Under the pieces are notes generated by a model, which saw nothing but the letters and a program-made list of their open reading frames with translations, did not search any database and was not told the DNA's origin. Positions 1-64,000 of a DNA stretch of 64,000 nt are shown here, in pieces. The stretch is from Auricularia sp. M13. Taxonomy: Eukaryota; Basidiomycota; Agaricomycetes; Auriculariales; Auriculariaceae. Position 1 is the stretch's first letter, and every line of letters begins with the position of its first letter. A program made the position numbers and the translations under genes. Where the stretch lies: NCBI GenBank assembly GCA_037042915.1, contig CM073194.1:4092001-4156000 (forward strand), in the 5' to 3' direction.

Positions 1-152
1 GTTCGAAGAGCCGCGTTGACTCCGACGAGTTGACCTATAGCTATGGCATTCAATTGCAGCCGAGGCTGAGTTAGAAACGCGTTACTCGGCTATCTCCCGA
101 ACGTGCACCACGCCTCCATATCTGAACGTCCATCCCACCACGCGCCCACTGA

Positions 153-158
153 TATAAA
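153..158 (+). promoter_or_regulatory. TATA box of the FunK1 kinase gene
   Basis: A TATAAA hexamer lies 72 bp before the chosen ATG at 230, a usual core-promoter distance in fungi. It supports 230, in a good GCCATGG context, as the start codon. Confidence 0.5.
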
Positions 159-229
159 GTCAGGCCGGCTAATATCGTAAGCCTTGGACACCTGCTCTGC
201 GCCTCTTCTCTTTGCACGAGCTGATCGCC

Positions 230-2920
230 ATGGCAGATAATCCTCGAACACCACACAAGAAGTCCACGCGCACCGGCCGCCAGGACATGAAAGCCCACTT
301 CAAATACGTTATGACAGAGCACGAGCACGACCCGAAGAAGAAGACCTCGTACTTGGCCGATGCTAAACGACTGCTAGATGAGGCCATCTGGAATCGCATC
401 GCGAACGATGCCAAGGTGCATAAGGCTCATACTGCGTTGCTGGCTCCACCCTCGAAGGAACGCACGGGCTACGACAGTGTCAGCTACCTCCTCAACCGTA
501 TCAGCGAGGCCTACATCAAATACACAGGCCGTCTCGCTCGCAAACAGTACGAGGCGATCGTTTACAACAGCCCACACGACCAGGAAGCACCCGGTGACTA
601 TCTCGGCGCTGCTGCAAAAGCAGACTGGATCGCTTTTATGGCTGATGTCCGCGCGCTCAATGCCGCACTGGCATCGTCGCACGATGGTCAATCCGACCCG
701 GCTACGCAATGGGCCAAGATACTCGGCATCTCCGAAGGCAAGCCCGACCCCGAGGGCGTCAAAGGTCAATTTCTATGGTACCTTTCCGCCCTCAAGCGAT
801 ATCGTTGCGACCTCGACAGCGTCCATGGATTCAATCTCCAGGGCGACGCTCTTTTCCTGGCATCTCTGAACGCGTGCGGCGTCTGGCTTTCGGAAACTGG
901 CGACCGCGGTAAAATCGATCTCTGGGTTGCCCACATCGTACTTCTATACGACTCCTTTTTCGCGCGCGACACTGCATTCTCCCTCCATCGCGGAGCAGAG
1001 GATGCATACGTCCGATGGAACGTGTCTTTGGCGGCTGATGACCATGGGAAGCCCGAGGAGTTCACTGTGGCGCCGTTCAACGCGTCGCATTGTCCTGGAC
1101 GAATGACTTGGGTTGGATTTCAGCTCGGAGGCGACCCGTCAACTTCCCACGCACTGTATGGAGAACCTGTTGCCGGCTTCTTCAAGACGTCTTGGCAAGA
1201 TTCGAGCGCGGTATTCAACGAATGCCAGCTATTCGACGTAGCTCACGGGTACACTCGCCCCATCGCCGCGCCGCGTGCCGACGAGAGTCCAGCTGCGGCA
1301 CTCAGCGAGATGGAATGGCTGCCGGGGCTTGCGCGGCACTGGCCCCAATCCTGCCGACGCGATGGGTTGAACAAGGCTATCAGTGTCCCTGGTCACGATG
1401 AGGGTATACGGCGGGTCAAGGAGATCGTTCACCTGGCAAGTGTTGGTGAACCGCTGAGCCGCTGCAAGAGTTCGTCGCATTTGCTTCAAGTCATTTTCGA
1501 TGCCATTAGCAGTGAGTAGCTTTCGCCATGTTGACTTTTTGCTGTGTTATCTAACGTCGCTCGTAGCGCATGGTCGTATGGTCAAAAGCGACGTAATTCA
1601 TCGCGATATCAGCTGGTACAATGTTCTCTGCAACGCCTGGCACCATCCATCCACAGGCGACAAGATACCAGAGAATTATCCCTCAGCGGAATTCATAATG
1701 TAAGTTGTTTTATCCAAGTCGCATCAGTACTCATATTTCCCAGTACCGGGACCCCGAGTCAACCGACCTCGCTGCTCATCGACCTTGATCACGGTGCCCT
1801 CCTGAAGACACTGTACGGCGCTACTTACAAACCCCGAAAGGAACGCACGGTGAGCCTGCACGGTTGTTCGTTCTACTAGTCGGAGGACTGACTACCGTAG
1901 GGCACGCCCATGTTTGTCGCTATCGAGTTGTCCTCCGAGGAAGGCGTCGAGTACGGTGACGTGAAGCCTGACCGGCTCGACCGCCTGGTCGCCAAACTTC
2001 GGTCCATCGAGGATCATGAGGAATTGTTCGAACGGGCTTTCCCAGATTACGACGGGCGGTTCATGACTGAATTTATCGACGTCGTCGAAAAGGAGAAGAA
2101 GCGCGACCCGGACATAACTGTCACCACCGATCCGTCGACGCGCCACCGACCACGGCACGACGTCGAGTCTTTCTATTGGATTCTTCTCTGGGCGTTGGCT
2201 CGCGCATGTCCAGTCGGCAGCGATCCCTACGGCGGCGACATCAGCGCGCGATTGCTGAGCTCTTTTAGTGAATTTGCCTCGATGATGCTTAGGCACGCCC
2301 TCGACTACGAGATTCTGCGCCCGGACTATCTCTTCAACTGGAAGGCCGCCTGCACAAACGTGCTTCATCCAAAGCTTTCACGCTTTGGCATTCTCTTGCA
2401 AGACATGGCGCTCTACCTGTCGATCCCGTGGCACCTCTACGACGAGACGATGCAGGACGACCATGCACATGTTGCGATGCAGCGCCTGCTTATACTCGAG
2501 CTTCATGCACTTCTCCACGAGCACGCCGCTTTCGACGTGGCATTCAACGTCCTCCAGCCCAGGATTGCCAAGGTCATCGAGTCCGAGATTCTTAACCGAC
2601 AGACGCAACCTACGACTACCGGGCTCATGGACGTCATGAAAGTCATCGCGCTGGAGGACCGCGAAGATCGAACGGTGCGCCATCAACAGCCTCGGGGGGC
2701 TAAACGGAAGACCGGCGACGCGGACTACAGCGAGCATTACTCTGCTAAAGGCCAGTTGAAAAAGGCAAAACAGAAAGCCGCGCCGATAGCGGACGCCCCG
2801 CCTGCGCCCGACAAACCGCGCCATCCGTCACCCGGCGAATTGATACGCATGTTTCTCGACGATCGTCTATGGTTTGGGATTGGCACCCGAGAGGCGCAGA
2901 GAGCGAAGGATGCAGAGTAG
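230..2920 (+). CDS. FunK1-type protein kinase
   Basis: Exons 230-1511, 1567-1699, 1744-1849 and 1901-2920 give 846 residues; the three introns (55, 44 and 51 bp) have GT-AG ends and join in frame. The kinase signature is that of the fungal FunK1 family, which is expanded in mushroom-forming fungi. The catalytic loop HRDIS is at 439-443 (Asp441, with Asn446), a DFG-like IDLDHG at 484-489, and RTGTPMF at 506-512 across the last junction. Lys319 in FFKTSW is the probable ATP-binding lysine. Residues 1 to about 290 show no domain I recognise, and the last 100 are Lys/Arg/Pro-rich. FunK1 substrates are generally unknown. The gene ends tail to tail with the GH2 gene. Confidence 0.9.
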
Positions 2921-3249
2921 ACGCATTCATCTGTAGAATACGCGAAGAAGTTGCATGGACTGAATGAATATACTGTACCGTGACCATGACCAGCAAGTTC
3001 ATGAAACGGCGCCCTTGGCGACTGGTCTGTGCAAAACCTTCAAGGGGTCACAACCTGCGCATGGCGAAGTCAACCATCTGGTTATCACCGGGATGGCCGC
3101 GCGTTGAGCGACAACTCTGAGCTAGTGGACTAAAAACAGTTGTATAACTGGATCAACCTACAGAAAACATTATTGGATGTTATCAGATCGGGATGCGAGA
3201 GGATTGCACTGAAGAGCTTTTGTGTGCTAAGGAGCGACCTAGAAGTAAT
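2921..3249. other. Convergent intergenic spacer
   Basis: This 329 bp lies between two convergent stop codons. I see no ORF with coding character and no RNA gene; it presumably holds both 3' UTRs. Confidence 0.6.
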
Positions 3250-6017
3250 TTAAGGATCCAGAGGAGCAGCAACTCGCCACGTGGCGTCCGCCGCATAGCC
3301 GACCGCACCATCCTGACTCTTCGGTCCTCCCTCGACGGCGAGCCAGACCTCGGAGTTGTAGTGGCGCCAGTTGTGGCCGGCGATGTTGAAGGACTGCAGC
3401 GTGACGGCAGACGCGTCACCCGCGCCGGGCTGCGCACAGAACGTCGCGTCGCGCTTGAAGATGTCGCTGCCATCGTCGCGCGCGATCTGCAGGCGGAAGC
3501 TGGAGTGGCGGAGGAACTGCCCGGCGAAGTTGCTGGCCTCGAACGAGTAGCAGCTGGGGTCCGCGAGGCCCGCGCGCGCGACGAACGTCGCGTCTGCGCG
3601 CGTCGTGGCGTCGGATGAGGAGTTCGCGACGGACGTGACGGCGAGCGAGGCGATGTGGCGCAGATAATGGTCCGTCAGCCCGGCCGTCGTCACCTGGAAC
3701 GAGACGCGCGCGTCCGCCGCGATGTCCGCGCCGCTGCGCCACCACGGCGAGGCGACCTGCCACGTCGTGTCCTCCGCGAACGATTTCTTCGTGTCCCACG
3801 GGTTGAGGCCGAAGCTGCTGGCGAGGTACGCCTTGCCGTCGTAGGACCGGAGGAACTGGCCGGGAAGGCTGTACGCCTCGAAGCGCACGCCGGACTTGGT
3901 GCCTCCCACGCGCAGGCAGAAGGTCGCGTCGTGCTTAAACGCCGCAGTGTTGTTGAGCGCGTCGAGCCGGATGCGGTTCTTCTGGTGGCGCAGGAAGCGG
4001 CCGGGCTGGTTGCACGACTCGAACGACCAGCAGGAGGAGGATGCGAGACCCGCGCGCACGCGGAACGTCGTTTCCTTGCGCGAGGCGGCATCCGAAACGG
4101 TGGAGGTCACACCGAGCGAGTCGGAATGGCGCAAGTAGCGGTCGGTGGAGCCCGGCGTCGTAACGCCCAGCGAGATGGACTCGCCCGCGCGCAACCACGC
4201 GACCGAATTAAGGACGGCCAGGTGGATGTTCTTGAGCTGGTCGAAGTTGCCCTTGAACACCTGGCGGTCGTACGTGTAGTAGCCGTTCATCTCGTTCTCG
4301 ACGTCCGTAGGCTCGGTGTAGATGGAGCCCGAGAGGCCGCGACCCCAGATAAGGCCCTGGAGCGTAGCGGAGACCTCGACGTAGCGCCTGTTGTACGCAG
4401 CGACGTCCTTGACGACCTCGTAGCTGAAGCCCTTGCCGGGCTGCCACTCATGGCCGGCGACAATGAGGCCAATCCCGCCGAACTCGCCCAGCTGCGCGAA
4501 GCGGTCCGCCGTGGGCAGGTGCGTGCTGCCGGGCCCGACGTAGATGTGGTCGTCGATGATGTCGCCGTTGCCCGGGTCGCGGCCGCAGCAGTTCGAGCCC
4601 GAGTTGCCGTTAATGGGGCGCGTCGCGTCGAAGGACTTGGTGAGGTCGGCGATGCGCGCCTCGTCGTACTCGGCCCAGCCCTCGTTGAACGGGATCCACT
4701 GCACGATGGACGTGATGCCGCGGTGCAGGTCGATCATGCGCTTCAGCTCGTCCTCGAAGTTCGTGCGGTCCGTGGGAGACGGCGTGCCGTCAGTGCGCAT
4801 GGCGGGCATGTCCTGGAAGACGAGCAGACCAAGGCGGTCGGCGTGGTAGAACCAGCGCGCGGGCTCGACCTTGATGTGCTTGCGGACGGTGTTGAAGCCG
4901 AGCGCCTTCTGCTGCTCGAGATCGAAGGCGAGGGCCTCGTCGGTGGGCGCGGTGTAGATGCCGTCTGGCCAGTAGCCCTGGTCGAGCGTGCCCATCGTGA
5001 ATATGAAGCTGGGCATCGTTAGTGAACCCGCACAGAACGTGCAAACAGAGTATGGACGCACCGGCCGTTCAGCACAGGGCGCAACCAGCCGTTGACAATG
5101 GCCGTACCGACGCTGCGCATGCCAAAGTATCCAGTGACAACATCACCCGTGCTCAGAGACACGCGGAGGTCATAAAGGAAAGGGTCGTCGGGGCTCCAGA
5201 GACGGGCATTTGGCACGGAGATGCGCAAGGGTTTGCCGACAACAGCAGTAGCAATTCCGACCGGGAGGCCTTTGCTCGAGACAATGGCCGTGACGAGACC
5301 CTTGGTCCCGGCACTAGTCTTGACGTCGAGGTTGAGCACACCAGCATGGATGTCGGGCGTCGTGTCGAGCTGGGTGATGCGCGCCTCTGGGGCCGGCTCG
5401 AGCCAGACAGTCTGCCAGATACCAGACGCAGCGGTGTAGAAAATGCCCGTGCCGTTCAGGCGCTGCTTGCCGAGCGGGATGCCCGCGGCGTCCACGGGCG
5501 AGTACACGCCAACAATAATTTCGTTCGACTGGCCCTTGCCCTTCAGCTGCGGGGTGATGTCGAAGATGAAGGCGTCGTAGCCGCCGGAGTGCGAGCCGAC
5601 CTCCTTGCCGTTGACCCACACCGTCGCGCGCCAGGTGACCGCGCCGAAGTTGAGCAGGACGCGGCGGCCGGCCCACGCCGCGGGCACGGTGAACGTGCGG
5701 CGGTAGAACGAGTTGGTCTCGTGCCGCATGATACCCGAAATCGCGGACTCCAGCGGGAAGGGGACCAGGACGGTCTCCGCGAGCGTCTGCCCCGTCGGCG
5801 GGCTCGTGATCTGCGACGACGCGGCGAACTCCCACTGGCCGTTGAGCGACTGCCAGTCGCGCCGCACGAGCTGCGGGCGCGGGTACTCCGGCCAAGGGTT
5901 GGTCAGCGACACCTTCGACGTCCACGGCGTCGTGAGCGGGGGCGTCTTCTGGACGTAGGCTGCGTCCGCGGCCGTGCTGAAGGCCGCAAGGGCCAGAGTC
6001 AAATATCTGAAGGCCAT
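3250..6017 (-). CDS. Secreted GH2 glycoside hydrolase with two C-terminal CBM42 (AbfB) modules
   Basis: Exons 6017-5062 and 5008-3250 (one 53 bp intron, phase 2) encode 904 residues. A signal peptide (hydrophobic to about residue 19, cut after AADA) marks secretion. A GH2 sugar-binding domain covers about 45-200, the Ig-like domain about 205-300 and the TIM barrel about 318-555. The barrel shows the GH2 acid/base Glu418 in FNEGW and the probable nucleophile Glu474 in GEFGG. About 563-715 and 718-900 are two homologous beta-trefoil AbfB units, each with a GLA..C.SFES block and a (F/Y)LRH repeat; the family binds arabinofuranose side chains. Beta-galactosidase, beta-glucuronidase or beta-mannosidase activity cannot be told apart here. 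A role on arabinose-decorated plant polysaccharides is inference. A TATAAA at 6144-6149 precedes the gene. Confidence 0.88.
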
Positions 6018-8493
6018 CGTCGACGATTCAACCTGACTGTCGGCAGTTCAGCAACACGGTGTCGACGAGCACACCGCAACGCACCTCGAGCAGCACACGC
6101 CGGCACTGGGAGCGCGCGGACGAGATCTTTTCGCAGCCAGTGATTTATACGGCGCGCGCGCGATGAGTCTTGGCCACAGTCACGGGAAGAGACGCCACGA
6201 GGTCGAACGCGCGCCATGGATGATGACGGTGCGCAGCCCTCCCGCTGATTCGCGCCAAGGCATCCAACGGGGGACGTGATCTACAAGTCCGTCCCCATTG
6301 CGGGGTCGCCGGCGATCCGAGTCTGCGCATCCCCGCCTCGCGTCGGGCGATGGCTGAGGCGTGATCACTCGATGGCTCTGAGCGCGAGGATGCATGACAT
6401 CTAGAGGACGACTGGTCAGAGAGCCGGGGTGAGCGAAGGCGCGACAGTAAAACCGAGGAACGCACAGGGTACAGAGATCGGTTGGAAGCAGGTTGCAAAA
6501 GTTATGTTTGCCAAGGGCCCAGCAACGATTAAATAAACAGACCAGAGCAGCATGGAGACGGCCCACTCCCACTTGCCGGGCCTACAATACCACAAACCGA
6601 GGTCAGACCGGGAGACGAAAGGGAAGTGTCAGGGACCGCGAGCCGCCAAGCATGATGATGACGGTGTGCCAATCATAATCCCGTCACATTCGTCAAGTTG
6701 CGCATGGATGACCAACGTTGAACGAGCTGCGCGGCCGAAGACTCGGTTCAGTGGTTTCTCTGAGGTGCCCGGAGCGCGGGCTCTCAGTGCGCGGCAGCAG
6801 GGAGTGCGCACGCGCGGCTGTCTATGTATGAAAACGCGATGGACCGAGAGCGCCCTCGTTTTCCACAAAATACGAGGCTTCGCTTCGCTGTGAAGCTGCG
6901 CTGATGACTCTCTGCGTCGCGTCCCCTCAGGTTCAAGCAAGACGCGGCGGCCGACATGAAGTTTCAAGCGCGGGTGACAAGGACTCGGAGTGGGAAGAGT
7001 TGACGAGCATCGCGTTCCATGGAGAGCCTGGAGCGTTAGATAATGCTTGTCGCTCGCTGCAGTCTGAACAGCAGAATTCAAGTTCAGCCTTCCACGTCGG
7101 TGACTTGCTGCCAGTTTTAAAGAGCAATATGTATGGCCGAGCGATCTGACGCTCTACATTATTCCTGTGAGCCATGCGCCGCAGTGCTTATACCTTAGTC
7201 TGCTCACTCTTATGCGCATCCGCGCTGGGTAACAAGGACAGACGGCCCGGGTCCCTCATTGTTCAAGTACCGGCCGCGGCATCATGCCACTGCGCCGTGC
7301 AACAGCAGGGTGCGAGCGGGCGTACTGCCGGGGCCGGCCTGAACTAACAAGGGACGCGGGCAAGTCGCGGTGGGCGAAGAATAGGTGGAGGATCGAGCGG
7401 TGGTGCGCTCGGTCGTGCGCAGTGACACTGAGCGATCTTCGTTCTACGCTCAGGCTGCTCGCTGTTCCGGGTCTCTTCGCCATGGCCGATAGTGAGTCTG
7501 GATCGGCAATGATGGCGCAGAATAGACCTCGAAGAACGTGCCTATCGACAACCTGGTCGTCTCGTTGCCGGTGCTGCGATGACGGAGAGATAGACGGTGC
7601 AAGACACCAATACACGATGGGCAGTCCCTAAAGGCCAACGTGTCCAAGAATATGCGACAACCACAGCGCGGATAGGCCTGCGGGGACGTGTGCGGCGACG
7701 GCGATATGTGCAAGATCGTGCATCGTCACGAGGACAAGGAAAGAACGCGTTGCTTCCGCCAGACTCCGACTCGCATGCTCTCCCTGAGCTTGTTTCTTCT
7801 CTTTCCTCTCTGGGATTGGAGCCCCACAATACTTGAGTACACAAGCTGAATCGCTCCTCAACTGGCACCGTACCGAATCAGACTTTCCAGTAATCTCATC
7901 TGAATTGTGAATGCATACATTCCCGGGCCGGGCCTCAGGGCACACTGGCTGTCCCACGGTTCTCGTCGATCCTATTGAGGATCCTCTGCGCGCTCCGGAG
8001 ACGCTCTGTATGCACTGGCTTCCAGCAACGCTTCTGCCAAGATGATCGTCCGCTGTCCTGCCCGCTCGCCACCTCAGGGTGAGTTGTCCGCGTAGGCAAG
8101 AACCGGAACCGGCGACGCCGTCGAGCCTTGTAACCGCTCATGCTTAAATGGCGATAGGCCAGGCGGAGGTTGCGACGAGCGGGCGAAATGCAGCTTCTAG
8201 GCTTGGCAAAGGCTGTACTACTGAATAGACGGCGTCCATGGACTGGAAAAGTGAGACTGAGGAGAGAGATGGCGACGAGAACATATGGAAATATCCAGAT
8301 ACCGAGGCAGAGAATAGGGAGCACTGTTCCTGGAACGCAGGCATTGAACGGAGTGCGCACGAATTGGGAAGAAAGCCGTGGATCCACGCCGGGAAGGCCC
8401 GGGGAAAAACGTGCGTCGGGTTTTAACTATGACGCCCCTGGATTACGCGCCGACTCCACGCCTGTTTCACGCCTGCACCTGCACTCTGAGTCT
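6018..8493. other. Divergent intergenic region between GH2 and AEC genes
   Basis: About 2.5 kb separate the start codons of two divergent genes. A TATAAA on the minus strand at 6144-6149 fits the GH2 promoter. I saw only scattered short ORFs without family features, no RNA gene and no clear transposon end. Confidence 0.5.
6144..6149 (-). promoter_or_regulatory. TATA box of the GH2 gene
   Basis: TATAAA read on the minus strand, 126 bp upstream of the GH2 ATG at 6017. Confidence 0.4.
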
Positions 8494-10634
8494 ATGGCCG
8501 CCCTGCCAGTCGCGGGCGTCGTGCTCGCCACCGCAGAGAATACAATCGTAGCCCTAGTCAAGACCGTCTTTGCCGTGCGTCCTGCCCGTCGCCGCCCTCG
8601 TCGCTGCTGACCCCGCTGGCAGTCCATCCTCGAGGTCGTGATCGTCTGCGTCGCCGGCTTTATCCTCGCCATACGCGGCGTATTAGACTCGCAGACCAGA
8701 AAGGCGAGTCCCTTGCCTGCTCAGGGAGGCCAGAGCCAGGAGCTGACTGCCTGCCGTAATGATATAGCAACTGAACCGCATCAATGTCTCGCTGTTCACC
8801 CCGTCGCTGCTCTTCAGCAAGGTCGCCTTCTTCCTCACGCCCGCAAAGCTCAAGGAGCTATGGATCGTGCCCGTCATATTCGCCGTCGTCACCGTCACCT
8901 CCATGCTCGTCGGCTGGCTGTTGGCCAAGCTTTTCCGGCTCAAGAACACCCAAAGGTGCGTGATCTTTTGTGCTGCTCACTGTGTTGGCGCTCAAATGTT
9001 GTACTAGAAACTTTGCCATTGCGGCTGCGATGTTCATGAACACTAATTCGCTGCCCATTGCTCTCATGCAGAGCTTGGTCGTCACCGTACCTGGCCTCAA
9101 GTGGGACGAAGACGACAACAAGAACGCCATGGTCGGCCGTGCTTTGACCTACCTGGTCCTGCACAGCACTCTGGGAATGATTGTGAGTGTCCGGTATCTG
9201 GTCGAGACTCCGGTCGGAATTGGCGTCGAATCTGCCCAGTGCGCAGTTTCTATGGAAGACCATGGCTTGCCTCAGGGTCTTTGCTGTCGCTGCAATATTG
9301 AGGTGGCGGGCAGCGTCCATCCCAATGGAACGCTGGAAATGCAGACATCGTTGTCTCCGCATCGCACTCTTGCACTATATTCTCAGAAGCGCTCATCTTC
9401 ATTTTGCTCGACGTCATTCGTTTCCCATCCATATCCAAACCGCATGCAAATCCTCATACCCTATCCTCAACTTCCTCATTCACTGTAACTGACACTCGCC
9501 ATGCAGTTACGCTGGTCATTCGGTGTCTCGCTCCTCGCCTCGGCCGATCCAGAGCCCTCACACATCGAGCCCCCGCCCGAGCCCGAGCAACCGCGCATGC
9601 TCACCATGGGCCCGCAAGAATCCGCCGCGCCGCCCGCGCCTCCCAAGCGGCGCATGCCCGAGCGCCGCGCGACGAGCGCGTCCATCATCGCGAACAACCC
9701 GGGCTACTTCTACTCCTTCCCCATCATCCACGAAGACACGCCGTGGGCGTCGCGCATCACGCTCGTCAACGAGTCGTCCGACGAAGAGCACCACGACACC
9801 CCCGCGGAGGAAGAAGAGGACGAGGTGGACGGCCTGCCCGCGGTCGGGCTCAGGCGGAAACCCGCGACGGAGCCGTCGACGTCGCTCTGGCACAGCCGCT
9901 TGCGGCGCGCGAAGCGCGCCACGGGGCGCTTCCTGCGCGAGCTGAACGAGTTCATGACGGCGCCGCTGTGGGCGGCGCTGGCGTCGCTCGCGGTGGCGTG
10001 CACGCCGCCGGTGCAGCACGCGCTGGACAGGCACATGCAGCCCGTCAAGGGCGCCATCAGCGCCGCGGGCGCGTGCAGCATCCCCGTCACCATGGTCGTC
10101 CTCGGCGCGTACTTCTGGCGCGAGGACAAGGACAAGAGCGAGGCGGCGAAGAAGCGCGCAAGGAGGAATAGGAGGAAGAGCTGGCTGCTGCGCGCGCGCG
10201 AGTGGTGGAACGCGCCGAAGGCGCCGCCTGTGGTCGCCGAGGAGGGCGAAACGCGCACGGTCGTCGTGTCCATTTTGGCGCGGATGGTCGTCACGCCGGC
10301 TATCCTGCTCCCGCTCATATATTTGTTCGCCAAGTTTGACCTGCACCAGATGTTCGACGAGTGCGTACCTTGCCCCTTACCCATCTCCCTCCCCGCCTGC
10401 GTCCGCTGACGTTCCGCTCTTTACTCTTCTCTTCGCAGCCCGGTGTTCGTGGTGTCGACGGTGCTCGTGGTGTCCTCGCCGCCGGCGATCACGCTCGCGC
10501 AGATGACGCAGCAGGCGAGCGGCGACGCGTTCGAGCGGCTCATCAGCCGCACCATCTTCTGGGCGTACGCCGTCTGCACGCCGCCGCTCACCGTGCTCTA
10601 CGTCGTCCTCGGCCTCTACCTCTCGCGCCAATGA
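8494..10634 (+). CDS. Auxin efflux carrier (AEC)-family membrane transporter
   Basis: Exons 8494-8574, 8623-8703, 8768-8955, 9008-9182, 9507-10360 and 10439-10634 give 524 residues. The N-terminal half holds about five hydrophobic helices, including SLFTPSLLFSKVAFFLTP and the conserved NTNSLPIALMQSL segment. A long, acidic, Pro-rich cytosolic loop covers about 185-310. A C-terminal helix bundle ends in the family block VFVVSTVLVVSSPPAIT. This is the membrane-transport (Mem_trans) architecture of fungal AEC proteins, which sit in the ER or plasma membrane; the substrate is not predictable. Intron 2 (8704-8767) begins with GC rather than GT, the only choice that keeps the frame into QLNRINVS. 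Intron 4 is unusually long (324 bp). Confidence 0.87.
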
Positions 10635-11871
10635 TGGTCGATGACCGGCGGGCCTCGCGAGCACATTGACAAATGTCTCGCACGATCGCAGTTCCTCGTA
10701 CTAGACCGTCTTTCATGATGACCTGACACACAGTGCCAGTTACTTACAGTAATCACAGCGGACGTTTACCTTGCATAGAATTTATACACACAGCTCTTTG
10801 CTAGAGGCGGATGATTTTTGGGGGGGTCGGTTACTCAGTACTTACTGTAGTTTAAGTCCTGCTACATATACAATGCTTCACGGACTCGAGCTGTGCGCCG
10901 TGCGGTGTGAATTCGATTTATTGCAAGACTGTATGGAAAACTAGCTACGCGGCGCGCCAGCAGGGCAAGCCGTCTGCGCCGTAATTATTTAAAGCATGGG
11001 AGGGGGACAGGAAAGATATTTGCGAAAATTGGCCGAGTGGTAGAAAGGCTTGTTGTACCAGGACGGGATAATAGGGGATCTGAGAATCCGGAGGCAAGCG
11101 CAGACCACAGTTGAAGCGCAAGCCGGACCTGCGCCGCCCCGCCGCGTCTTGACCTCCTGCTTTACTCGAAGCCGCGCGAACTGCGCCGCCCGGGCCCGGG
11201 CCCGCACCTTCGGGATGGTGCAGTGTATGGTAGGTAGGTAGGTGTCGAAGGCTACTCGAAGAGAATATGTATGCGCTGATGAATCGAGGTGATAGACCGG
11301 TTGCAGGCTGGGTCACCGTGCCGTCGGATTGCAGCGCGCGCGCGCGTATGAGTGTGACTGATGGTACAGCAGTAAGTGCAGAATTGCAGCCCGCCATCGT
11401 CCTGGCAGGGCTGGATGCAGTAATCCGGGGTCGACGTCGGCTCGCTCGCTGGCAGCACGCGAAGGGCCCTGCACGGTGCACCGATCATACGGCAAATCAG
11501 GATCGCTGTTTGTCACGCTGCAAGCTGCAATCTGGTACAAGCATCGTGTTTAAGCGCGGGCGCGGGTGCAGAGGTACTGTCAGTGTAGGCGCGCGAGGGG
11601 TCGATGGTGGTGGACGGCGGCCCACACAGCCCACAACCACGTACCACGGGCAGCAGCTTATAAGGCAGGGTGGCCGCACGTCGCGGGGCACGACTCGCCA
11701 CCCGCGACATCCACTCCACGGGGCGACGTTGCCGCAGATGTCGAGGAGCAGTGGCGCCGGCTCGATTCTCTGCTTTTCTGTGCGCGTGCGCGTGGGCCAA
11801 AGGTGCGCTTGGGTTAGAATGTTGAAGCTTACTATTACCGAGGACCGCGTCGGCGCCCAACCGTTTACAGC
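10635..11871. other. Intergenic region 3' of the AEC gene
   Basis: About 1.2 kb with no supported gene. It holds short simple tracts (a G run near 10813, a GTAGGTAGGTAGGT tract near 11228, an alternating GC run near 11335) and leads into the tandem array. Confidence 0.5.
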
Positions 11872-13027
11872 TTGATTTTCTTGCGCGCCCTCGGGTAGAT
11901 GGCATGCAGGTAAGTAGCAGAGGCGCACTCAGTCGCATTTGCACGTCCTCAGCTTGATTTCTCGTGCGCCTGCACTCGGAGTCGGTCCTGGATCGCAGAC
12001 GCACAGATGTTCTGGGCATTCGTCGACACACCGCGCGTTGCTTGATTTCCATGTATGCCTCGAAACTCTCATCTTCGACACGCAGGTAAGTGATAGGCGC
12101 ACTGATTCATAGTCATTCGAGGTCGCCTGTACACATCTTGATTTTCTCGTACGCCTGCGCCTGGGGTCAGTCAATCCTGGATCGAGGACGAGCAGAAATT
12201 CGTCGACAGACCGCGCGCTGCATGATTTCCTTGTACGCCTCGGGACCCTCATCTTCGACGCGCAGGTAAGGAGTAGGTTCACTAATTCGTTGGTACAAGC
12301 TTGATTTCTCGTGCGCCTGCGCTTGGAGTCAGTCAGTCCTGTATCGGAGACGCACAGATATTCTGGGCATTCGTCGACGCACCGCGCTGCTTGATTTCCC
12401 TGCACGCCTCGGACCCCTCGCAGGTAAGTAGCAGACGTACTAATTCGTTCGTTCGAGGTCGCCCGTACGGTACACAGCTTGATTTCTCGTGCGATTGCTC
12501 TTGGAGTCAGTCTGTCCTGGATCGGAGACGCACAGATATTCTGGGCATTCATCGACAGACCGCGCGCTGCTTGATTTCCTTGCACGCCTGGAACCCTCGC
12601 AGGTAAGTAGCAGACGTACTAATTCGTTCGTTCGAGGTCGCCCGTACGGTACACAGCTTGATTTCTCGTGCATCTGCGCTTGAAGTCAGTCCTGGATCGC
12701 ATACGCACAGATACTCAGTCGCTGACGCACCGCGCTGCTTAATTTCCTTGCACGCCTCGGACGCCTCGCAGGTAAGTAGCAGGCGCACTAATTCGTTCAA
12801 CCTGCTCGCCCGCAGCTTGATTTTGTCGTCGTGCTCCTGCACTTGGAGTCAGCCAGTCTTGGATTGCAGGCGCACAGATATTCTGGACATTCGTCGACGC
12901 ACCGCGCTGCTTAATTTCCTTGCACGCCTCGGACCCCTCGCAGGTAAGTAGCAGACGCACTAATTCGTTCGTTCAAGGCCACCCGCACAGCTTGATTTTG
13001 TCGTGCGCCTGGACTTGGAGTCAGTCA
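11872..13027 (+). repeat. Seven-copy ~172 bp tandem repeat with an embedded splice-donor-like motif
   Basis: The octamer CAGGTAAG recurs at 11907, 12083, 12263, 12421, 12600, 12769 and 12941, at spacings of 176, 180, 158, 179, 169 and 172 bp. In the same order each unit also carries CTTGATTT, CTTGGAGTCAGTC, CCTGGATCG, ATTCTGGGCATTCGTCGAC, GCTTGATTTCCTTGCACGCC and, after the octamer, CTAATTCGTTCG. Later copies agree better than the first two, as if the array grew from its 3' end. Short ORFs on both strands are periodic echoes of the repeat, so I do not call a gene. The array lies between a gene end (10634) and the start of the proline-rich gene at 14547. Confidence 0.85.
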
Positions 13028-14546
13028 TGAGCCGAGAACATGCAGCCGCTACGAACCTGCTGCTTTGATACCAGGGCTTGCAGCTTGATCCTGCGACTTG
13101 CGGCTTGCGACTTGCGGACTGGGCTCGTGATCGAGTTGCTCTGGCTGGCTAGCGAGCTTGCGCGTGCAGGCGGGGACTCGGAGTGTCGAGGACTGTATAC
13201 TTGCTATGGAATGCGTTCATGCGTGCTTGGGTGGGGGAGAGGGGTGCTCGAATGTATGGACTGCGATGCTCGCTGTCAGGACTGGGGCGCCAACGAGCGC
13301 GACGGCGGTGCGTGGGCGTCCCAGTCCGGTTTCAGCTCCTAGAGGAACGAGACCGGGTTCGTGTCGTGCGTGAATGGACTGGCGGCAGGGCACGAGATCG
13401 CGTTTCGACGAGGAGCTGGATCGACAGCCCAGCGGGAATCTGCTGACTGCAGGCGTCAAATTGGGCTGTGGTGGATGCGGCTGCTGAAACGTAGGCTGCA
13501 GCTCGGACCGTGCGCGGCAAAGATTACTGTATGACGCTAGAACTTGAAGGGGGCTGGCGGCTGGCCATCATCGCGAGGGTTCCTGGACTGTGGGCCTGGG
13601 GACACGGCGCCGGAGACTGCAGAAGCCTGCCGCCAACCTTATCACGCAACGTGGCCTGCAGTCGCTTTGAGTGGAGGTTGGCGCGCGCGCGAGAATGTCG
13701 GACTTGGCCGAACGGGTCGACGGATACAGTGGCCTCGAGGCGGTGATCATTTCCCGTTTGCTGTCGCTGTCGCTGCGGGATTCAGGACTGCTGGTCGCTC
13801 GCACTGGTCTGGTTTCGACGACGACGGATAGGTGCCAAAAGCCACCGCCTCGGCACCTCGGAACAATCCGAGGGCGTCGTCGAGGCTCTTCGGCGACCGG
13901 AAGCCTGATGCGGCCTTATTGAACGCCTGCCTGCCTGCCTACTCTTGTGCTCTGTGATGGAGGGTTCATTCTGGCATTCATTCATTCTGGCTGCAATCGA
14001 CGGCTGGACGGTGTGCGAAGGAAAGAAGCGCAGAAGACGAGGAAGGCGCGGCAAGGCACACCGGGCGAGGCACGCGGTGGGTCGACGCTCGATTGGGCAG
14101 TGTGTCATATTCGGCAGCACAGCGTCCGAGGGGTGGCAAACTGTGGCACACCGTCGAGAGAGGGGGTCGGGCCCTCGGAGCGATCGGGAGGGGGCACCGG
14201 GGGCGACCGGGCGTGCAGGGGGAGTGAGACGGCGTGCGGGGGACGGGGGACAGCGCAGCAGACATCGACAGGCGGCTCGGGGGTCACGGGAGGACTCGGG
14301 ACGGCAGTGAAACGGTGGCATCTGCTCTCCGGAAGAAAAAAGGGCGGAGTTTGGAAGTGGGGGGTTGTGTGGGTCATAGCACGGGGCCTTCCCGTCCTCT
14401 TCTCCCTCTCTCCCTCACCGCCCTGCTCGCTCTGTCGCCGCTGCCTCGAGCCTGTCTCGTCCCCGCACTCACCACCCTCTCACTCCGCCGCCATTCCCGC
14501 CTCCGCCCGCGCCGCCCCCTCCGTGTCCCGCCGAGCGTCGCGCAGG
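13028..14546. other. Promoter-side region of the proline-rich gene
   Basis: No supported gene. The frame of the downstream gene is open back to about 13947 but contains no ATG before 14547. From about 14390 the plus strand turns C/T-rich, a common feature near transcription starts in fungi. Confidence 0.5.
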
Positions 14547-15896
14547 ATGATAGCGACACTCTCCAAACAGCACCCGCATCACTCGATGCTCCAGCCCCAC
14601 CATGCCTTCGCGGCTGCCCACCACAGACGAAACCCGTCGGCGCCCACGCTCTCCGTACAGCCCACAGGCACCCGCGGCCTGCTCGCCCTCGCAAAGCCCA
14701 AGCCCCAGGCCGCCCCAAAGCTGCCGCCCGCCCACGCCAAGTCCCCGCGCCCGCACCGTCCATCGGCGGCCATCGCACCAGCCAGTGGCTCGCCTTCGGA
14801 TCCGCCGGAGCCGCCCGCCGCCGCCGCTGTCTCGGAGTCTGCCGAGCAGCCCCAGCCGCCGCGGGGCCGGAAGAACAAGTCCGCCGCCACGACGCCCAGC
14901 AAGCCTGCCCGTCGTGCAGCGTCGCACCAGGCGCTGGGCCGCCGCACCCGCGAGCAGCACCATCAGCCCGACCCGGAGCCGACCAAGACGCCGGAGCCCA
15001 AGGCCGCGCAAGCCGAGCAGCCAGCGTCGACGTCCGACGCCCCCAAGCCGCACACCCCGCCGCCCCAGCCGTCGGCAGCGCCCAAGGCAGATACGTCCCC
15101 GCGCAAGAGGCCCGTTCAGCACCAGCGTCACAATACGGCACCGCCCAGCCCGCTCGCCGTCAACGGCAGCCCCGCCGTCCAGCAGCAGCAGCCCTCCGTC
15201 GGCCAGCCCTCGGGCAGGCTCGCCCGCAACCGCCGCCAGCGGCTCAAGTCCACAGTCGACGAGCAGACTCCGCCCACGCTCACCATAGACTCACCTGCAC
15301 CGTCGACCCCCATCCCAGTGCCCGCGAAGCGTGCCCGCTCGCCCGCGCCCATGTCCCGTTCTGCCCCGCTCGAGCACTCGACCGGCCTCGCGGAGCTGCT
15401 GCCGTTCCCCATCATGACCGATCACGCCCTGTCCGATTGGGATCTGCCCGCCAAGCTCGAGGCGGCAGCCGCAGCCGCCGCAGCCCAGAAGAACGACGAG
15501 GTCGACGCCCAGCACTGGCTGCTCAGCGGCCCGCGCACAGCGCCGCTGGGCAAGTCCCCGCGCTTTCCCAACTACTCGCCGCCGCCGACGCCCACGCCCG
15601 CGTCCCGCGCTGCCAAGCAGGCCGCCGGTCACGCCCGCTCGCCCAGCTATCCTACTGGCGCCATGTTCGACATGTCCCTCGACGACGAGCCCGCTGTTAT
15701 CGCCGGCACGCGCAGCGCCGACGTCAGCCCGTTCAGGCTCGCCCGTCACCGCATCAATCAGCCCATCGCGGTCAACTTCCCCGAGTGGAGCAAGTTCAAG
15801 GCTCCTTCGCCCAAGGACAAGAACGCACCCATGTGGGCCGCCAGCGCCTTCCAGACGGGCCCGACCTCGCGCGACCTGCCTGCCCCCGGGCTCTGA
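14547..15896 (+). CDS. Proline-rich protein with C-terminal Edc1/PNRC-like decapping-activator motif
   Basis: One exon, 449 residues, strongly disordered (Pro, Ala, Ser, Gln, Lys). The C terminus (about 429-449) contains MWAASAF, then GP, then LPAPGL. This fits the pattern aromatic-Ala-x-x-x-Phe...Pro...Leu-Pro-x-Pro of the short motif by which yeast Edc1/Edc2 and animal PNRC2 bind Dcp1 and stimulate mRNA decapping. An FPEW.KFKAP block just before it could be a second conserved element. Arg/Lys-rich patches (for example around RNRRQRLK) could bind RNA. The first in-frame Met is the chosen start. The motif resemblance is seen directly; a role in decapping is inference. No other domain is recognised. 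Confidence 0.72.
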   Translation: MIATLSKQHPHHSMLQPHHAFAAAHHRRNPSAPTLSVQPTGTRGLLALAKPKPQAAPKLPPAHAKSPRPHRPSAAIAPASGSPSDPPEPPAAAAVSESAEQPQPPRGRKNKSAATTPSKPARRAASHQALGRRTREQHHQPDPEPTKTPEPKAAQAEQPASTSDAPKPHTPPPQPSAAPKADTSPRKRPVQHQRHNTAPPSPLAVNGSPAVQQQQPSVGQPSGRLARNRRQRLKSTVDEQTPPTLTIDSPAPSTPIPVPAKRARSPAPMSRSAPLEHSTGLAELLPFPIMTDHALSDWDLPAKLEAAAAAAAAQKNDEVDAQHWLLSGPRTAPLGKSPRFPNYSPPPTPTPASRAAKQAAGHARSPSYPTGAMFDMSLDDEPAVIAGTRSADVSPFRLARHRINQPIAVNFPEWSKFKAPSPKDKNAPMWAASAFQTGPTSRDLPAPGL

Positions 15897-17480
15897 TTTT
15901 ACTTTTGTTTGCCGCTTAGGAGCTCCCATACGGTGGTGCGGATCTTTTTCTTTTTTTTTTTCGCGGCATTGTTCGCGTCGCTTATCATTATTGCTTTCGC
16001 TCAGTCGCACCATTATTGTACTTGTACGATCTCTCGCATCCCTCCACGGCATCCATATTCGCAACCACCTCTTCTTTTACGGCATATCTGGTCTCGTCGC
16101 TCGCAGGACACCCGCGCTTTTCCACTCTTTCTCGCACCGACCTCGGCCCACCCGACATCACTGGCATTATCACCCACATTTGCATTGCACGTCGCATCCC
16201 ACCTTACTCATCAACCCCCGGGTCGGGGTTCCCCGTCTTCACCACGGTCCGGCGACTCACACGAGACGTCTTCGTCGCCCCCGCCGGCCGTGGCCTTGTC
16301 GAATCTTGGAACTCACGTCGATCTCAACGCTGCAAGAAACCTCCGTCATACTCACTGTTTCAACATCAGCAACAAGAACGAAGAATCTTACTCCCTGTTG
16401 CGGTCGTCGCGCTTAGTATCCCTGCTGTCTCGTTCCCATTCCCATTTCTCTCTGCGTCTCTCTCACCCTCATACTACTACTCTGGCTCCGCATTTACCCT
16501 AGCCATTCCACTCTCCTTCATTGTTTCATTTTTTTTTCTTTCTTCCTCTCACTACTCCCCTCTCGCGTTCTTGCCTCTTGCTCGTTCCTCGTGCCTGCTT
16601 TGACTCTTATCCTCCCTCTTCACCCTTACTCCTTCACCCCTGCGTCCGCTTTTTGATGTTTGTATCAAAACGGCCCGCCGGGCGCCGTCGCGGCCGACGC
16701 GTGCGCTCTCCAAGTGTTGGATTGCATTGCACGCCCGTCGTACCCGTGCGCGCGTCCCGCGCGGGATTCCCGCTTCTTCGATGTGCGTTGAGCGTTTGCA
16801 CGAGTGGGTGTAGCGCACGCCCGAGCCGCGATCAGCCACCCGTATTCATCCCGGGTCCGCGTGTCTCTGTTGCTTGTTGGTTTTTCGGTTTTGTCTCTCT
16901 CGCGCCGTCTCTGTCTACTGTTGTGCATCCATCGCCCGCCTGCCTCTTTTTCGCGTACATAGTTTCATCTTGACTTCTGTTGTGCATTAGTTTTTACTCC
17001 ACCCTCCCCGCCCCCCCCCTCGAACTTTATTCTTCACTTCACCCATCATTCCCCTATTATTTTTTTTGTGTGCGTTGCAGTTACGGTCTCGGTTGTATCC
17101 AATATTGTGTTAGCATCTCATATCTTTCTCATCGTCTCAATCCTACTACCCCCCCCCCTCTACCTACCCCCTCTGCCCTCCGCCTAAACTCCTCCAGCAT
17201 ACCCTCCGCGCCCTCTCGTCGTATATCTACCTCCACCCCACCTCCCCGTGTCGCGCATTTGCTTTCGCAGTTCGTTGTAGAAGTAAAATTCCGCTCCTCC
17301 CTCACCCATCATCCCTCACCCAAAATCGGCGAACGTTCGGTGTTGGTATTTATCTCCTCCCCCTCCCCGCCTCATACTCCTTTTACTCTGTCTGTGTTGG
17401 GTTGTGTGGTAGAATTCTTTTTTTTTACTTTCTTATCCCGCGTTTTTGCACCTTTTACCTTCTTTTGACGATTGACTTGA
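15897..17480 (+). other. Long pyrimidine-rich tract downstream of the proline-rich gene
   Basis: About 1.6 kb in which the plus strand is strikingly rich in C and T, with many T8-T11 and C7-C9 runs and almost no coding character. It may be an unusually long 3' UTR of the upstream gene or a separate non-coding transcription unit. I find no ORF with family features. Confidence 0.55.
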
Positions 17481-18001
17481 CTTGCACTTGCTACTCGCTT
17501 CTGCTGCCCCGATGATTATGCTACGTTTTTCTTTTTCTTTGTTGTTGATTCTGTGTTTCGTAGGGACTTGCACGCAATTTTATTACTTTTCTATGTGCCG
17601 TCCAATCTTGGGTGACTGTCGATGAGTTTCGGCTGAAGCTTGTGCGAGTCTGTGAGGTGGAAGCCGTGTATCGCTCAGCCTCAGTCAGCCCCTTCATTTG
17701 TTGCGCCGTTGGCAAATGAATTCTGAAACCGTCAAATTGCGTCTACACCGACGTATGCAGGACCCTGTTTGAGGAGCATGTGACCTATGGACATGACGCG
17801 TGACGCTGCGCATTACTGCACCACGTTCGGTCGCTGTGGTTCCACGTGCACGGACACTGGGTCGGTCTGGACTGCACAGGAAACTGAGGCAAGTGGGACG
17901 ATGAGGCTTCAGAGCGAGCGGAGTAGACAGTGTTTGTTAAGGGCAGGGTGTAGGGAATGGTTGTACGGCAGCAGGCAAGTGAAATGCTTAGTAGTGCTGC
18001 T

Positions 18002-18008
18002 TATATAA
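18002..18008 (+). promoter_or_regulatory. Upstream TATA-like element of tRNA-Phe
   Basis: TATATAA lies 40 bp upstream of the tRNA, the place where some fungi keep a Pol III TATA element. Confidence 0.35.
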
Positions 18009-18047
18009 ATTGTAGGTTGGGTACGTTGAGGTCAGATGAATCTTCAA

Positions 18048-18120
18048 GGCGCAATAGCTCAGCTGGGAGAGCGATAGACTGAAGATCTACAGGTCCTTGG
18101 TTCAATCCCGAGTTGTGCCA
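18048..18120 (+). tRNA. tRNA-Phe (anticodon GAA), no intron
   Basis: The 73-nt sequence folds as a cloverleaf. GGCGCAA pairs with TTGTGCC (one G-U); the D stem is GCTC/GAGC; the anticodon loop CTGAAGA carries GAA; the T stem is CTTGG/CCGAG around TTCAATC; the discriminator is A. The anticodon stem starts with an A-C mismatch at 27-43. The internal A box (TAGCTCAGCTGG) and B box (GGTTCAATCCC) are good, and a T5 terminator begins at 18122. The gene therefore looks functional. Confidence 0.93.
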
Positions 18121-18214
18121 TGTTTTTGAAGTTATTCGAGACCCGAGCAACACTTGATTGTTTTGTGTTGCTTTTTATTCATGACTTAAATGTGTTAATC
18201 AAAGCGGCTGAAAG

Positions 18215-18236
18215 GCTCTTAATCCCGGGTTGTGCT
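18215..18236 (+). pseudogene. tRNA-Phe 3'-end relic 1
   Basis: AATCCCGGGTTGTGCTA at 18221-18237 matches the T loop, T stem and acceptor strand of the intact tRNA-Phe 116 bp upstream. No 5' half is present, so it cannot fold as a tRNA. Confidence 0.55.
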
Positions 18237-18357
18237 ATTTCTTTTACTTTTGCCTTTTGTGACTTCCCCAGACTTTCATTTTTGTAGCTACGGTGCGGGG
18301 GGTATCATTTTTCAAGGTAATTCGACACAATTCGAACTCCGAAGGCAGCATGCTTTC

Positions 18358-18388
18358 CGGGTCCTTGGTTCGATCCCGGGTTGTGCCA
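18358..18388 (+). pseudogene. tRNA-Phe 3'-end relic 2
   Basis: A GGGTCCTTGG block, TTCGATC and CCGGGTTGTGCCA reproduce the variable region, T arm and 3' acceptor strand of tRNA-Phe. The T stem still pairs, using G-U. The D arm and anticodon arm are not recognisable. Confidence 0.6.
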
Positions 18389-18593
18389 TAGTTTGCATTT
18401 TGTTAGTCCGCTTTCGCCTCGCTGAGTCTTGTGTCTCCATTCGGAGGGAATGTCGCCTCTCGTATTTGTGACATTTTATATGTTCCAAGTACACAGTTCG
18501 AAGGCTTATATGTGAAACCTTCCAGAGATACACGCCGATATGAGCTTTTGCATTGGTGCCCCCGTCATGTCCCCCCAGTCGCATCCTCCCGTC

Positions 18594-19996
18594 TCACCTC
18601 CTACACCGTGTGGGGATGTTATGAGCACTGATCATTGTGACTATTCGATGCTCACCTCGCGTTACGATGGATGCCCACCGTTTGGGGCTATTGAGACGAA
18701 CACAGCAATCGGAAACATGGTTCTTGACGGACTTCTCCATTTCCAGGATCTCAGAATATCCGAGCGCGTCTCCGGCATCCAGCACGCATATCACGATGAG
18801 CTGGACGTGGCGCGCGGAGGGCGCACAGAGAGCGTCACACAGGTCCAACAGCCCGGATGGCGCACAGAGAGCGTTGCACAGGTCCAACAGCCTCGCGTTG
18901 AAAGTGGACTTCGCTCTCAGGCCCTGTTTTACGGGAAAGTGCAGCGCGACTGCGAGATACTGGAGCGCAGATTCCGGGTGGACAGCGAGGTGCTGCACCG
19001 TGCGGATAGCGGCGCTTCCGATGGTGCACGGTCGTCGCTGCGCGTCGGTGTAATAGGACTCATCGAGCCGCACCGTGAGGCAGAGAAAGTTCAGGCAGGG
19101 GTAGACATCGAGAAGAAGCTCGATTTCTGTGAAGCTGTGAGTAATGTATGTGGATGGGCTGACGGTTTTGGCGAATACTAACGAGAGTCCGGCAGCTTGG
19201 CATCCACTGAGATGGCCTTGACCGAGTTATAGATCATAGCTAATTCAGACGATGGCTGGACCAAGAGAGACGGCAGGAAGAACGAATCTACGAAGAGAAT
19301 GTAGCCAATGGTTTTGTTGCCCAGGTGTCTAGCCAACACTCCTGCCGATTCCAAGTCCCGGGGCCCATTGGCTGATAAAGAGATGGAACGCAGGGAAAGT
19401 GAAGCGCTCGAATCGTCGATCAGAGTCGACGGCTCGGTGGGGTAACTGTGCGGTCTAATGTGCGCGGGCATTGCAAGATGCTTCAGGGCTGGGAATCCAG
19501 AAATGATATATGCAAGCTGCCAGTGTTGCCAGTCGCAGCTATGCTCCATGTCTAGGTACGTGATGGAGCTACACGCCTCATGAAGCGCCATGACGAGAGG
19601 TAACCAGTACGTTGGTTTGCCTTCGCCATCACCCTTCAAAACGAGGTCTTCAAGTTGCGCCATACTGCGCGCGGGACCACGCAACGAGTCTATAAAGGCG
19701 TCCCATACATCGTCTCTTTCAGCATAGATGATGAGTTCGAGGTGCTTGATATAGTCCCATGGGATCCATGGCTCGGCGGCATCAGCGTAGAAAAGTCGTA
19801 GGCGGCCCACGGTGCTTTCGTTGGCATTTAGATCGCTGAGCACTACAGAGCGGTACAGATGAGCACGCGCTCGTAGTCTCAACCGACGGCACGTGGAGCT
19901 GCACGCGAGTAGGGCCGGGAAGTCGTCCCAGAGCTGGTCCACGATGATATCGAAGAGTTCCTGCGGAAAGCAGCAAGGCTGTAGGCGATGGAACAT
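18594..19996 (-). CDS. F-box-like protein, paralog A
   Basis: Exons 19996-19183 and 19126-18594 (56 bp intron, phase 1) give 448 residues. The N terminus FPQELFDIIVDQL followed by LLACSSTCRRLR and HLYRSVVLSD is the degenerate F-box typical of the large basidiomycete families; the rest is leucine-rich and probably folds as LRR-like repeats. The C terminus PKRWASIVTRGE is shared with paralogs B and C. I prefer the Met at 19996 because a TATATA at 20047-20052 sits too close to the ATG at 20032, and because it aligns with paralog B. Such proteins usually act as substrate adaptors of SCF ubiquitin ligases. The second exon contains a 39 bp tandem duplication. Confidence 0.8.
18821..18898. repeat. 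39 bp in-frame tandem duplication inside paralog A
   Basis: GCGCACAGAGAGCGT begins at 18821 and again at 18860. The protein accordingly reads LLDLCNALCAPSG then LLDLCDALCAPSA. Paralogs B and C have the block once (LDDLCDALCAPHA, LEELCEALCAPYA), so the duplication is private to A. Confidence 0.85.
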
Positions 19997-20292
19997 CGCG
20001 GCGGGAAGTAGTAGAAGAAGAAATGGACGCATGCCCACTGGCCGTCTATATAGGCCGGAAAGCGCTGGAAGTCTCCCGATGCCGTGGCGTCAGTTGCGCA
20101 CAAACACGGTGTATCGCCGGAGAGTGGCGTTGAGCCCTGACCTCAAGCAGCGCGAGATGTTCATATTTCAGGGTTGCGATGGACACACCGAGCCATTAGC
20201 TTCTGCATCGCAGGGCCCTTCAAGTCGCGCCAGCCACCATCTCGAGCATCTCCCTCTGCAATTCGTTACGATCAGTTGTAGCGTCGTCGCAA

Positions 20293-21602
20293 CTAAAAGA
20301 TACCGAAGGCGCGCTCACCCCTTGCGACGACAGCTGTCCACCGCCTTGAAGCGCTGAGACGACGGAACCGTTCTTCGAAATACGCTTCGACATCGGCCTT
20401 TATCTGATTCAGAGCTGGCTCCGAAATCGAGGTGCGGTCCTCCAAATCACTGCTTCCAACCTCCAGGAGGCAGACCAGCACAAGTTGGACGTGTTGAGCA
20501 TGCGGGGCGCAGAGCGCATCGCATAGGTCGTCGAGTTTGGCGCCGGCAAGCGTTCGCAGCGCGAGATGCGCTGGGACCGAGAGTGCCAACGCCAGATATT
20601 TCAGCACCCGGAAGTGCACAGCGGGCGACTGCAGTGTGCGTATGGAGAGGTTGATGAGTGTCGACTTCCACGCCCGGCTGGTGGAAAAGTACGAAGATTC
20701 GATTCGCACCGAAACGCAGAGAAATTCGAGTGCGGGGAATGCGTCTAGCAGGAGCTCAATTTCTGCCGTCGTCGTCAGTAATGTCCAGTCGGGTAGATAT
20801 AGCTGTACTGACCACAGTCTTCCCATCGGGTGTCGAGGGTAATAGCTTTCACTGAACCGTAAAGACCACCATCGTCGCGAGGGGCGGCGAGCAGCAAGTC
20901 CTCCAAGAAGAATGTGTCCACCAAAAGAAGCAAGTTGGCTTCATTGTGGAGTAGAGCGGTAAATTCAGTTGCGATTTCCAGCTCCCTAAACCCATTCGCG
21001 GGAATAGAGATGGTGAGAGGAGTGGTTCTCACACGTTCAACGTAGCTGAACGTCGTGTCCAGCTCTGGCCCGATGTTCACCGGCATCGCGAGGTGTCGCA
21101 GCACAGGAAACCCAGAAACCATATACGAGAGGAACGACAGCTGCCAGAAACAGCAATTCTCAAGGTCGAGGTATCTGACGGAGCGGCCGCACTGATGCAG
21201 GGCTGCGGCGAGCGGCTGCAGCCACTGAACAGGAATGTTGTCTCCGTCGCCCTCCAGAACGAGCTCCTCCAGCCGTCGTAGCCTGCAGGCAGGATTGCCA
21301 AGTGTCTCGATAATTGTGCTCCATAGCGCGTCGTTCTCCGCGAAGACCGCAAGCCGCAAATAGGTGATGAACGACCACGCAATGTTTGTCTTCGCCGAAT
21401 CCATGTACGACAAGCGCAGTTGCCAGTGCCCGGGCGGCGCAGCGATGTCCTCGATGCCGCTGAAGGTAACCGAACGGTATAGGTGCACGCGTACTCGCGC
21501 ACGCAGTCGACGACAGGTCGAGTTGCATGCAAGGAGCGAACGCAAATCATTCGACAGCTCATCCACGACGATGTCGATGAGCTCCTGCGGTAGGACCAGC
21601 AT
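20293..21602 (-). CDS. F-box-like protein, paralog B
   Basis: Exons 21602-20813 and 20762-20293 (50 bp intron, phase 1) give 419 residues. MLVLPQELIDIVVDEL opens the protein directly, followed by LLACNSTCRRLR and HLYRSVTFSG. The intron falls at the same codon as in paralogs A and C, after W-E-D-C, and the second exon opens with EIELLLDAFPALEFL. The C terminus RRWTAVVARGE matches the paralogs. It lies head to tail with paralog A, 297 bp away, so a local tandem duplication is likely. A role as SCF adaptor is inferred from the family. Confidence 0.8.
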
Positions 21603-21905
21603 AGCGTCAAGTGGTGAAACCTGAAGGTCGGGGATTCAGGAATGAAAATGGAGTGCCTCGATTCAAATAAGTAGGGTCGACAGGCGCCCAGCTCACGATC
21701 CCCGTTATCCGGCAGTTTGGAGAAACTGGCAAGAGTGCCACCTCGCCGTCGGGAAAGCAGCTGGTGATTTCCCAAACTCGGAGCAGCTTCTATACAATCA
21801 TTGAATCAAGAGGAAGAGCAAGACACGAACCCGGCACAGCAGTGAATAATTTAGATGCAAGAAAGAGCGGAAGCCCCCGCTTCGCACGCAGGGCAGTGTC
21901 AAGAC
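21603..21905. other. Spacer between F-box-like B and GT61 genes
   Basis: This 303 bp holds the promoter of paralog B and the 3' end of the GT61 gene. I see no ORF, repeat or RNA gene. Confidence 0.5.
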
Positions 21906-23468
21906 TCAGAGATCGCCCGAGATACGCGCAGAAATAGCGTCGAGTACCGCCTCGACGGCGAGCGGCACGTTTTCGCCCAGCGTAGCGTTGTTCGTAAACG
22001 GCATCGTCGTGCTCGCGTGCGGGATGTCGGACGCGGAGAAGGAGCGGTCACCCCACCACGCGATGTACTCGATGCCCATCATGCGCGCGGGAAGGCCGTG
22101 ATCGTGCAGCATGACGCCCGGGGGGAAGAATTCCATCAGCGTCGCGCCGGGGCGTAGGAAGACCGCATCGTCAAGCGCGGCGGACGGCGAGCCGATGAGC
22201 ACGCGCGAGCGGGCGATGAGCTCTGCGCGGTCCCTGAACGAACGCATGCGGGCGTCGGTCGGATCGACAATGTGCAGTTCCGCGCCGGTCGCCTGTGCCA
22301 GCTTCTCAAGCCCCAGGACGAGCGCTTCGCGCGTTGCTCCGCCCAGTCGGAGGCCGGCGCGGCCCTGCGTCATGTAGGTTACGACGGGGGCGGACGTGGT
22401 TGAGGGAGATGAGGCGGCTACGCCGATGCCGTCGTGGATACGCTGGCGGACGCTGGACCACCAGTCGTCTGGAGCAGGGACGAAGAAAGGAGGCGCCCAG
22501 GATACGGCGTCGCCCCAGACATGTGCGGCTGCGCCCATGGACGCGAGCACGACGCGTTCGTAGACCCAGGGCTTGATGATGTCGCCAAAGTCGTCCCACT
22601 CGGGCGTGAGCCAGACCGAAAGCGCGGAAAATGCGTAGTGCAGCAATGACGAGTCGAGACTGGCAGGTGGACGCGGACCGGCGATACGAGGCATCACGAA
22701 GCGAGCAGGCGGTACAGTATTAGATATGGAAGCATGCAAGCGCTGCAGCCCTAGGAGGGTGAATCGGCCAATGTCTGAGAATGGAAGTCAGATGCGAATG
22801 TTGTGGAGCCTTAGTAGGACCGACCTTTCGCCTCATCTGTGCAAAGCCAGGAGATGCCTGTCACCCGTCCACCAAATGATCCAAACTCGCGGGAGGCTTC
22901 AGTTGAGTTGATGAAATGTATTTGCCACCAGTCAGACATAGCGTCCATGGGCGGAAAAGCCTCAACGTCGTTCGTGACCAGGTATATGGAACCCTTGTAC
23001 ACGAGGACATTGTCAAGAATTGTCCAGCCTGAGAAGTTGGTTAAAGCAGTATGTTCTTGGGCGCGAATATTACAAACCTGGCACATGAGTGACAACGCGT
23101 GTTTGTGGCAGCTGGTCGCCCCAGTCCATGCGACCTTGGCGCGCGGTGCCTTCGCCTGGCAGTTCGAGCTGCGAGTGGACGTGCCATCTATTCAGAGCCG
23201 CCTGTATCGACTTTGCGAACTTGGAGCCAAACTCGCGCGAGTAATCCGGGCCACTTGGACCCGACACCAAGCCGCTGAGCTTCTCGCGGATGCCCTGGAA
23301 GCGCGACGGGCCTACGCTCTGTTCCGAGCGCTCTGTGCTGGATGTGGCATTGAAATACAGCAGAAAAAGGACCAACGCAACGAGCAGAATCGTCAGCTCC
23401 CGCCGGGTCGGGAGCGCGTTGGCGGAGAACATCGACGACGACAGGGTCTTGCGGACTTCGAACGCCAT
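21906..23468 (-). CDS. GT61-type glycosyltransferase, type II membrane protein
   Basis: Exons 23468-23078, 23028-22825 and 22750-21906 give 479 residues; the introns are 49 and 74 bp. A single hydrophobic helix (about 26-40, ILLVALVLFLLYF) after a short basic tail marks a Golgi type II membrane anchor. The catalytic part holds the DUF563/GT61 core: LDNVLVYKGSIYLVT near the start, then VVTYMTQGRAG and SRVLIGSPSAALDDAVFL...GATLMEFFPPG. The usual GxHGAxLTH box is changed to GSPSAALDD here. GT61 enzymes transfer xylose, GlcNAc or arabinose to glycans; the substrate cannot be read from sequence. The gene is transcribed away from the epoxide-hydrolase-like gene. Confidence 0.82.
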
Positions 23469-24721
23469 CGCTCCTTGTCTTCTCAAAAAGCGCGCTTTCC
23501 GCAGCAACTGATGATAAATGCAGCTAGCAGCGCAAATGGCGGCCCTCTTGACGGCCCCGACATCCCGTGGCCTAAATCTTGGCTTCGATTGACCAGACTC
23601 AATGTGCGACGTGCGATGGCGATGGGCACAGCTGGCAAACAGCGCTCGGCACTCGTTACTGCTTATACGACGAGGCTCTGTCTTCTGGCATGCGCGTGTA
23701 CTCAGAGGTCCACTGCTTGCCAAATCCAGCTTGTCGCCCCCCGCGCTCGCGGGGCCTTTCCCTGTCCCGGGTTCTTATACAATCGGCGAGCGGCCAGCGT
23801 CCAGCATAGCTCCTGTGTCAACGGGCCCTGAAGTACAGCTCGTAGAACCCCATACAGTCATTTGCTTGGGCTTTCGTTGCCGCTCAGTCCTCGCTGCGGA
23901 CGCTCGCACATGCGTTCCTTTCCCAGCGGCTATTTTCTGCGATCTTCGCATGTCCTATTGCTTGCATTATGCAGTAGCCCCACTGAATCCCTATATGAAC
24001 TGGGTCTCTGAAACGAACATATCGTCGGCTATTCAATCCCTCCACGACCAGTGGCTCTCCCCTGCGAGACATTGGCACTCACCTCGGCCCTCTTCTGTTC
24101 TCGTCTATGAATAGGACACCGGTGTTTACAGCGTTCTTCCACGAGCCTCCGAATGATGCACCAACTAACTGTCGGTGAAACCCCTGCTGCATGGACCGAA
24201 TTATTGTCGCCGGACGTGCGAATTCTTAGACCGCGCTTGCCATGGGCTCTTGTCAATCAGCCTGCCCTCATTGCGCAATTGAATCCAGATATATGAATCT
24301 TTAGGGCGCAAGGCGGCTCTCCTTGGCGGAGATGGTGCCATTTGTGCCATTCGCTCCTCATGACTTCATACCGCCGCATAACGTTCGCCTTGGACAGTGG
24401 ACGACGTATTCGCCTTGGGGCGGCAAACCACGAACAATATCCCTCCTTCAGACGCTGAAGGCTTGATTGTCAGTGCGAATCTAATTCCGCCGCGCCCAAG
24501 GCACCCGATGCCTCTATTTATCCGTCCTTGCAGTCCACATAGCTTACGGAGGATAGGTGGCCGCGACAGCTGTCGATCTACCGTCTTCGAGCGGTTGCTT
24601 AGCTGCAGGCGTCACAAGGTACACGCGATCCACTGGCTTCCCGGGGCATAAAGGTCGCGCTCTGCCAGCCATATCACCGTGACTGCACCTCGCAAGCCCA
24701 AGTGCGCTTCCCATCTGCACT
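23469..24721. other. Divergent intergenic region (GT61 / epoxide hydrolase)
   Basis: A shared upstream region of 1.25 kb. A 170-codon open frame at 23602-24114 on the plus strand has no domain or splice context and is not called. A CATAAA at 24647 sits 75 bp before the epoxide-hydrolase ATG. Confidence 0.5.
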
Positions 24722-26361
24722 ATGCGCTCCGTCCTCGCGGTTGTGGCTGCTGGCGCTGCCTTCGCTCAGGCCTACGTCGTAAAGCCCTTCAAGGTGAACC
24801 TCAGCGCAGAGATTCCGCGCCTGAAGACGCTGCTCTCTGGCACGCGCGTCGCGCCCCCACAAGCTGTCCCGGGATCCGACAACGCGGCGCTCGGGATTAC
24901 GCCAGACCGGTTGGGACGCCTGCGGGACGAGTGGGTGGCGCTGGACTGGAACGCGCAGGAAAAGGCGCTCAACTCGTGCGTATGCGTGGACCCTTCATGT
25001 TTGCTGTGCGCTGTGTGGGATTAGCGTGAACGCCCGCTTCAGGTACAAGCAGTTTACGACGGTCATCAATGACTCGACGGTGCACTTCCTGCACGAGAAG
25101 TCGCCGCACGCCGACGCTATCCCGATCATCATCACGCATGGGTTCCCAGGTGTGTCTTGCAGGCAGCTCCAAATCTACCTTTATATCAGGCTGAGGTATC
25201 GCGCAGGTTCTTTTGCAGAATACCTTTCTGTTGTTAAACCCTTACTGCAAGGTGCCACCGTGACGACGTCCACTGGGCAGAAGAAATTCGTTGCATTCGA
25301 CGTGATCATCCCCTCTCTCCCCGGCTACGTGTTCAGCTCTGTCCCGTCAACGCAGGACGCGCGTACGCTCGAGAATATCGCTCGCACGTGGAACACCCTC
25401 ATGGTCGACGCTCTGGGCTACAAGCGCGGCTACGCCGTGGCTGGTTCTGACTGGGTACGCGTTCGAACACCGCTCTACGACAGTGACTAGCTGAACTCGG
25501 CCAACTGCAGGGAGGCCCTATCTCGTGGCACATATACGACCTCTTCCCAGAGACAGTAAAGGCGGTCTACCTTACGTTCCTGCCAACTATCCCCCCGACG
25601 CGTGCGCAAATAGAGGCGGACGGCCAATTGCAGAATCTCACAGACTTTGAGCTTGCTGGCGCCGCTCGCACCGAGGAGTCGTTTGCGCTGCGAAATGGGT
25701 ACTTCCTTGAGCAGTCGACCAAGGTAGGCGCTTACTTTTGTCTTGCGCAGACAATTGTAACACCTGGCTGATTGGACATGCTGTAGGCGAATACCATTGG
25801 CCTCGCTCTGCAGGATAGTCCCATTGGCCAGCTCTCCTGGATGGGTGACGTCTTCATCTCCGGTCAGTGTTCCGCTCTCATCAACCGCAGCGTCGCATAT
25901 AACATGCCTACAGCATCAGACCCGAATGGCAACCTGACGTCCAAAGACATCTTGACCGGCGCTTCGCTTTATTATCTCACCCAGTCTTTCCTTTCGTCGG
26001 TCTTCTTCTACGCCAACAATACGTTGGATGCTTCCCCGCGGAAAGCGCGGAACAATGCTCCGCTCGGATATGGAAACTTCAAGTGGGAGAATGCGTACGT
26101 GTTGTCTATAATGGGGTTGGAATAATCGAGTCTGACGACCTTTGCAGGCACTGGCCGCGGTATCTTGTGGCTCAGATGGGTAACTTCGTCTTTTACGAAG
26201 GTGAAGAATTTACGAGCCATTTGTGCTACCAAAGGCTTTTCTAACCTATCTCTTCATCAGAGCATTCAAAGGGAGGCCGATTCCCAGGACTAGACAATCC
26301 TGCTGCGTGGATCTCGGACGTGAGAGCTATGATGGCGGAACACTTCAAGTTCACGTCGTAG
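24722..26361 (+). CDS. Secreted epoxide-hydrolase-like alpha/beta hydrolase, catalytic His replaced
   Basis: Exons 24722-24975, 25043-25149, 25207-25454, 25511-25723, 25787-25862, 25914-26094, 26148-26200 and 26261-26361 give 410 residues. A signal peptide covers about 1-17 (cut after AFAQA). An epoxide-hydrolase N-terminal domain (about 20-110) contains LRDEWVALDWNAQEKALNS. Next come the oxyanion motif HGFPG (117-121) and the nucleophile Asp202 in GSDWGG. Where the family has K-G-G-His-F for the base, this protein reads KGGRF with Arg384, so normal hydrolase chemistry is doubtful. The 51 bp intron 25863-25913 is a multiple of three and free of stops, so retaining it would add 17 residues. 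It could be a pseudoenzyme or an allele in decay; all splice sites and the frame are intact. Confidence 0.82.
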
Positions 26362-26512
26362 ATGCTGTAATAATGCACGGACAAAGAATTATTTAGGAAA
26401 TTCGTTGCTAGTAGTAGTATACGTAGTAGTAGGACGAACTATGGTAGAAGGATACGCAGAGATGTAAGAAATTGCATGGTAGCGCAACGATAATGAAGCA
26501 CTCGTGATAGTA

Positions 26513-27250
26513 CTAATAATCGTCGTCGTCGTAGTCGTCGTCGTCGTACGCGCCGTATGACCCAGCGGAGGCGTACCCATCGTCGCCGCAGCTGTCAGAA
26601 TAATCGGCCACTCCATCACCTGTGTCGTAATCGCCGCCGCCGCCGTACTCGTAGCTCGGCTCGCCGTAGTAGGCATCGGAGGGGGGCTCGTAATGCGCGC
26701 CATCATATGACGCTTCCGGGTCATGGTCGTACGCCGTGTCTGGCTGATTCTCGTAGCCGTGATTATCGCATGCAGATCCTTGGTAATACTGGGCGCCGGT
26801 TTCAGGCTCTTCGTAGTACTGAGCGCCAACCGCATAATCGTAGTACTCAGACTGGGCGCCCACTTCAGACTCGTAGTATTGGCCCGCAGACTCCCCAGCG
26901 CTATTCTCTTTCTCGTATCCCGCCGAGGCCGCGGGATGCTCCTCGTACTGATACCGCTCCTGCTTGGAGTCATCGTCATTTGACCCAGAGCGAACAGCGT
27001 GCTGGTCCTCGTAGCGCTGAACGCCATTGTGCTGCTGATTGGTTTCCCATTCCTCCCTGGCCTCTTTCAGGAAGTGGTCGATGATAACGTTGCCTTCGTC
27101 GATATCATCGGGAGCTGTCAAGCGTCAAGAACACGGTCACCCGGCGAATGATATTGTTAACGGCGCACTCATTTTCAGGCCATGAGAGTACTGGAAGTTG
27201 GGTCTGCCTCCCCAGCTTTTTACGATGCTGTATTTGGTCGGATAGGACAT
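26513..27250 (-). CDS. Member 1 of an uncharacterised W-G-R-F-Q family, with Tyr/Asp-rich tail
   Basis: Exons 27250-27169 and 27114-26513 (54 bp intron, phase 1) give 227 residues. The N-terminal ~50 residues (YSIVKSWGGRPNFQYSHGLK, then MTPDDIDEGNVIIDHF) look folded and conserved. The remainder is a low-complexity tail rich in Tyr, Asp, Glu and Gly (repeated QYYE, GAQYY and a terminal DDDDYDDDDY). The N-terminal module and its intron position recur in the gene at 31729-32615. No known domain is recognised. The tail composition suggests a disordered, possibly condensate-forming or nucleic-acid-associated protein, but this is guesswork. Confidence 0.75.
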
Positions 27251-28662
27251 TGGTGGCAAAGAGGAAATGTGGCGGAGGGAAGAGTCAACCGGTGATTGCC
27301 GGGACAAAGACGCGAAGTGCGAAATTTTCACAGTAAGTAGAAACTACCTCGATTCACTCCAGACCCATTCAAGGACGCGCGACTAACTCGTTAAGTAATC
27401 TCAAACAAGGATGATTACTTTGTGACGCGATGAGCCGGAGTCGACGCGCTTTGGTCGGCGCTTGAATCTACTCTTCCCGGTCCTGCGGCGTCCATCAAAT
27501 CTCGCTGCATGTCCTGGCCCGGCAGAAACCGTCCCTTGTGCTCGGAACATTGCTGCATGCATATCCGCACATATACAGAGTATGCTCAAGTGACTCAACC
27601 TTGATGAACCTCGCTCTTGCTCTGGGTCATTGGCGCATCGCCGTCGCCAATGACCAACATCGTTGTTGCCCGTCCCTCGGATGCATATTTGCAGTCATTA
27701 TTGGATCATCAATGTACACGTCAAGCTCAATTACGGGGGGGATTAAGGCTATATTCGACAACCAAACAGTGCACATGCGCACAGTGAGTACGGCCCCCTT
27801 GCGTTCTGAACCGATATTGTTGCCCTGATTGTATAGGAAGAGCTGGTCCGACTGCTTTGAGGTGTCTTTGCGCCCAGCTGAGTGACGAAGGACGGCAACC
27901 AGGACGACACTTGTGCCGAGCGGACGTCCCGCCCACCCTTACATACGTCGCTGCCTCGATCTCTGCTTCCCGAATATCCAATAGATCTGCCGCAAGTGGA
28001 TAAATTCAAATGCACAGTGCAGCAGGATGAACGCTGCCATGCTGCGCAGGTCGCCTACTGTAAGTCACCTGGATTGCACCTGAACGCCCTAGATGCTGCT
28101 ATTGTGTCTCGAATACCTCTGAATCTCCGAATATTATGTGCGTGACTCGATTGATGTGCGCTAAGTGAATACTAATTATGAAAATAATAGGCGAGAAAAT
28201 CCCCTGGGCCCTCCTGTCACTGTCACCGGCGTAATGTGTCCTGATATCGATGAGTACTGAGTCAACTTCGATATGGTATTATATTCCCATGAGTTCATGT
28301 CATCTGAATCGATGGCGAGATAAATCTCATCATTTTCCCTTTTGCGTTCGTGGAGTCCGCGCTACAACCGGCTTTTTGTCCCCCACTTTTGTCCTCGCGG
28401 ATTTTCCAACGGAAGGGTATGCACATTGGGACAGGTATACGTCTCTTAGCCTGTTTGGACACATCTGCCAGCGTGGTCGCCGTGATCACGCCCTGAATAC
28501 CGGGAGGTTCTTACACACTTGGTGCGCTGGTATGCTTATTTTGCTATTGTGCACCGCACACGAGGGTGGATTGATTGGGTTTCTGCAGCGCCACAAGCAT
28601 GTGCATACTTTTCCCCACGTCCTGTCAGATGTCCTGAGATCATCGGGGCTGAGGGGACGTGC
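27251..28662. other. Intergenic region 5' of the TEA-domain gene
   Basis: About 1.4 kb between divergent genes. I see several chance ORFs and no RNA gene. A 19-20 nt string (ACGCGCTTTGGTCGGCGCT) near 27444 recurs near 31518. Confidence 0.45.
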
Positions 28663-28668
28663 TATAAA
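28663..28668 (+). promoter_or_regulatory. TATA box of the TEA-domain gene
   Basis: TATAAA, 84 bp upstream of the ATG at 28752. Confidence 0.45.
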
Positions 28669-28751
28669 GACTGGGAGCCAACGGGCAGTTGAACCCACCG
28701 CTCGCAGCACCAGCACTGTTCGCTTGCGCTTACACTCTCCCCTCTCAAGCC

Positions 28752-29727
28752 ATGCCTCGCAGCACGAAGACAACTCGAAGGAGCGAAATCCCCGTCCGCA
28801 ACCGCAAGCTAACGCGCGACCGCCGCGGGCCTGTCTGGCCTCCTGAACTGGAGTCTGCTTTCGACGAAGGTTGGCGAGCAGCTTTTCATCTTTACTTTTT
28901 GAAGTCCCATCTCTCCGTGCAGCGTCGGCCGACTGGGGGATCGTGGGAAAATACTGCCCACAAGGCAAGCTCATCGGACAAAACCGCTGGATTTCAGCGG
29001 TCTTCTACGAGCTTACTGGAATCAGGAGGACGCGTCGCCAAGGTGCGTTCTATAATACAGTCAATTCATAATACAGTGTATTTGTCTGACGGGCGTGCAT
29101 GCGTGTCTAGTGGCGAGCCACATACAACAGCGACGAGCGTGGTTTTGGAAGCGGCACGGGGCTCTAATAGGGTTAACCTGGGATGAATATATCATCTCGC
29201 TGTACGACGACGACGACGACGAGGAGGACGACGACGCGGTCCCCGCCCTCATTCCCGACTCGCCGAACGAACCTGAGTACGATCCCCCGATGCCTGCAAC
29301 TCCTCCGCCCGAACTGGCTCTCCCCCCGCCTGCGCTGGCATCTTACACGACGGAGACCGTTTTCCCCGCAATGGACGCTTTTGCGGCCAACATCTGCGCC
29401 CTTGGAGACTCGTGGATGCTCGATTCGACGCTTTTCGATGTCTCGGTCACTCGCACGCCCAATTCGATGCCCACCGATGTTGCATTCCCTACTGCCCCAT
29501 CTCCGGCCGATGTCCGGTCGTGGATCGCTAACTACTCCCCCAACCTCGAGGCCACTAATGCATGCTTCCCGCCTACAGCGGCTCCTGCCACCGCGTTCGA
29601 CCAATTCCCGGCGGTCGATGCCGGCGTGGACCCGGGTATGCCTTACGAGTTGGAGCAGGAACCGTGGGTACTTGTTGACAACCCTGTGGATCTGGTAGCA
29701 TACTGGGACGGCGGATTGGCCTTTTAA
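28752..29727 (+). CDS. TEA/ATTS-domain transcription factor
   Basis: Exons 28752-28869, 28923-29042 and 29111-29727 give 284 residues; the introns (53 and 68 bp) are both phase 1. Residues about 18-90 form a TEA domain: RKLTRDRRGPVWPPELESAF, a short loop, GKLIGQNRWISAVFYELTG, then RRTRRQVASHIQQRR, which matches the recognition helix of TEAD/AbaA/Tec1 proteins. An acidic run (DDDDDEEDDD) and a Pro-rich, Ser/Thr-rich C-terminal region (about 115-284) could serve as activation domain. Fungal TEA factors control development (conidiation, filamentation); here the target is unknown. The protein is short for the class, with the domain almost at its N terminus. Confidence 0.87.
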
Positions 29728-29891
29728 GCTCGAATGTCTTTTTGTTTCTTTGATACGTATTGAATACTAGCCGAACCGAATTTCCGAGAACTAGATACAC
29801 TGAGGAGCAGGCTGAGGAGATCATAAACAACCCTCGGTCACCTATGAATTGCGACCGCAGCTCAGAAGCCAATGGTGTCCAAGAGGCTTCC

Positions 29892-31058
29892 TCAGCCAGA
29901 TCCACCCCCAGAGCCTGCGCCAAAGCCCGTGTCCGTGCCCGAGCATGAGCAATCCTCGTCAGCCGCGTGCAACACCGTGGGATAGTAGCTCTCAAAGTTG
30001 AGAACGACGAGTCCGACGGCAATGGTGATATCGTCCGTTGCGGTCGAGTTGCTCGAGGTTAGCACCGCATAAATGGTTCCCGTGCCCCCAGCCTCCTTAG
30101 GCACAGTGACGGTCCCGTTGAGGCTGTACGGCACGAACGTCGCGCCAAGCTTGGAGAAAAACGCGACGTAGAGACACTGGCTTGCATCATACTTGAGGTT
30201 GTGTGGCACGGTGAGAACCAGACTCGAGTTGGGCTTGAGGCTGCCGTTCTTCGGCGATGCCAGTGTGAGCGCCGGGAACTGCTTGACGGGTAGCCTAGGG
30301 TTGCTCGCGGGGCATGCCAACGATGTACAGTGTTGCGAGCGAGTAGACCTGTGAGGGCCCAGGGGCACGTCAATTGCGGCGCTCCGTGCGTCGCGGTCGC
30401 TTGTCTCGACCCACGCATAGTGACGCAATTCCACCGATAGAAACCCAGCGGCCGCGGTGAGAAAAGGCTGCCTGAGCTTCGCGTGATACTGGTCATGAAA
30501 CGGCGGGTACTACTGGGCCTTGCTAGTGAGATACTGCACCGCACCGTCATAGCCACTCACGCCGACCATCTCAATCACCTGCGCCAGAGCCTTGAAGCCC
30601 TGCACATTTGCGTATGGGCTGCAGCGATAAGCCATCGACATTTGGAAAACGCCCCAGACGATGAGCATCGAAACTCACAAATGGTAACTGCATGCTTGCG
30701 TCGCCTTGGAGCTAAGAAGGCCCTGCAGAAACTGCACATGTGCTGCCTCGTGCTCTGCAATCTACAAATTGAGATCTTCCGGGTTAGCCGCAGTTCCCAT
30801 AATCTGCGCCGTCCATACCTGCTGGTAAAGAGAGCGCTCGACGCCACAGTCCTTGAAGTCCTCGTCGCTGAACTTTTCTCGAGCGCCTCCTGATGGAATG
30901 CTGTCCCAAATGTTCCAGCGTCGGTACTGCAGGATATCAATGTCTGCTAAGACTAGAAAGACAGATTAGAAAGTATCATATCTCCAACGTTGAGACGTAC
31001 CAGGAAGAGCAGCTTTGCCAGTAACACCGAGAGAGACGAGGAAGCTGGCGGTGATCAT
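29892..31058 (-). CDS. Rds1/ferritin-like secreted protein with two out-of-frame segments
   Basis: Exons 31058-31001, 30952-30819, 30761-30679, 30618-30514 and 30471-29892 give an uninterrupted 319-residue frame. After a signal peptide (MITASFLVSLGVTG) come ADIDILQY, KFSDEDF, QIAEHEAAHVQFL, CSYHFPYANVQGF, FLTAAAGFLSVELRHYAW and CPASNPRLPVKQFPAL. These are the blocks of the fungal ferritin-like (Ferritin_2, Rds1) family, including the E..H metal ligand helix. Two stretches read in the wrong frame. After LQY the family block TLEHL...AFHQEALEK is present only in other frames, and after DVPLGP the expected SQVYSLATLYIV is in another frame. In both cases the indels cancel and no stop arises. The gene may be decaying, or the assembly may carry small errors. 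Function in stress response is known only by family name. Confidence 0.7.
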
Positions 31059-31728
31059 GCGCAAAGCGAATGGCGGTCAGAATGTATGGAGCAGCAGCGA
31101 AGCGAGTTTGCCAGTCGACGCGAAGCAGAGGAGATGCGAGATGTTTAGGCGACCAGAATGCAATATTAGAACGGTCCTCGTGCAAGTGAATCGGCCCAAC
31201 GCAATTTTGCAAGGTCTGCTCGTGTGCTTGTTCGTTCAGTTTCCCTAGCATAGAAAGACCCATGTGCGCCGTATGTCCAACCAAGAACAATACTAGTGCT
31301 GGCTATCGGCAGCCGTAGAAGCCGCAGCATCGAGTGGAGGCTCCTGGGCGTCGTGCAAGGCGACTGCGAGCTCGTAACTGAGCAGAAGCTCCTGCGAGAT
31401 GTATGCACCCAAGACCAGCTCTTAGCTCGCCGACGACAAGATGGGTAAGTGCGCGGGATCGTTGCGCAGGGATGGGCCAACATGGATCAGCTGCAACACG
31501 GTGATGGTTTGTGGAAAACGCGCTTTGGTCGGCGCTCGAATTCAGCCGAGCCTAAGGCTCTTCCCCCCCCCTTTCGTCCGTTTTACAATGGATCTCGTAC
31601 TGCGCAAAACACCGTCATACACCCGCCGGAACATTATTCGCGTGCAAGGATCCAAGAAATGCATAGTCACACACAGACCGCATGCGTTGAACCATCTGAG
31701 CTAGCGGGGCCGGCAGCGCGGTGCACTT
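31059..31728. other. Intergenic region
   Basis: About 670 bp without a supported gene. It contains a C10 run near 31562 and a second copy of the short string noted at 27444. Confidence 0.45.
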
Positions 31729-32615
31729 TCACTCGTCCTCGTCCTCCACCGCACCATACGCTGTGCCCCTCTTCTTTTGCTTACGGCGCTGCTGCCGTCG
31801 CTGGCGCCGGCTAAACCGCTGTTTGGGCCCCCGCGGCAGCACGTCGACGAACCGGCCCTTTTTCGAGGACGCCGGCCGCTCGTGCGCGGCGTACTCGTCC
31901 GCGTCGTCGTGGACGCAGTAGGTCGCAGACGCGTCCCCGCAGACTTCGCATTCGTAGACCGGCTTCGGTACGCCCTCTCGAGCTTCCCGGACTAAGCGCT
32001 CGTGGCGGTCTTCCTCCGTCTCGACGCCGGCCTTCGAGTGCGAGTTCGAGTCCGAGTCGGATTCGTAGCGCGTGCAGCCGTCGGTGGGCTCGACGTCCTT
32101 GTAGTACACGCTGTCCGCGCCATCATCGCCTCGGTCTTGCCAATGCGTGCCGTCGGTCGGCCACTGCGAAGAAGCGTAGGCAGAACGAGTGTCGGCCGCG
32201 TCGTCCAGATAGTCTCCGTCTCCGTCATCAGCATCATCGTCAAAGGCCGTGTCCGCGTTCCCAGCCTCGTCCTCGGGAGACAGAACGTCGACGTCGTCCT
32301 CGGCGGGGTCCCACACTGGCAACCCGTACATGACGGCCTCCTTCTCCTCGATGAACGCAACGGCCGCGCGCGCCCACGCGCGTATCATGCGCTTCTGCAT
32401 GCCCAGGAGGATGAGCGTGCCGCGTTCGAAGTCTTCAGGACCTGCCAACGCCGACCGTGACTGGGGGGTCAGAACTTACTCGCGCTAGGTCGTCTGACCG
32501 GATTGAGCGGACTCGCACCCATGCTCAGCTCATGCGTCTCCTGGAACCGCGCGCGCGTGCCCCAGCCTTCGCGCACGATTTCCGCGATGGTGGGCGGGAG
32601 GAGCGACAGCGGCAT
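31729..32615 (-). CDS. Member 2 of the uncharacterised W-G-R-F-Q family, acidic tail
   Basis: Exons 32615-32480 and 32441-31729 (38 bp intron, phase 1) give 282 residues. The N terminus EIVREGWGTRARFQETHELS-M, then SPEDFERGTLILLGM, aligns with the gene at 26513-27250 (SIVKSWGGRPNFQYSHGLK-M, then TPDDIDEGNVIIDHF). The intron interrupts the same codon just before P-(E/D)-D. Here the middle continues as a helical block (QKRMIRAWARAAVAFIEEKE), then a long Asp/Glu-rich stretch, a lone CEVCG...C cluster that could bind metal, and a basic tail (RRQRRQQRRKQKKR) resembling a nuclear or nucleolar signal. The function is unknown. The intron is short even for this genome. Confidence 0.72.
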
Positions 32616-33267
32616 CGAGGTGAGGTGCGGCGGAGGTGCGGCAGTCAGAGTCTGACTCTCAGGGAATTCGACCTTTTAGCATGCCGTCCGAGTCAGCCCT
32701 GTAAGTAGGGCGGTGGGCTCTCCGCCTTACAGTAACATGACTTTGAGTTTGACTGTTTCACAGCGCATACAGTGGGTCGAAGCAACCCCCTCCCGTCTCA
32801 CCTCACCTGACCGATCTGCACTCACTTCTCCCATTCAGTAGTGAAAGGCATATACGCCAGCACTGTGGCGAAAACGGCTCGCCGCAGGGTCGCAGTCCCG
32901 ACTGCAGTATCCAGTATTCGGGCGTCAAACCTTGAACGGCTGAGTCTCAGTTCAACTTTGCGAAGGACGCGGCCCGATCCCGCTTCGCTGTGAGACTCAT
33001 CGTTTCCGGGCGCAGAGAGAAAGCGTACGGATTCTACCTACTGCTGCGGCCGACCATTATTTCCGGCAACATGAATGACCTGCCTTGCCCAAAAAAATCA
33101 CTCAGTATAAAGAGCGCACGTCCCTCCCCCCAACCTGGAAAATCCGAGGATCAAATCCAAGCCAATCAGCCTAGCCTAGCTACTGTACACCATACACCGA
33201 TATAATAATCCTACAATTAATTCCCACCCCACGTCGTCAGTCTCCCACCCCCTCCTCTGCCCAAAAA
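32616..33267. other. Intergenic region
   Basis: About 650 bp between two minus-strand genes. I see nothing beyond presumed promoter and 3' UTR sequence. Confidence 0.45.
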
Positions 33268-34980
33268 TCAAACATCAAACTTGACCAGCTGCTCCCTCGT
33301 CGCGCGATCAATCCGCACGCACTTCTTCGCGACGCACGCGTAGACGGCCTTGACGTTGGCGCCCTCCTCGCCGTCGGCGACGACGACGGCGGCGGCGAGC
33401 TCCGTCTTGAGCTGCGCGAGCGGCACCGCGTGCGTGTCCGCGCGCAGGAGCGCGAGCAGGAGGCGCGCGGTGAGGGATTGTTGGAGGGAGGCGGACGTGG
33501 TGGAGGCGGGTGTGGGGGTGGAGGAGGAGGGGTTGGCGAGGGATTCGAGGAGCAGGCTGTCAGGGTTGTCAGTTATTTGGGCAAGGAGAGAGGGAGGAAA
33601 AGGGGAAGGGGATGCGAGGGAATGGACGTACAGTGTTTCGCGCACGGAAGGCGGCGCGGTGTCCGGTGCGGATTTGGGCAGCAGCACGTCGCGCAGCGTC
33701 GACCAGATCTTCGCGACGATGCGTTCCAGCTCGGGCGTTATCTACAAAGCACACTGTAAGCTGACAGAACGAGGTCAAAGTGAGCAGACCCGCTTTGAGA
33801 CTGGCACTGGCCCTCCTGCGCGCCGTCGACGGCGGCGCGATCTGCTCGCGCTCTGGCGGGCGCGGTGGTGTGGCGGGTTCAATGGGCGTCGGCGCGGGCG
33901 GCGCGGCGAGTGTGACGGTGGTGTCCGCCTCGTCGTCGTCATCGGCGTATCGCTCGTCCTCGTCAAAGTCGGCCGGCGGCAGCTTCGACGCGGACGGCGG
34001 AGATGGCTCGGGCGCGGGATGCCTGAGCGAGCGCTTGAAGATGGACGTCAGCGACGCCGGCGGGCCAGGCGAGGGAGGAGGAGGCGGGGCCGGTTTGGGC
34101 TTGGACTTGGGCTTGAGCGGCGAGCCGTCGTCCAGCAGGACGCTGTCGCCGCCAATGTCGACGTCAAGCTCCTCGTCCAGCAGGCTCCCCGCGTCCTGGC
34201 CGTCCGTCCGGGGCGCCCACACCGCGCTCTCGTCAGCATCGGCATCGGCATCGTCGCCGTCGAGGCGGGAGCCGGGGCGCGACTCGGGCAGGTCGACGGC
34301 GTGTGGCACGGGCGCGTGGGCAATTGCCGCGCGCGTGGCGCGTGCGAGCTGCTCGCGCAGGGCGTCGCGGCGGCGCGTCATCTGGGCCGCGCGCGTCTGC
34401 AGCTGGCGCAGCCGCTTCTCCGCGTCCTTCGCGCTCGGCTTGCTGGCCCCGGCGTCCTGGCCGGCGTCGAGCGCGTCCAGCTGCGCCTGCATGTCTTTAA
34501 TCCGTGCCCGCGTCTCGCGCACACGCGCCAGCTGCTGCACGACTGCCGCGCGCGGCTCGCTCAGGTCTTTCAGCGTGTGGCTGGCGACGCGTCAGCGATG
34601 ACTAATCGCATACAATCCATTGGACAGACGCACTATCTGTCGATGTACTTGAGCGCGGCCTCGAGGTAGACCTCGGCGGGCGTCTCGCGTTCCTGGCCCG
34701 GCTGGTCCTTGCGGCGCGGGCGGAGCGGAGTGGCGGTCGCGACGGCCTTCCGGGCGAATCCGCCGTCGGTCACGCCTGCGCCTGGGGCGGCCGAGCGCAC
34801 GAAGAGCGCGCACTCGGCCGCGTCGGCGTTGCGGAAGAGCGCGGCGAGCGGCATCTCCAGCACCGCCTGCGTGAACGGCCCGCCTAGCTCCGCCGCTGGC
34901 GCCGCCGGCCTGCCCGTCGTCGTCTCGCGCAGCCGCGCCGCGCTCCGCGAGAACCGGTCCACGTCGTCGAAGAGCGGCAT
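33268..34980 (-). CDS. Coiled-coil protein, candidate DASH complex subunit Spc34
   Basis: Exons 34980-34634, 34580-33794, 33741-33632 and 33556-33268 give 510 residues. The N-terminal FTQAVLEMPLAALFRNADAA followed by ECALFV resembles the start of DASH/Dam1 subunit Spc34 (F-T-x-A-(L/V)-L...I-R-(D/N)...E-x-A-L-F). A coiled coil (about 125-205: RVRETRARIKDMQAQLDAL, then KRLRQLQTRAAQMTRRRDAL) and an acidic, Pro-rich middle follow, then a small helical C-terminal domain ending QLVKFDV. The second intron is a problem. The GT-AG pair 33742-33789 breaks the frame into ITPELERIVAKIW, while a GC donor at 33793 restores it; I used the latter. The kinetochore role is inference from a short similarity. 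Confidence 0.55.
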
Positions 34981-36254
34981 CGATTCGTGCTTGGAGGTGT
35001 ATGCAACGTTGAGCGGAGTTGGTCAACGCGACGCGTTCTGGCGGGCGAGAACGACCGGCCCTAAAGTGCGCGCGGGTACAAAATTTGCGCGAGCTGTCGG
35101 AGCGAGCCGTCACTGCTCTCTGCTTCCTGCTCTCTTCTTTCCTCGTGCTCGTCGTCGCTGTCGTCGTCGCTCCAGTCGGTGAGTGTCGCGCCCGTTTCTT
35201 CCTGAATGATGCATCCAAAATCATTCAAACTAGAGTATCTGAGCACCGATGTGTGCGATGCTTTTTCTTCATCATCACCCTCTGACTCTTACACCGTCCA
35301 TTCCTCCCAGCTTCATATTATCTTTGCTAACTTGCTTTATTTTTGCTCAGGCTCCTGCTGCTGTCGGTGTGTATCATTTGTCGCACCTGCCACCCCATCC
35401 CTGTTTTTTTCCGCGTGATGTTCACAAGGAGTTACCGCCTGAATCCCCGGTCGCCCGGGGACGGTGAAGACATCTCCATGGCTGTATTATTTACTATTTT
35501 GTCTGACTCTTCCCTTCCTCCTTCCAACCTCTTTCTTCGTCCTCCGCAGCATCTCGCTGACACGTTCAAAAGCTTTTACTCTCTGCTGCTCCGCCTGCTT
35601 GGCCATTGTCTTCCAATGGTGAGTATCCCGTCTGTTCTCCCACTCCCTTCATGATGCTTTATCACGACGGTCTTCGTACTTCCATGCCGAAAGTGCCCGC
35701 CACAGCTCAATATCTTCGGGCAACCCTCTCTGATCCTTCTTGCACTCCTGCCTTGCCTCGACATCGGTGCTGACGTTCTTGAAGCAGGTATACACATCGT
35801 ACTGCATGATATTAAATACCATATCCGCGCAATATTATCCCTTTACCTTTGACGTTACCTGTGTGATTTCATTTTCCCGTTCTTATCCTAGCGTATAAGT
35901 AGCTGAAGACGGATCTGACCGGTGTGCTCGCTGACGAAAGCAAGGTCGTGCGTGCAGTCTTCTGGACTGGAAACAACTCGTTGCGCCGTTGGCTCAACCT
36001 GAAGTGAACTTGGAAGAGTGCTCTGACCGAAATGTCTTCACCGCTTCCCGTTTTCTCCGGACCTCATGCACCATGAGCTTTCTGGCGGACGCGCGATGGC
36101 AGAGGGTCCATGTTGTTGTATCCTAAGGGCTAAGGCTGCTCGCCGACTTACAGAGCATCCCGTGTCCCCCCAGAACCATATTAGAGGTCGACTCACTCTT
36201 GCCAAACCATAGATTGAGAGAAACTCTTTTCAGTTCTTCGGGGCACAACGCCAG
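34981..36254. other. Pyrimidine-rich intergenic region
   Basis: About 1.3 kb. The stretch 35100-35640 is C/T-rich with several intron-like GTGAGT and TTTCAG signals but no ORF with family features, so it could hold a non-coding or very short transcript. I see no RNA gene. Confidence 0.4.
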
Positions 36255-39200
36255 CTATGCGCTCCGTCTCTGGCGGTCTGTGAGCGCGAGGATGAAAAGC
36301 GCCGGCATGCCGGACACCATGACCAAAGCCCTGTCAGTGTCCGAGTCGGTCAGCAGTCAGGCTACTCTGAAAAAATCGAGGCGAACAACTGACACGGGAG
36401 GGAGCACCGTCACGCCCCACTTGTTCGCCAGCAGGCCCATGATAAACGGGTACGTCGCCGAGCCCACTGCCATCGTCACAAGTAGGCAATGAGCTTCAAG
36501 TTCAACTGGCCAGTGGCGGGAACCACCAGCATCGACTCGCACCTTGCCCGAACCCGGCGATCCACCCGATGGCGCCGACGACGAGGTGCGGCGGGAACCA
36601 GGGCCCGTGGCCCGCGCCGGAGATGATGAGCGGGTAGATGGGCCCGAGGAACATGCCCATGAAGGACACCGCGATGGCGTCCCCGACCAGGTGGCGCAGC
36701 TGCCAGACGACCACGTCGAATCTACGCCTCTCTCCTCAGGATACACTGGAATGGGTCGGAAAGGAAAGCACGTACGCGGCGGCGAGGGCGCTGTAGACGA
36801 AGACGACGCGACGCCGGCCGACCTGGTCATAGGTGAGGGTGAGAATTTTGAAATTTGGCGTTCAGCGGCGCCTGTGTGTTAAGGAGAGACTGTATCTGTA
36901 CCTTCTCGCTGAAGGGTGGTAGGAGCATGCGCCCGATCATAAGACCTTTTGGCAGACTCTCAGCATGCTTTCTGAGGGAATACATATTTGGAACACCGTG
37001 ACATACCGCCGTAAAATCCAGACGAGACGTAACCGGTGTCCACGCCGCCGCCGCGCTGGTCGACGAGGTACGTGACGATCCAGCCTGCCAGTGAGATTAT
37101 AAGTAAATTATGAGACGAGCCTCTCCTCCTGGGACAAACCCCAACTTGCAGCAAGCCTGAGAGAATTTTCGACGCACCTCCGATTGTGATCTCCAGTCCC
37201 GTGTAGAACACGATGACGAAGGCGAGGTAGTGCAGAACGCGGAGACGGAAGAGCTGCTTGTACTTCTGCAGCGTCCCAACTTCAGAGTGGCCCGCCTCCG
37301 CTGTGCCTTCGTGTTCCTCCGTTGGAAGAGTCGCAGCGGTCTCCTCGTCCTCTCGCGGGAACAGACTCTCGTTCTCGCGCATCACCACTGATCGAGTGCG
37401 ATGGGGAAAGAAGGGAACTGCTGAGATACAGATACATACCTTCTTGCCGCTTGCCCTTGAACACGACCCACAGCTCGAACGTGATGGCGACGCTGAGCCC
37501 GCACGAGATGATGTTGATGTAGCTCCAATGGCGCTGGTGCGCGAACGGCGTCGCCGCGAAGGGCGAGAGCACCGCTCCCAGGCCTCATGCAGCGTCTCAG
37601 CACACCCAAAGGGGGGGGAAGCGACGCACCGTACAGCCCATGCAGCATGCTCATGCGCGCGTGCACGGCGTCCTTGTCGCGCCCCGCGGCGACGAAGCCG
37701 TTGCACTGCGCGGCCTGGATGGCCATCCCGACGCCAACGATCCACGACATCGCCATCATCACCGGGAACGGCGGCGCGGGTATTTGCACGGCGTATGCGG
37801 CGGATTGGAGGGCGGCGCCTTCACGTTGCGAGTTGGCGAGTCAGCGACTCTTCGCAGAGAGTGATGACGGGCCATGGTCATGGCGACGCCTGGAACAGGG
37901 CGCGAGCACCGGCGCTATATGCGCCTTCCGTTTCGGGAAGGAAGGAGCACCGCCACCTGTCACCACGCTCGCACTCGCTCCCCGCGTCCCGCGCGCTACT
38001 CGTCACCTCGAGCGCCGCCAATGCGGCACAGAGCTCGCCTATGCGACCTCTAGCCGTCGCTCGAGTATGCGGGCGCCGGAGTCAGGGCTCGGCCTGCTCC
38101 ATCAGCCGACTCCTATCAGCACCGCGGTGGCCGCCCTGGCCTTGTCCTCACCGTTATGACCGTCTACTCTCGTCCCTTACCCCTCGATGTGTATATCGTT
38201 CGACTCGCGCTTCAAATCCCCACATATTCCGTTCGTTTTATCGCACCGGACTCTGTCTCTCTCTGTTGCATGTGCTCACTCTCCTCCCCCTTCCTCTCTC
38301 TCTGGATCGATAATCACCGCCTCATCGCGTTCTCATCATGTGTATATATTCTCCGGCGTTCGTAGGAGTCAGGCAGTTTTAGTTTTCCCCCATCTCTGGC
38401 TCGAGTTTTGAGCACGGAGCCCGAGTCCCCCCTCAGCAGCCAAAAAGTCACTCACTCGGACCTGAGAGGCGGCCAACCTCCTCAGTCCTAGCCCTTCCTT
38501 CGTCCTCAGTGCATATATTCGCTATCTACGGGATCTCCGAGTCGATCGTAGCGACGTGGACTAGCACTCCTACCGGGTCCCACCCGAGCTCCTAGCACTA
38601 CCGCCGAACCCTTGCGTCATTTGTGGTGACCACCGCAGGGACCGCAGGTAGGTAGGTCCACCCGCGGCGCCCCATCGATCGCCCATCGGCCCTGGCAACG
38701 TCCAAGCCCGAACGCCGTACCCTTCCTGTCCGCGGAGCCAGCAACACCGCGCACCGCGCGAACCCTCCCTCCGAGCCCCAGGCGCCCTCGTCGCTCGCTC
38801 GACGATTCAAGCATACTCCATCACCTACCGATCTCGCGTTAGCCAAGAAGAAACAAGAAGCCGCGAAAAAGAAAGCGCAGCGTACCTCTTCGCAGCAACA
38901 AGCCGCTTCCGGATCGTCCGCGCGCGCTCCAACACCGTCTCAGCGTCGAAACCCGAGTCGGGCCGCTTCTACAAGTCGTCAGCTGCGCGCTCAAGCCGCC
39001 GCTTCGTTCCACTCTCGCTCACCATCCGCATCCCCACCGCTCTCGCGCGCTTTCGCAGACGTCGACGACTTCCCGCGACTAGCGGACGAACCTGCTCCGT
39101 CGCGCGACTCGTCCGACCTCACACCCTCGCCGTCTCAGCAGCCGCCGAGTCCCAGCGTTCTTGTCGCCGCGTTTAAATCGCTACACGCGCCTTCGCCGTC

Positions 39201-42200
39201 CCCTTCGCCGACCGCGTCGCCTTCTCCCCCTCGTACACCCTCGCCGCGACCGCTGCCCGTCATGGCCGAACCGATGCCCATGCCGACGGAGCGCCGCGCG
39301 CCCAAGTTCGACGGCAATGGTCGTACTCTGGTCCAGTTCCTCAGCGATTACAAGCGTCTTGCCGATGCTGCGCTGCTCACCGAGTCACAGGCGATCGAGC
39401 GTATTGTTATATACCTCGCCGCCGGTCCTCGCAAGCTCGTCGAGCGATACGCCGAGTTCCGCAGGCCCACGAGTTGGGACGCCTTTCGTGACCGGTTTGT
39501 CGAAGATTATCTTGACGCGCAAGAGCCCGACGAGTACCGCCGCTCGGACTACGACGACTTCCTCGTGAAATCCAAGGCTGATCCGCCGCGTTCAGTCGAC
39601 AAGTTAGGCGAGTTCACGCGCGTGTTCCGCTCTATGGCGGCGGACGTCCAACGTGCTGGTGGTCTCAGTGACGTCGAAATGCGTAAACACTACTGCACCG
39701 TCCTCGAGTCCGCGATCGGCAAGGAGTTCCGCACCCGTATGCTCGTCGAATACAAGGGCAAGACGCGCTCCGAGTGGCTCATCACGGAGATGCTCAAGCA
39801 GGGCAAGATCTTGTTGAAGGAGGCCGAGGCGGACGCGGACGCGTACTTTCCGCAGGAGGTTGGCGCCGCGACCGTGCCCGCCGCGCCGTCGTCGTCTGTG
39901 CCCACCGTTAAAATCGAAGAACAACTGAACGTCTTGTTCAGCCGCCTCACTTCGCGAATTGAGCAGCTGGAACGTACGTACCGTGCTCCGTCGGCGGCGC
40001 ATGTTCACGTTGCTCCCGGTGCTGCGTCGGGCCCCACGCCTGCTATACCTGTCGGCTCTACGCATGCCCACGTATCAGCCTCGGCTGACCTATCGTGCTA
40101 CTATTGTGGGGGCACTCACCGCATGCCGGACTGCTCGCTCCTTCAAGAGGACCTCGCGATGGGCCGCTGCCTGAAGAACGAGCAAGGCCGCGTCGTGTAT
40201 CCCAATGGCGAGACGATTCGCGGCGGATTCGGCGGCAAGATGCGCGAGCGTGTCCAGGAGTTCAATGCCGCCCACCCAGAATACGAGAAGAAAAGAGGAG
40301 CGTCAGCCGCGGCTATGCTTGTCGAGCTGGGAGATGCGTACTTTGCACCGCTGCAGGACTGCGTTTCTGCGTCTTCCGCACCCGAGTTTACCGCCGAGGA
40401 CGCTGCGCAGGCCTGGGCGTCCTTCGTCGCTGGCGAAACGTTCCAATACGAAGAAGGAGAGCGCCGCCGGTATAACCTGCGCGCGCGTCAACCGGCATCC
40501 AATGCTCCGGTCCAAGACACGCGTACCAAGCCGCCAGCACCGATGCCGGTCACCAGCGCGACGCCCGTCGTCCGTGACACCCCGCCGCATCTTGAACGGG
40601 GTCGCGTCGACCGCATGCCGCCATCGTCGCCGTCGAAGGAGAAGGGCCGGACAGTTAGCGCCGCAGATCGACCGGGATCTGCAACCGCACAGCCGCCCAC
40701 TCCCGTTCCTCGTTCCGCGACGATCGAGGAGGTTCCTGACGACGACGCGCCGCCACCCGCGCCGCCCCGTCCTGTTACTCTCCCCTCTGCGCTGTCAGCG
40801 CCGCGCCCGCAGTTCCAGCTCCGCTCATCGCTCGAGACGGATGGCCTCGCGAAGGTCATCAGCGAGCGCATCCTGCGAACGCAGGTCGCGCTGTCGGTCC
40901 AAGATCTCCTCGCGCTCAGCCCTTCCCTTCGCCGTCATTGGCACAACGAGACAGCGGTCAAACGCGTCACCATTGGCTACACGGGCGCCGACGACGCCGA
41001 ACAGGACGCGCGCGATGTTTTCCATTTCGAGCGCATCAGTCAGCCTGGTGTTTCGCGGGATCTAATTGCCGCAGAGGTCGCGCTTCCGCTACGCTACTTG
41101 GATTGCATCGTCGGTGATTACAGAGCCGAAGGCGTTGTGGATAACGGCTCCCAGCTGGTACTGATCAGCCAGAAATTCTGGCAGGCGCTTGGCTGCCCGC
41201 TCGACAAAGAACACCGTATCAACATGACGGCAGCCAATAATTCGGCCGCCCTCACGAAGGGACTCTGCGCGAACCTCGAGGTCCAAATCGGCGGAATTAC
41301 CTGGTACCTGCAAGCCCACGTCGTCGAGGATGCCCCCTTTTCGCTACTGCTCGGTCGCCCGTTCTTGTGCGTGTCATCCGCCCGCGAGGACAACCTCCCC
41401 GACGGCTCTACCTTCCTCACCTTGAACGACCCGAATTCGGGTCGCGCGGCCCGTATTCCAACTCGAGCTCGTCGCAACCCACGCTCCGCGGTGCTCCCCG
41501 CTGATCAGCCTTCGGGTTTTTGAAGCGGGAAGACCAGGCCGCCATCCATACCGTATACCACTACCCTGCGCGCCGCGTCCTTCCCGACCCCGAAACCCCT
41601 CTCATCCAGCTAGAGCATTCCTCGCCCCGCATACCCCCTTCTTCGCCCGCCGCCTGTCTGTTACTGCTCGCCGTCTCATCTATTATTTTCCTTGCGCCTT
41701 CCGTTTCCCTCATCATCTCCTACATGTTCCGAATCGTCCTCATCTCGCTTATCGTATCTCTCTTTTCGTCTGATCTGCTTCCCGCCTCATATCGCGTTCC
41801 CTCCCCTCTCGGTGTCCTACTGCCCTCAACCGTCCTTGTACTAAAATCTGTCCTTACAGGATTCCCATCCTCCATCGCGCAATCGACCACACCGTTCGCC
41901 GCGTATGAACAGCAGTGCACGGCGCCTCGCGCTACGCTACATGAGCGCCCTGACTGTGCTATCCGACTGCCCCATGAGTACCCAGCGAACGGCGAAGTCG
42001 TTCCAGCGCAAGCGCACGAGCAAACCGCGAGAGCCGTCGGCAGCGTCAGCCACGGTCGTACAGAGTGCCCAGCGCCTCGGGCAGCGTCAAACGTCGTACA
42101 ACGAGAAGCCGCAGCGAACACTGGCGGTATTCGAAGCGGGAGTGTACCAGAGATCGAGTGTCTTGCTATATGCATGGACGCCGCGGACGATCGCGCGCAC

Positions 42201-45200
42201 CAGCCGTCGCACCCCGTTCCGACCGACATCCAGACCGTCTCACCACTGCGAATTGACGGCGACGAAATGCTGTTCTACGTTCAACGCGTCGACGAGCCGC
42301 ACGATTCGTCTACGCTATCCGCCGCTGAGGTGTTCGCTCAAATCAAGTACGACATCGCCGCCGACGGCTCTCGTCGTGTCCCTGACGGTCCAAAGCCTGA
42401 CACTGGCTGCCCCAAGAAGCCCTATAAGCCGGTAGCACGCAAGGTGAAACCGCTACAGGAGCGTCTGCCCGAAGAGTACCGCGTGGTACGCACGCGGCCG
42501 CCTGACTGCATGGACGGTATGCCCGTATTACCGACGCGGCCGCCCGTTTGGTCCCCCTCTACGCCGCACCTTACGGTCGCGCGAATGGCGGGTTTCAACC
42601 TCGATAAGGACGGGTTCCTGCTGTCCGAAGAAATTAGGCTGTTCCAGTTTCTGATCGAGGAGCATCAAGAGGTGTTCGCTTGGGAAGAACGCGAGCGCCG
42701 TCGCTTCAAGGACTGCTACGTACCGCCAATCCGCTACCCTGTCGTCCCTCACGAGCCCTGGACCGACCGGAACATTCCCATACCGCACGCGATTCGCGAC
42801 CGCGTCATAGATCTGCTTAAACAGAAGATCGAGGCTGGCGTTTACGAGGCGTCCAGCTCAGCGTACCGCTCTGGGTGGTTCTGCGTGGTCAAGAAAGACG
42901 GGTCGTCGCTTCGTATTGTTCACGATCTACAACGTCTCAATAGTGTCACCATTCGCGACGCAGGCACTTTGCCCTCACCCGACGAATTTTCCGAAACGTG
43001 CGCGGGTCGCGCGTGCATCGGTGCGCTCGACCTGTTCAGCTCGTACGACCAGCAACTTGTACACCAAGATTCGCGCGATTTGACGACCTTCCAGTCGCCC
43101 GTCGGTCCACTGCGTCTCATTTCGCTGCCACAGGGCTATTCAAACGCGGTGGCCGTCCAGCAGGGCAATGTCACCTTTATCCTCGCTCCAGAGATGCCGG
43201 AGCACGTTCTGGCTTTCGTCGACGACGTTACGCCGCTGGGACCGCGCTCGTACTACTTCAAACCCGACGGCAGTCATGAGACAATACCGGAGAACGCTGG
43301 CATCCGCCGTTTTGTCTGGGAGTACGCGACATCGCTGAACCGCATCTTGCAGCGGCTGCGCCATGCCGGGGCGTCGATCTCGGGCAAAAAGGCGATTATA
43401 TGCGCGCCTCGCGCCGTCATCGTGGGCTACGATGTTTCGTTCGAAGGGCGCCGCCCGTTGCAAGACAAAGTACAGCGCGTAATCGACTGGCCGCGCTGCA
43501 AGAACGTTTCCGACGTGCGCGCATTCCTTGGTACCGTCGGCCTCGCGCGCCTCTGGATACGCAATTTCGCGCTCATTGCGCGCCCTCTCACCAACTTGGC
43601 AAAGAAGGACGTTCCTTTCGACTTCGATACCGACTGTCATGAGGCAATGCTACGGCTCAAGGAGGCCGTTATTGCGGCACCCTGCATCAAACCGATCGAC
43701 TACCGTTGCGGCCGCGACGTTATCCTCGCCGTGGACTCGTCGATCCACGGCGTCGGCTTCGTCTTGCTACAGCTCGGTGAGAAGAAGGAGCGCTGCATTG
43801 CGCGTTTCGGCAGCATCGCTTGGAATGACGTGGAGGCGCGCTATTCACAGCCAAAGGTCGAGCTCTACGGTCTTTGGCGCGCGCTGCGTAACATGCGCCT
43901 GTACGTCGTTGGCCTGCCTGTGCTACTCGTCGAGGTGGACGCCAAGTACATCAAGGGGATGCTGAACCATCCGGATATGCAACCCAGCGCCACGATCAAC
44001 CGCTGGATCGCAGGCGTCCAGCTCTTCAATATCAAGCTCGTCCACGTTCCCACGACCCAGCACTCGGCTGCAGACGGTCTCTCGAGGCGTGCGCCGTCGC
44101 CTAACGACCCTGAGGAGACGGACGACCACGAGGAGTGGCTGGATCGTCACCTTGGCCTTTGGATCGCGCTCGTGCTCGCGCGCGCACCCCACTCGCTCCC
44201 GCTCGCGAACCGATACGGACAGCTCGCGCCCGCGCCGATCCATCGCGCTGCGGAGAGCGCGATGATTCAATTGCCCCGGGAGGGACCCTTCGCGTCGACA
44301 TTCGCGCTCGCGCTCGCAGCCAACGAACCGCGCTCACACGTACCGACGCGTGAGGAAAACAGACTCCCCGACGGCGCGTTCATTGTGCCCCCACGTTCTG
44401 ACGCTCTCCGCCGCAAGGACGAGCAGCTACACGACTTCGAGCGCTTCTTGACCGACTTTGTGCTGCCGCCTGACTTACAGCCGAAGCACCGGCCGTGGTT
44501 CTATCGTCAAGCTGGCAAGTTCTTCGTCACAGACGGTCGTCTCATGCGCCGCGATCCAGAGAAGAAACACAAGGTCGTCGTCAAGGATCCAGTGCGACGG
44601 GTCGCGATCCTGGAAGCTGCGCACGACGACACGGGCCACAAGGGTGCCTTCGCGACGGACGCGCTCATCCGTGAGCGTTTCTGGTGGCCGGGCTTGGCTG
44701 AGGATGTGCGCTGGTACTGCGCCTCCTGTGATGTCTGTCAACGCCGTCAGGTGTTCAAGCTGAAGATCCCCCCGGTTGTCGCGCGTGTGGCCTCTCTATT
44801 CCAACGTATACATCTCGACACGATGTGGATGCCTCCGTCGCGCGGAAAACACGCCATCCATCATGCCCGCTGCGCTCTCAGCTCCTGGCCAGAGGCGATC
44901 CCTATCGCTAAAGAAACTGCACTCGTCTTGGCCCGTTTTCTGCTCGAGCTGCAGTGTCGTTTCGGGTTTCTTTACGAGGTCATTACCGACAACGGCGCGC
45001 CGGTCGTAGCCGCCGTGGAACAGCTCGCAGCGAAATGGGGAATTCACCACATTCGCATCTCCGGCTACAACTCGCAAGCTAACGGCGTAATCGAGCACAA
45101 GCATTTCGACCTCCGTGAAGTGCTCGTCAAACTCTGTGACGACGGCGACCCTTCTCACTGGGTCGATGTCCTCCCCCTCGCGCTCTGGGCGGAACGTGTC

Positions 45201-48200
45201 ACGGTTCGGCGAACGACGGGAATGTCGCCGTACTACGTTGTACATGGCATGGAGCCCGTCATGCCGCTCGACCTCGCGGAGGCGACGTACCTTACGCCCC
45301 CGCTCCAGCCGCTACTCTCGACCGAGGATCTGATCATCGTCCGCGCCCGCCAGCTCCAACGCCGCGCAGAAGACCTCGAGGCCGTCCGCGAGCGTGTTCG
45401 CGAGGCGCGCTTCAAGAATGCTGAAGATTTCATCAGGAAATTTGGTCACTCCATCCGCGATTTCAACTTCAAGCCAGGCGAACTTGTGCTCGTCCGCAAC
45501 ACGCAGATTGAGAAGCATCTCGGAGCGAAGAAAATCGACGACCGCTATTACGGGCCTATGGTCGTCGTGCAACGTCGCGGTCGTGGATCGTACACACTCG
45601 CCGAGCTCGACGGCTCCATTTCGATACTGCGCTGTGCTGCTTTTCGCGTCATTCCGTACTTTGCGCGTTCTCGAGCGGTCTTCGACATCGACGATGTTCT
45701 GGCCAACGGCCGCGCACAACTCGATCTCATTGACAAGATACAGGCCGAGGAGCGTGGCGACGACGACGACGATTCCAGCGCTGTTGCCAGCCGTGGCAAT
45801 TAATCGTGTTCCTCCATCGCCGCTCCACGCCATCCATTTCCAACTGTCCGCGCGCTCTCCCCTACTCGTACGTCGAGCGCTGGTCAACCGCAAGCTCAGC
45901 GACGCGAAGCAACTCGCCGTATTCCGCCTTTCCGTTCTCGTCTTTGGACACTATCTCCCAGATCCGCTTCCACGTCTCCCAGTCGACTCCCTGCTTGTTC
46001 AAATCGTACTCGCTCGCCAGCTGGTTGATTCGTTCATCAAAATAAAACCCTTGGTCTAGCCTGGCCACTGCGTTCTCGTATGCGGCGCCCATGATCGCCG
46101 CCGCCCTGTCAATGTCAGCGTTGAGCACCGGGCACGGCTTCAGCAGATCGAAGATGTCCTATGCCTCGTCAACGGGCGACCAGCGGGCAAACCTTCTTCC
46201 ACTCGCCTTGAGAACCTCGGCGTCGTTGCGGTAATCGACAAGGGCCTGCATCGGGATGTCAGGTTTGATCTTCTTGATCTGCAGCGTGTGCGCGGCGACT
46301 ACGAGCTCGGCCCACAGTGCGCTCGGGCGCAGCTCGCGGTGGTTGAAGCGCTCCTTGGGCACGATCTTCAGGGCGCGCATGGCGAAAATTCCATGGATGA
46401 ACTGCACGCAGTCCGAGAAGACCTTCTATAGGAACGTCAGCCACTGTAACCAACCGCGCCGCCCACGCACCGACGCTCGCGCTTTCTCTTCGGCCTCGAA
46501 CAACATTTCGGCGTGCTCTCTGTCGTTCCTGTTCGCTGTCAGCCACGCCCGCTTGGCCACACTGATTGCACGAACATCGTAGGGCAGCCGAACTCCTCGT
46601 GCACCGCGCCACAGAAAGAGCAAGTACCAAACTTCGGGTCCATCGGAGTAATGCGCGTCGAGCTGGCCGGGGACGGCCAGTATTTAATTGCCCCGGGAAA
46701 TGACGGGCCATGGTCATGGCGACGCCTGGAACAGGGCGCGAGCACCGGCGCTATATGCGCCTTCCGTTTCGGGAAGGAAGGAGCACCGCCACCTGTCACC
46801 ACGCTCGCACTCGCTCCCCGCGTCCCGCGCGCTACTCGTCACCTCGAGCGCCGCCAATGCGGCACAGAGCTCGCCTATGCGACCTCTAGCCGTCGCTCGA
46901 GTATGCGGGCGCCGGAGTCAGGGCTCGGCCTGCTCCATCAGCCGACTCCTATCAGCACCGCGGTGCCACCCTGGCCTTGTCCTCACCGTTATGACCGTCT
47001 ACTCTCGTCCCTTACCCCTCGATGTGTATATCGTTCGACTCGCGCTTCAAATCCCCACATATTCCGTTCGTTTTATCGCACCGGACTCTGTCTCTCTCTG
47101 TTGCATGTGCTCACTCTCCTCCCCCTTCCTCTCTCTCTGGATCGATAATCACCGCCTCATCGCGTTCTCATCATGTGTATATATTCTCCGGCGTTCGTAG
47201 GAGTCAGGCAGTTTTAGTTTTCCCCCATCTCTGGCTCGAGTTTTGAGCACGGATAGTGTAGCCGGAGTCCGGTTCGCGAACCTCCGAACCCCCGAACCGA
47301 ACCCGAACCGAACCAAGGTTCGGGCTGGTTCAGGTTCAGGTTCAGTGCCAAGCCGAACCTCGTCCGAACCGTGTTCAAACCGAACCGAACCTGCGAACCT
47401 CCTCCTATATAAAGCTCAGACATCTCAACTTTTGTTGGGTTAAAGACCACCTTTGTCCCAGTTCTGCTTATGTAACATGTATATCAGCTCTACGAAGGTG
47501 TCTATCAAACCTTAGGCATTGTTGGCAAGGAGTTGAGGAGGCAACCAGATGACATAATTCATTCCCACAATGTGATATGCAAGCTTGCAGCTCTAAATTC
47601 AGGCTCTGCAAGACCTTATAACATTAACAGAGAGTCATAATCATGAATTATGATCAACCACCATCCATATGTGCTTCGTACTAGTATTTAAAGTATCTAT
47701 TTATGATTATATAGTGTGTTCAAGGTTCGAACCCCGAACCGAACCCGAACCGAACCCCAGGTTCGGGTTTGATGGTTCGGGACCAGGTTCGGTTCGAGGT
47801 TCGGAAAAATTGCCGCCGAACCGCACCGAACCGAACATCGGCTACACTAAGCACGGAGCCCGAGTCCCCCCTCAGCAGCCAAAAAGTCACTCACTCGGAC
47901 CTGAGAGGCGGCCAACCTCCTCAGTCCTAGCCCTTCCTTCGTCCTCAGTGCATATATTCGCTATCTACGGGATCTCCGAGTCGATCGTAGCGACGTGGAC
48001 TAGCACTCCTACCGGGTCCCACCCGAGCTCCTAGCACTACCGCCGAACCCTTGCGTCAGTGAGAGAGCGAGGAGATGCGTACCAAGGACTAGGCACTATT
48101 TGGGGTATGAGACGGTTAGGAAATACTGTATGAGAATGAGTGGCGGGAACACGAAGGCGCACCTTTCCAAAACCGATGGCGTCGGTGAGCCACAGGTTGG

Positions 48201-48649
48201 CGATGGAGCCGAAGATGAAGCCCTGTTTCAAAGCCGTCACAATCAGCGTCTGGCGACGGGAACTGCAGCACAAAAAACTGAAGCGTACCACGCATTTGAA
48301 CAAGAAGAGCGTCGACACGACCGTATAATTGATCTGCAAAGCATGAGCAATGCCAGTTACTAGTGAGTACGCGACAATATCAAAGCGATACCTTGTAATG
48401 ATCCTGGATGGTCGTGAGCAATGGTCCGAGGCTCGCGTCGTTCCAGCCACCGAGCCAGAGACACAGGCAGAGCGTGCTGAACTGGTACCAGTCCCTCCGC
48501 GCGCGCGCAGTCACCGTCGCCGACCCAGTCTGCCTCGCCGCCACACGAGCACTCAGGTTGGCAGCGGAAGCGGAGTCTTGCTTTGCGCCAGCAGGCTCCT
48601 TGACACCCACCGCAGCGAGCTCGATATCGCGCGAACCAGACGAAGCCAT
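36255..48649 (-). CDS. MFS transporter (fungal BSC6-like family), split by a 10 kb LTR element in an intron
   Basis: Thirteen exons: 48649-48392, 48333-48289, 48222-48163, 48095-48083, 37818-37630, 37583-37440, 37387-37178, 37084-37007, 36945-36902, 36822-36776, 36721-36543, 36466-36394 and 36330-36255. They total 1416 nt, or 471 residues, with consistent phases. Family blocks occur in order: LGGWNDASLGPLL, GSIANLWLTDAIGFGK, PAPPFPVMMAMSW, AAQCNGFVAAG, MSMLHGLYGLGAVLSP, ITIGGWIVTYLVDQRGGG, GRRRVVFVYSALAA and PPHLVVGAIGWIAGFGQ. These fit 12 membrane helices. Exon 4 is a 13-nt microexon coding the bridge K-CLVL-G. Intron 4 (37819-48082) contains the LTR element; without it the intron would be about 66 bp. 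The substrate is unknown; family members act at the plasma or vacuolar membrane. Confidence 0.87.
37861..37864. repeat. Target-site duplication, left copy (GTGA)
   Basis: GTGA abuts the left LTR and is repeated at 48059-48062 directly after the right LTR, as expected for the 4-6 bp duplications of Ty3/Gypsy integration. Confidence 0.7.
37865..38619 (+). repeat. Left LTR
   Basis: A 755 bp direct repeat beginning TGACGGGCCATGG and ending CTTGCGTCA. It matches the right LTR almost base for base except for the element nested in the latter. Confidence 0.93.
38624..38635 (+). other. Putative primer-binding site
   Basis: TGGTGACCACCG lies 5 bases after the left LTR. It starts TGG, the complement of a tRNA CCA end. 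I did not identify the tRNA. Confidence 0.4.
39262..41523 (+). CDS. Gag-protease ORF of the LTR element
   Basis: 753 codons from the first ATG. The N-terminal half is the capsid-like Gag region (FDGNGRTLVQFLSDYKRL onward), followed by a CCHC zinc knuckle (CYYCGGTHRMPDC, residues 279-291) and a Pro/Ser-rich stretch. A retropepsin-type protease is centred on DNGS at Asp627. The same frame is open upstream to about 38656 with a Ser/Pro/Arg-rich sequence but without an ATG. The ORF overlaps the start of pol by four bases in another frame, an arrangement for which related elements use recoding or reinitiation. Confidence 0.88.
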   Translation: MAEPMPMPTERRAPKFDGNGRTLVQFLSDYKRLADAALLTESQAIERIVIYLAAGPRKLVERYAEFRRPTSWDAFRDRFVEDYLDAQEPDEYRRSDYDDFLVKSKADPPRSVDKLGEFTRVFRSMAADVQRAGGLSDVEMRKHYCTVLESAIGKEFRTRMLVEYKGKTRSEWLITEMLKQGKILLKEAEADADAYFPQEVGAATVPAAPSSSVPTVKIEEQLNVLFSRLTSRIEQLERTYRAPSAAHVHVAPGAASGPTPAIPVGSTHAHVSASADLSCYYCGGTHRMPDCSLLQEDLAMGRCLKNEQGRVVYPNGETIRGGFGGKMRERVQEFNAAHPEYEKKRGASAAAMLVELGDAYFAPLQDCVSASSAPEFTAEDAAQAWASFVAGETFQYEEGERRRYNLRARQPASNAPVQDTRTKPPAPMPVTSATPVVRDTPPHLERGRVDRMPPSSPSKEKGRTVSAADRPGSATAQPPTPVPRSATIEEVPDDDAPPPAPPRPVTLPSALSAPRPQFQLRSSLETDGLAKVISERILRTQVALSVQDLLALSPSLRRHWHNETAVKRVTIGYTGADDAEQDARDVFHFERISQPGVSRDLIAAEVALPLRYLDCIVGDYRAEGVVDNGSQLVLISQKFWQALGCPLDKEHRINMTAANNSAALTKGLCANLEVQIGGITWYLQAHVVEDAPFSLLLGRPFLCVSSAREDNLPDGSTFLTLNDPNSGRAARIPTRARRNPRSAVLPADQPSGF
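41520..45803 (+). CDS. Pol ORF of the LTR element: reverse transcriptase, RNase H, integrase
   Basis: About 1427 codons. The reverse transcriptase spans about 42800-43450 (YEASSSAYRSGWFCVVKK, LPQGYSNA and the active-site FVDD near 43214). RNase H lies at about 43690-44080 (DVILAVDSSIHGVGF). The integrase spans about 44590-45350, with an H-H-C-C zinc domain (CASCDVCQRRQ) and the DDE core (HLDTMWMP, DNGAPV, GVIEHKHFDLREV). The first ~300 codons are a poorly conserved linker. The C terminus (YYGPMVVVQRRGRGSYTLAEL) is the usual integrase tail without a chromodomain. Confidence 0.9.
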   Translation: MKREDQAAIHTVYHYPARRVLPDPETPLIQLEHSSPRIPPSSPAACLLLLAVSSIIFLAPSVSLIISYMFRIVLISLIVSLFSSDLLPASYRVPSPLGVLLPSTVLVLKSVLTGFPSSIAQSTTPFAAYEQQCTAPRATLHERPDCAIRLPHEYPANGEVVPAQAHEQTARAVGSVSHGRTECPAPRAASNVVQREAAANTGGIRSGSVPEIECLAICMDAADDRAHQPSHPVPTDIQTVSPLRIDGDEMLFYVQRVDEPHDSSTLSAAEVFAQIKYDIAADGSRRVPDGPKPDTGCPKKPYKPVARKVKPLQERLPEEYRVVRTRPPDCMDGMPVLPTRPPVWSPSTPHLTVARMAGFNLDKDGFLLSEEIRLFQFLIEEHQEVFAWEERERRRFKDCYVPPIRYPVVPHEPWTDRNIPIPHAIRDRVIDLLKQKIEAGVYEASSSAYRSGWFCVVKKDGSSLRIVHDLQRLNSVTIRDAGTLPSPDEFSETCAGRACIGALDLFSSYDQQLVHQDSRDLTTFQSPVGPLRLISLPQGYSNAVAVQQGNVTFILAPEMPEHVLAFVDDVTPLGPRSYYFKPDGSHETIPENAGIRRFVWEYATSLNRILQRLRHAGASISGKKAIICAPRAVIVGYDVSFEGRRPLQDKVQRVIDWPRCKNVSDVRAFLGTVGLARLWIRNFALIARPLTNLAKKDVPFDFDTDCHEAMLRLKEAVIAAPCIKPIDYRCGRDVILAVDSSIHGVGFVLLQLGEKKERCIARFGSIAWNDVEARYSQPKVELYGLWRALRNMRLYVVGLPVLLVEVDAKYIKGMLNHPDMQPSATINRWIAGVQLFNIKLVHVPTTQHSAADGLSRRAPSPNDPEETDDHEEWLDRHLGLWIALVLARAPHSLPLANRYGQLAPAPIHRAAESAMIQLPREGPFASTFALALAANEPRSHVPTREENRLPDGAFIVPPRSDALRRKDEQLHDFERFLTDFVLPPDLQPKHRPWFYRQAGKFFVTDGRLMRRDPEKKHKVVVKDPVRRVAILEAAHDDTGHKGAFATDALIRERFWWPGLAEDVRWYCASCDVCQRRQVFKLKIPPVVARVASLFQRIHLDTMWMPPSRGKHAIHHARCALSSWPEAIPIAKETALVLARFLLELQCRFGFLYEVITDNGAPVVAAVEQLAAKWGIHHIRISGYNSQANGVIEHKHFDLREVLVKLCDDGDPSHWVDVLPLALWAERVTVRRTTGMSPYYVVHGMEPVMPLDLAEATYLTPPLQPLLSTEDLIIVRARQLQRRAEDLEAVRERVREARFKNAEDFIRKFGHSIRDFNFKPGELVLVRNTQIEKHLGAKKIDDRYYGPMVVVQRRGRGSYTLAELDGSISILRCAAFRVIPYFARSRAVFDIDDVLANGRAQLDLIDKIQAEERGDDDDDSSAVASRGN
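45862..46690 (-). other. Antisense coding-like segment between pol and the right LTR
   Basis: On the minus strand, opposite to the element, several stretches have protein-like composition. One has a small zinc-binding-looking CSFCGAVHEEFGC motif near 46590-46630. Others read FNHRELRPSALWAELVVAAH (about 46270-46350) and GVDWETWKRIWEIVSKDENG (about 45920-45990). It is not one continuous frame. It may be a captured host fragment or an accessory antisense gene of this element lineage. It runs in the same sense as the MFS gene around it. Confidence 0.4.
46701..48058 (+). repeat. Right LTR, carrying a nested hAT-type MITE
   Basis: It begins TGACGGGCCATGG and ends CTTGCGTCA like the left LTR. It is 1358 bp instead of 755 because of a 596 bp insertion plus its 8 bp target duplication. 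Confidence 0.93.
47254..47849. mobile_element. Non-autonomous hAT-type element (MITE), 596 bp
   Basis: The ends are inverted repeats, TAGTGTAGCCG and CGGCTACACTA. The flanks AGCACGGA at 47246-47253 and 47850-47857 form a perfect 8 bp target duplication that is single in the left LTR. An 8 bp duplication with TAGNG-type ends is the mark of hAT elements. About 150-180 bp inside each end is filled with GGTTCGG / CCGAACC motifs in both orientations, while the centre (about 47440-47720) is AT-rich with no transposase frame. It entered after the LTR element integrated. Confidence 0.9.
48059..48062. repeat. Target-site duplication, right copy (GTGA)
   Basis: Matches 37861-37864 and directly follows the right LTR. 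Confidence 0.7.
48083..48095 (-). other. 13-nt microexon of the MFS transporter gene
   Basis: TGCCTAGTCCTTG is flanked by AATAG before and GTACGC after (minus strand). It joins AAG of exon 3 (phase 0) to GC-GCC of exon 5 (phase 1), giving GFGK-CLVL-GAALQ. Without it the phases of exons 3 and 5 do not match and the conserved helix-linker is broken. Confidence 0.75.
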
Positions 48650-49031
48650 GAACGGGGAAGAAAAGAGACAGCGCTGATGCGCTCTGGGCTCAGGCTGCTG
48701 ACTTATGCAGTACCGATGCCATGGGCAAACTGGAATTCGGCTAACGTCGCGGTCATGCGCGCGCGTCGAAACTGGAATTGGAGGCGCTGACGGGAGATAA
48801 CAGCCATCATAAACTGGAATTCAGGGTGCAGGCTGATTCGGACCGGTCATGCGCAGTCAGAGCGCATGAGTCCAGGGGCGGAGCACAAGCTGGCGAGTTC
48901 GGTGGGTAGGTAGGTGGAGAGAACCCGTTTGCCACTCAGATCCAGAGCTGAAGCTTTTCGCGAAATCCGATTCCAGGCGATGCTCATGTACACTCGCCGT
49001 CGCTACAGTACACAGTAGTAACTTTTTTGGC
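48650..49031. other. Intergenic region between MFS and GH54 genes
   Basis: This 382 bp holds the MFS promoter and the GH54 3' end. I see nothing else beyond a GGGTAGGTAGGTGG tract near 48903. Confidence 0.5.
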
Positions 49032-50543
49032 TCAAGCAAAGCCGGCGGTGACGACCCAGCTGACGTCGTCGTTGAACGACGCGGTGGCGTCGAAGTCGTG
49101 CACGCCGCCGTTGCTGGCGATGCTGAGGTTGTTGTTGAAATGGCGGAAGAAGCGCGTGGGGAAGTTGAACGAGCGTATGGAGTTGCCCTGGCCGTTGAGG
49201 CCGGCCTGCGGGCAGAACGTCGCGTCCTCCTTGAACAGCTGGCTGTTGTCGTTCGCGTTGAGCAGCAGTACGAAGTTGCTGTGCCGCAGGAAGCTACCGG
49301 GCGTGTCCCGGCTCTCGAACGACACGCAGCCGCCGTTCGCCAGGCCGCTACGGACCGTGAAACTCGCCTGCTGCTTCAGAGTGGAGCTGCTCGAGGACGA
49401 GACGACCTGCGTCGCGACGGCTGAGCCCGAGTGCGCGAGGAAGCGCGTCGTGCAGCACGCCGTCGTCGCGCGGAACGAGACGGACGAGCCCACGGAGACC
49501 GCGGGCCCGCTGACCAGGGAGGTCGTGGCATACTTGGCCGCGACGATGTTCGCCTGCACGGAGTTCTCCGTCACGTCGGAGGGGAAACCGGACGTCATGA
49601 CGCCCTCGTAGAACGTGCCCTGCGCGCCGTTGCTGTTGTCACCGCCGATGCCCAGGATGATCGCGCCCTCCTTCTTCATCGGGTTGTAGCCCGATGCCGT
49701 CGGCCGCCCGCCGTTGTAGAACGTCGAGAGCGAGCCCGACGCGGCGTTGCCGCCGCGCAATGCCCAGTGGTTCGGCTCGCCTTTGACGATGGCGGTGAAG
49801 AAGCGGTCGGTGATGCTGGGGTCCGCGGTATTCCTACCCGTCGTGTTGCCAGAGAAGAGGCCGTTCTCGAGGTCGGCCATGAGCCAGGGCCCGCTGCCCG
49901 CGCCGGTGCCCCAGACGGTGCTGGTGCCAAAGTAGATGGCTTCCATGTGGCCGTTGCCCGTGTCGCGGCTGTTCGTCTCGGCGTTGCCGTAGTCGAAGCA
50001 GCACGCGCCGTTGAAGTGCGTCCCGTCCAGCACGGCGTACATGCCCTCCGCCGCGTCGCCCGTCGCGGTGCCGCTCACCGCGTTGTTGCGGTAACCCGTG
50101 CCGGGCGAAACGAACACACCGTACGCCTTTTGTCCATTCAGCGTCACTGGCGCGCCCGTCGCGCTCGCCAAGTTGTCCGCGCCGTTCGACTCCGGCCCAT
50201 TGAAGCCGCCCGGCGGCGCCTGCGTGAGATGGTTGCCGCGGCCGGTCTGGTCGAAGATGGTCGTGATGAGGCAGGTCGTGCCGGCGCAGAAGGAGTCCTG
50301 CGATGCTGCGTTGGCGACGCCGCCGGCCGACAGCGGCGCGATGTTGCGCGTCGCGCCGTCAGAACCGCGCTTGACCTGATACAGCGAGCCGTTGAAGGCG
50401 CTGAAGAGAGCGCGGGTGGTGCTATGTGCGGCCACGCAGGGCGTGCCGCCGGAGGCGTAAATGTCGCAGGGCCCGGCAGCGACCAGGGCGCTGAGAGCAA
50501 GCGCGAGAGTGCAGGCACACTGGAGGCTCTGGCGCGAGAACAT
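49032..50543 (-). CDS. Secreted GH54 alpha-L-arabinofuranosidase with CBM42
   Basis: Single exon, 503 residues. A signal peptide (about 1-23, cut after LVAAG) precedes the mature start GPCDIYASGGTPCVAAHST, which is the classic GH54 N terminus. The catalytic beta-sandwich runs to about 335. By family alignment the nucleophile is Glu226 in ADLENG and the acid/base Asp302 in GGDNSN, 76 residues apart as in AkAbfB. The AbfB (CBM42) beta-trefoil occupies about 345-503 (TRFLAHSG, GLANGGCVSFESRDTPGSFLRH, FPTRFFRHFN). It should release terminal arabinofuranose from arabinoxylan or arabinan outside the cell. An upstream in-frame GTG at 50555 is not a credible start. Confidence 0.95.
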   Translation of the reverse strand: MFSRQSLQCACTLALALSALVAAGPCDIYASGGTPCVAAHSTTRALFSAFNGSLYQVKRGSDGATRNIAPLSAGGVANAASQDSFCAGTTCLITTIFDQTGRGNHLTQAPPGGFNGPESNGADNLASATGAPVTLNGQKAYGVFVSPGTGYRNNAVSGTATGDAAEGMYAVLDGTHFNGACCFDYGNAETNSRDTGNGHMEAIYFGTSTVWGTGAGSGPWLMADLENGLFSGNTTGRNTADPSITDRFFTAIVKGEPNHWALRGGNAASGSLSTFYNGGRPTASGYNPMKKEGAIILGIGGDNSNGAQGTFYEGVMTSGFPSDVTENSVQANIVAAKYATTSLVSGPAVSVGSSVSFRATTACCTTRFLAHSGSAVATQVVSSSSSSTLKQQASFTVRSGLANGGCVSFESRDTPGSFLRHSNFVLLLNANDNSQLFKEDATFCPQAGLNGQGNSIRSFNFPTRFFRHFNNNLSIASNGGVHDFDATASFNDDVSWVVTAGFA

Positions 50544-51332
50544 GTTTCCGTCCACTGCCTGGCGCTCCGCCGCCTGCCAGCGTTTTAAAGACTGTAAGGA
50601 CGGAAGCCATTGTCGTCACGCGCCGTGGCAGCCAACGGGGCGACCTCGGATAGGTGTGCACGCTACAACCGGGGCGGGATAGAAAGAGCACGTGGCCATG
50701 GACACGCTGGCGCCAGTAATATGCAGAGTTCACGAAGTACGGGTCATGCGCAACCATGCTGAAATATGGTCGTGTCCGTCGACCGTACCGTACGGCTCCC
50801 GCCAGACGAAGGCGGTCCGTGATGCAGTTCGCGGACCGTGTCAAGGCGGGCCGTATGCAAGAACTGAAGCGAAGCTGGGGAAACTGCTTCTGAGATTCTA
50901 GCAGCGGGGGAGATGCCATCGTGGTCGGCGAGTACAATATCACGGCCTTGGTTGCAGTAACAAGGACCTCTGCCATTGCGCATACGCCGGTTTATTTACG
51001 GGACGACACTCATGGTGGTGGAAGTGAAAAGACGTTTCGGTCGGAGCTTTCCGAGTCTTCTCCTGCAGCTGAGGTCAAGCAAGTTCAACGGTGTTATGAG
51101 TATATGTAGGAGACTGTAGGAACGACTATTCTCGTGTGCACAGCGGTCGCATTTCACAAATATTCAACTTTGGCGTGCACACTGGTTGGATGAGATTAAC
51201 AAACCTGAGTGCCTCCCGTCATACTTATATGACAAATGTGCCAGAGACACAGCGCCTAATCAATCTCTGCATCGGGGGACCTCTCAGGTCGCGCCAGTCG
51301 CGATCTCCCCTGCCATCATCTAGGATGAAGAG
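50544..51332. other. Intergenic region
   Basis: About 790 bp between the GH54 promoter side and the 3' end of F-box-like C. Only chance ORFs are seen. Confidence 0.45.
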
Positions 51333-52729
51333 TCAACGAGGCAGCACCAAGCCAGTGGAAGCATGTAGCAAGAGCCTGTGCGCATGCTTACCTCGCTCGA
51401 CGATGCAAGCCCACCGCTTCGGCGCGTCTAACTGCTTGAGGCGTTCTGCAATAACCCGTCTGACATCCCTTTCTACAGACGCCGTGAGACAGGAGCTCTC
51501 CCGCCTCGCGGCCTTGTTAACGTTCTCGCCGGTCTCCAACATGAAGATGATAATAATGCGCATGTGCCGTGCGTAGGGTGCGCAGAGCGCTTCGCAGAGT
51601 TCCTCTAGACCCATGTAGTCGATGCACCGCAACGCGAGCCGCGCTGGGATCGAGATGGCCAGGGTGAGGTACTCGAGTGCACCGGGTCGCAGCTCCATGC
51701 TGTGAATAAGGTTGAGGCAGAGGCCCACCAGCGTGCATCTCTGTGGAAGAGTGACGTTGAAATATGTCGCATCCAGCTTCACGGTGATGCACAGAAACTG
51801 CAGTGAGGGGTAGGTATCTAACAGTTGAACTATCCCTGCGTGCGGGACGAGTCAGTTCAAGACACTTTGAACGGATAGAGCAGTTCGATGGGACACTGAC
51901 CGCAGTTCTCCCATTTTGTGTCTGATACGACAGCAGTAATTCTGGCGCGCGTCTGGAGCGGCAATTCGGAGAGCGGACTGAGCAACTCAGGCAGAAAGAA
52001 CGAATCCACAAATAGCATGCGTTTGACGCCTTCGCAACGAAGAAGCCTGCACAGCGAGTCCGCCAGCTGTAAATCTCGAGACTCTAACACGGTGACCGAA
52101 AGGGAACTAAGGTCTTTGGGCGGTTGCAGTGTCTCGTCTTCAAGGTGCGCTGCCAGGGCATGTTTGGGGTCCTCCGGGATAATGTGACTAGGCATCACAA
52201 CATGTTGCAGCGCGGGGAACCCAGCGATGAGATACGCGAGCATCGAGAGATGGCATTCGCAGCTATGCTCGAGGTCCAGATATGTGATGGAGGAGCAACA
52301 TTGATGAAGGGCATCGATATACGACCAAAGCAGATGCGACGGAATGTCGCCAGCGTCGCCCATGAGGACGAGGCTTTCGAGGGAGACCAACCGACACGCA
52401 GGATGCTTCATCGTCTCGATGAGCGCCAGCCACTGCACTTCGTTTCCGAGAAATACCGCCAGTTCGATATGCTTGATGAGGTGCCAGGCTGGTCCACTGG
52501 GTGCCGGTGTCAAGTCTGCATAGGTCAGGCGGAGGTGCCCCGACGCAGCCTCCTGGCAGATGCCGCGCACGTCTCCGACGACGGTAGAGCGATACAGATG
52601 GAAGCGGGCGCGGGCGCGCAAACGGCGAGCTGCAGCGTTGCACAAGAGCAGTGCAGGATAATCGTCCCAGAGCGCGTCGACGATCAGGTCCAGTAATTCC
52701 TGCGGAAGTGCCGCGCGCCTGGGCTGCAT
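51333..52729 (-). CDS. F-box-like protein, paralog C
   Basis: Exons 52729-51901 and 51835-51333 (65 bp intron, phase 1) give 443 residues. ALPQELLDLIVDALWDDYPA, LLLCNAAARRLRARARFHLY and SSITYLDLEHSCEC align with paralogs A and B at 18.6-21.6 kb. The intron again follows W-E-N-C, and the end PKRWACIVERGK is shared. I chose the Met of MQPRRAALPQEL because TATATA at 52792-52797 is only about 20 bp from the upstream ATG at 52771. The probable role is substrate recognition in an SCF ubiquitin ligase. Unlike A and B it stands alone, 30 kb away, so the family has also spread beyond tandem duplication. Confidence 0.8.
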
Positions 52730-52791
52730 GATCTGGAAAAGAAGGGCGCGGGGGAGAAGGGAAGAAAACATGATAGAGCGCACGGCGTTGC

Positions 52792-52797
52792 TATATA
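52792..52797 (-). promoter_or_regulatory. TATA box of F-box-like paralog C
   Basis: TATATA, 62 bp upstream of the preferred start at 52729. Paralog A has a matching TATATA at 20047-20052. Confidence 0.45.
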
Positions 52798-53780
52798 GAA
52801 AGTGGGAAGCGCTGCAGCGAGTCCGCCTGCGGCGAGGCGCGCAACCGGATTAAACAGCAGGCCATTCGCCCATTCTGAATTTTTGTTCTCCAACCCCGCG
52901 GACTGTCAGGACGAGAGGCTGGCCACAGAATGCGACGGCCTCGCCCGCGCTGGCCCCTGAATATGGCATGTGGGTCGATGTGTCGGTTGAGTGAGCACCG
53001 TGTTATGGGACCACGTACTGCAACAGTAAGCACACGAGGCGTGGGCGTGCGCGGCAAGCTGTCCATGTTTCCCCATGACGCAAGGTGAATAAACGCTGGC
53101 TGATAGATGTGCAGGGGCCAGGATATAAGCAGCTAGGGCGCGGTGTACAGTCGTTGCAGAACACGGAATGCCGCCGTTGCCGTTCTAGCGCCCTGTCCGG
53201 TAAGAAATCCCTTTCGGGAAATATGTAGCAATGGCGCATAGCTGAAGGCAAGACTCAACATACGGACGCCAGGTCTACCAGACACGTCGTGGATAGTGCA
53301 CGAAAGCCATGGTAGCCCCAAGTGACGGCCAAACCAAGATTGTACGGCAGGATATTACGATCTGTGCTGTGTACATTCTGTTAAAGGTCGTGAGCGGGAC
53401 ACCATGCCCGCAGAGGTCGGCGCGCTGTGAAGGCTGTGGACCGACGCCGAAGTTCGGCGAACCAAGTGCCGACACACGAGCGCCGCATCAGCGCAGCGCG
53501 CTTCCAGTATAGATGAGTACTGTGCCTGCAGGTGGCGGACAGATAGCAGAACCTCGGTCACGTTCACATCGCGGTTGAGAACAGGTCGTGTCAACTCCGA
53601 CACAACCAACGGCTTTGGCAGGCTCGCGACATGGATAAGTTCAGTGCCCACATTTTTATACTTTTACTACCAGATCGCATTTTCATCCCAAAATAAATAA
53701 TGATATTTCAAACCAAGGTATGCACGCGCTCACTACAAGTCAGACACGTAGAGAAACGGTGGGGTCTTTTCGTAAATCCA
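52798..53780. other. Intergenic region
   Basis: Nearly 1 kb without a supported gene; ORFs on the minus strand are short and featureless. The T/A-rich end near 53640-53700 may be the chitinase polyadenylation region. Confidence 0.45.
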
Positions 53781-55875
53781 TCAATGGGCGCCGTGGGGGT
53801 TGTAGCGCGCGGCGGGGGTCGGGCGGGCGCGGGTCTTCAGCTTGTTGGGGTGAACAATGTGAGTGGGCTTGTTGGTCTTGAACGCGCGCTTGCCAGTGCA
53901 CGAGCCGGCCTCCTCCCAGACCTCGGCCTTGCCGGGCTGCTCGTTGAGCGTCCACCACTTGGCCTTGTAGACCTTGCCGTTGACCGACACGGTCTTGCCG
54001 CCGGTGTAGACCTCGCTCGCGCTGTACGCCGGCGCGTCGCAGTTGCCTGTGTTGGGCGTCGGGGCGGGGGCGGGGGCAGGCTCCTCCTCAGGCGGGCAGG
54101 GGTCCTCCGGGGCGGGCGCGGGCTCGGGCGCAGCAGTCTCCTCAGGCGGGCACGGGTCCTCAGTGGGCGTGGGCTCCGGGGCAGGCGCGGCGGTCTCCTC
54201 GGGCGGGCACGGGTCCTCTGGGGCAGGCTCTTCCGGCGGCGGGCGGGCGGGGCCAGGCGCGGACGGGCCTTCGGGCTCAGGCGCGGGGGTCTCCTCAGGC
54301 GGGCACGGGTCCTCAGTTGGGGTGGGTTCTGGGGCAGGCGCCTCACCACCACCGCCGGGAGCAGGGGTCTCCTCGGGCGGGCACGGGTCCTCGGTCGGGG
54401 TGGGCTCGGGGGCGGGCGCTTCACCACCGCCGCCGGGGGCAGGGGTCTCCTCAGGCGGGCACCTGCGACAAACGGTCAGCAAGCATGCTAATACGCCTTG
54501 TGAGCAAGCAACACTCACGGGTCCTCGGTCGGGGTAGGCTCCGGGGCAGGCTCGGGCGCAGGCTCGGGCGTGGGCTCCGGGGCGGGCGCAGGCTCAGGTG
54601 TCGGGGAAGGCTCGGGAGCGGGCTCAGGCGCAGGTGCTGGGGACGGCTCAGGAGCGGGCTCAGGAGCTGGCTCGGGCGCGGGGTCAGCAGCGCCGTTGCG
54701 GATGGCGTCCTTGATGGCCTTGTTGAAGCCGTTGTTGGCCCATGCCTGGCTGACATCCCAGCTGAAATAATCGTAAGCAAACAAGTCAACACATGCAGAA
54801 ATAAAGGTAACATACTACATGACACCACCGAAGTTCTTGGGGTACTTCGAGCGGGTCTCCGTGGCGATCTTGCCGAGGGTGGCCGCGTCGACGTAGCTGC
54901 CGGGGTTGGCACCGCCGGGGGCACCGGGGGCGCCGATGTAGAGCTTGACGTCCTTGTTGGGGGCCTTGGTGGTGGCCCAGGTGTTCCAGGACTCGTAGTT
55001 CCACGAGTTGGGGTCGTTGTAGTTGGTGACGGAGCAGTAGTTGTTGTAGAACTGGATGTAGACGGCATCAATGTCGGCGCCGTCGAGCACCTCGCCGAGG
55101 ATGGCGTCGGGGTACGGGCACTGCGGCGCGGCGGTGACGTAGTACTTCTTGTCGGCGCTCTTGAAGTGCTCGCGCAGCTGGTTGACGAACGCGACGTAGC
55201 CGGCGCCGGAGCCGCCCTCGATGTCGAGGTCGACGCCGTCGAGCTGCGCGGCGCCGAACGGCCGCGTCTCGCTGCTGCCGCCCAGGAACAGGTCCCATAT
55301 TTGGTCCGCGAACTGACGCGCGTGGTCGTCGGACGTGAACGCGTTGCCGCCAGTGGCGCCGCCCATCGACAGCGTCACGGTCTTGCCCTTCGCCTGGCAC
55401 TTCTTGATGTCCTCCTCCAGGAACGAGCAGTTGGGCAGCTGGGAGCCCGGGAAGACCTCCTGGTCGGTGGGATTGCAGATCTAATCGTCCAGCCGTCAGC
55501 ACACATTCATATGCATCCGCGGGAGGAAACAAAAGAAGCACTCACGTTCGCGAGGTTGACCTGCGGGAGGCCGCCGTCGGAGAAGAAGACAGTGAGGAAA
55601 GAGATCGGGAACGTGTCGACCGAGTCGTCGTCACAGTCTGCAGCGATCGCGTTGTCAGCCTTGGCAGCGAGCACTCGAAATTGAAAAAAATGCAACGTAC
55701 ACTCCCCGAGTTTCTTCTGGTGGTTGGCGGTATCAGCGCCGTTGGAGGCACCGTACGAGTTCTGACCCCAGTAGCCGACAACATTGTCGTCGCGGGCCAT
55801 GTTGAACGCCTTCGCGCTCAGAGACAGCGACGAGAAAAGCGCCGCAGCGCTGAGCATCTTGCTAGCGACCGGCAT
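53781..55875 (-). CDS. Secreted GH18 (class III) chitinase with Pro/Glu/Cys repeat linker and CBM5/12
   Basis: Exons 55875-55701, 55637-55546, 55480-54819, 54761-54519 and 54462-53781 give 617 residues. After a signal peptide (about 1-23) comes a hevamine-like GH18 barrel (about 30-325): VGYWGQNSYG, SMGG at 127-130, and the DGVDLDIE motif with catalytic Glu177 and Asp170/173/175. A linker of about 200 residues follows, first plain PEPAPEP repeats and then a roughly 20-27 residue repeat containing DPCPPEE. A chitin-binding module (about 531-579) has YTGGKTVSVNGKVYKAKWWT and ends in C. The 38-residue tail is basic. It cleaves chitin, probably in its own or another fungal wall or insect cuticle. 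Confidence 0.93.
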
Positions 55876-56961
55876 CGCTATTGCGGATTATCGAAAATAA
55901 AAGGCGAAAAAGAATAAGAAGAAAAAAAGAACGCTCAGTGGCGAAAAGAACGAGGTGCGAAGAAAGAGATGCGAGGACGGGCATCAGATGTGCTGGTCTT
56001 ATACGCTGTCGCCGGATCAAGCGCGCGTGTGCTGGGCTCGGCGCACATGGCCCGCATCATCATCGCCTTGCCTGCGGTCTCGTAACGCCTTCAGCGCTGG
56101 CAAGGACTGCTCGCGTCCTGCGAGCGTGGCTAGCTCCTCGGAGTGCGCGTCTGCGCGCTTTCCAAGGCTAATAATAATAGATACGCCTGCAAACATGAAT
56201 CGCGGTGGAGCTGCATAGGGGCGACCTGCAAGGCGGGCAGTCAGGCAACCGTAACGCAATGCGATGCAAGGCGCCAGTTGGCGCCGTCGCAAGGGACTGC
56301 TGGCGGCAGTGCCTTCGCGATGCAAGCAGCCTTTGCTTCTTCCGCACTTGAAGGCCACGCAGCACTACGTAACTACTTAGCATGCTGGCATCCATGTAAT
56401 ATTTTACTTACTTGCTTCCCAAAGCTCAATGGTTCATGATGAGCAAGCAACTGGAAGGAATGGTAACTGCTCTCAAGTCTCGGGAATGAAATTTCCTGTA
56501 CGGTGAATTCCCTGAGCAACCTGTGCAGCCCGGCGTCACCTCGTTGTGCGTTTCAGCCGCAGACCAGGAGAGATGCCTACTTGATAGACGCTGTATATGG
56601 CATCCAGCGTGAATCTCACTCGCTCTCTATACGCCTGCGAGATCTCGACGTCGACCCTTCTTTGTCGATCGCGAGCGGCGAATTCGGAGCATCCACAAAG
56701 ATTGCAGCGTTGGCCATAGACTTGCTTGGCGGTAAGCACTGCGCGTCGCTGCATCTGGGAATTGTTGGCAAACATGATCATGAGCTTGACAGAGACGGAA
56801 AGGCGCCGTCGGCATTCGTGTTGGGAGGATGCTGGGTGCTCGGCCCAATTCGCCGCGACGATGCAAGGGGACGCTGAGAACCTTCGTACCAGTCAGCTGG
56901 TGTCGCGTCCGTTGAGCACGAGCAATGTTGACGTTTTGTTCTCGAGAATCTACATCTCATC
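55876..56961. other. Intergenic region between chitinase and homoserine dehydrogenase
   Basis: About 1.1 kb. A TATAAG (minus strand, 55998-56003) lies 123 bp before the chitinase ATG. A 124-codon open frame at 56503-56877 and its antisense partners show no family features. Confidence 0.45.
55998..56003 (-). promoter_or_regulatory. TATA box of the chitinase gene
   Basis: TATAAG on the minus strand, 123 bp upstream of the ATG at 55875. Confidence 0.35.
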
Positions 56962-58169
56962 CTATCGAAGTTTGAGGAGATCGCTCATGACGCCCATGGC
57001 CGTCACATCTGCACCAGCACCGGCGCCCTGAACGAGAAGCGGGCGCGGGCTATACCGCTCGGTATGGAATGCAATGATGTTGTCCGAGCCGCCGAGCGCT
57101 GTGGCGAAGGCGTGTGACGCGGGGTACCTACAGAATAATCAATAAAATTTCTCAAATGAAAGAAACAGCGACTCGGAGCATACTTTTCTAGCGCAGCCTT
57201 GATGATCCCCTTCTCAACGTCCACAACGCCCACATACCGCAGCACCTTGCCCTCCTTCTCCGCCTCCGCTCTCAGCCCACCGAAATACTCGTCGAACTCA
57301 GGTAAACGCCGGATGAACTCGTCTCCGGTCGCAACGTCTTTGAGCGGGGCGGGGACGAGCGAGCTGACGGAGACGCTGAGGAAGCCGTCGGGCAGCGCGT
57401 CGGCGAGCTGCGGGACGAGGCGCGAGAGGATCGTCAGCTTGCGCGCGACGTCCGCGCCGCTCAGGTCGTCTGCGGGGTGCGGCTCGGTATACCCCTTTTC
57501 CCGGGCGACGCGCACGATCGAGGAGAAGGACGGGGCGTTGGACGCCCCGCTCGGTGGAGAGAATTCGTTGAAGATGTAGGAGAGCGTGCCGGAGAGCACA
57601 CCTTCGATGCGAATGACCTTTTATAATGAGATGTAGGTGGGATTGTATGAATGCTGGTTATTATATGAAGAGAGAGAGCGCAAGATACTGACTTTGTCGC
57701 CCGTTTGCACGAGATCGTTGAGCGTCTGGATGATCGGCAGACCCGCGCCGACCGAGGATTCGTGCAGCGCACGTGCGCCGGACGCAGCGATGATATCCTT
57801 GTACAGCGCCAGCGGGCCCGAGAACGCTTTCTTACTGGGCGTCGCGACATTGACGCCGGCCTGCAGAAACTTGGGGTAGAACTGCGCGACGGCCTCGTTG
57901 GACGTATTATCGACCACGACAACCTTCCGGCCGTCTTTCACCAGCCCCCCAAGGCGCGCAAGCAGACCCTCGAGAGACGGCGCGTCATTGGACGACGACA
58001 ATGCCGAGGCCTGGATGCCGTCGGCGCCGTAGAGCTCGCGCTTCGAGTTGGACGCGTAGATGAGCCGGAACTGCTGCGCGAGCGCAGGCAGCGCGAGCTG
58101 CTTCAGGAAGGCGGAGCCGACGAGCCCGACGCCGATGACTGCTACGTATATGGGCGCTTTGCTTGTCAT
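56962..58169 (-). CDS. HOM6: Homoserine dehydrogenase
   Basis: Exons 58169-57693, 57617-57184 and 57127-56962 give 358 residues, against 359 in yeast Hom6. The Rossmann motif GVGLVG lies at 13-18. ESSVGAGLPII and GVLSGTLSYIFNEF are the homoserine-binding signatures, and GYTEPHPADDLSGADVARKL carries the catalytic Asp and Lys. The end reads GAGAGADVTAMGVMSDLL, as in all fungal homologs. It reduces aspartate semialdehyde to homoserine with NAD(P)H in the cytosol, on the way to threonine and methionine. A single-domain enzyme; no aspartokinase is fused. The in-frame codon at 58223 is not ATG, so 58169 is the start. Confidence 0.96.
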
Positions 58170-58681
58170 TGCGCGCGGCGACGAGCAGGTGAAAAGCAGG
58201 ATACAAGCAATTGCAAGCGCCACATCGATTCACATCGGCAAGTCCGAAATCGGGCCGATCAGCGAGAGTACCACGGTGAATGTGTGCCGATATCTCCGTG
58301 TGTCGCCAGAACAGCACCTGGAAAGTTTTGTATGTTTCCGCAGGCTGTTGTGCTGAGCATGACGCAGCATGTGCACGTGCGTATTTCTTCGAAGTTCTTA
58401 ATTTAGACAGCGCAAGGCGATCCAATCTGCGGACCCTCACCCGCATTGGCAGTGGCAGACCCGGTCGGATGGCCATGTCGAATGGCCATCCACCGTCATG
58501 TCAACCAGCTCTGCAGATGATCGATGAGGACTATTTGTATCATCCGAATGAGTAGGAATCGTTCGCAGTAAACAAAAGGGTATCTTCTGAACGGCCAAAA
58601 ACCTCGAAAGATGGTTCCGATACTTCAGTGACTCTCATCTTGTCACCCGGAGCCACCACTGGCTTTAGAACAGTAAGACAG
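58170..58681. other. Spacer upstream of homoserine dehydrogenase
   Basis: About 510 bp; presumed promoter of the homoserine dehydrogenase gene. I see nothing else. Confidence 0.4.
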
Positions 58682-59176
58682 TTATCTTGGACGGGACCGA
58701 AGCCTCTCAAGATCGACGGAAATGTTCTTTTGCTCGGGCCATCGAACCAATGAACACGCTTCCAGTCGCGCGGACTGTGGCTCAGGGTTCCGAAGCATGA
58801 GGCGATCTATCTCAACGTGGCCGGAATGGACGATCATGCGAACTGGAAGGCCTTCACATGCGGCATTGTGAAAGCTGCCAATAGTCAGGTACGCAGGAAG
58901 TTGTGTGACCAACGAGTTCGAGCGAATCGAAAGTGTTCCAGTGGCACAGACAGTAGTGGTGCCAGTCCCTCGATGGCTGAAATCGACAAGCGTGAGAGTC
59001 GGAAGACCGTGACAAGCGCACGGCACTCTGGAAGCTACAAATAGGCAGATACACTGACGGGTTGTAGCGTCTATTTCGAATGATTTTCTTCGAATGTCAA
59101 AGTCTGCGAAGGAGACCAGTTGCAACGCCGTATACAAGCAGCGATAGCGAGAAACTCGCGAGAAGAGACTAGCCAT
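58682..59176 (-). CDS. Hypothetical protein, doubtful
   Basis: An open frame of 164 codons on the minus strand. Stretches such as LTLVDFSHRGTGTTTVCATG and LPVRMIVHSGHVEIDRLMLR have a protein-like hydrophobic pattern, but no known domain, signal peptide or flanking splice context confirms it. It might be a fragment of a larger decayed gene or a chance ORF. Confidence 0.22.
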   Translation of the reverse strand: MASLFSRVSRYRCLYTALQLVSFADFDIRRKSFEIDATTRQCICLFVASRVPCACHGLPTLTLVDFSHRGTGTTTVCATGTLSIRSNSLVTQLPAYLTIGSFHNAACEGLPVRMIVHSGHVEIDRLMLRNPEPQSARLEACSLVRWPEQKNISVDLERLRSRPR

Positions 59177-59621
59177 TTATACTGCTGAGTGTAGGAGCGC
59201 TCAAGTCCGGAGAGGCTAGCCTACGCCGCACACATGCAGGATAGTTGTCCCAATACATGTCGCGAAGCTAGGGACGGGCCGGTCACAGAGGGGTATAGAG
59301 GGGCTTGCCAGCAGCTCAAGTCCGCCCAGTCAGTTCGTAACAGTCCTGAATGCGTCCGCAAGAGTCCTGAGTGCAGCCGCAGGACGCCCAACTGACAGAA
59401 ATATAAAGCGGCCAAGATGTCCACGATGCTGATACGAAACCGAGGGACCGACTTTCGAGTGGCCATGGTCCTGCCCAAGGGAAAATATGGCTATGGTGCG
59501 TCGTTGCCTACCTGCGCAGTGCGAGCGCACGACTGCGTGTGGGAAGAGGAAAAGCAGCGGGCTAATTCGGGCCCCGCCAGCACGCGTTGCTGCGCGACAC
59601 CACTACTACCCAGCTTCCACC
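59177..59621. other. Spacer upstream of the TPT-family transporter
   Basis: About 445 bp, with CAGTCCTGA-type short direct repeats near 59330-59375. The frame of the transporter is open upstream to an ATG at 59487, but the conserved protein starts at 59622. Confidence 0.4.
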
Positions 59622-60910
59622 ATGGCGCCCTCTCAGGAAGAGAAGGACCTCGAGGCCGCCATCCCGCTCGTCGACCGCTCCGAGCCCAAGGACGACGACG
59701 ACCACGGCGACGACACGCTCGAAGACCTCGAGCCGCCAATAATTACGACGACGGCGCCGGCGGCCAAGCCGTCGCTGAGCGCAGCGGCCATTATCCCGAT
59801 ATGGATGGCGCTGAGCACGAGTGTTATTTTGTACAACAACTATGTCTTCAACACGCTCGAGTTCAAATACCCCGTCTTTCTCGTTACCTGGCACTTGCTC
59901 TTCTCCGTCAGTTGAAGTCTTCATTTATATCCATTTTCTTGCTGATTATCTTCTCTTCTTAGGCACTGGGCACACGACTACTGCAACGAACGACCCGGCT
60001 GCTCGATGGCACGAAAGAAATCAACATGAACCGGGACATGTTCCTCCGCTCCATCCTGCCCATTGGCGTGCTGTTCTCGGGCTCCCTCATTCTCTCCAAC
60101 ATGGCCTACCTGCACCTCTCCGTGCCGTTCATCCAGATGCTCAAGGTACCGTGGTCGCCTGCTCTGGCTAGCTCGGGACCGGCGCTAATGCTATCCTGAC
60201 AGGCGTTCAACCCCGTCGCGATCCTGCTCATCTCGTGGACGGCGCGGATACAAGACCCAAACAAGAAGCTGTTTGCCATCGTCTGCATGATCTCCGTCGG
60301 CGTCGCCCTCGCGTCCTACGGCGAGCTGCGCTTCGACCTGCTCGGCTTCATCATCCAGGCCCTGGCCGTTGCGGTGCGTCCGAGCGACATCCCAAACATG
60401 CTTCTCTCGCGGAGCGCTGATTCTATTTTGGTGCTGTTCCTTTCACCGTGCAGTTCGAAGCCTCGCGGCTGGTGATGATCGAAATCCTGCTGCACGGGCT
60501 CAAGATGGACCCGCTCGTGTCAATGCACTACTACGCGCCCGTCTGCGCGGTGCTCAACCTCGTCGTCATGGTCTTCACCGAGGGCCTCGACCCGTTCCTC
60601 TCCCTGCCTAAGCTCGGCGCCTGGCCCTTCATCCTGCTCTCCAACGCGCTCGTCGCGTTCGGCCTTAACGTCGCCGCCGTATTCCTCATCGGCGTCGGCT
60701 CGGGCCTCATCCTGACGCTCGCCGGCGTCTTCAAGGACATCCTCCTCATCACGTCCTCCGTGCTTCTCTTCGGCGCGCCCATATCGCTCTTGCAGGTCGT
60801 CGGTGCGTCTTTACCGTCTTTAAATCTGGAATTGAATTCGGAACTTGACACACCGCGCAGGCTACGGTATCGCCCTCGCCGGCCTCGTCATCTACAGGAC
60901 AAGCAAGTAA
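59622..60910 (+). CDS. Triose-phosphate/nucleotide-sugar transporter family protein
   Basis: Exons 59622-59906, 59963-60145, 60203-60373, 60454-60802 and 60861-60910 give 345 residues. An acidic cytosolic N terminus of about 50 residues is followed by roughly ten hydrophobic helices. Family landmarks are SVILYNNYVFN (helix 1), FPVFLVTWHL-type sequence at YPVFLVTWHLLFS, LSVPFIQMLKAFNPVAILL, SYGELRFDLLGFIIQ and FKDILLITSSVLLFGAPISL. This is the TPT domain of Golgi and ER drug/metabolite-type carriers in fungi. The substrate (nucleotide sugar or sugar phosphate) cannot be deduced. The short last exon codes GYGIALAGLVIYRTSK, as in homologs. Confidence 0.92.
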
Positions 60911-61591
60911 TTGGCTTGCACCCCGATCGTTCTCTGCCACACTGCCGTCGCAGCCCATCTCGCATTCGCAATGCATTTTGTTTGCTCGCTGTCACCTTAC
61001 ATATCTATATCCACATAGATGGCTCTCCTCCCTTTCGTTTTTGATTTTGAACTGTATACCTATATCAAGTACGGACGCCGCTGCCTACATAAAGTAATAT
61101 CTTACATCCTTGACCGTCCCGTCTACACGGAGCCGGAGATATACTTGGAACTCGTGTGCTGCGAATGCGCGGGCGCTGATCATTGCAAGCGCTGAGCGTG
61201 CGAATCGGTTTGAGGTGACACTGACATTCGGGAGTCAGTTTGGTGGAGGTATGCTGTTGTCATATCTCAACGCCGTGCTCTCATTCCTGGTGTACATGTT
61301 TGATGCAGTCTCCAGTTGATCATGAAAATTGAGTGCAAAGTCCTCCTAGTCAGGTCAACCTCAGGCCTGTCAAAGGGATCGATATCGTCACAAGTCGTTG
61401 CCACAACTGCATCATTAACTTGAGACTCGAAGATGGCTCTGCAAGCGAGTGAGAATACAGGACTGTTTCCTTGCACTAGGTCTGCCAGTGAACGAAGCGC
61501 CGGGTTCGACTCCGTGTCGCCCAATTCGTACAATACTGTAGTACAACAACGAATATGTCAAGGCATTTAGGCCTTAGCTCGAGAGCGTGCA
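60911..61591. other. Convergent intergenic region
   Basis: About 680 bp between the stop codons of the TPT and GST genes. No supported feature beyond presumed 3' UTRs. Confidence 0.5.
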
Positions 61592-63056
61592 TCACAGCTT
61601 CCCCTTGTCGGCCTTCCTGATAGTGAATCCCAACCTGGGGAAGTGCACGGCGAGCTTCTTGCCGCTCTGGTTGGGCGGTTCGATCTGGATGACGATCTCG
61701 CGCCGGTTCAACGCGACGAGCGTTCCCACAGTGGGAACCTTCCCTAAACGTCCGCGAGAAGAGATAAAGGGTCTTATGAGATCCAAACTAGGAAAGCAGA
61801 AGAAATGCCGTACCTGTGTCTTCCGGCGTGACCTCGACGAAGGCGCCCCGGGCAAGCGAGAGCCGACCCATCTCGCGCTCGTCGAACCCAACGACGCCAC
61901 CGGACGGCGCTGCGCTCAGGATGCGCGCAGCCGCGTCGTCGGCAGAGATCTTCGCAATGTCGAGCGACTTCCTGCGCTGTGCGACGAGCGCATCGAGCCG
62001 ATCTAGCCACTGTAGTGCGCGTCGCAATGAATTGCGGCTCGTCCACATGGATGGAGACGACGTACAGCGATAGTGCGAGGGAAGTCGCTCTTGTCGAACA
62101 CCTCGCGCGTGGTCTTGAAGCCGCGCGTCCACGAGAGCACCGTGTGCGCCGAGACGTCCGCGTAGCTGGGGCCGACGGTGTCGAAGAGCCATTCGCGGCC
62201 GTCGCCCAGCTGCTCTTCGAAGTAGTCCTATTTCCATCAGATATATAAGTTGAGAGGTGACAGTTCTGCGGAGACGTACAAGGTGCGTTGTGAGCCCGCT
62301 GCGCGTTATGGGCATGCGAGCCTCCAACTTTTCGAGGAAACCTGGAGGTGGGACCGAGCTCCCAATCATCTGCGCGACTGTGTTAAGTCATGTTCCCTTT
62401 GGATTATGAAGGAATATGCACATTTCCGAACCGATCGTTGGCAAGCGCGGCCGGAACTTTCGTCCAAGGGATCGCCTGCGTTCCATACGTAAACAGCGCC
62501 CTTGCCAGCAGCGTCAACACAAATCAACTCATCAACCACATCGTAATCTCTCACTTCTCGACATATCCGGAGCTGAAATGCCTCTGGATCGCAGCGTCGA
62601 CCTTTCCGCCGTCCTTGCGCGGCGGGAAGGCCGACGGCTGGGCATCTGAGCTTGGGAACACGCGTTCCAAGGCTTCAGTGATCATCAGCGTATCGCAGAA
62701 CACTGGTTTGATTCTCAATTTAGGAGAAATAAACATGAGAAGGCAGAGGCAAGACGGACCGTCGCTCCCAATGGCCACGACAGGGATGCGCCTGTAGGCG
62801 ATGCCGAGCTGAAGCAGTTCCTTGCGCGGCGGTACCATGGGCACCTTCATGACACGTTCGAAAGCTTCAGCAATGTGCCTTGTGCAATGTGTCTTGCCGT
62901 ACGTTAACGCGAGAATACGGGATATTCCTCAAGACGAGCAGGTTTTCGAGCTTAGTAGCGAACGGCGAGCCGTCGTAACTCGAGCAACATGAGTTTCAGA
63001 TGCGTTTGAATCCTGCAGCTCCTGGCGCACCGGTAGACAATGACCTGCGGTGCCAT
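61592..63056 (-). CDS. Glutathione S-transferase-like protein with C-terminal extension
   Basis: Nine exons: 63056-63031, 62978-62903, 62844-62760, 62702-62555, 62500-62422, 62369-62280, 62227-62066, 62009-61814 and 61743-61592, together 337 residues. The first exon is only 26 nt of coding sequence. The GST N-terminal thioredoxin fold (about 1-85) reads MAPQVIVYRYDGSPFATK, then VPPRKELLQLGIAYRRIPV and DTLMITEALERVFP. A helical C-terminal domain follows (about 95-260, including DYFEEQLGDGREWLFDTVGP and SYADVSAHTVLSW). The last 75 residues (KVPTVGTLVAL, EIVIQI, LGFTIRKA) are an extra beta-rich domain seen in a subclass of fungal GST-like proteins. The glutathione-binding residue is uncertain, so detoxification is only a family inference. 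Confidence 0.88.
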
Positions 63057-64000
63057 GGTGGTGGAAGGGACGAACGAATGCGGAGATGCTCGACATACTG
63101 CCGAGCCGGTTAATCACGCCTAAACCGAGCGCCTGGCGCTCGGGTGCATTTGTGCCGACACGCGTCGACGATGTTGTGGCTTGTTTATTCGCACACCTCT
63201 TTTTACCACGACCAAACCTCAACCAGCTATGATTTATCAAGCAGAGGTTTCCATCCGCGTGCTTCTGTGCTTCCCCGTCGAATTTCTGTGGACGAACACT
63301 GGCGAGCGCCCTGGTTCGGGCCGCTTGGACCGAATCATGGGAATGAAGGCGCTATAGACAGTCCATTGGGCATTTTTTTCGCCCGCTTGGGTAATACCGC
63401 TTCCTAGCTTTGGACTCAGACCCCATTCCTTCTGCTGTAACACGTCCTCGTCGCCAACATCACCAAGGTATCCATGCTCGGCTCCCCCATGCTTGATCAC
63501 GGCTTAAACATCGCCCGGCGTCCAGCTCCCATGACAATACGGCCTCCGGACATACCTATCTGTCGGAGTGATGCATTAGGATATGCATTCTTGCGCACGC
63601 GATGAACACGAGCCTGAAGCGCTCTGACACTTGATGCTCGAGGCCACTTGACTATACCCAATCATCGAATCGCACGCTGCAACATGGCGTGAATCAGCGA
63701 TCGAGGGCATACCCCAATCACCACTGGACATGAGGCCTTGCCAAGGGTAGATGTACGTACGTGGGTACATTCGGTCCGTACTATCCGACATCCATTCTTA
63801 TCTCTGCCAGTGGTTGCTTGCTCACTCAGTGCATCGAAGGTCCAATCAGTTCCAGACTGTCCTCGGCCGCCCTCAGGTCATGGGGTAGCCATCTTCGCTG
63901 TATGGGAATAAAGAATCCACTCGTCGCGGCCGATGTGGCGCGACGAATCAGCGGAGCGCCGCATTGACTCGGAGTACGTGCTCCCCGTTGGCCCACTCCC
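63057..64000. other. Right-end region
   Basis: The last 0.94 kb shows short chance ORFs only. A gene continuing beyond the window cannot be excluded. Confidence 0.4.

Follow-up and report, generated by a model that had tools for sequence, protein, structure and literature searches.

A young Ty3/gypsy-type retrotransposon antisense in a 66-nt intron of an Auricularia MFS transporter gene, with a predicted cryptic splice into its LTR

The window, meaning the whole stretch of 64,000 nucleotides analysed here (C2:4092001-4156000), belongs to a genome of 52.1 Mb in 14 contigs and carries on its minus strand an MFS transporter gene, one intron of which is occupied by an LTR retrotransposon. The features are the following, in order of position:

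36255-48649, minus strand: MFS transporter gene from ATG to stop, 13 exons, 471 residues (exon model and profile match)
36255-37818, minus strand: exons 5-13, dropped from the coding frame of the predicted cryptic transcript (exon model and cryptic-splice prediction)
37819-48082, minus strand: intron 4, 10,264 nt, or 66 nt minus the element and one duplication copy
37861-37864: left copy of the target-site duplication GTGA, read from the flanking sequence
37865-38619, plus strand: 5' LTR, 755 bp
39262-41523, plus strand: gag/protease ORF, 753 codons
41520-45803, plus strand: pol ORF, 1427 codons, with RT, RNase H and integrase
46701-48058, plus strand: 3' LTR, interrupted by a nested MITE
47254-47849: nested hAT-like MITE, 596 bp
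48037-48082, minus strand: predicted cryptic intron, 46 nt, from donor 4 through a junction-made CTGAC to a TAG inside the LTR
48059-48062: right copy of the target-site duplication GTGA, read from the flanking sequence
48083-48095, minus strand: exon 4, a 13-nt microexon immediately before the expanded intron (exon model; same 13-nt exon in the paralogue L041)

The exons of the MFS gene, modelled by hand like those of L041, read as a single frame of 1416 nt with the stop, that is the 471 residues over 13 exons that the initial annotation had proposed, and the protein matches MFS_1 (PF07690) at 4.8e-28 (98.5 bits, cut-off 33.4). No relative of solved structure was found for it at E<=0.1, and a simple Kyte-Doolittle cut-off detects 11 hydrophobic segments, against about 12 membrane helices expected of an MFS protein. 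Leaving intron 4 aside, the remaining 11 introns measure 46-93 nt. An alpha-L-arabinofuranosidase B is encoded nearby (49032-50555, minus strand, 2.2e-166), and a glycosyl hydrolase family 2 / AbfB-domain stretch lies at 3250-6017, also on the minus strand; these neighbours suggest the presence of plant-wall degrading enzymes in the vicinity.

Intron 4 opens with the donor GTACGC at 48082 and closes with ...GTGAAG at 37819, the same two splice sites that had been named before, and once the element (37865-48058, 10,194 nt) is excised together with one GTGA, an intron of 66 nt is left, as the initial annotation had estimated. Its reading of the element as antisense to the gene also stands, the former lying on the plus and the latter on the minus strand. 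The occupied site can be taken as a genuine intron, supported by a homologous gene as well as by the open frame, because the paralogue L041, just beyond the window end, has an ordinary intron of 51 nt there. L041, whose exon model was built from its own sequence, is identical to the window protein at 335 of 457 aligned residues; its 12 introns all agree with those of the window gene in codon and phase, and its exon 4 likewise measures 13 nt, so that the window gene's two halves join in phase at the intron position. In L042, a more distant paralogue, a single frame runs through the intron-4 position, so that this intron is not universal in the family, and in L043 the position looks interrupted (the relatives L041-L044 lie at C2:4156k, 4161k and 4177k and at C1:2867k). 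Between the window gene and L041, dN is 0.194 and dS 1.66 over 457 codons, a comparison that clearly shows long-term constraint, though only for the time before the insertion.

The element itself, judged by its sequence, is a Ty3/gypsy-type LTR retrotransposon (37865-48058), classed on its LTRs and the domain order of its pol. Its paired LTRs of 755 bp have TG...CA ends and are flanked by the target-site duplication, both the gag/protease and pol ORFs are open, and pol presents the order RT, RNase H and integrase, with an FVDD motif near residue 565, RNase H models at residues 703-832 and an H2C2 integrase zinc domain at 1026-1077. The best solved relative of pol is Ty3 Gag-Pol (7q5b, 5.7e-29) and PFV integrase was also matched, while Pfam RVT_1 and rve were absent from pol even at E<=1. 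The likeness to Ty3/gypsy elements therefore lies in Gag-protease followed by RT, RNase H and integrase, and in the TG...CA LTR ends; the present element departs from them in its 4-bp duplications, in LTR ends of the form TGAC...GTCA and in an antisense accessory region that precedes the 3' LTR. This region, between pol and the 3' LTR (45804-46700, minus strand), resembles a spliced accessory gene, occurs in 5/5 full-length copies and at its start reads MDP with the pattern C-x2-C, H and C. The copies resemble one another residue by residue, which suggests that the region codes for a protein or did so in the past; in the window copy the frame is open only in part, and one open stretch that was tested gave no Pfam match.

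At least four further full-length copies are present in the genome, with LTRs 75-79% identical to those of the window copy, which is the sole full-length representative of its sub-lineage among the copies found. Each of four siblings is flanked by a 4-bp duplication, as we read its flanks, and within each the two LTRs are identical but for no more than one mismatch or one gap. Joining the flanks of one sibling (L045/L046, C2:1753023-1762599) restores a minus-strand open frame of 483 codons that the element interrupts, the first part of which has an F-box-like match (E 0.0015) below the Pfam cut-off; at the other three no spanning open frame of at least 70 codons was seen (stop to stop, 14 longest listed). 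The MITE in the 3' LTR of the window copy, with ends TAGTGTAGCC and an 8-bp duplication AGCACGGA, entered the LTR later than the element's own arrival. Its family counts 34 matches genome-wide, 11 of which, besides the nested copy, are full or nearly full length with 91-99% identity.

The element is young, since its two LTRs, compared without the nested MITE, show a single substitution and a single indel over about 754 positions. Taking one or two LTR differences, about 0.2-0.4 disabling changes would be expected in the gene since the insertion, and the probability of finding it intact without selection is 0.82 with one difference and 0.67 with two, the indel rate being assumed at 0.15 of substitutions. 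Because the insertion is so young, the intact 13-exon frame is nearly uninformative: an unselected gene would be found intact with such probability that the open frame is no proof that a 10.3-kb intron is spliced.

Splice sites were scored with a model drawn from 22 introns, 11 of the window gene (intron 4 left out) and 11 of L041, whose intron 7, given a GC donor in the model, was omitted. Reading along the gene strand from donor 4, one meets 20 nt of host intron, the duplication as TCAC and then the LTR end TGACGC; across this junction the host C and the TGAC of the LTR match the branch-point motif CTGAC, and a TAG lies 19 nt beyond the branch A. The resulting cryptic intron of 46 nt equals the shortest of the reference introns (46-93 nt), two of the 22 being also 46 nt. 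Its TAG scores 3.6 as an acceptor vs 2.2 for the true AAG, which lies 10,264 nt from donor 4 and has its own CTGAC 22 nt upstream, and donor 4 itself, at 5.41, falls under the lower quartile (5.90) of the 22 donors. The initial annotation had supposed that the antisense placement would spare the gene the sense-strand signals of the element, an expectation that this LTR end does not bear out, since on the gene strand it provides both a branch-point match and a TAG at the distance of a 46-nt intron.

How exceptional such a site is depends on the rule applied. Under a strict rule (CTRAC, 9-30 nt to the first AG, that AG being YAG, intron of 44-80 nt) acceptors arise in 1.65% of 40,000 random placements of the window sequence, while under a loose one (CTNAY, first AG not GAG) they arise in 31% of 20,000 random placements, at 2722 of 10,104 offsets on the gene strand of the element and at 3183 of 10,104 on the other. 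Only 5 of the 22 real introns comply with the strict branch rule, as compared with 15 of 22 for a loose one, and the spliceosome here therefore does not demand the strict rule. The cryptic site is good, yet some rival acceptor would be common after any insertion, and by the loose rule it is unremarkable. Inside intron 4 there are in addition 46 GT sites scoring at least as high as donor 4, and 28 branch-plus-AG acceptors by a loose rule, a search whose reach excludes the true acceptor at the very end. Poly(A)-like hexamers on the gene strand of the intron are scarce (no AATAAA, one ATTAAA), which gives premature 3' ends no particular advantage. The far end of the element could also be exonised through a donor 40-150 nt ahead of the true acceptor, but the case for this is weak: the best of the eight GT sites there scores 3.7 vs 5.4 for donor 4, although two of the 22 accepted donors score no more than 1.0 and 2.0. 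Skipping of exon 4 was considered as a rescue and rejected, as its 13 nt shift the frame. The predicted products are 155 residues long with the cryptic splice and 149 if nothing is spliced, the former retaining, of the 11 hydrophobic segments, two in full and the greater part of a third.

What the sequence itself shows is the insertion with its duplication, the young age of the element, exons that are all intact and, in the paralogue, a normal intron at the same site. How the gene now behaves is a matter of interpretation, and we consider it probable that a recent antisense insertion, through cryptic splicing into the LTR, has caused the allele to be lost or strongly reduced despite its intact exons. 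According to the mechanism proposed, a Ty3/gypsy-type element landed antisense in the 66-bp intron 4 of the MFS gene, and the spliceosome, which in fungi mostly pairs sites over short introns, would join donor 4 to the LTR acceptor 46 nt away, because the target-site C and the LTR TGAC make a branch point; the message would then run into the LTR and end after 155 residues, and the function of the allele would be lost or strongly cut at the RNA level with all exons in place. Between the three outcomes that had earlier been left open, namely a tolerated giant intron, a knock-down and a recent loss, the sequence favours recent loss or strong knock-down.

A gene that still splices donor 4 to 37819 often enough for a useful transporter would retain, as this one does, the original donor, CTGAC branch point and acceptor as well as an intact frame, and the antisense orientation and the lack of AATAAA on the gene strand point the same way. 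However, the intact frame is expected at this insertion age anyway, a better-scoring acceptor lies 46 nt from donor 4, the intron contains the GT sites and loose-rule acceptors counted above, exon 4 has only 13 nt, and a survey of 42 eukaryotes, at least 14 of them fungi, concludes that fungi splice mainly by intron definition (PMC2397502). We therefore regard tolerance of the giant intron as unlikely, and recent loss or strong reduction as the most likely state of the allele. A mixture of cryptic and full splicing that varies with conditions, giving a conditional or leaky knock-down, is more improbable still: both acceptors are present, but nothing in the sequence points to regulation.

Independently of splicing, small RNAs or heterochromatin aimed at the element could shut the locus. 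The genome holds 13 Piwi-domain matches, several over the cut-off, and 19 RdRP matches, which makes RNAi silencing a live rival, and in Cryptococcus the stalling of spliceosomes is reported to set off siRNA production (Dumesic et al. 2013, as cited in PMC6643885). The element is, however, present in few copies, five full-length ones having been found, and we hold silencing to be no likelier than the tolerated intron. That unrelated pieces were joined in the assembly is hardly credible, given that GTGA matches on both sides, that the tested left flank occurs once in the genome, that the exons either side of the element are in phase with L041 and that four sibling elements share the same kind of 4-bp duplication.

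A broader and unlikely idea is that the LTRs of this element act as a built-in splice trap: an insertion after a C would, whichever way round it lies, create CTGAC with an acceptor and divert host donors. Read inward, the outer ends start with TGAC at both sides in 5/5 full-length copies, followed after 31 nt by a CAG at one end and after 19-28 nt by a TAG at the other. Earlier AGs exist at some ends (GAG at 10 or 19 nt, TAG at 26, AAG at 19), and the effect of such a trap would therefore vary.

In animals and plants, intronic LTR insertions can trap splicing or end transcripts early, and the proposal made here is likewise that an LTR acceptor captures a host donor; the difference is that the present host has short introns and that the insertion directly follows a 13-nt microexon. 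In Cryptococcus neoformans, a HARBINGER copy placed in the second URA5 intron led to failure to splice and to auxotrophy (PMC6643885). That ura5::HAR1 reporter is likewise a basidiomycete gene with a transposon-occupied intron and intact exons, but gene and species are different and its transposon is of the DNA type and was engineered (PMC6643885), whereas the element here is a natural LTR retrotransposon and its splicing is predicted. Among the literature titles and abstracts searched, no LTR element in a basidiomycete intron with measured splicing was encountered, which is not proof of absence.

The locus offers a natural test of a short-intron spliceosome facing a sudden intron growth from 66 to 10,264 nt, with L041 as the unexpanded control and one explicit choice of junction, 48083^48036 vs 48083^37818. 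More generally, intact exons flanking a young insertion should not be taken as a working gene.
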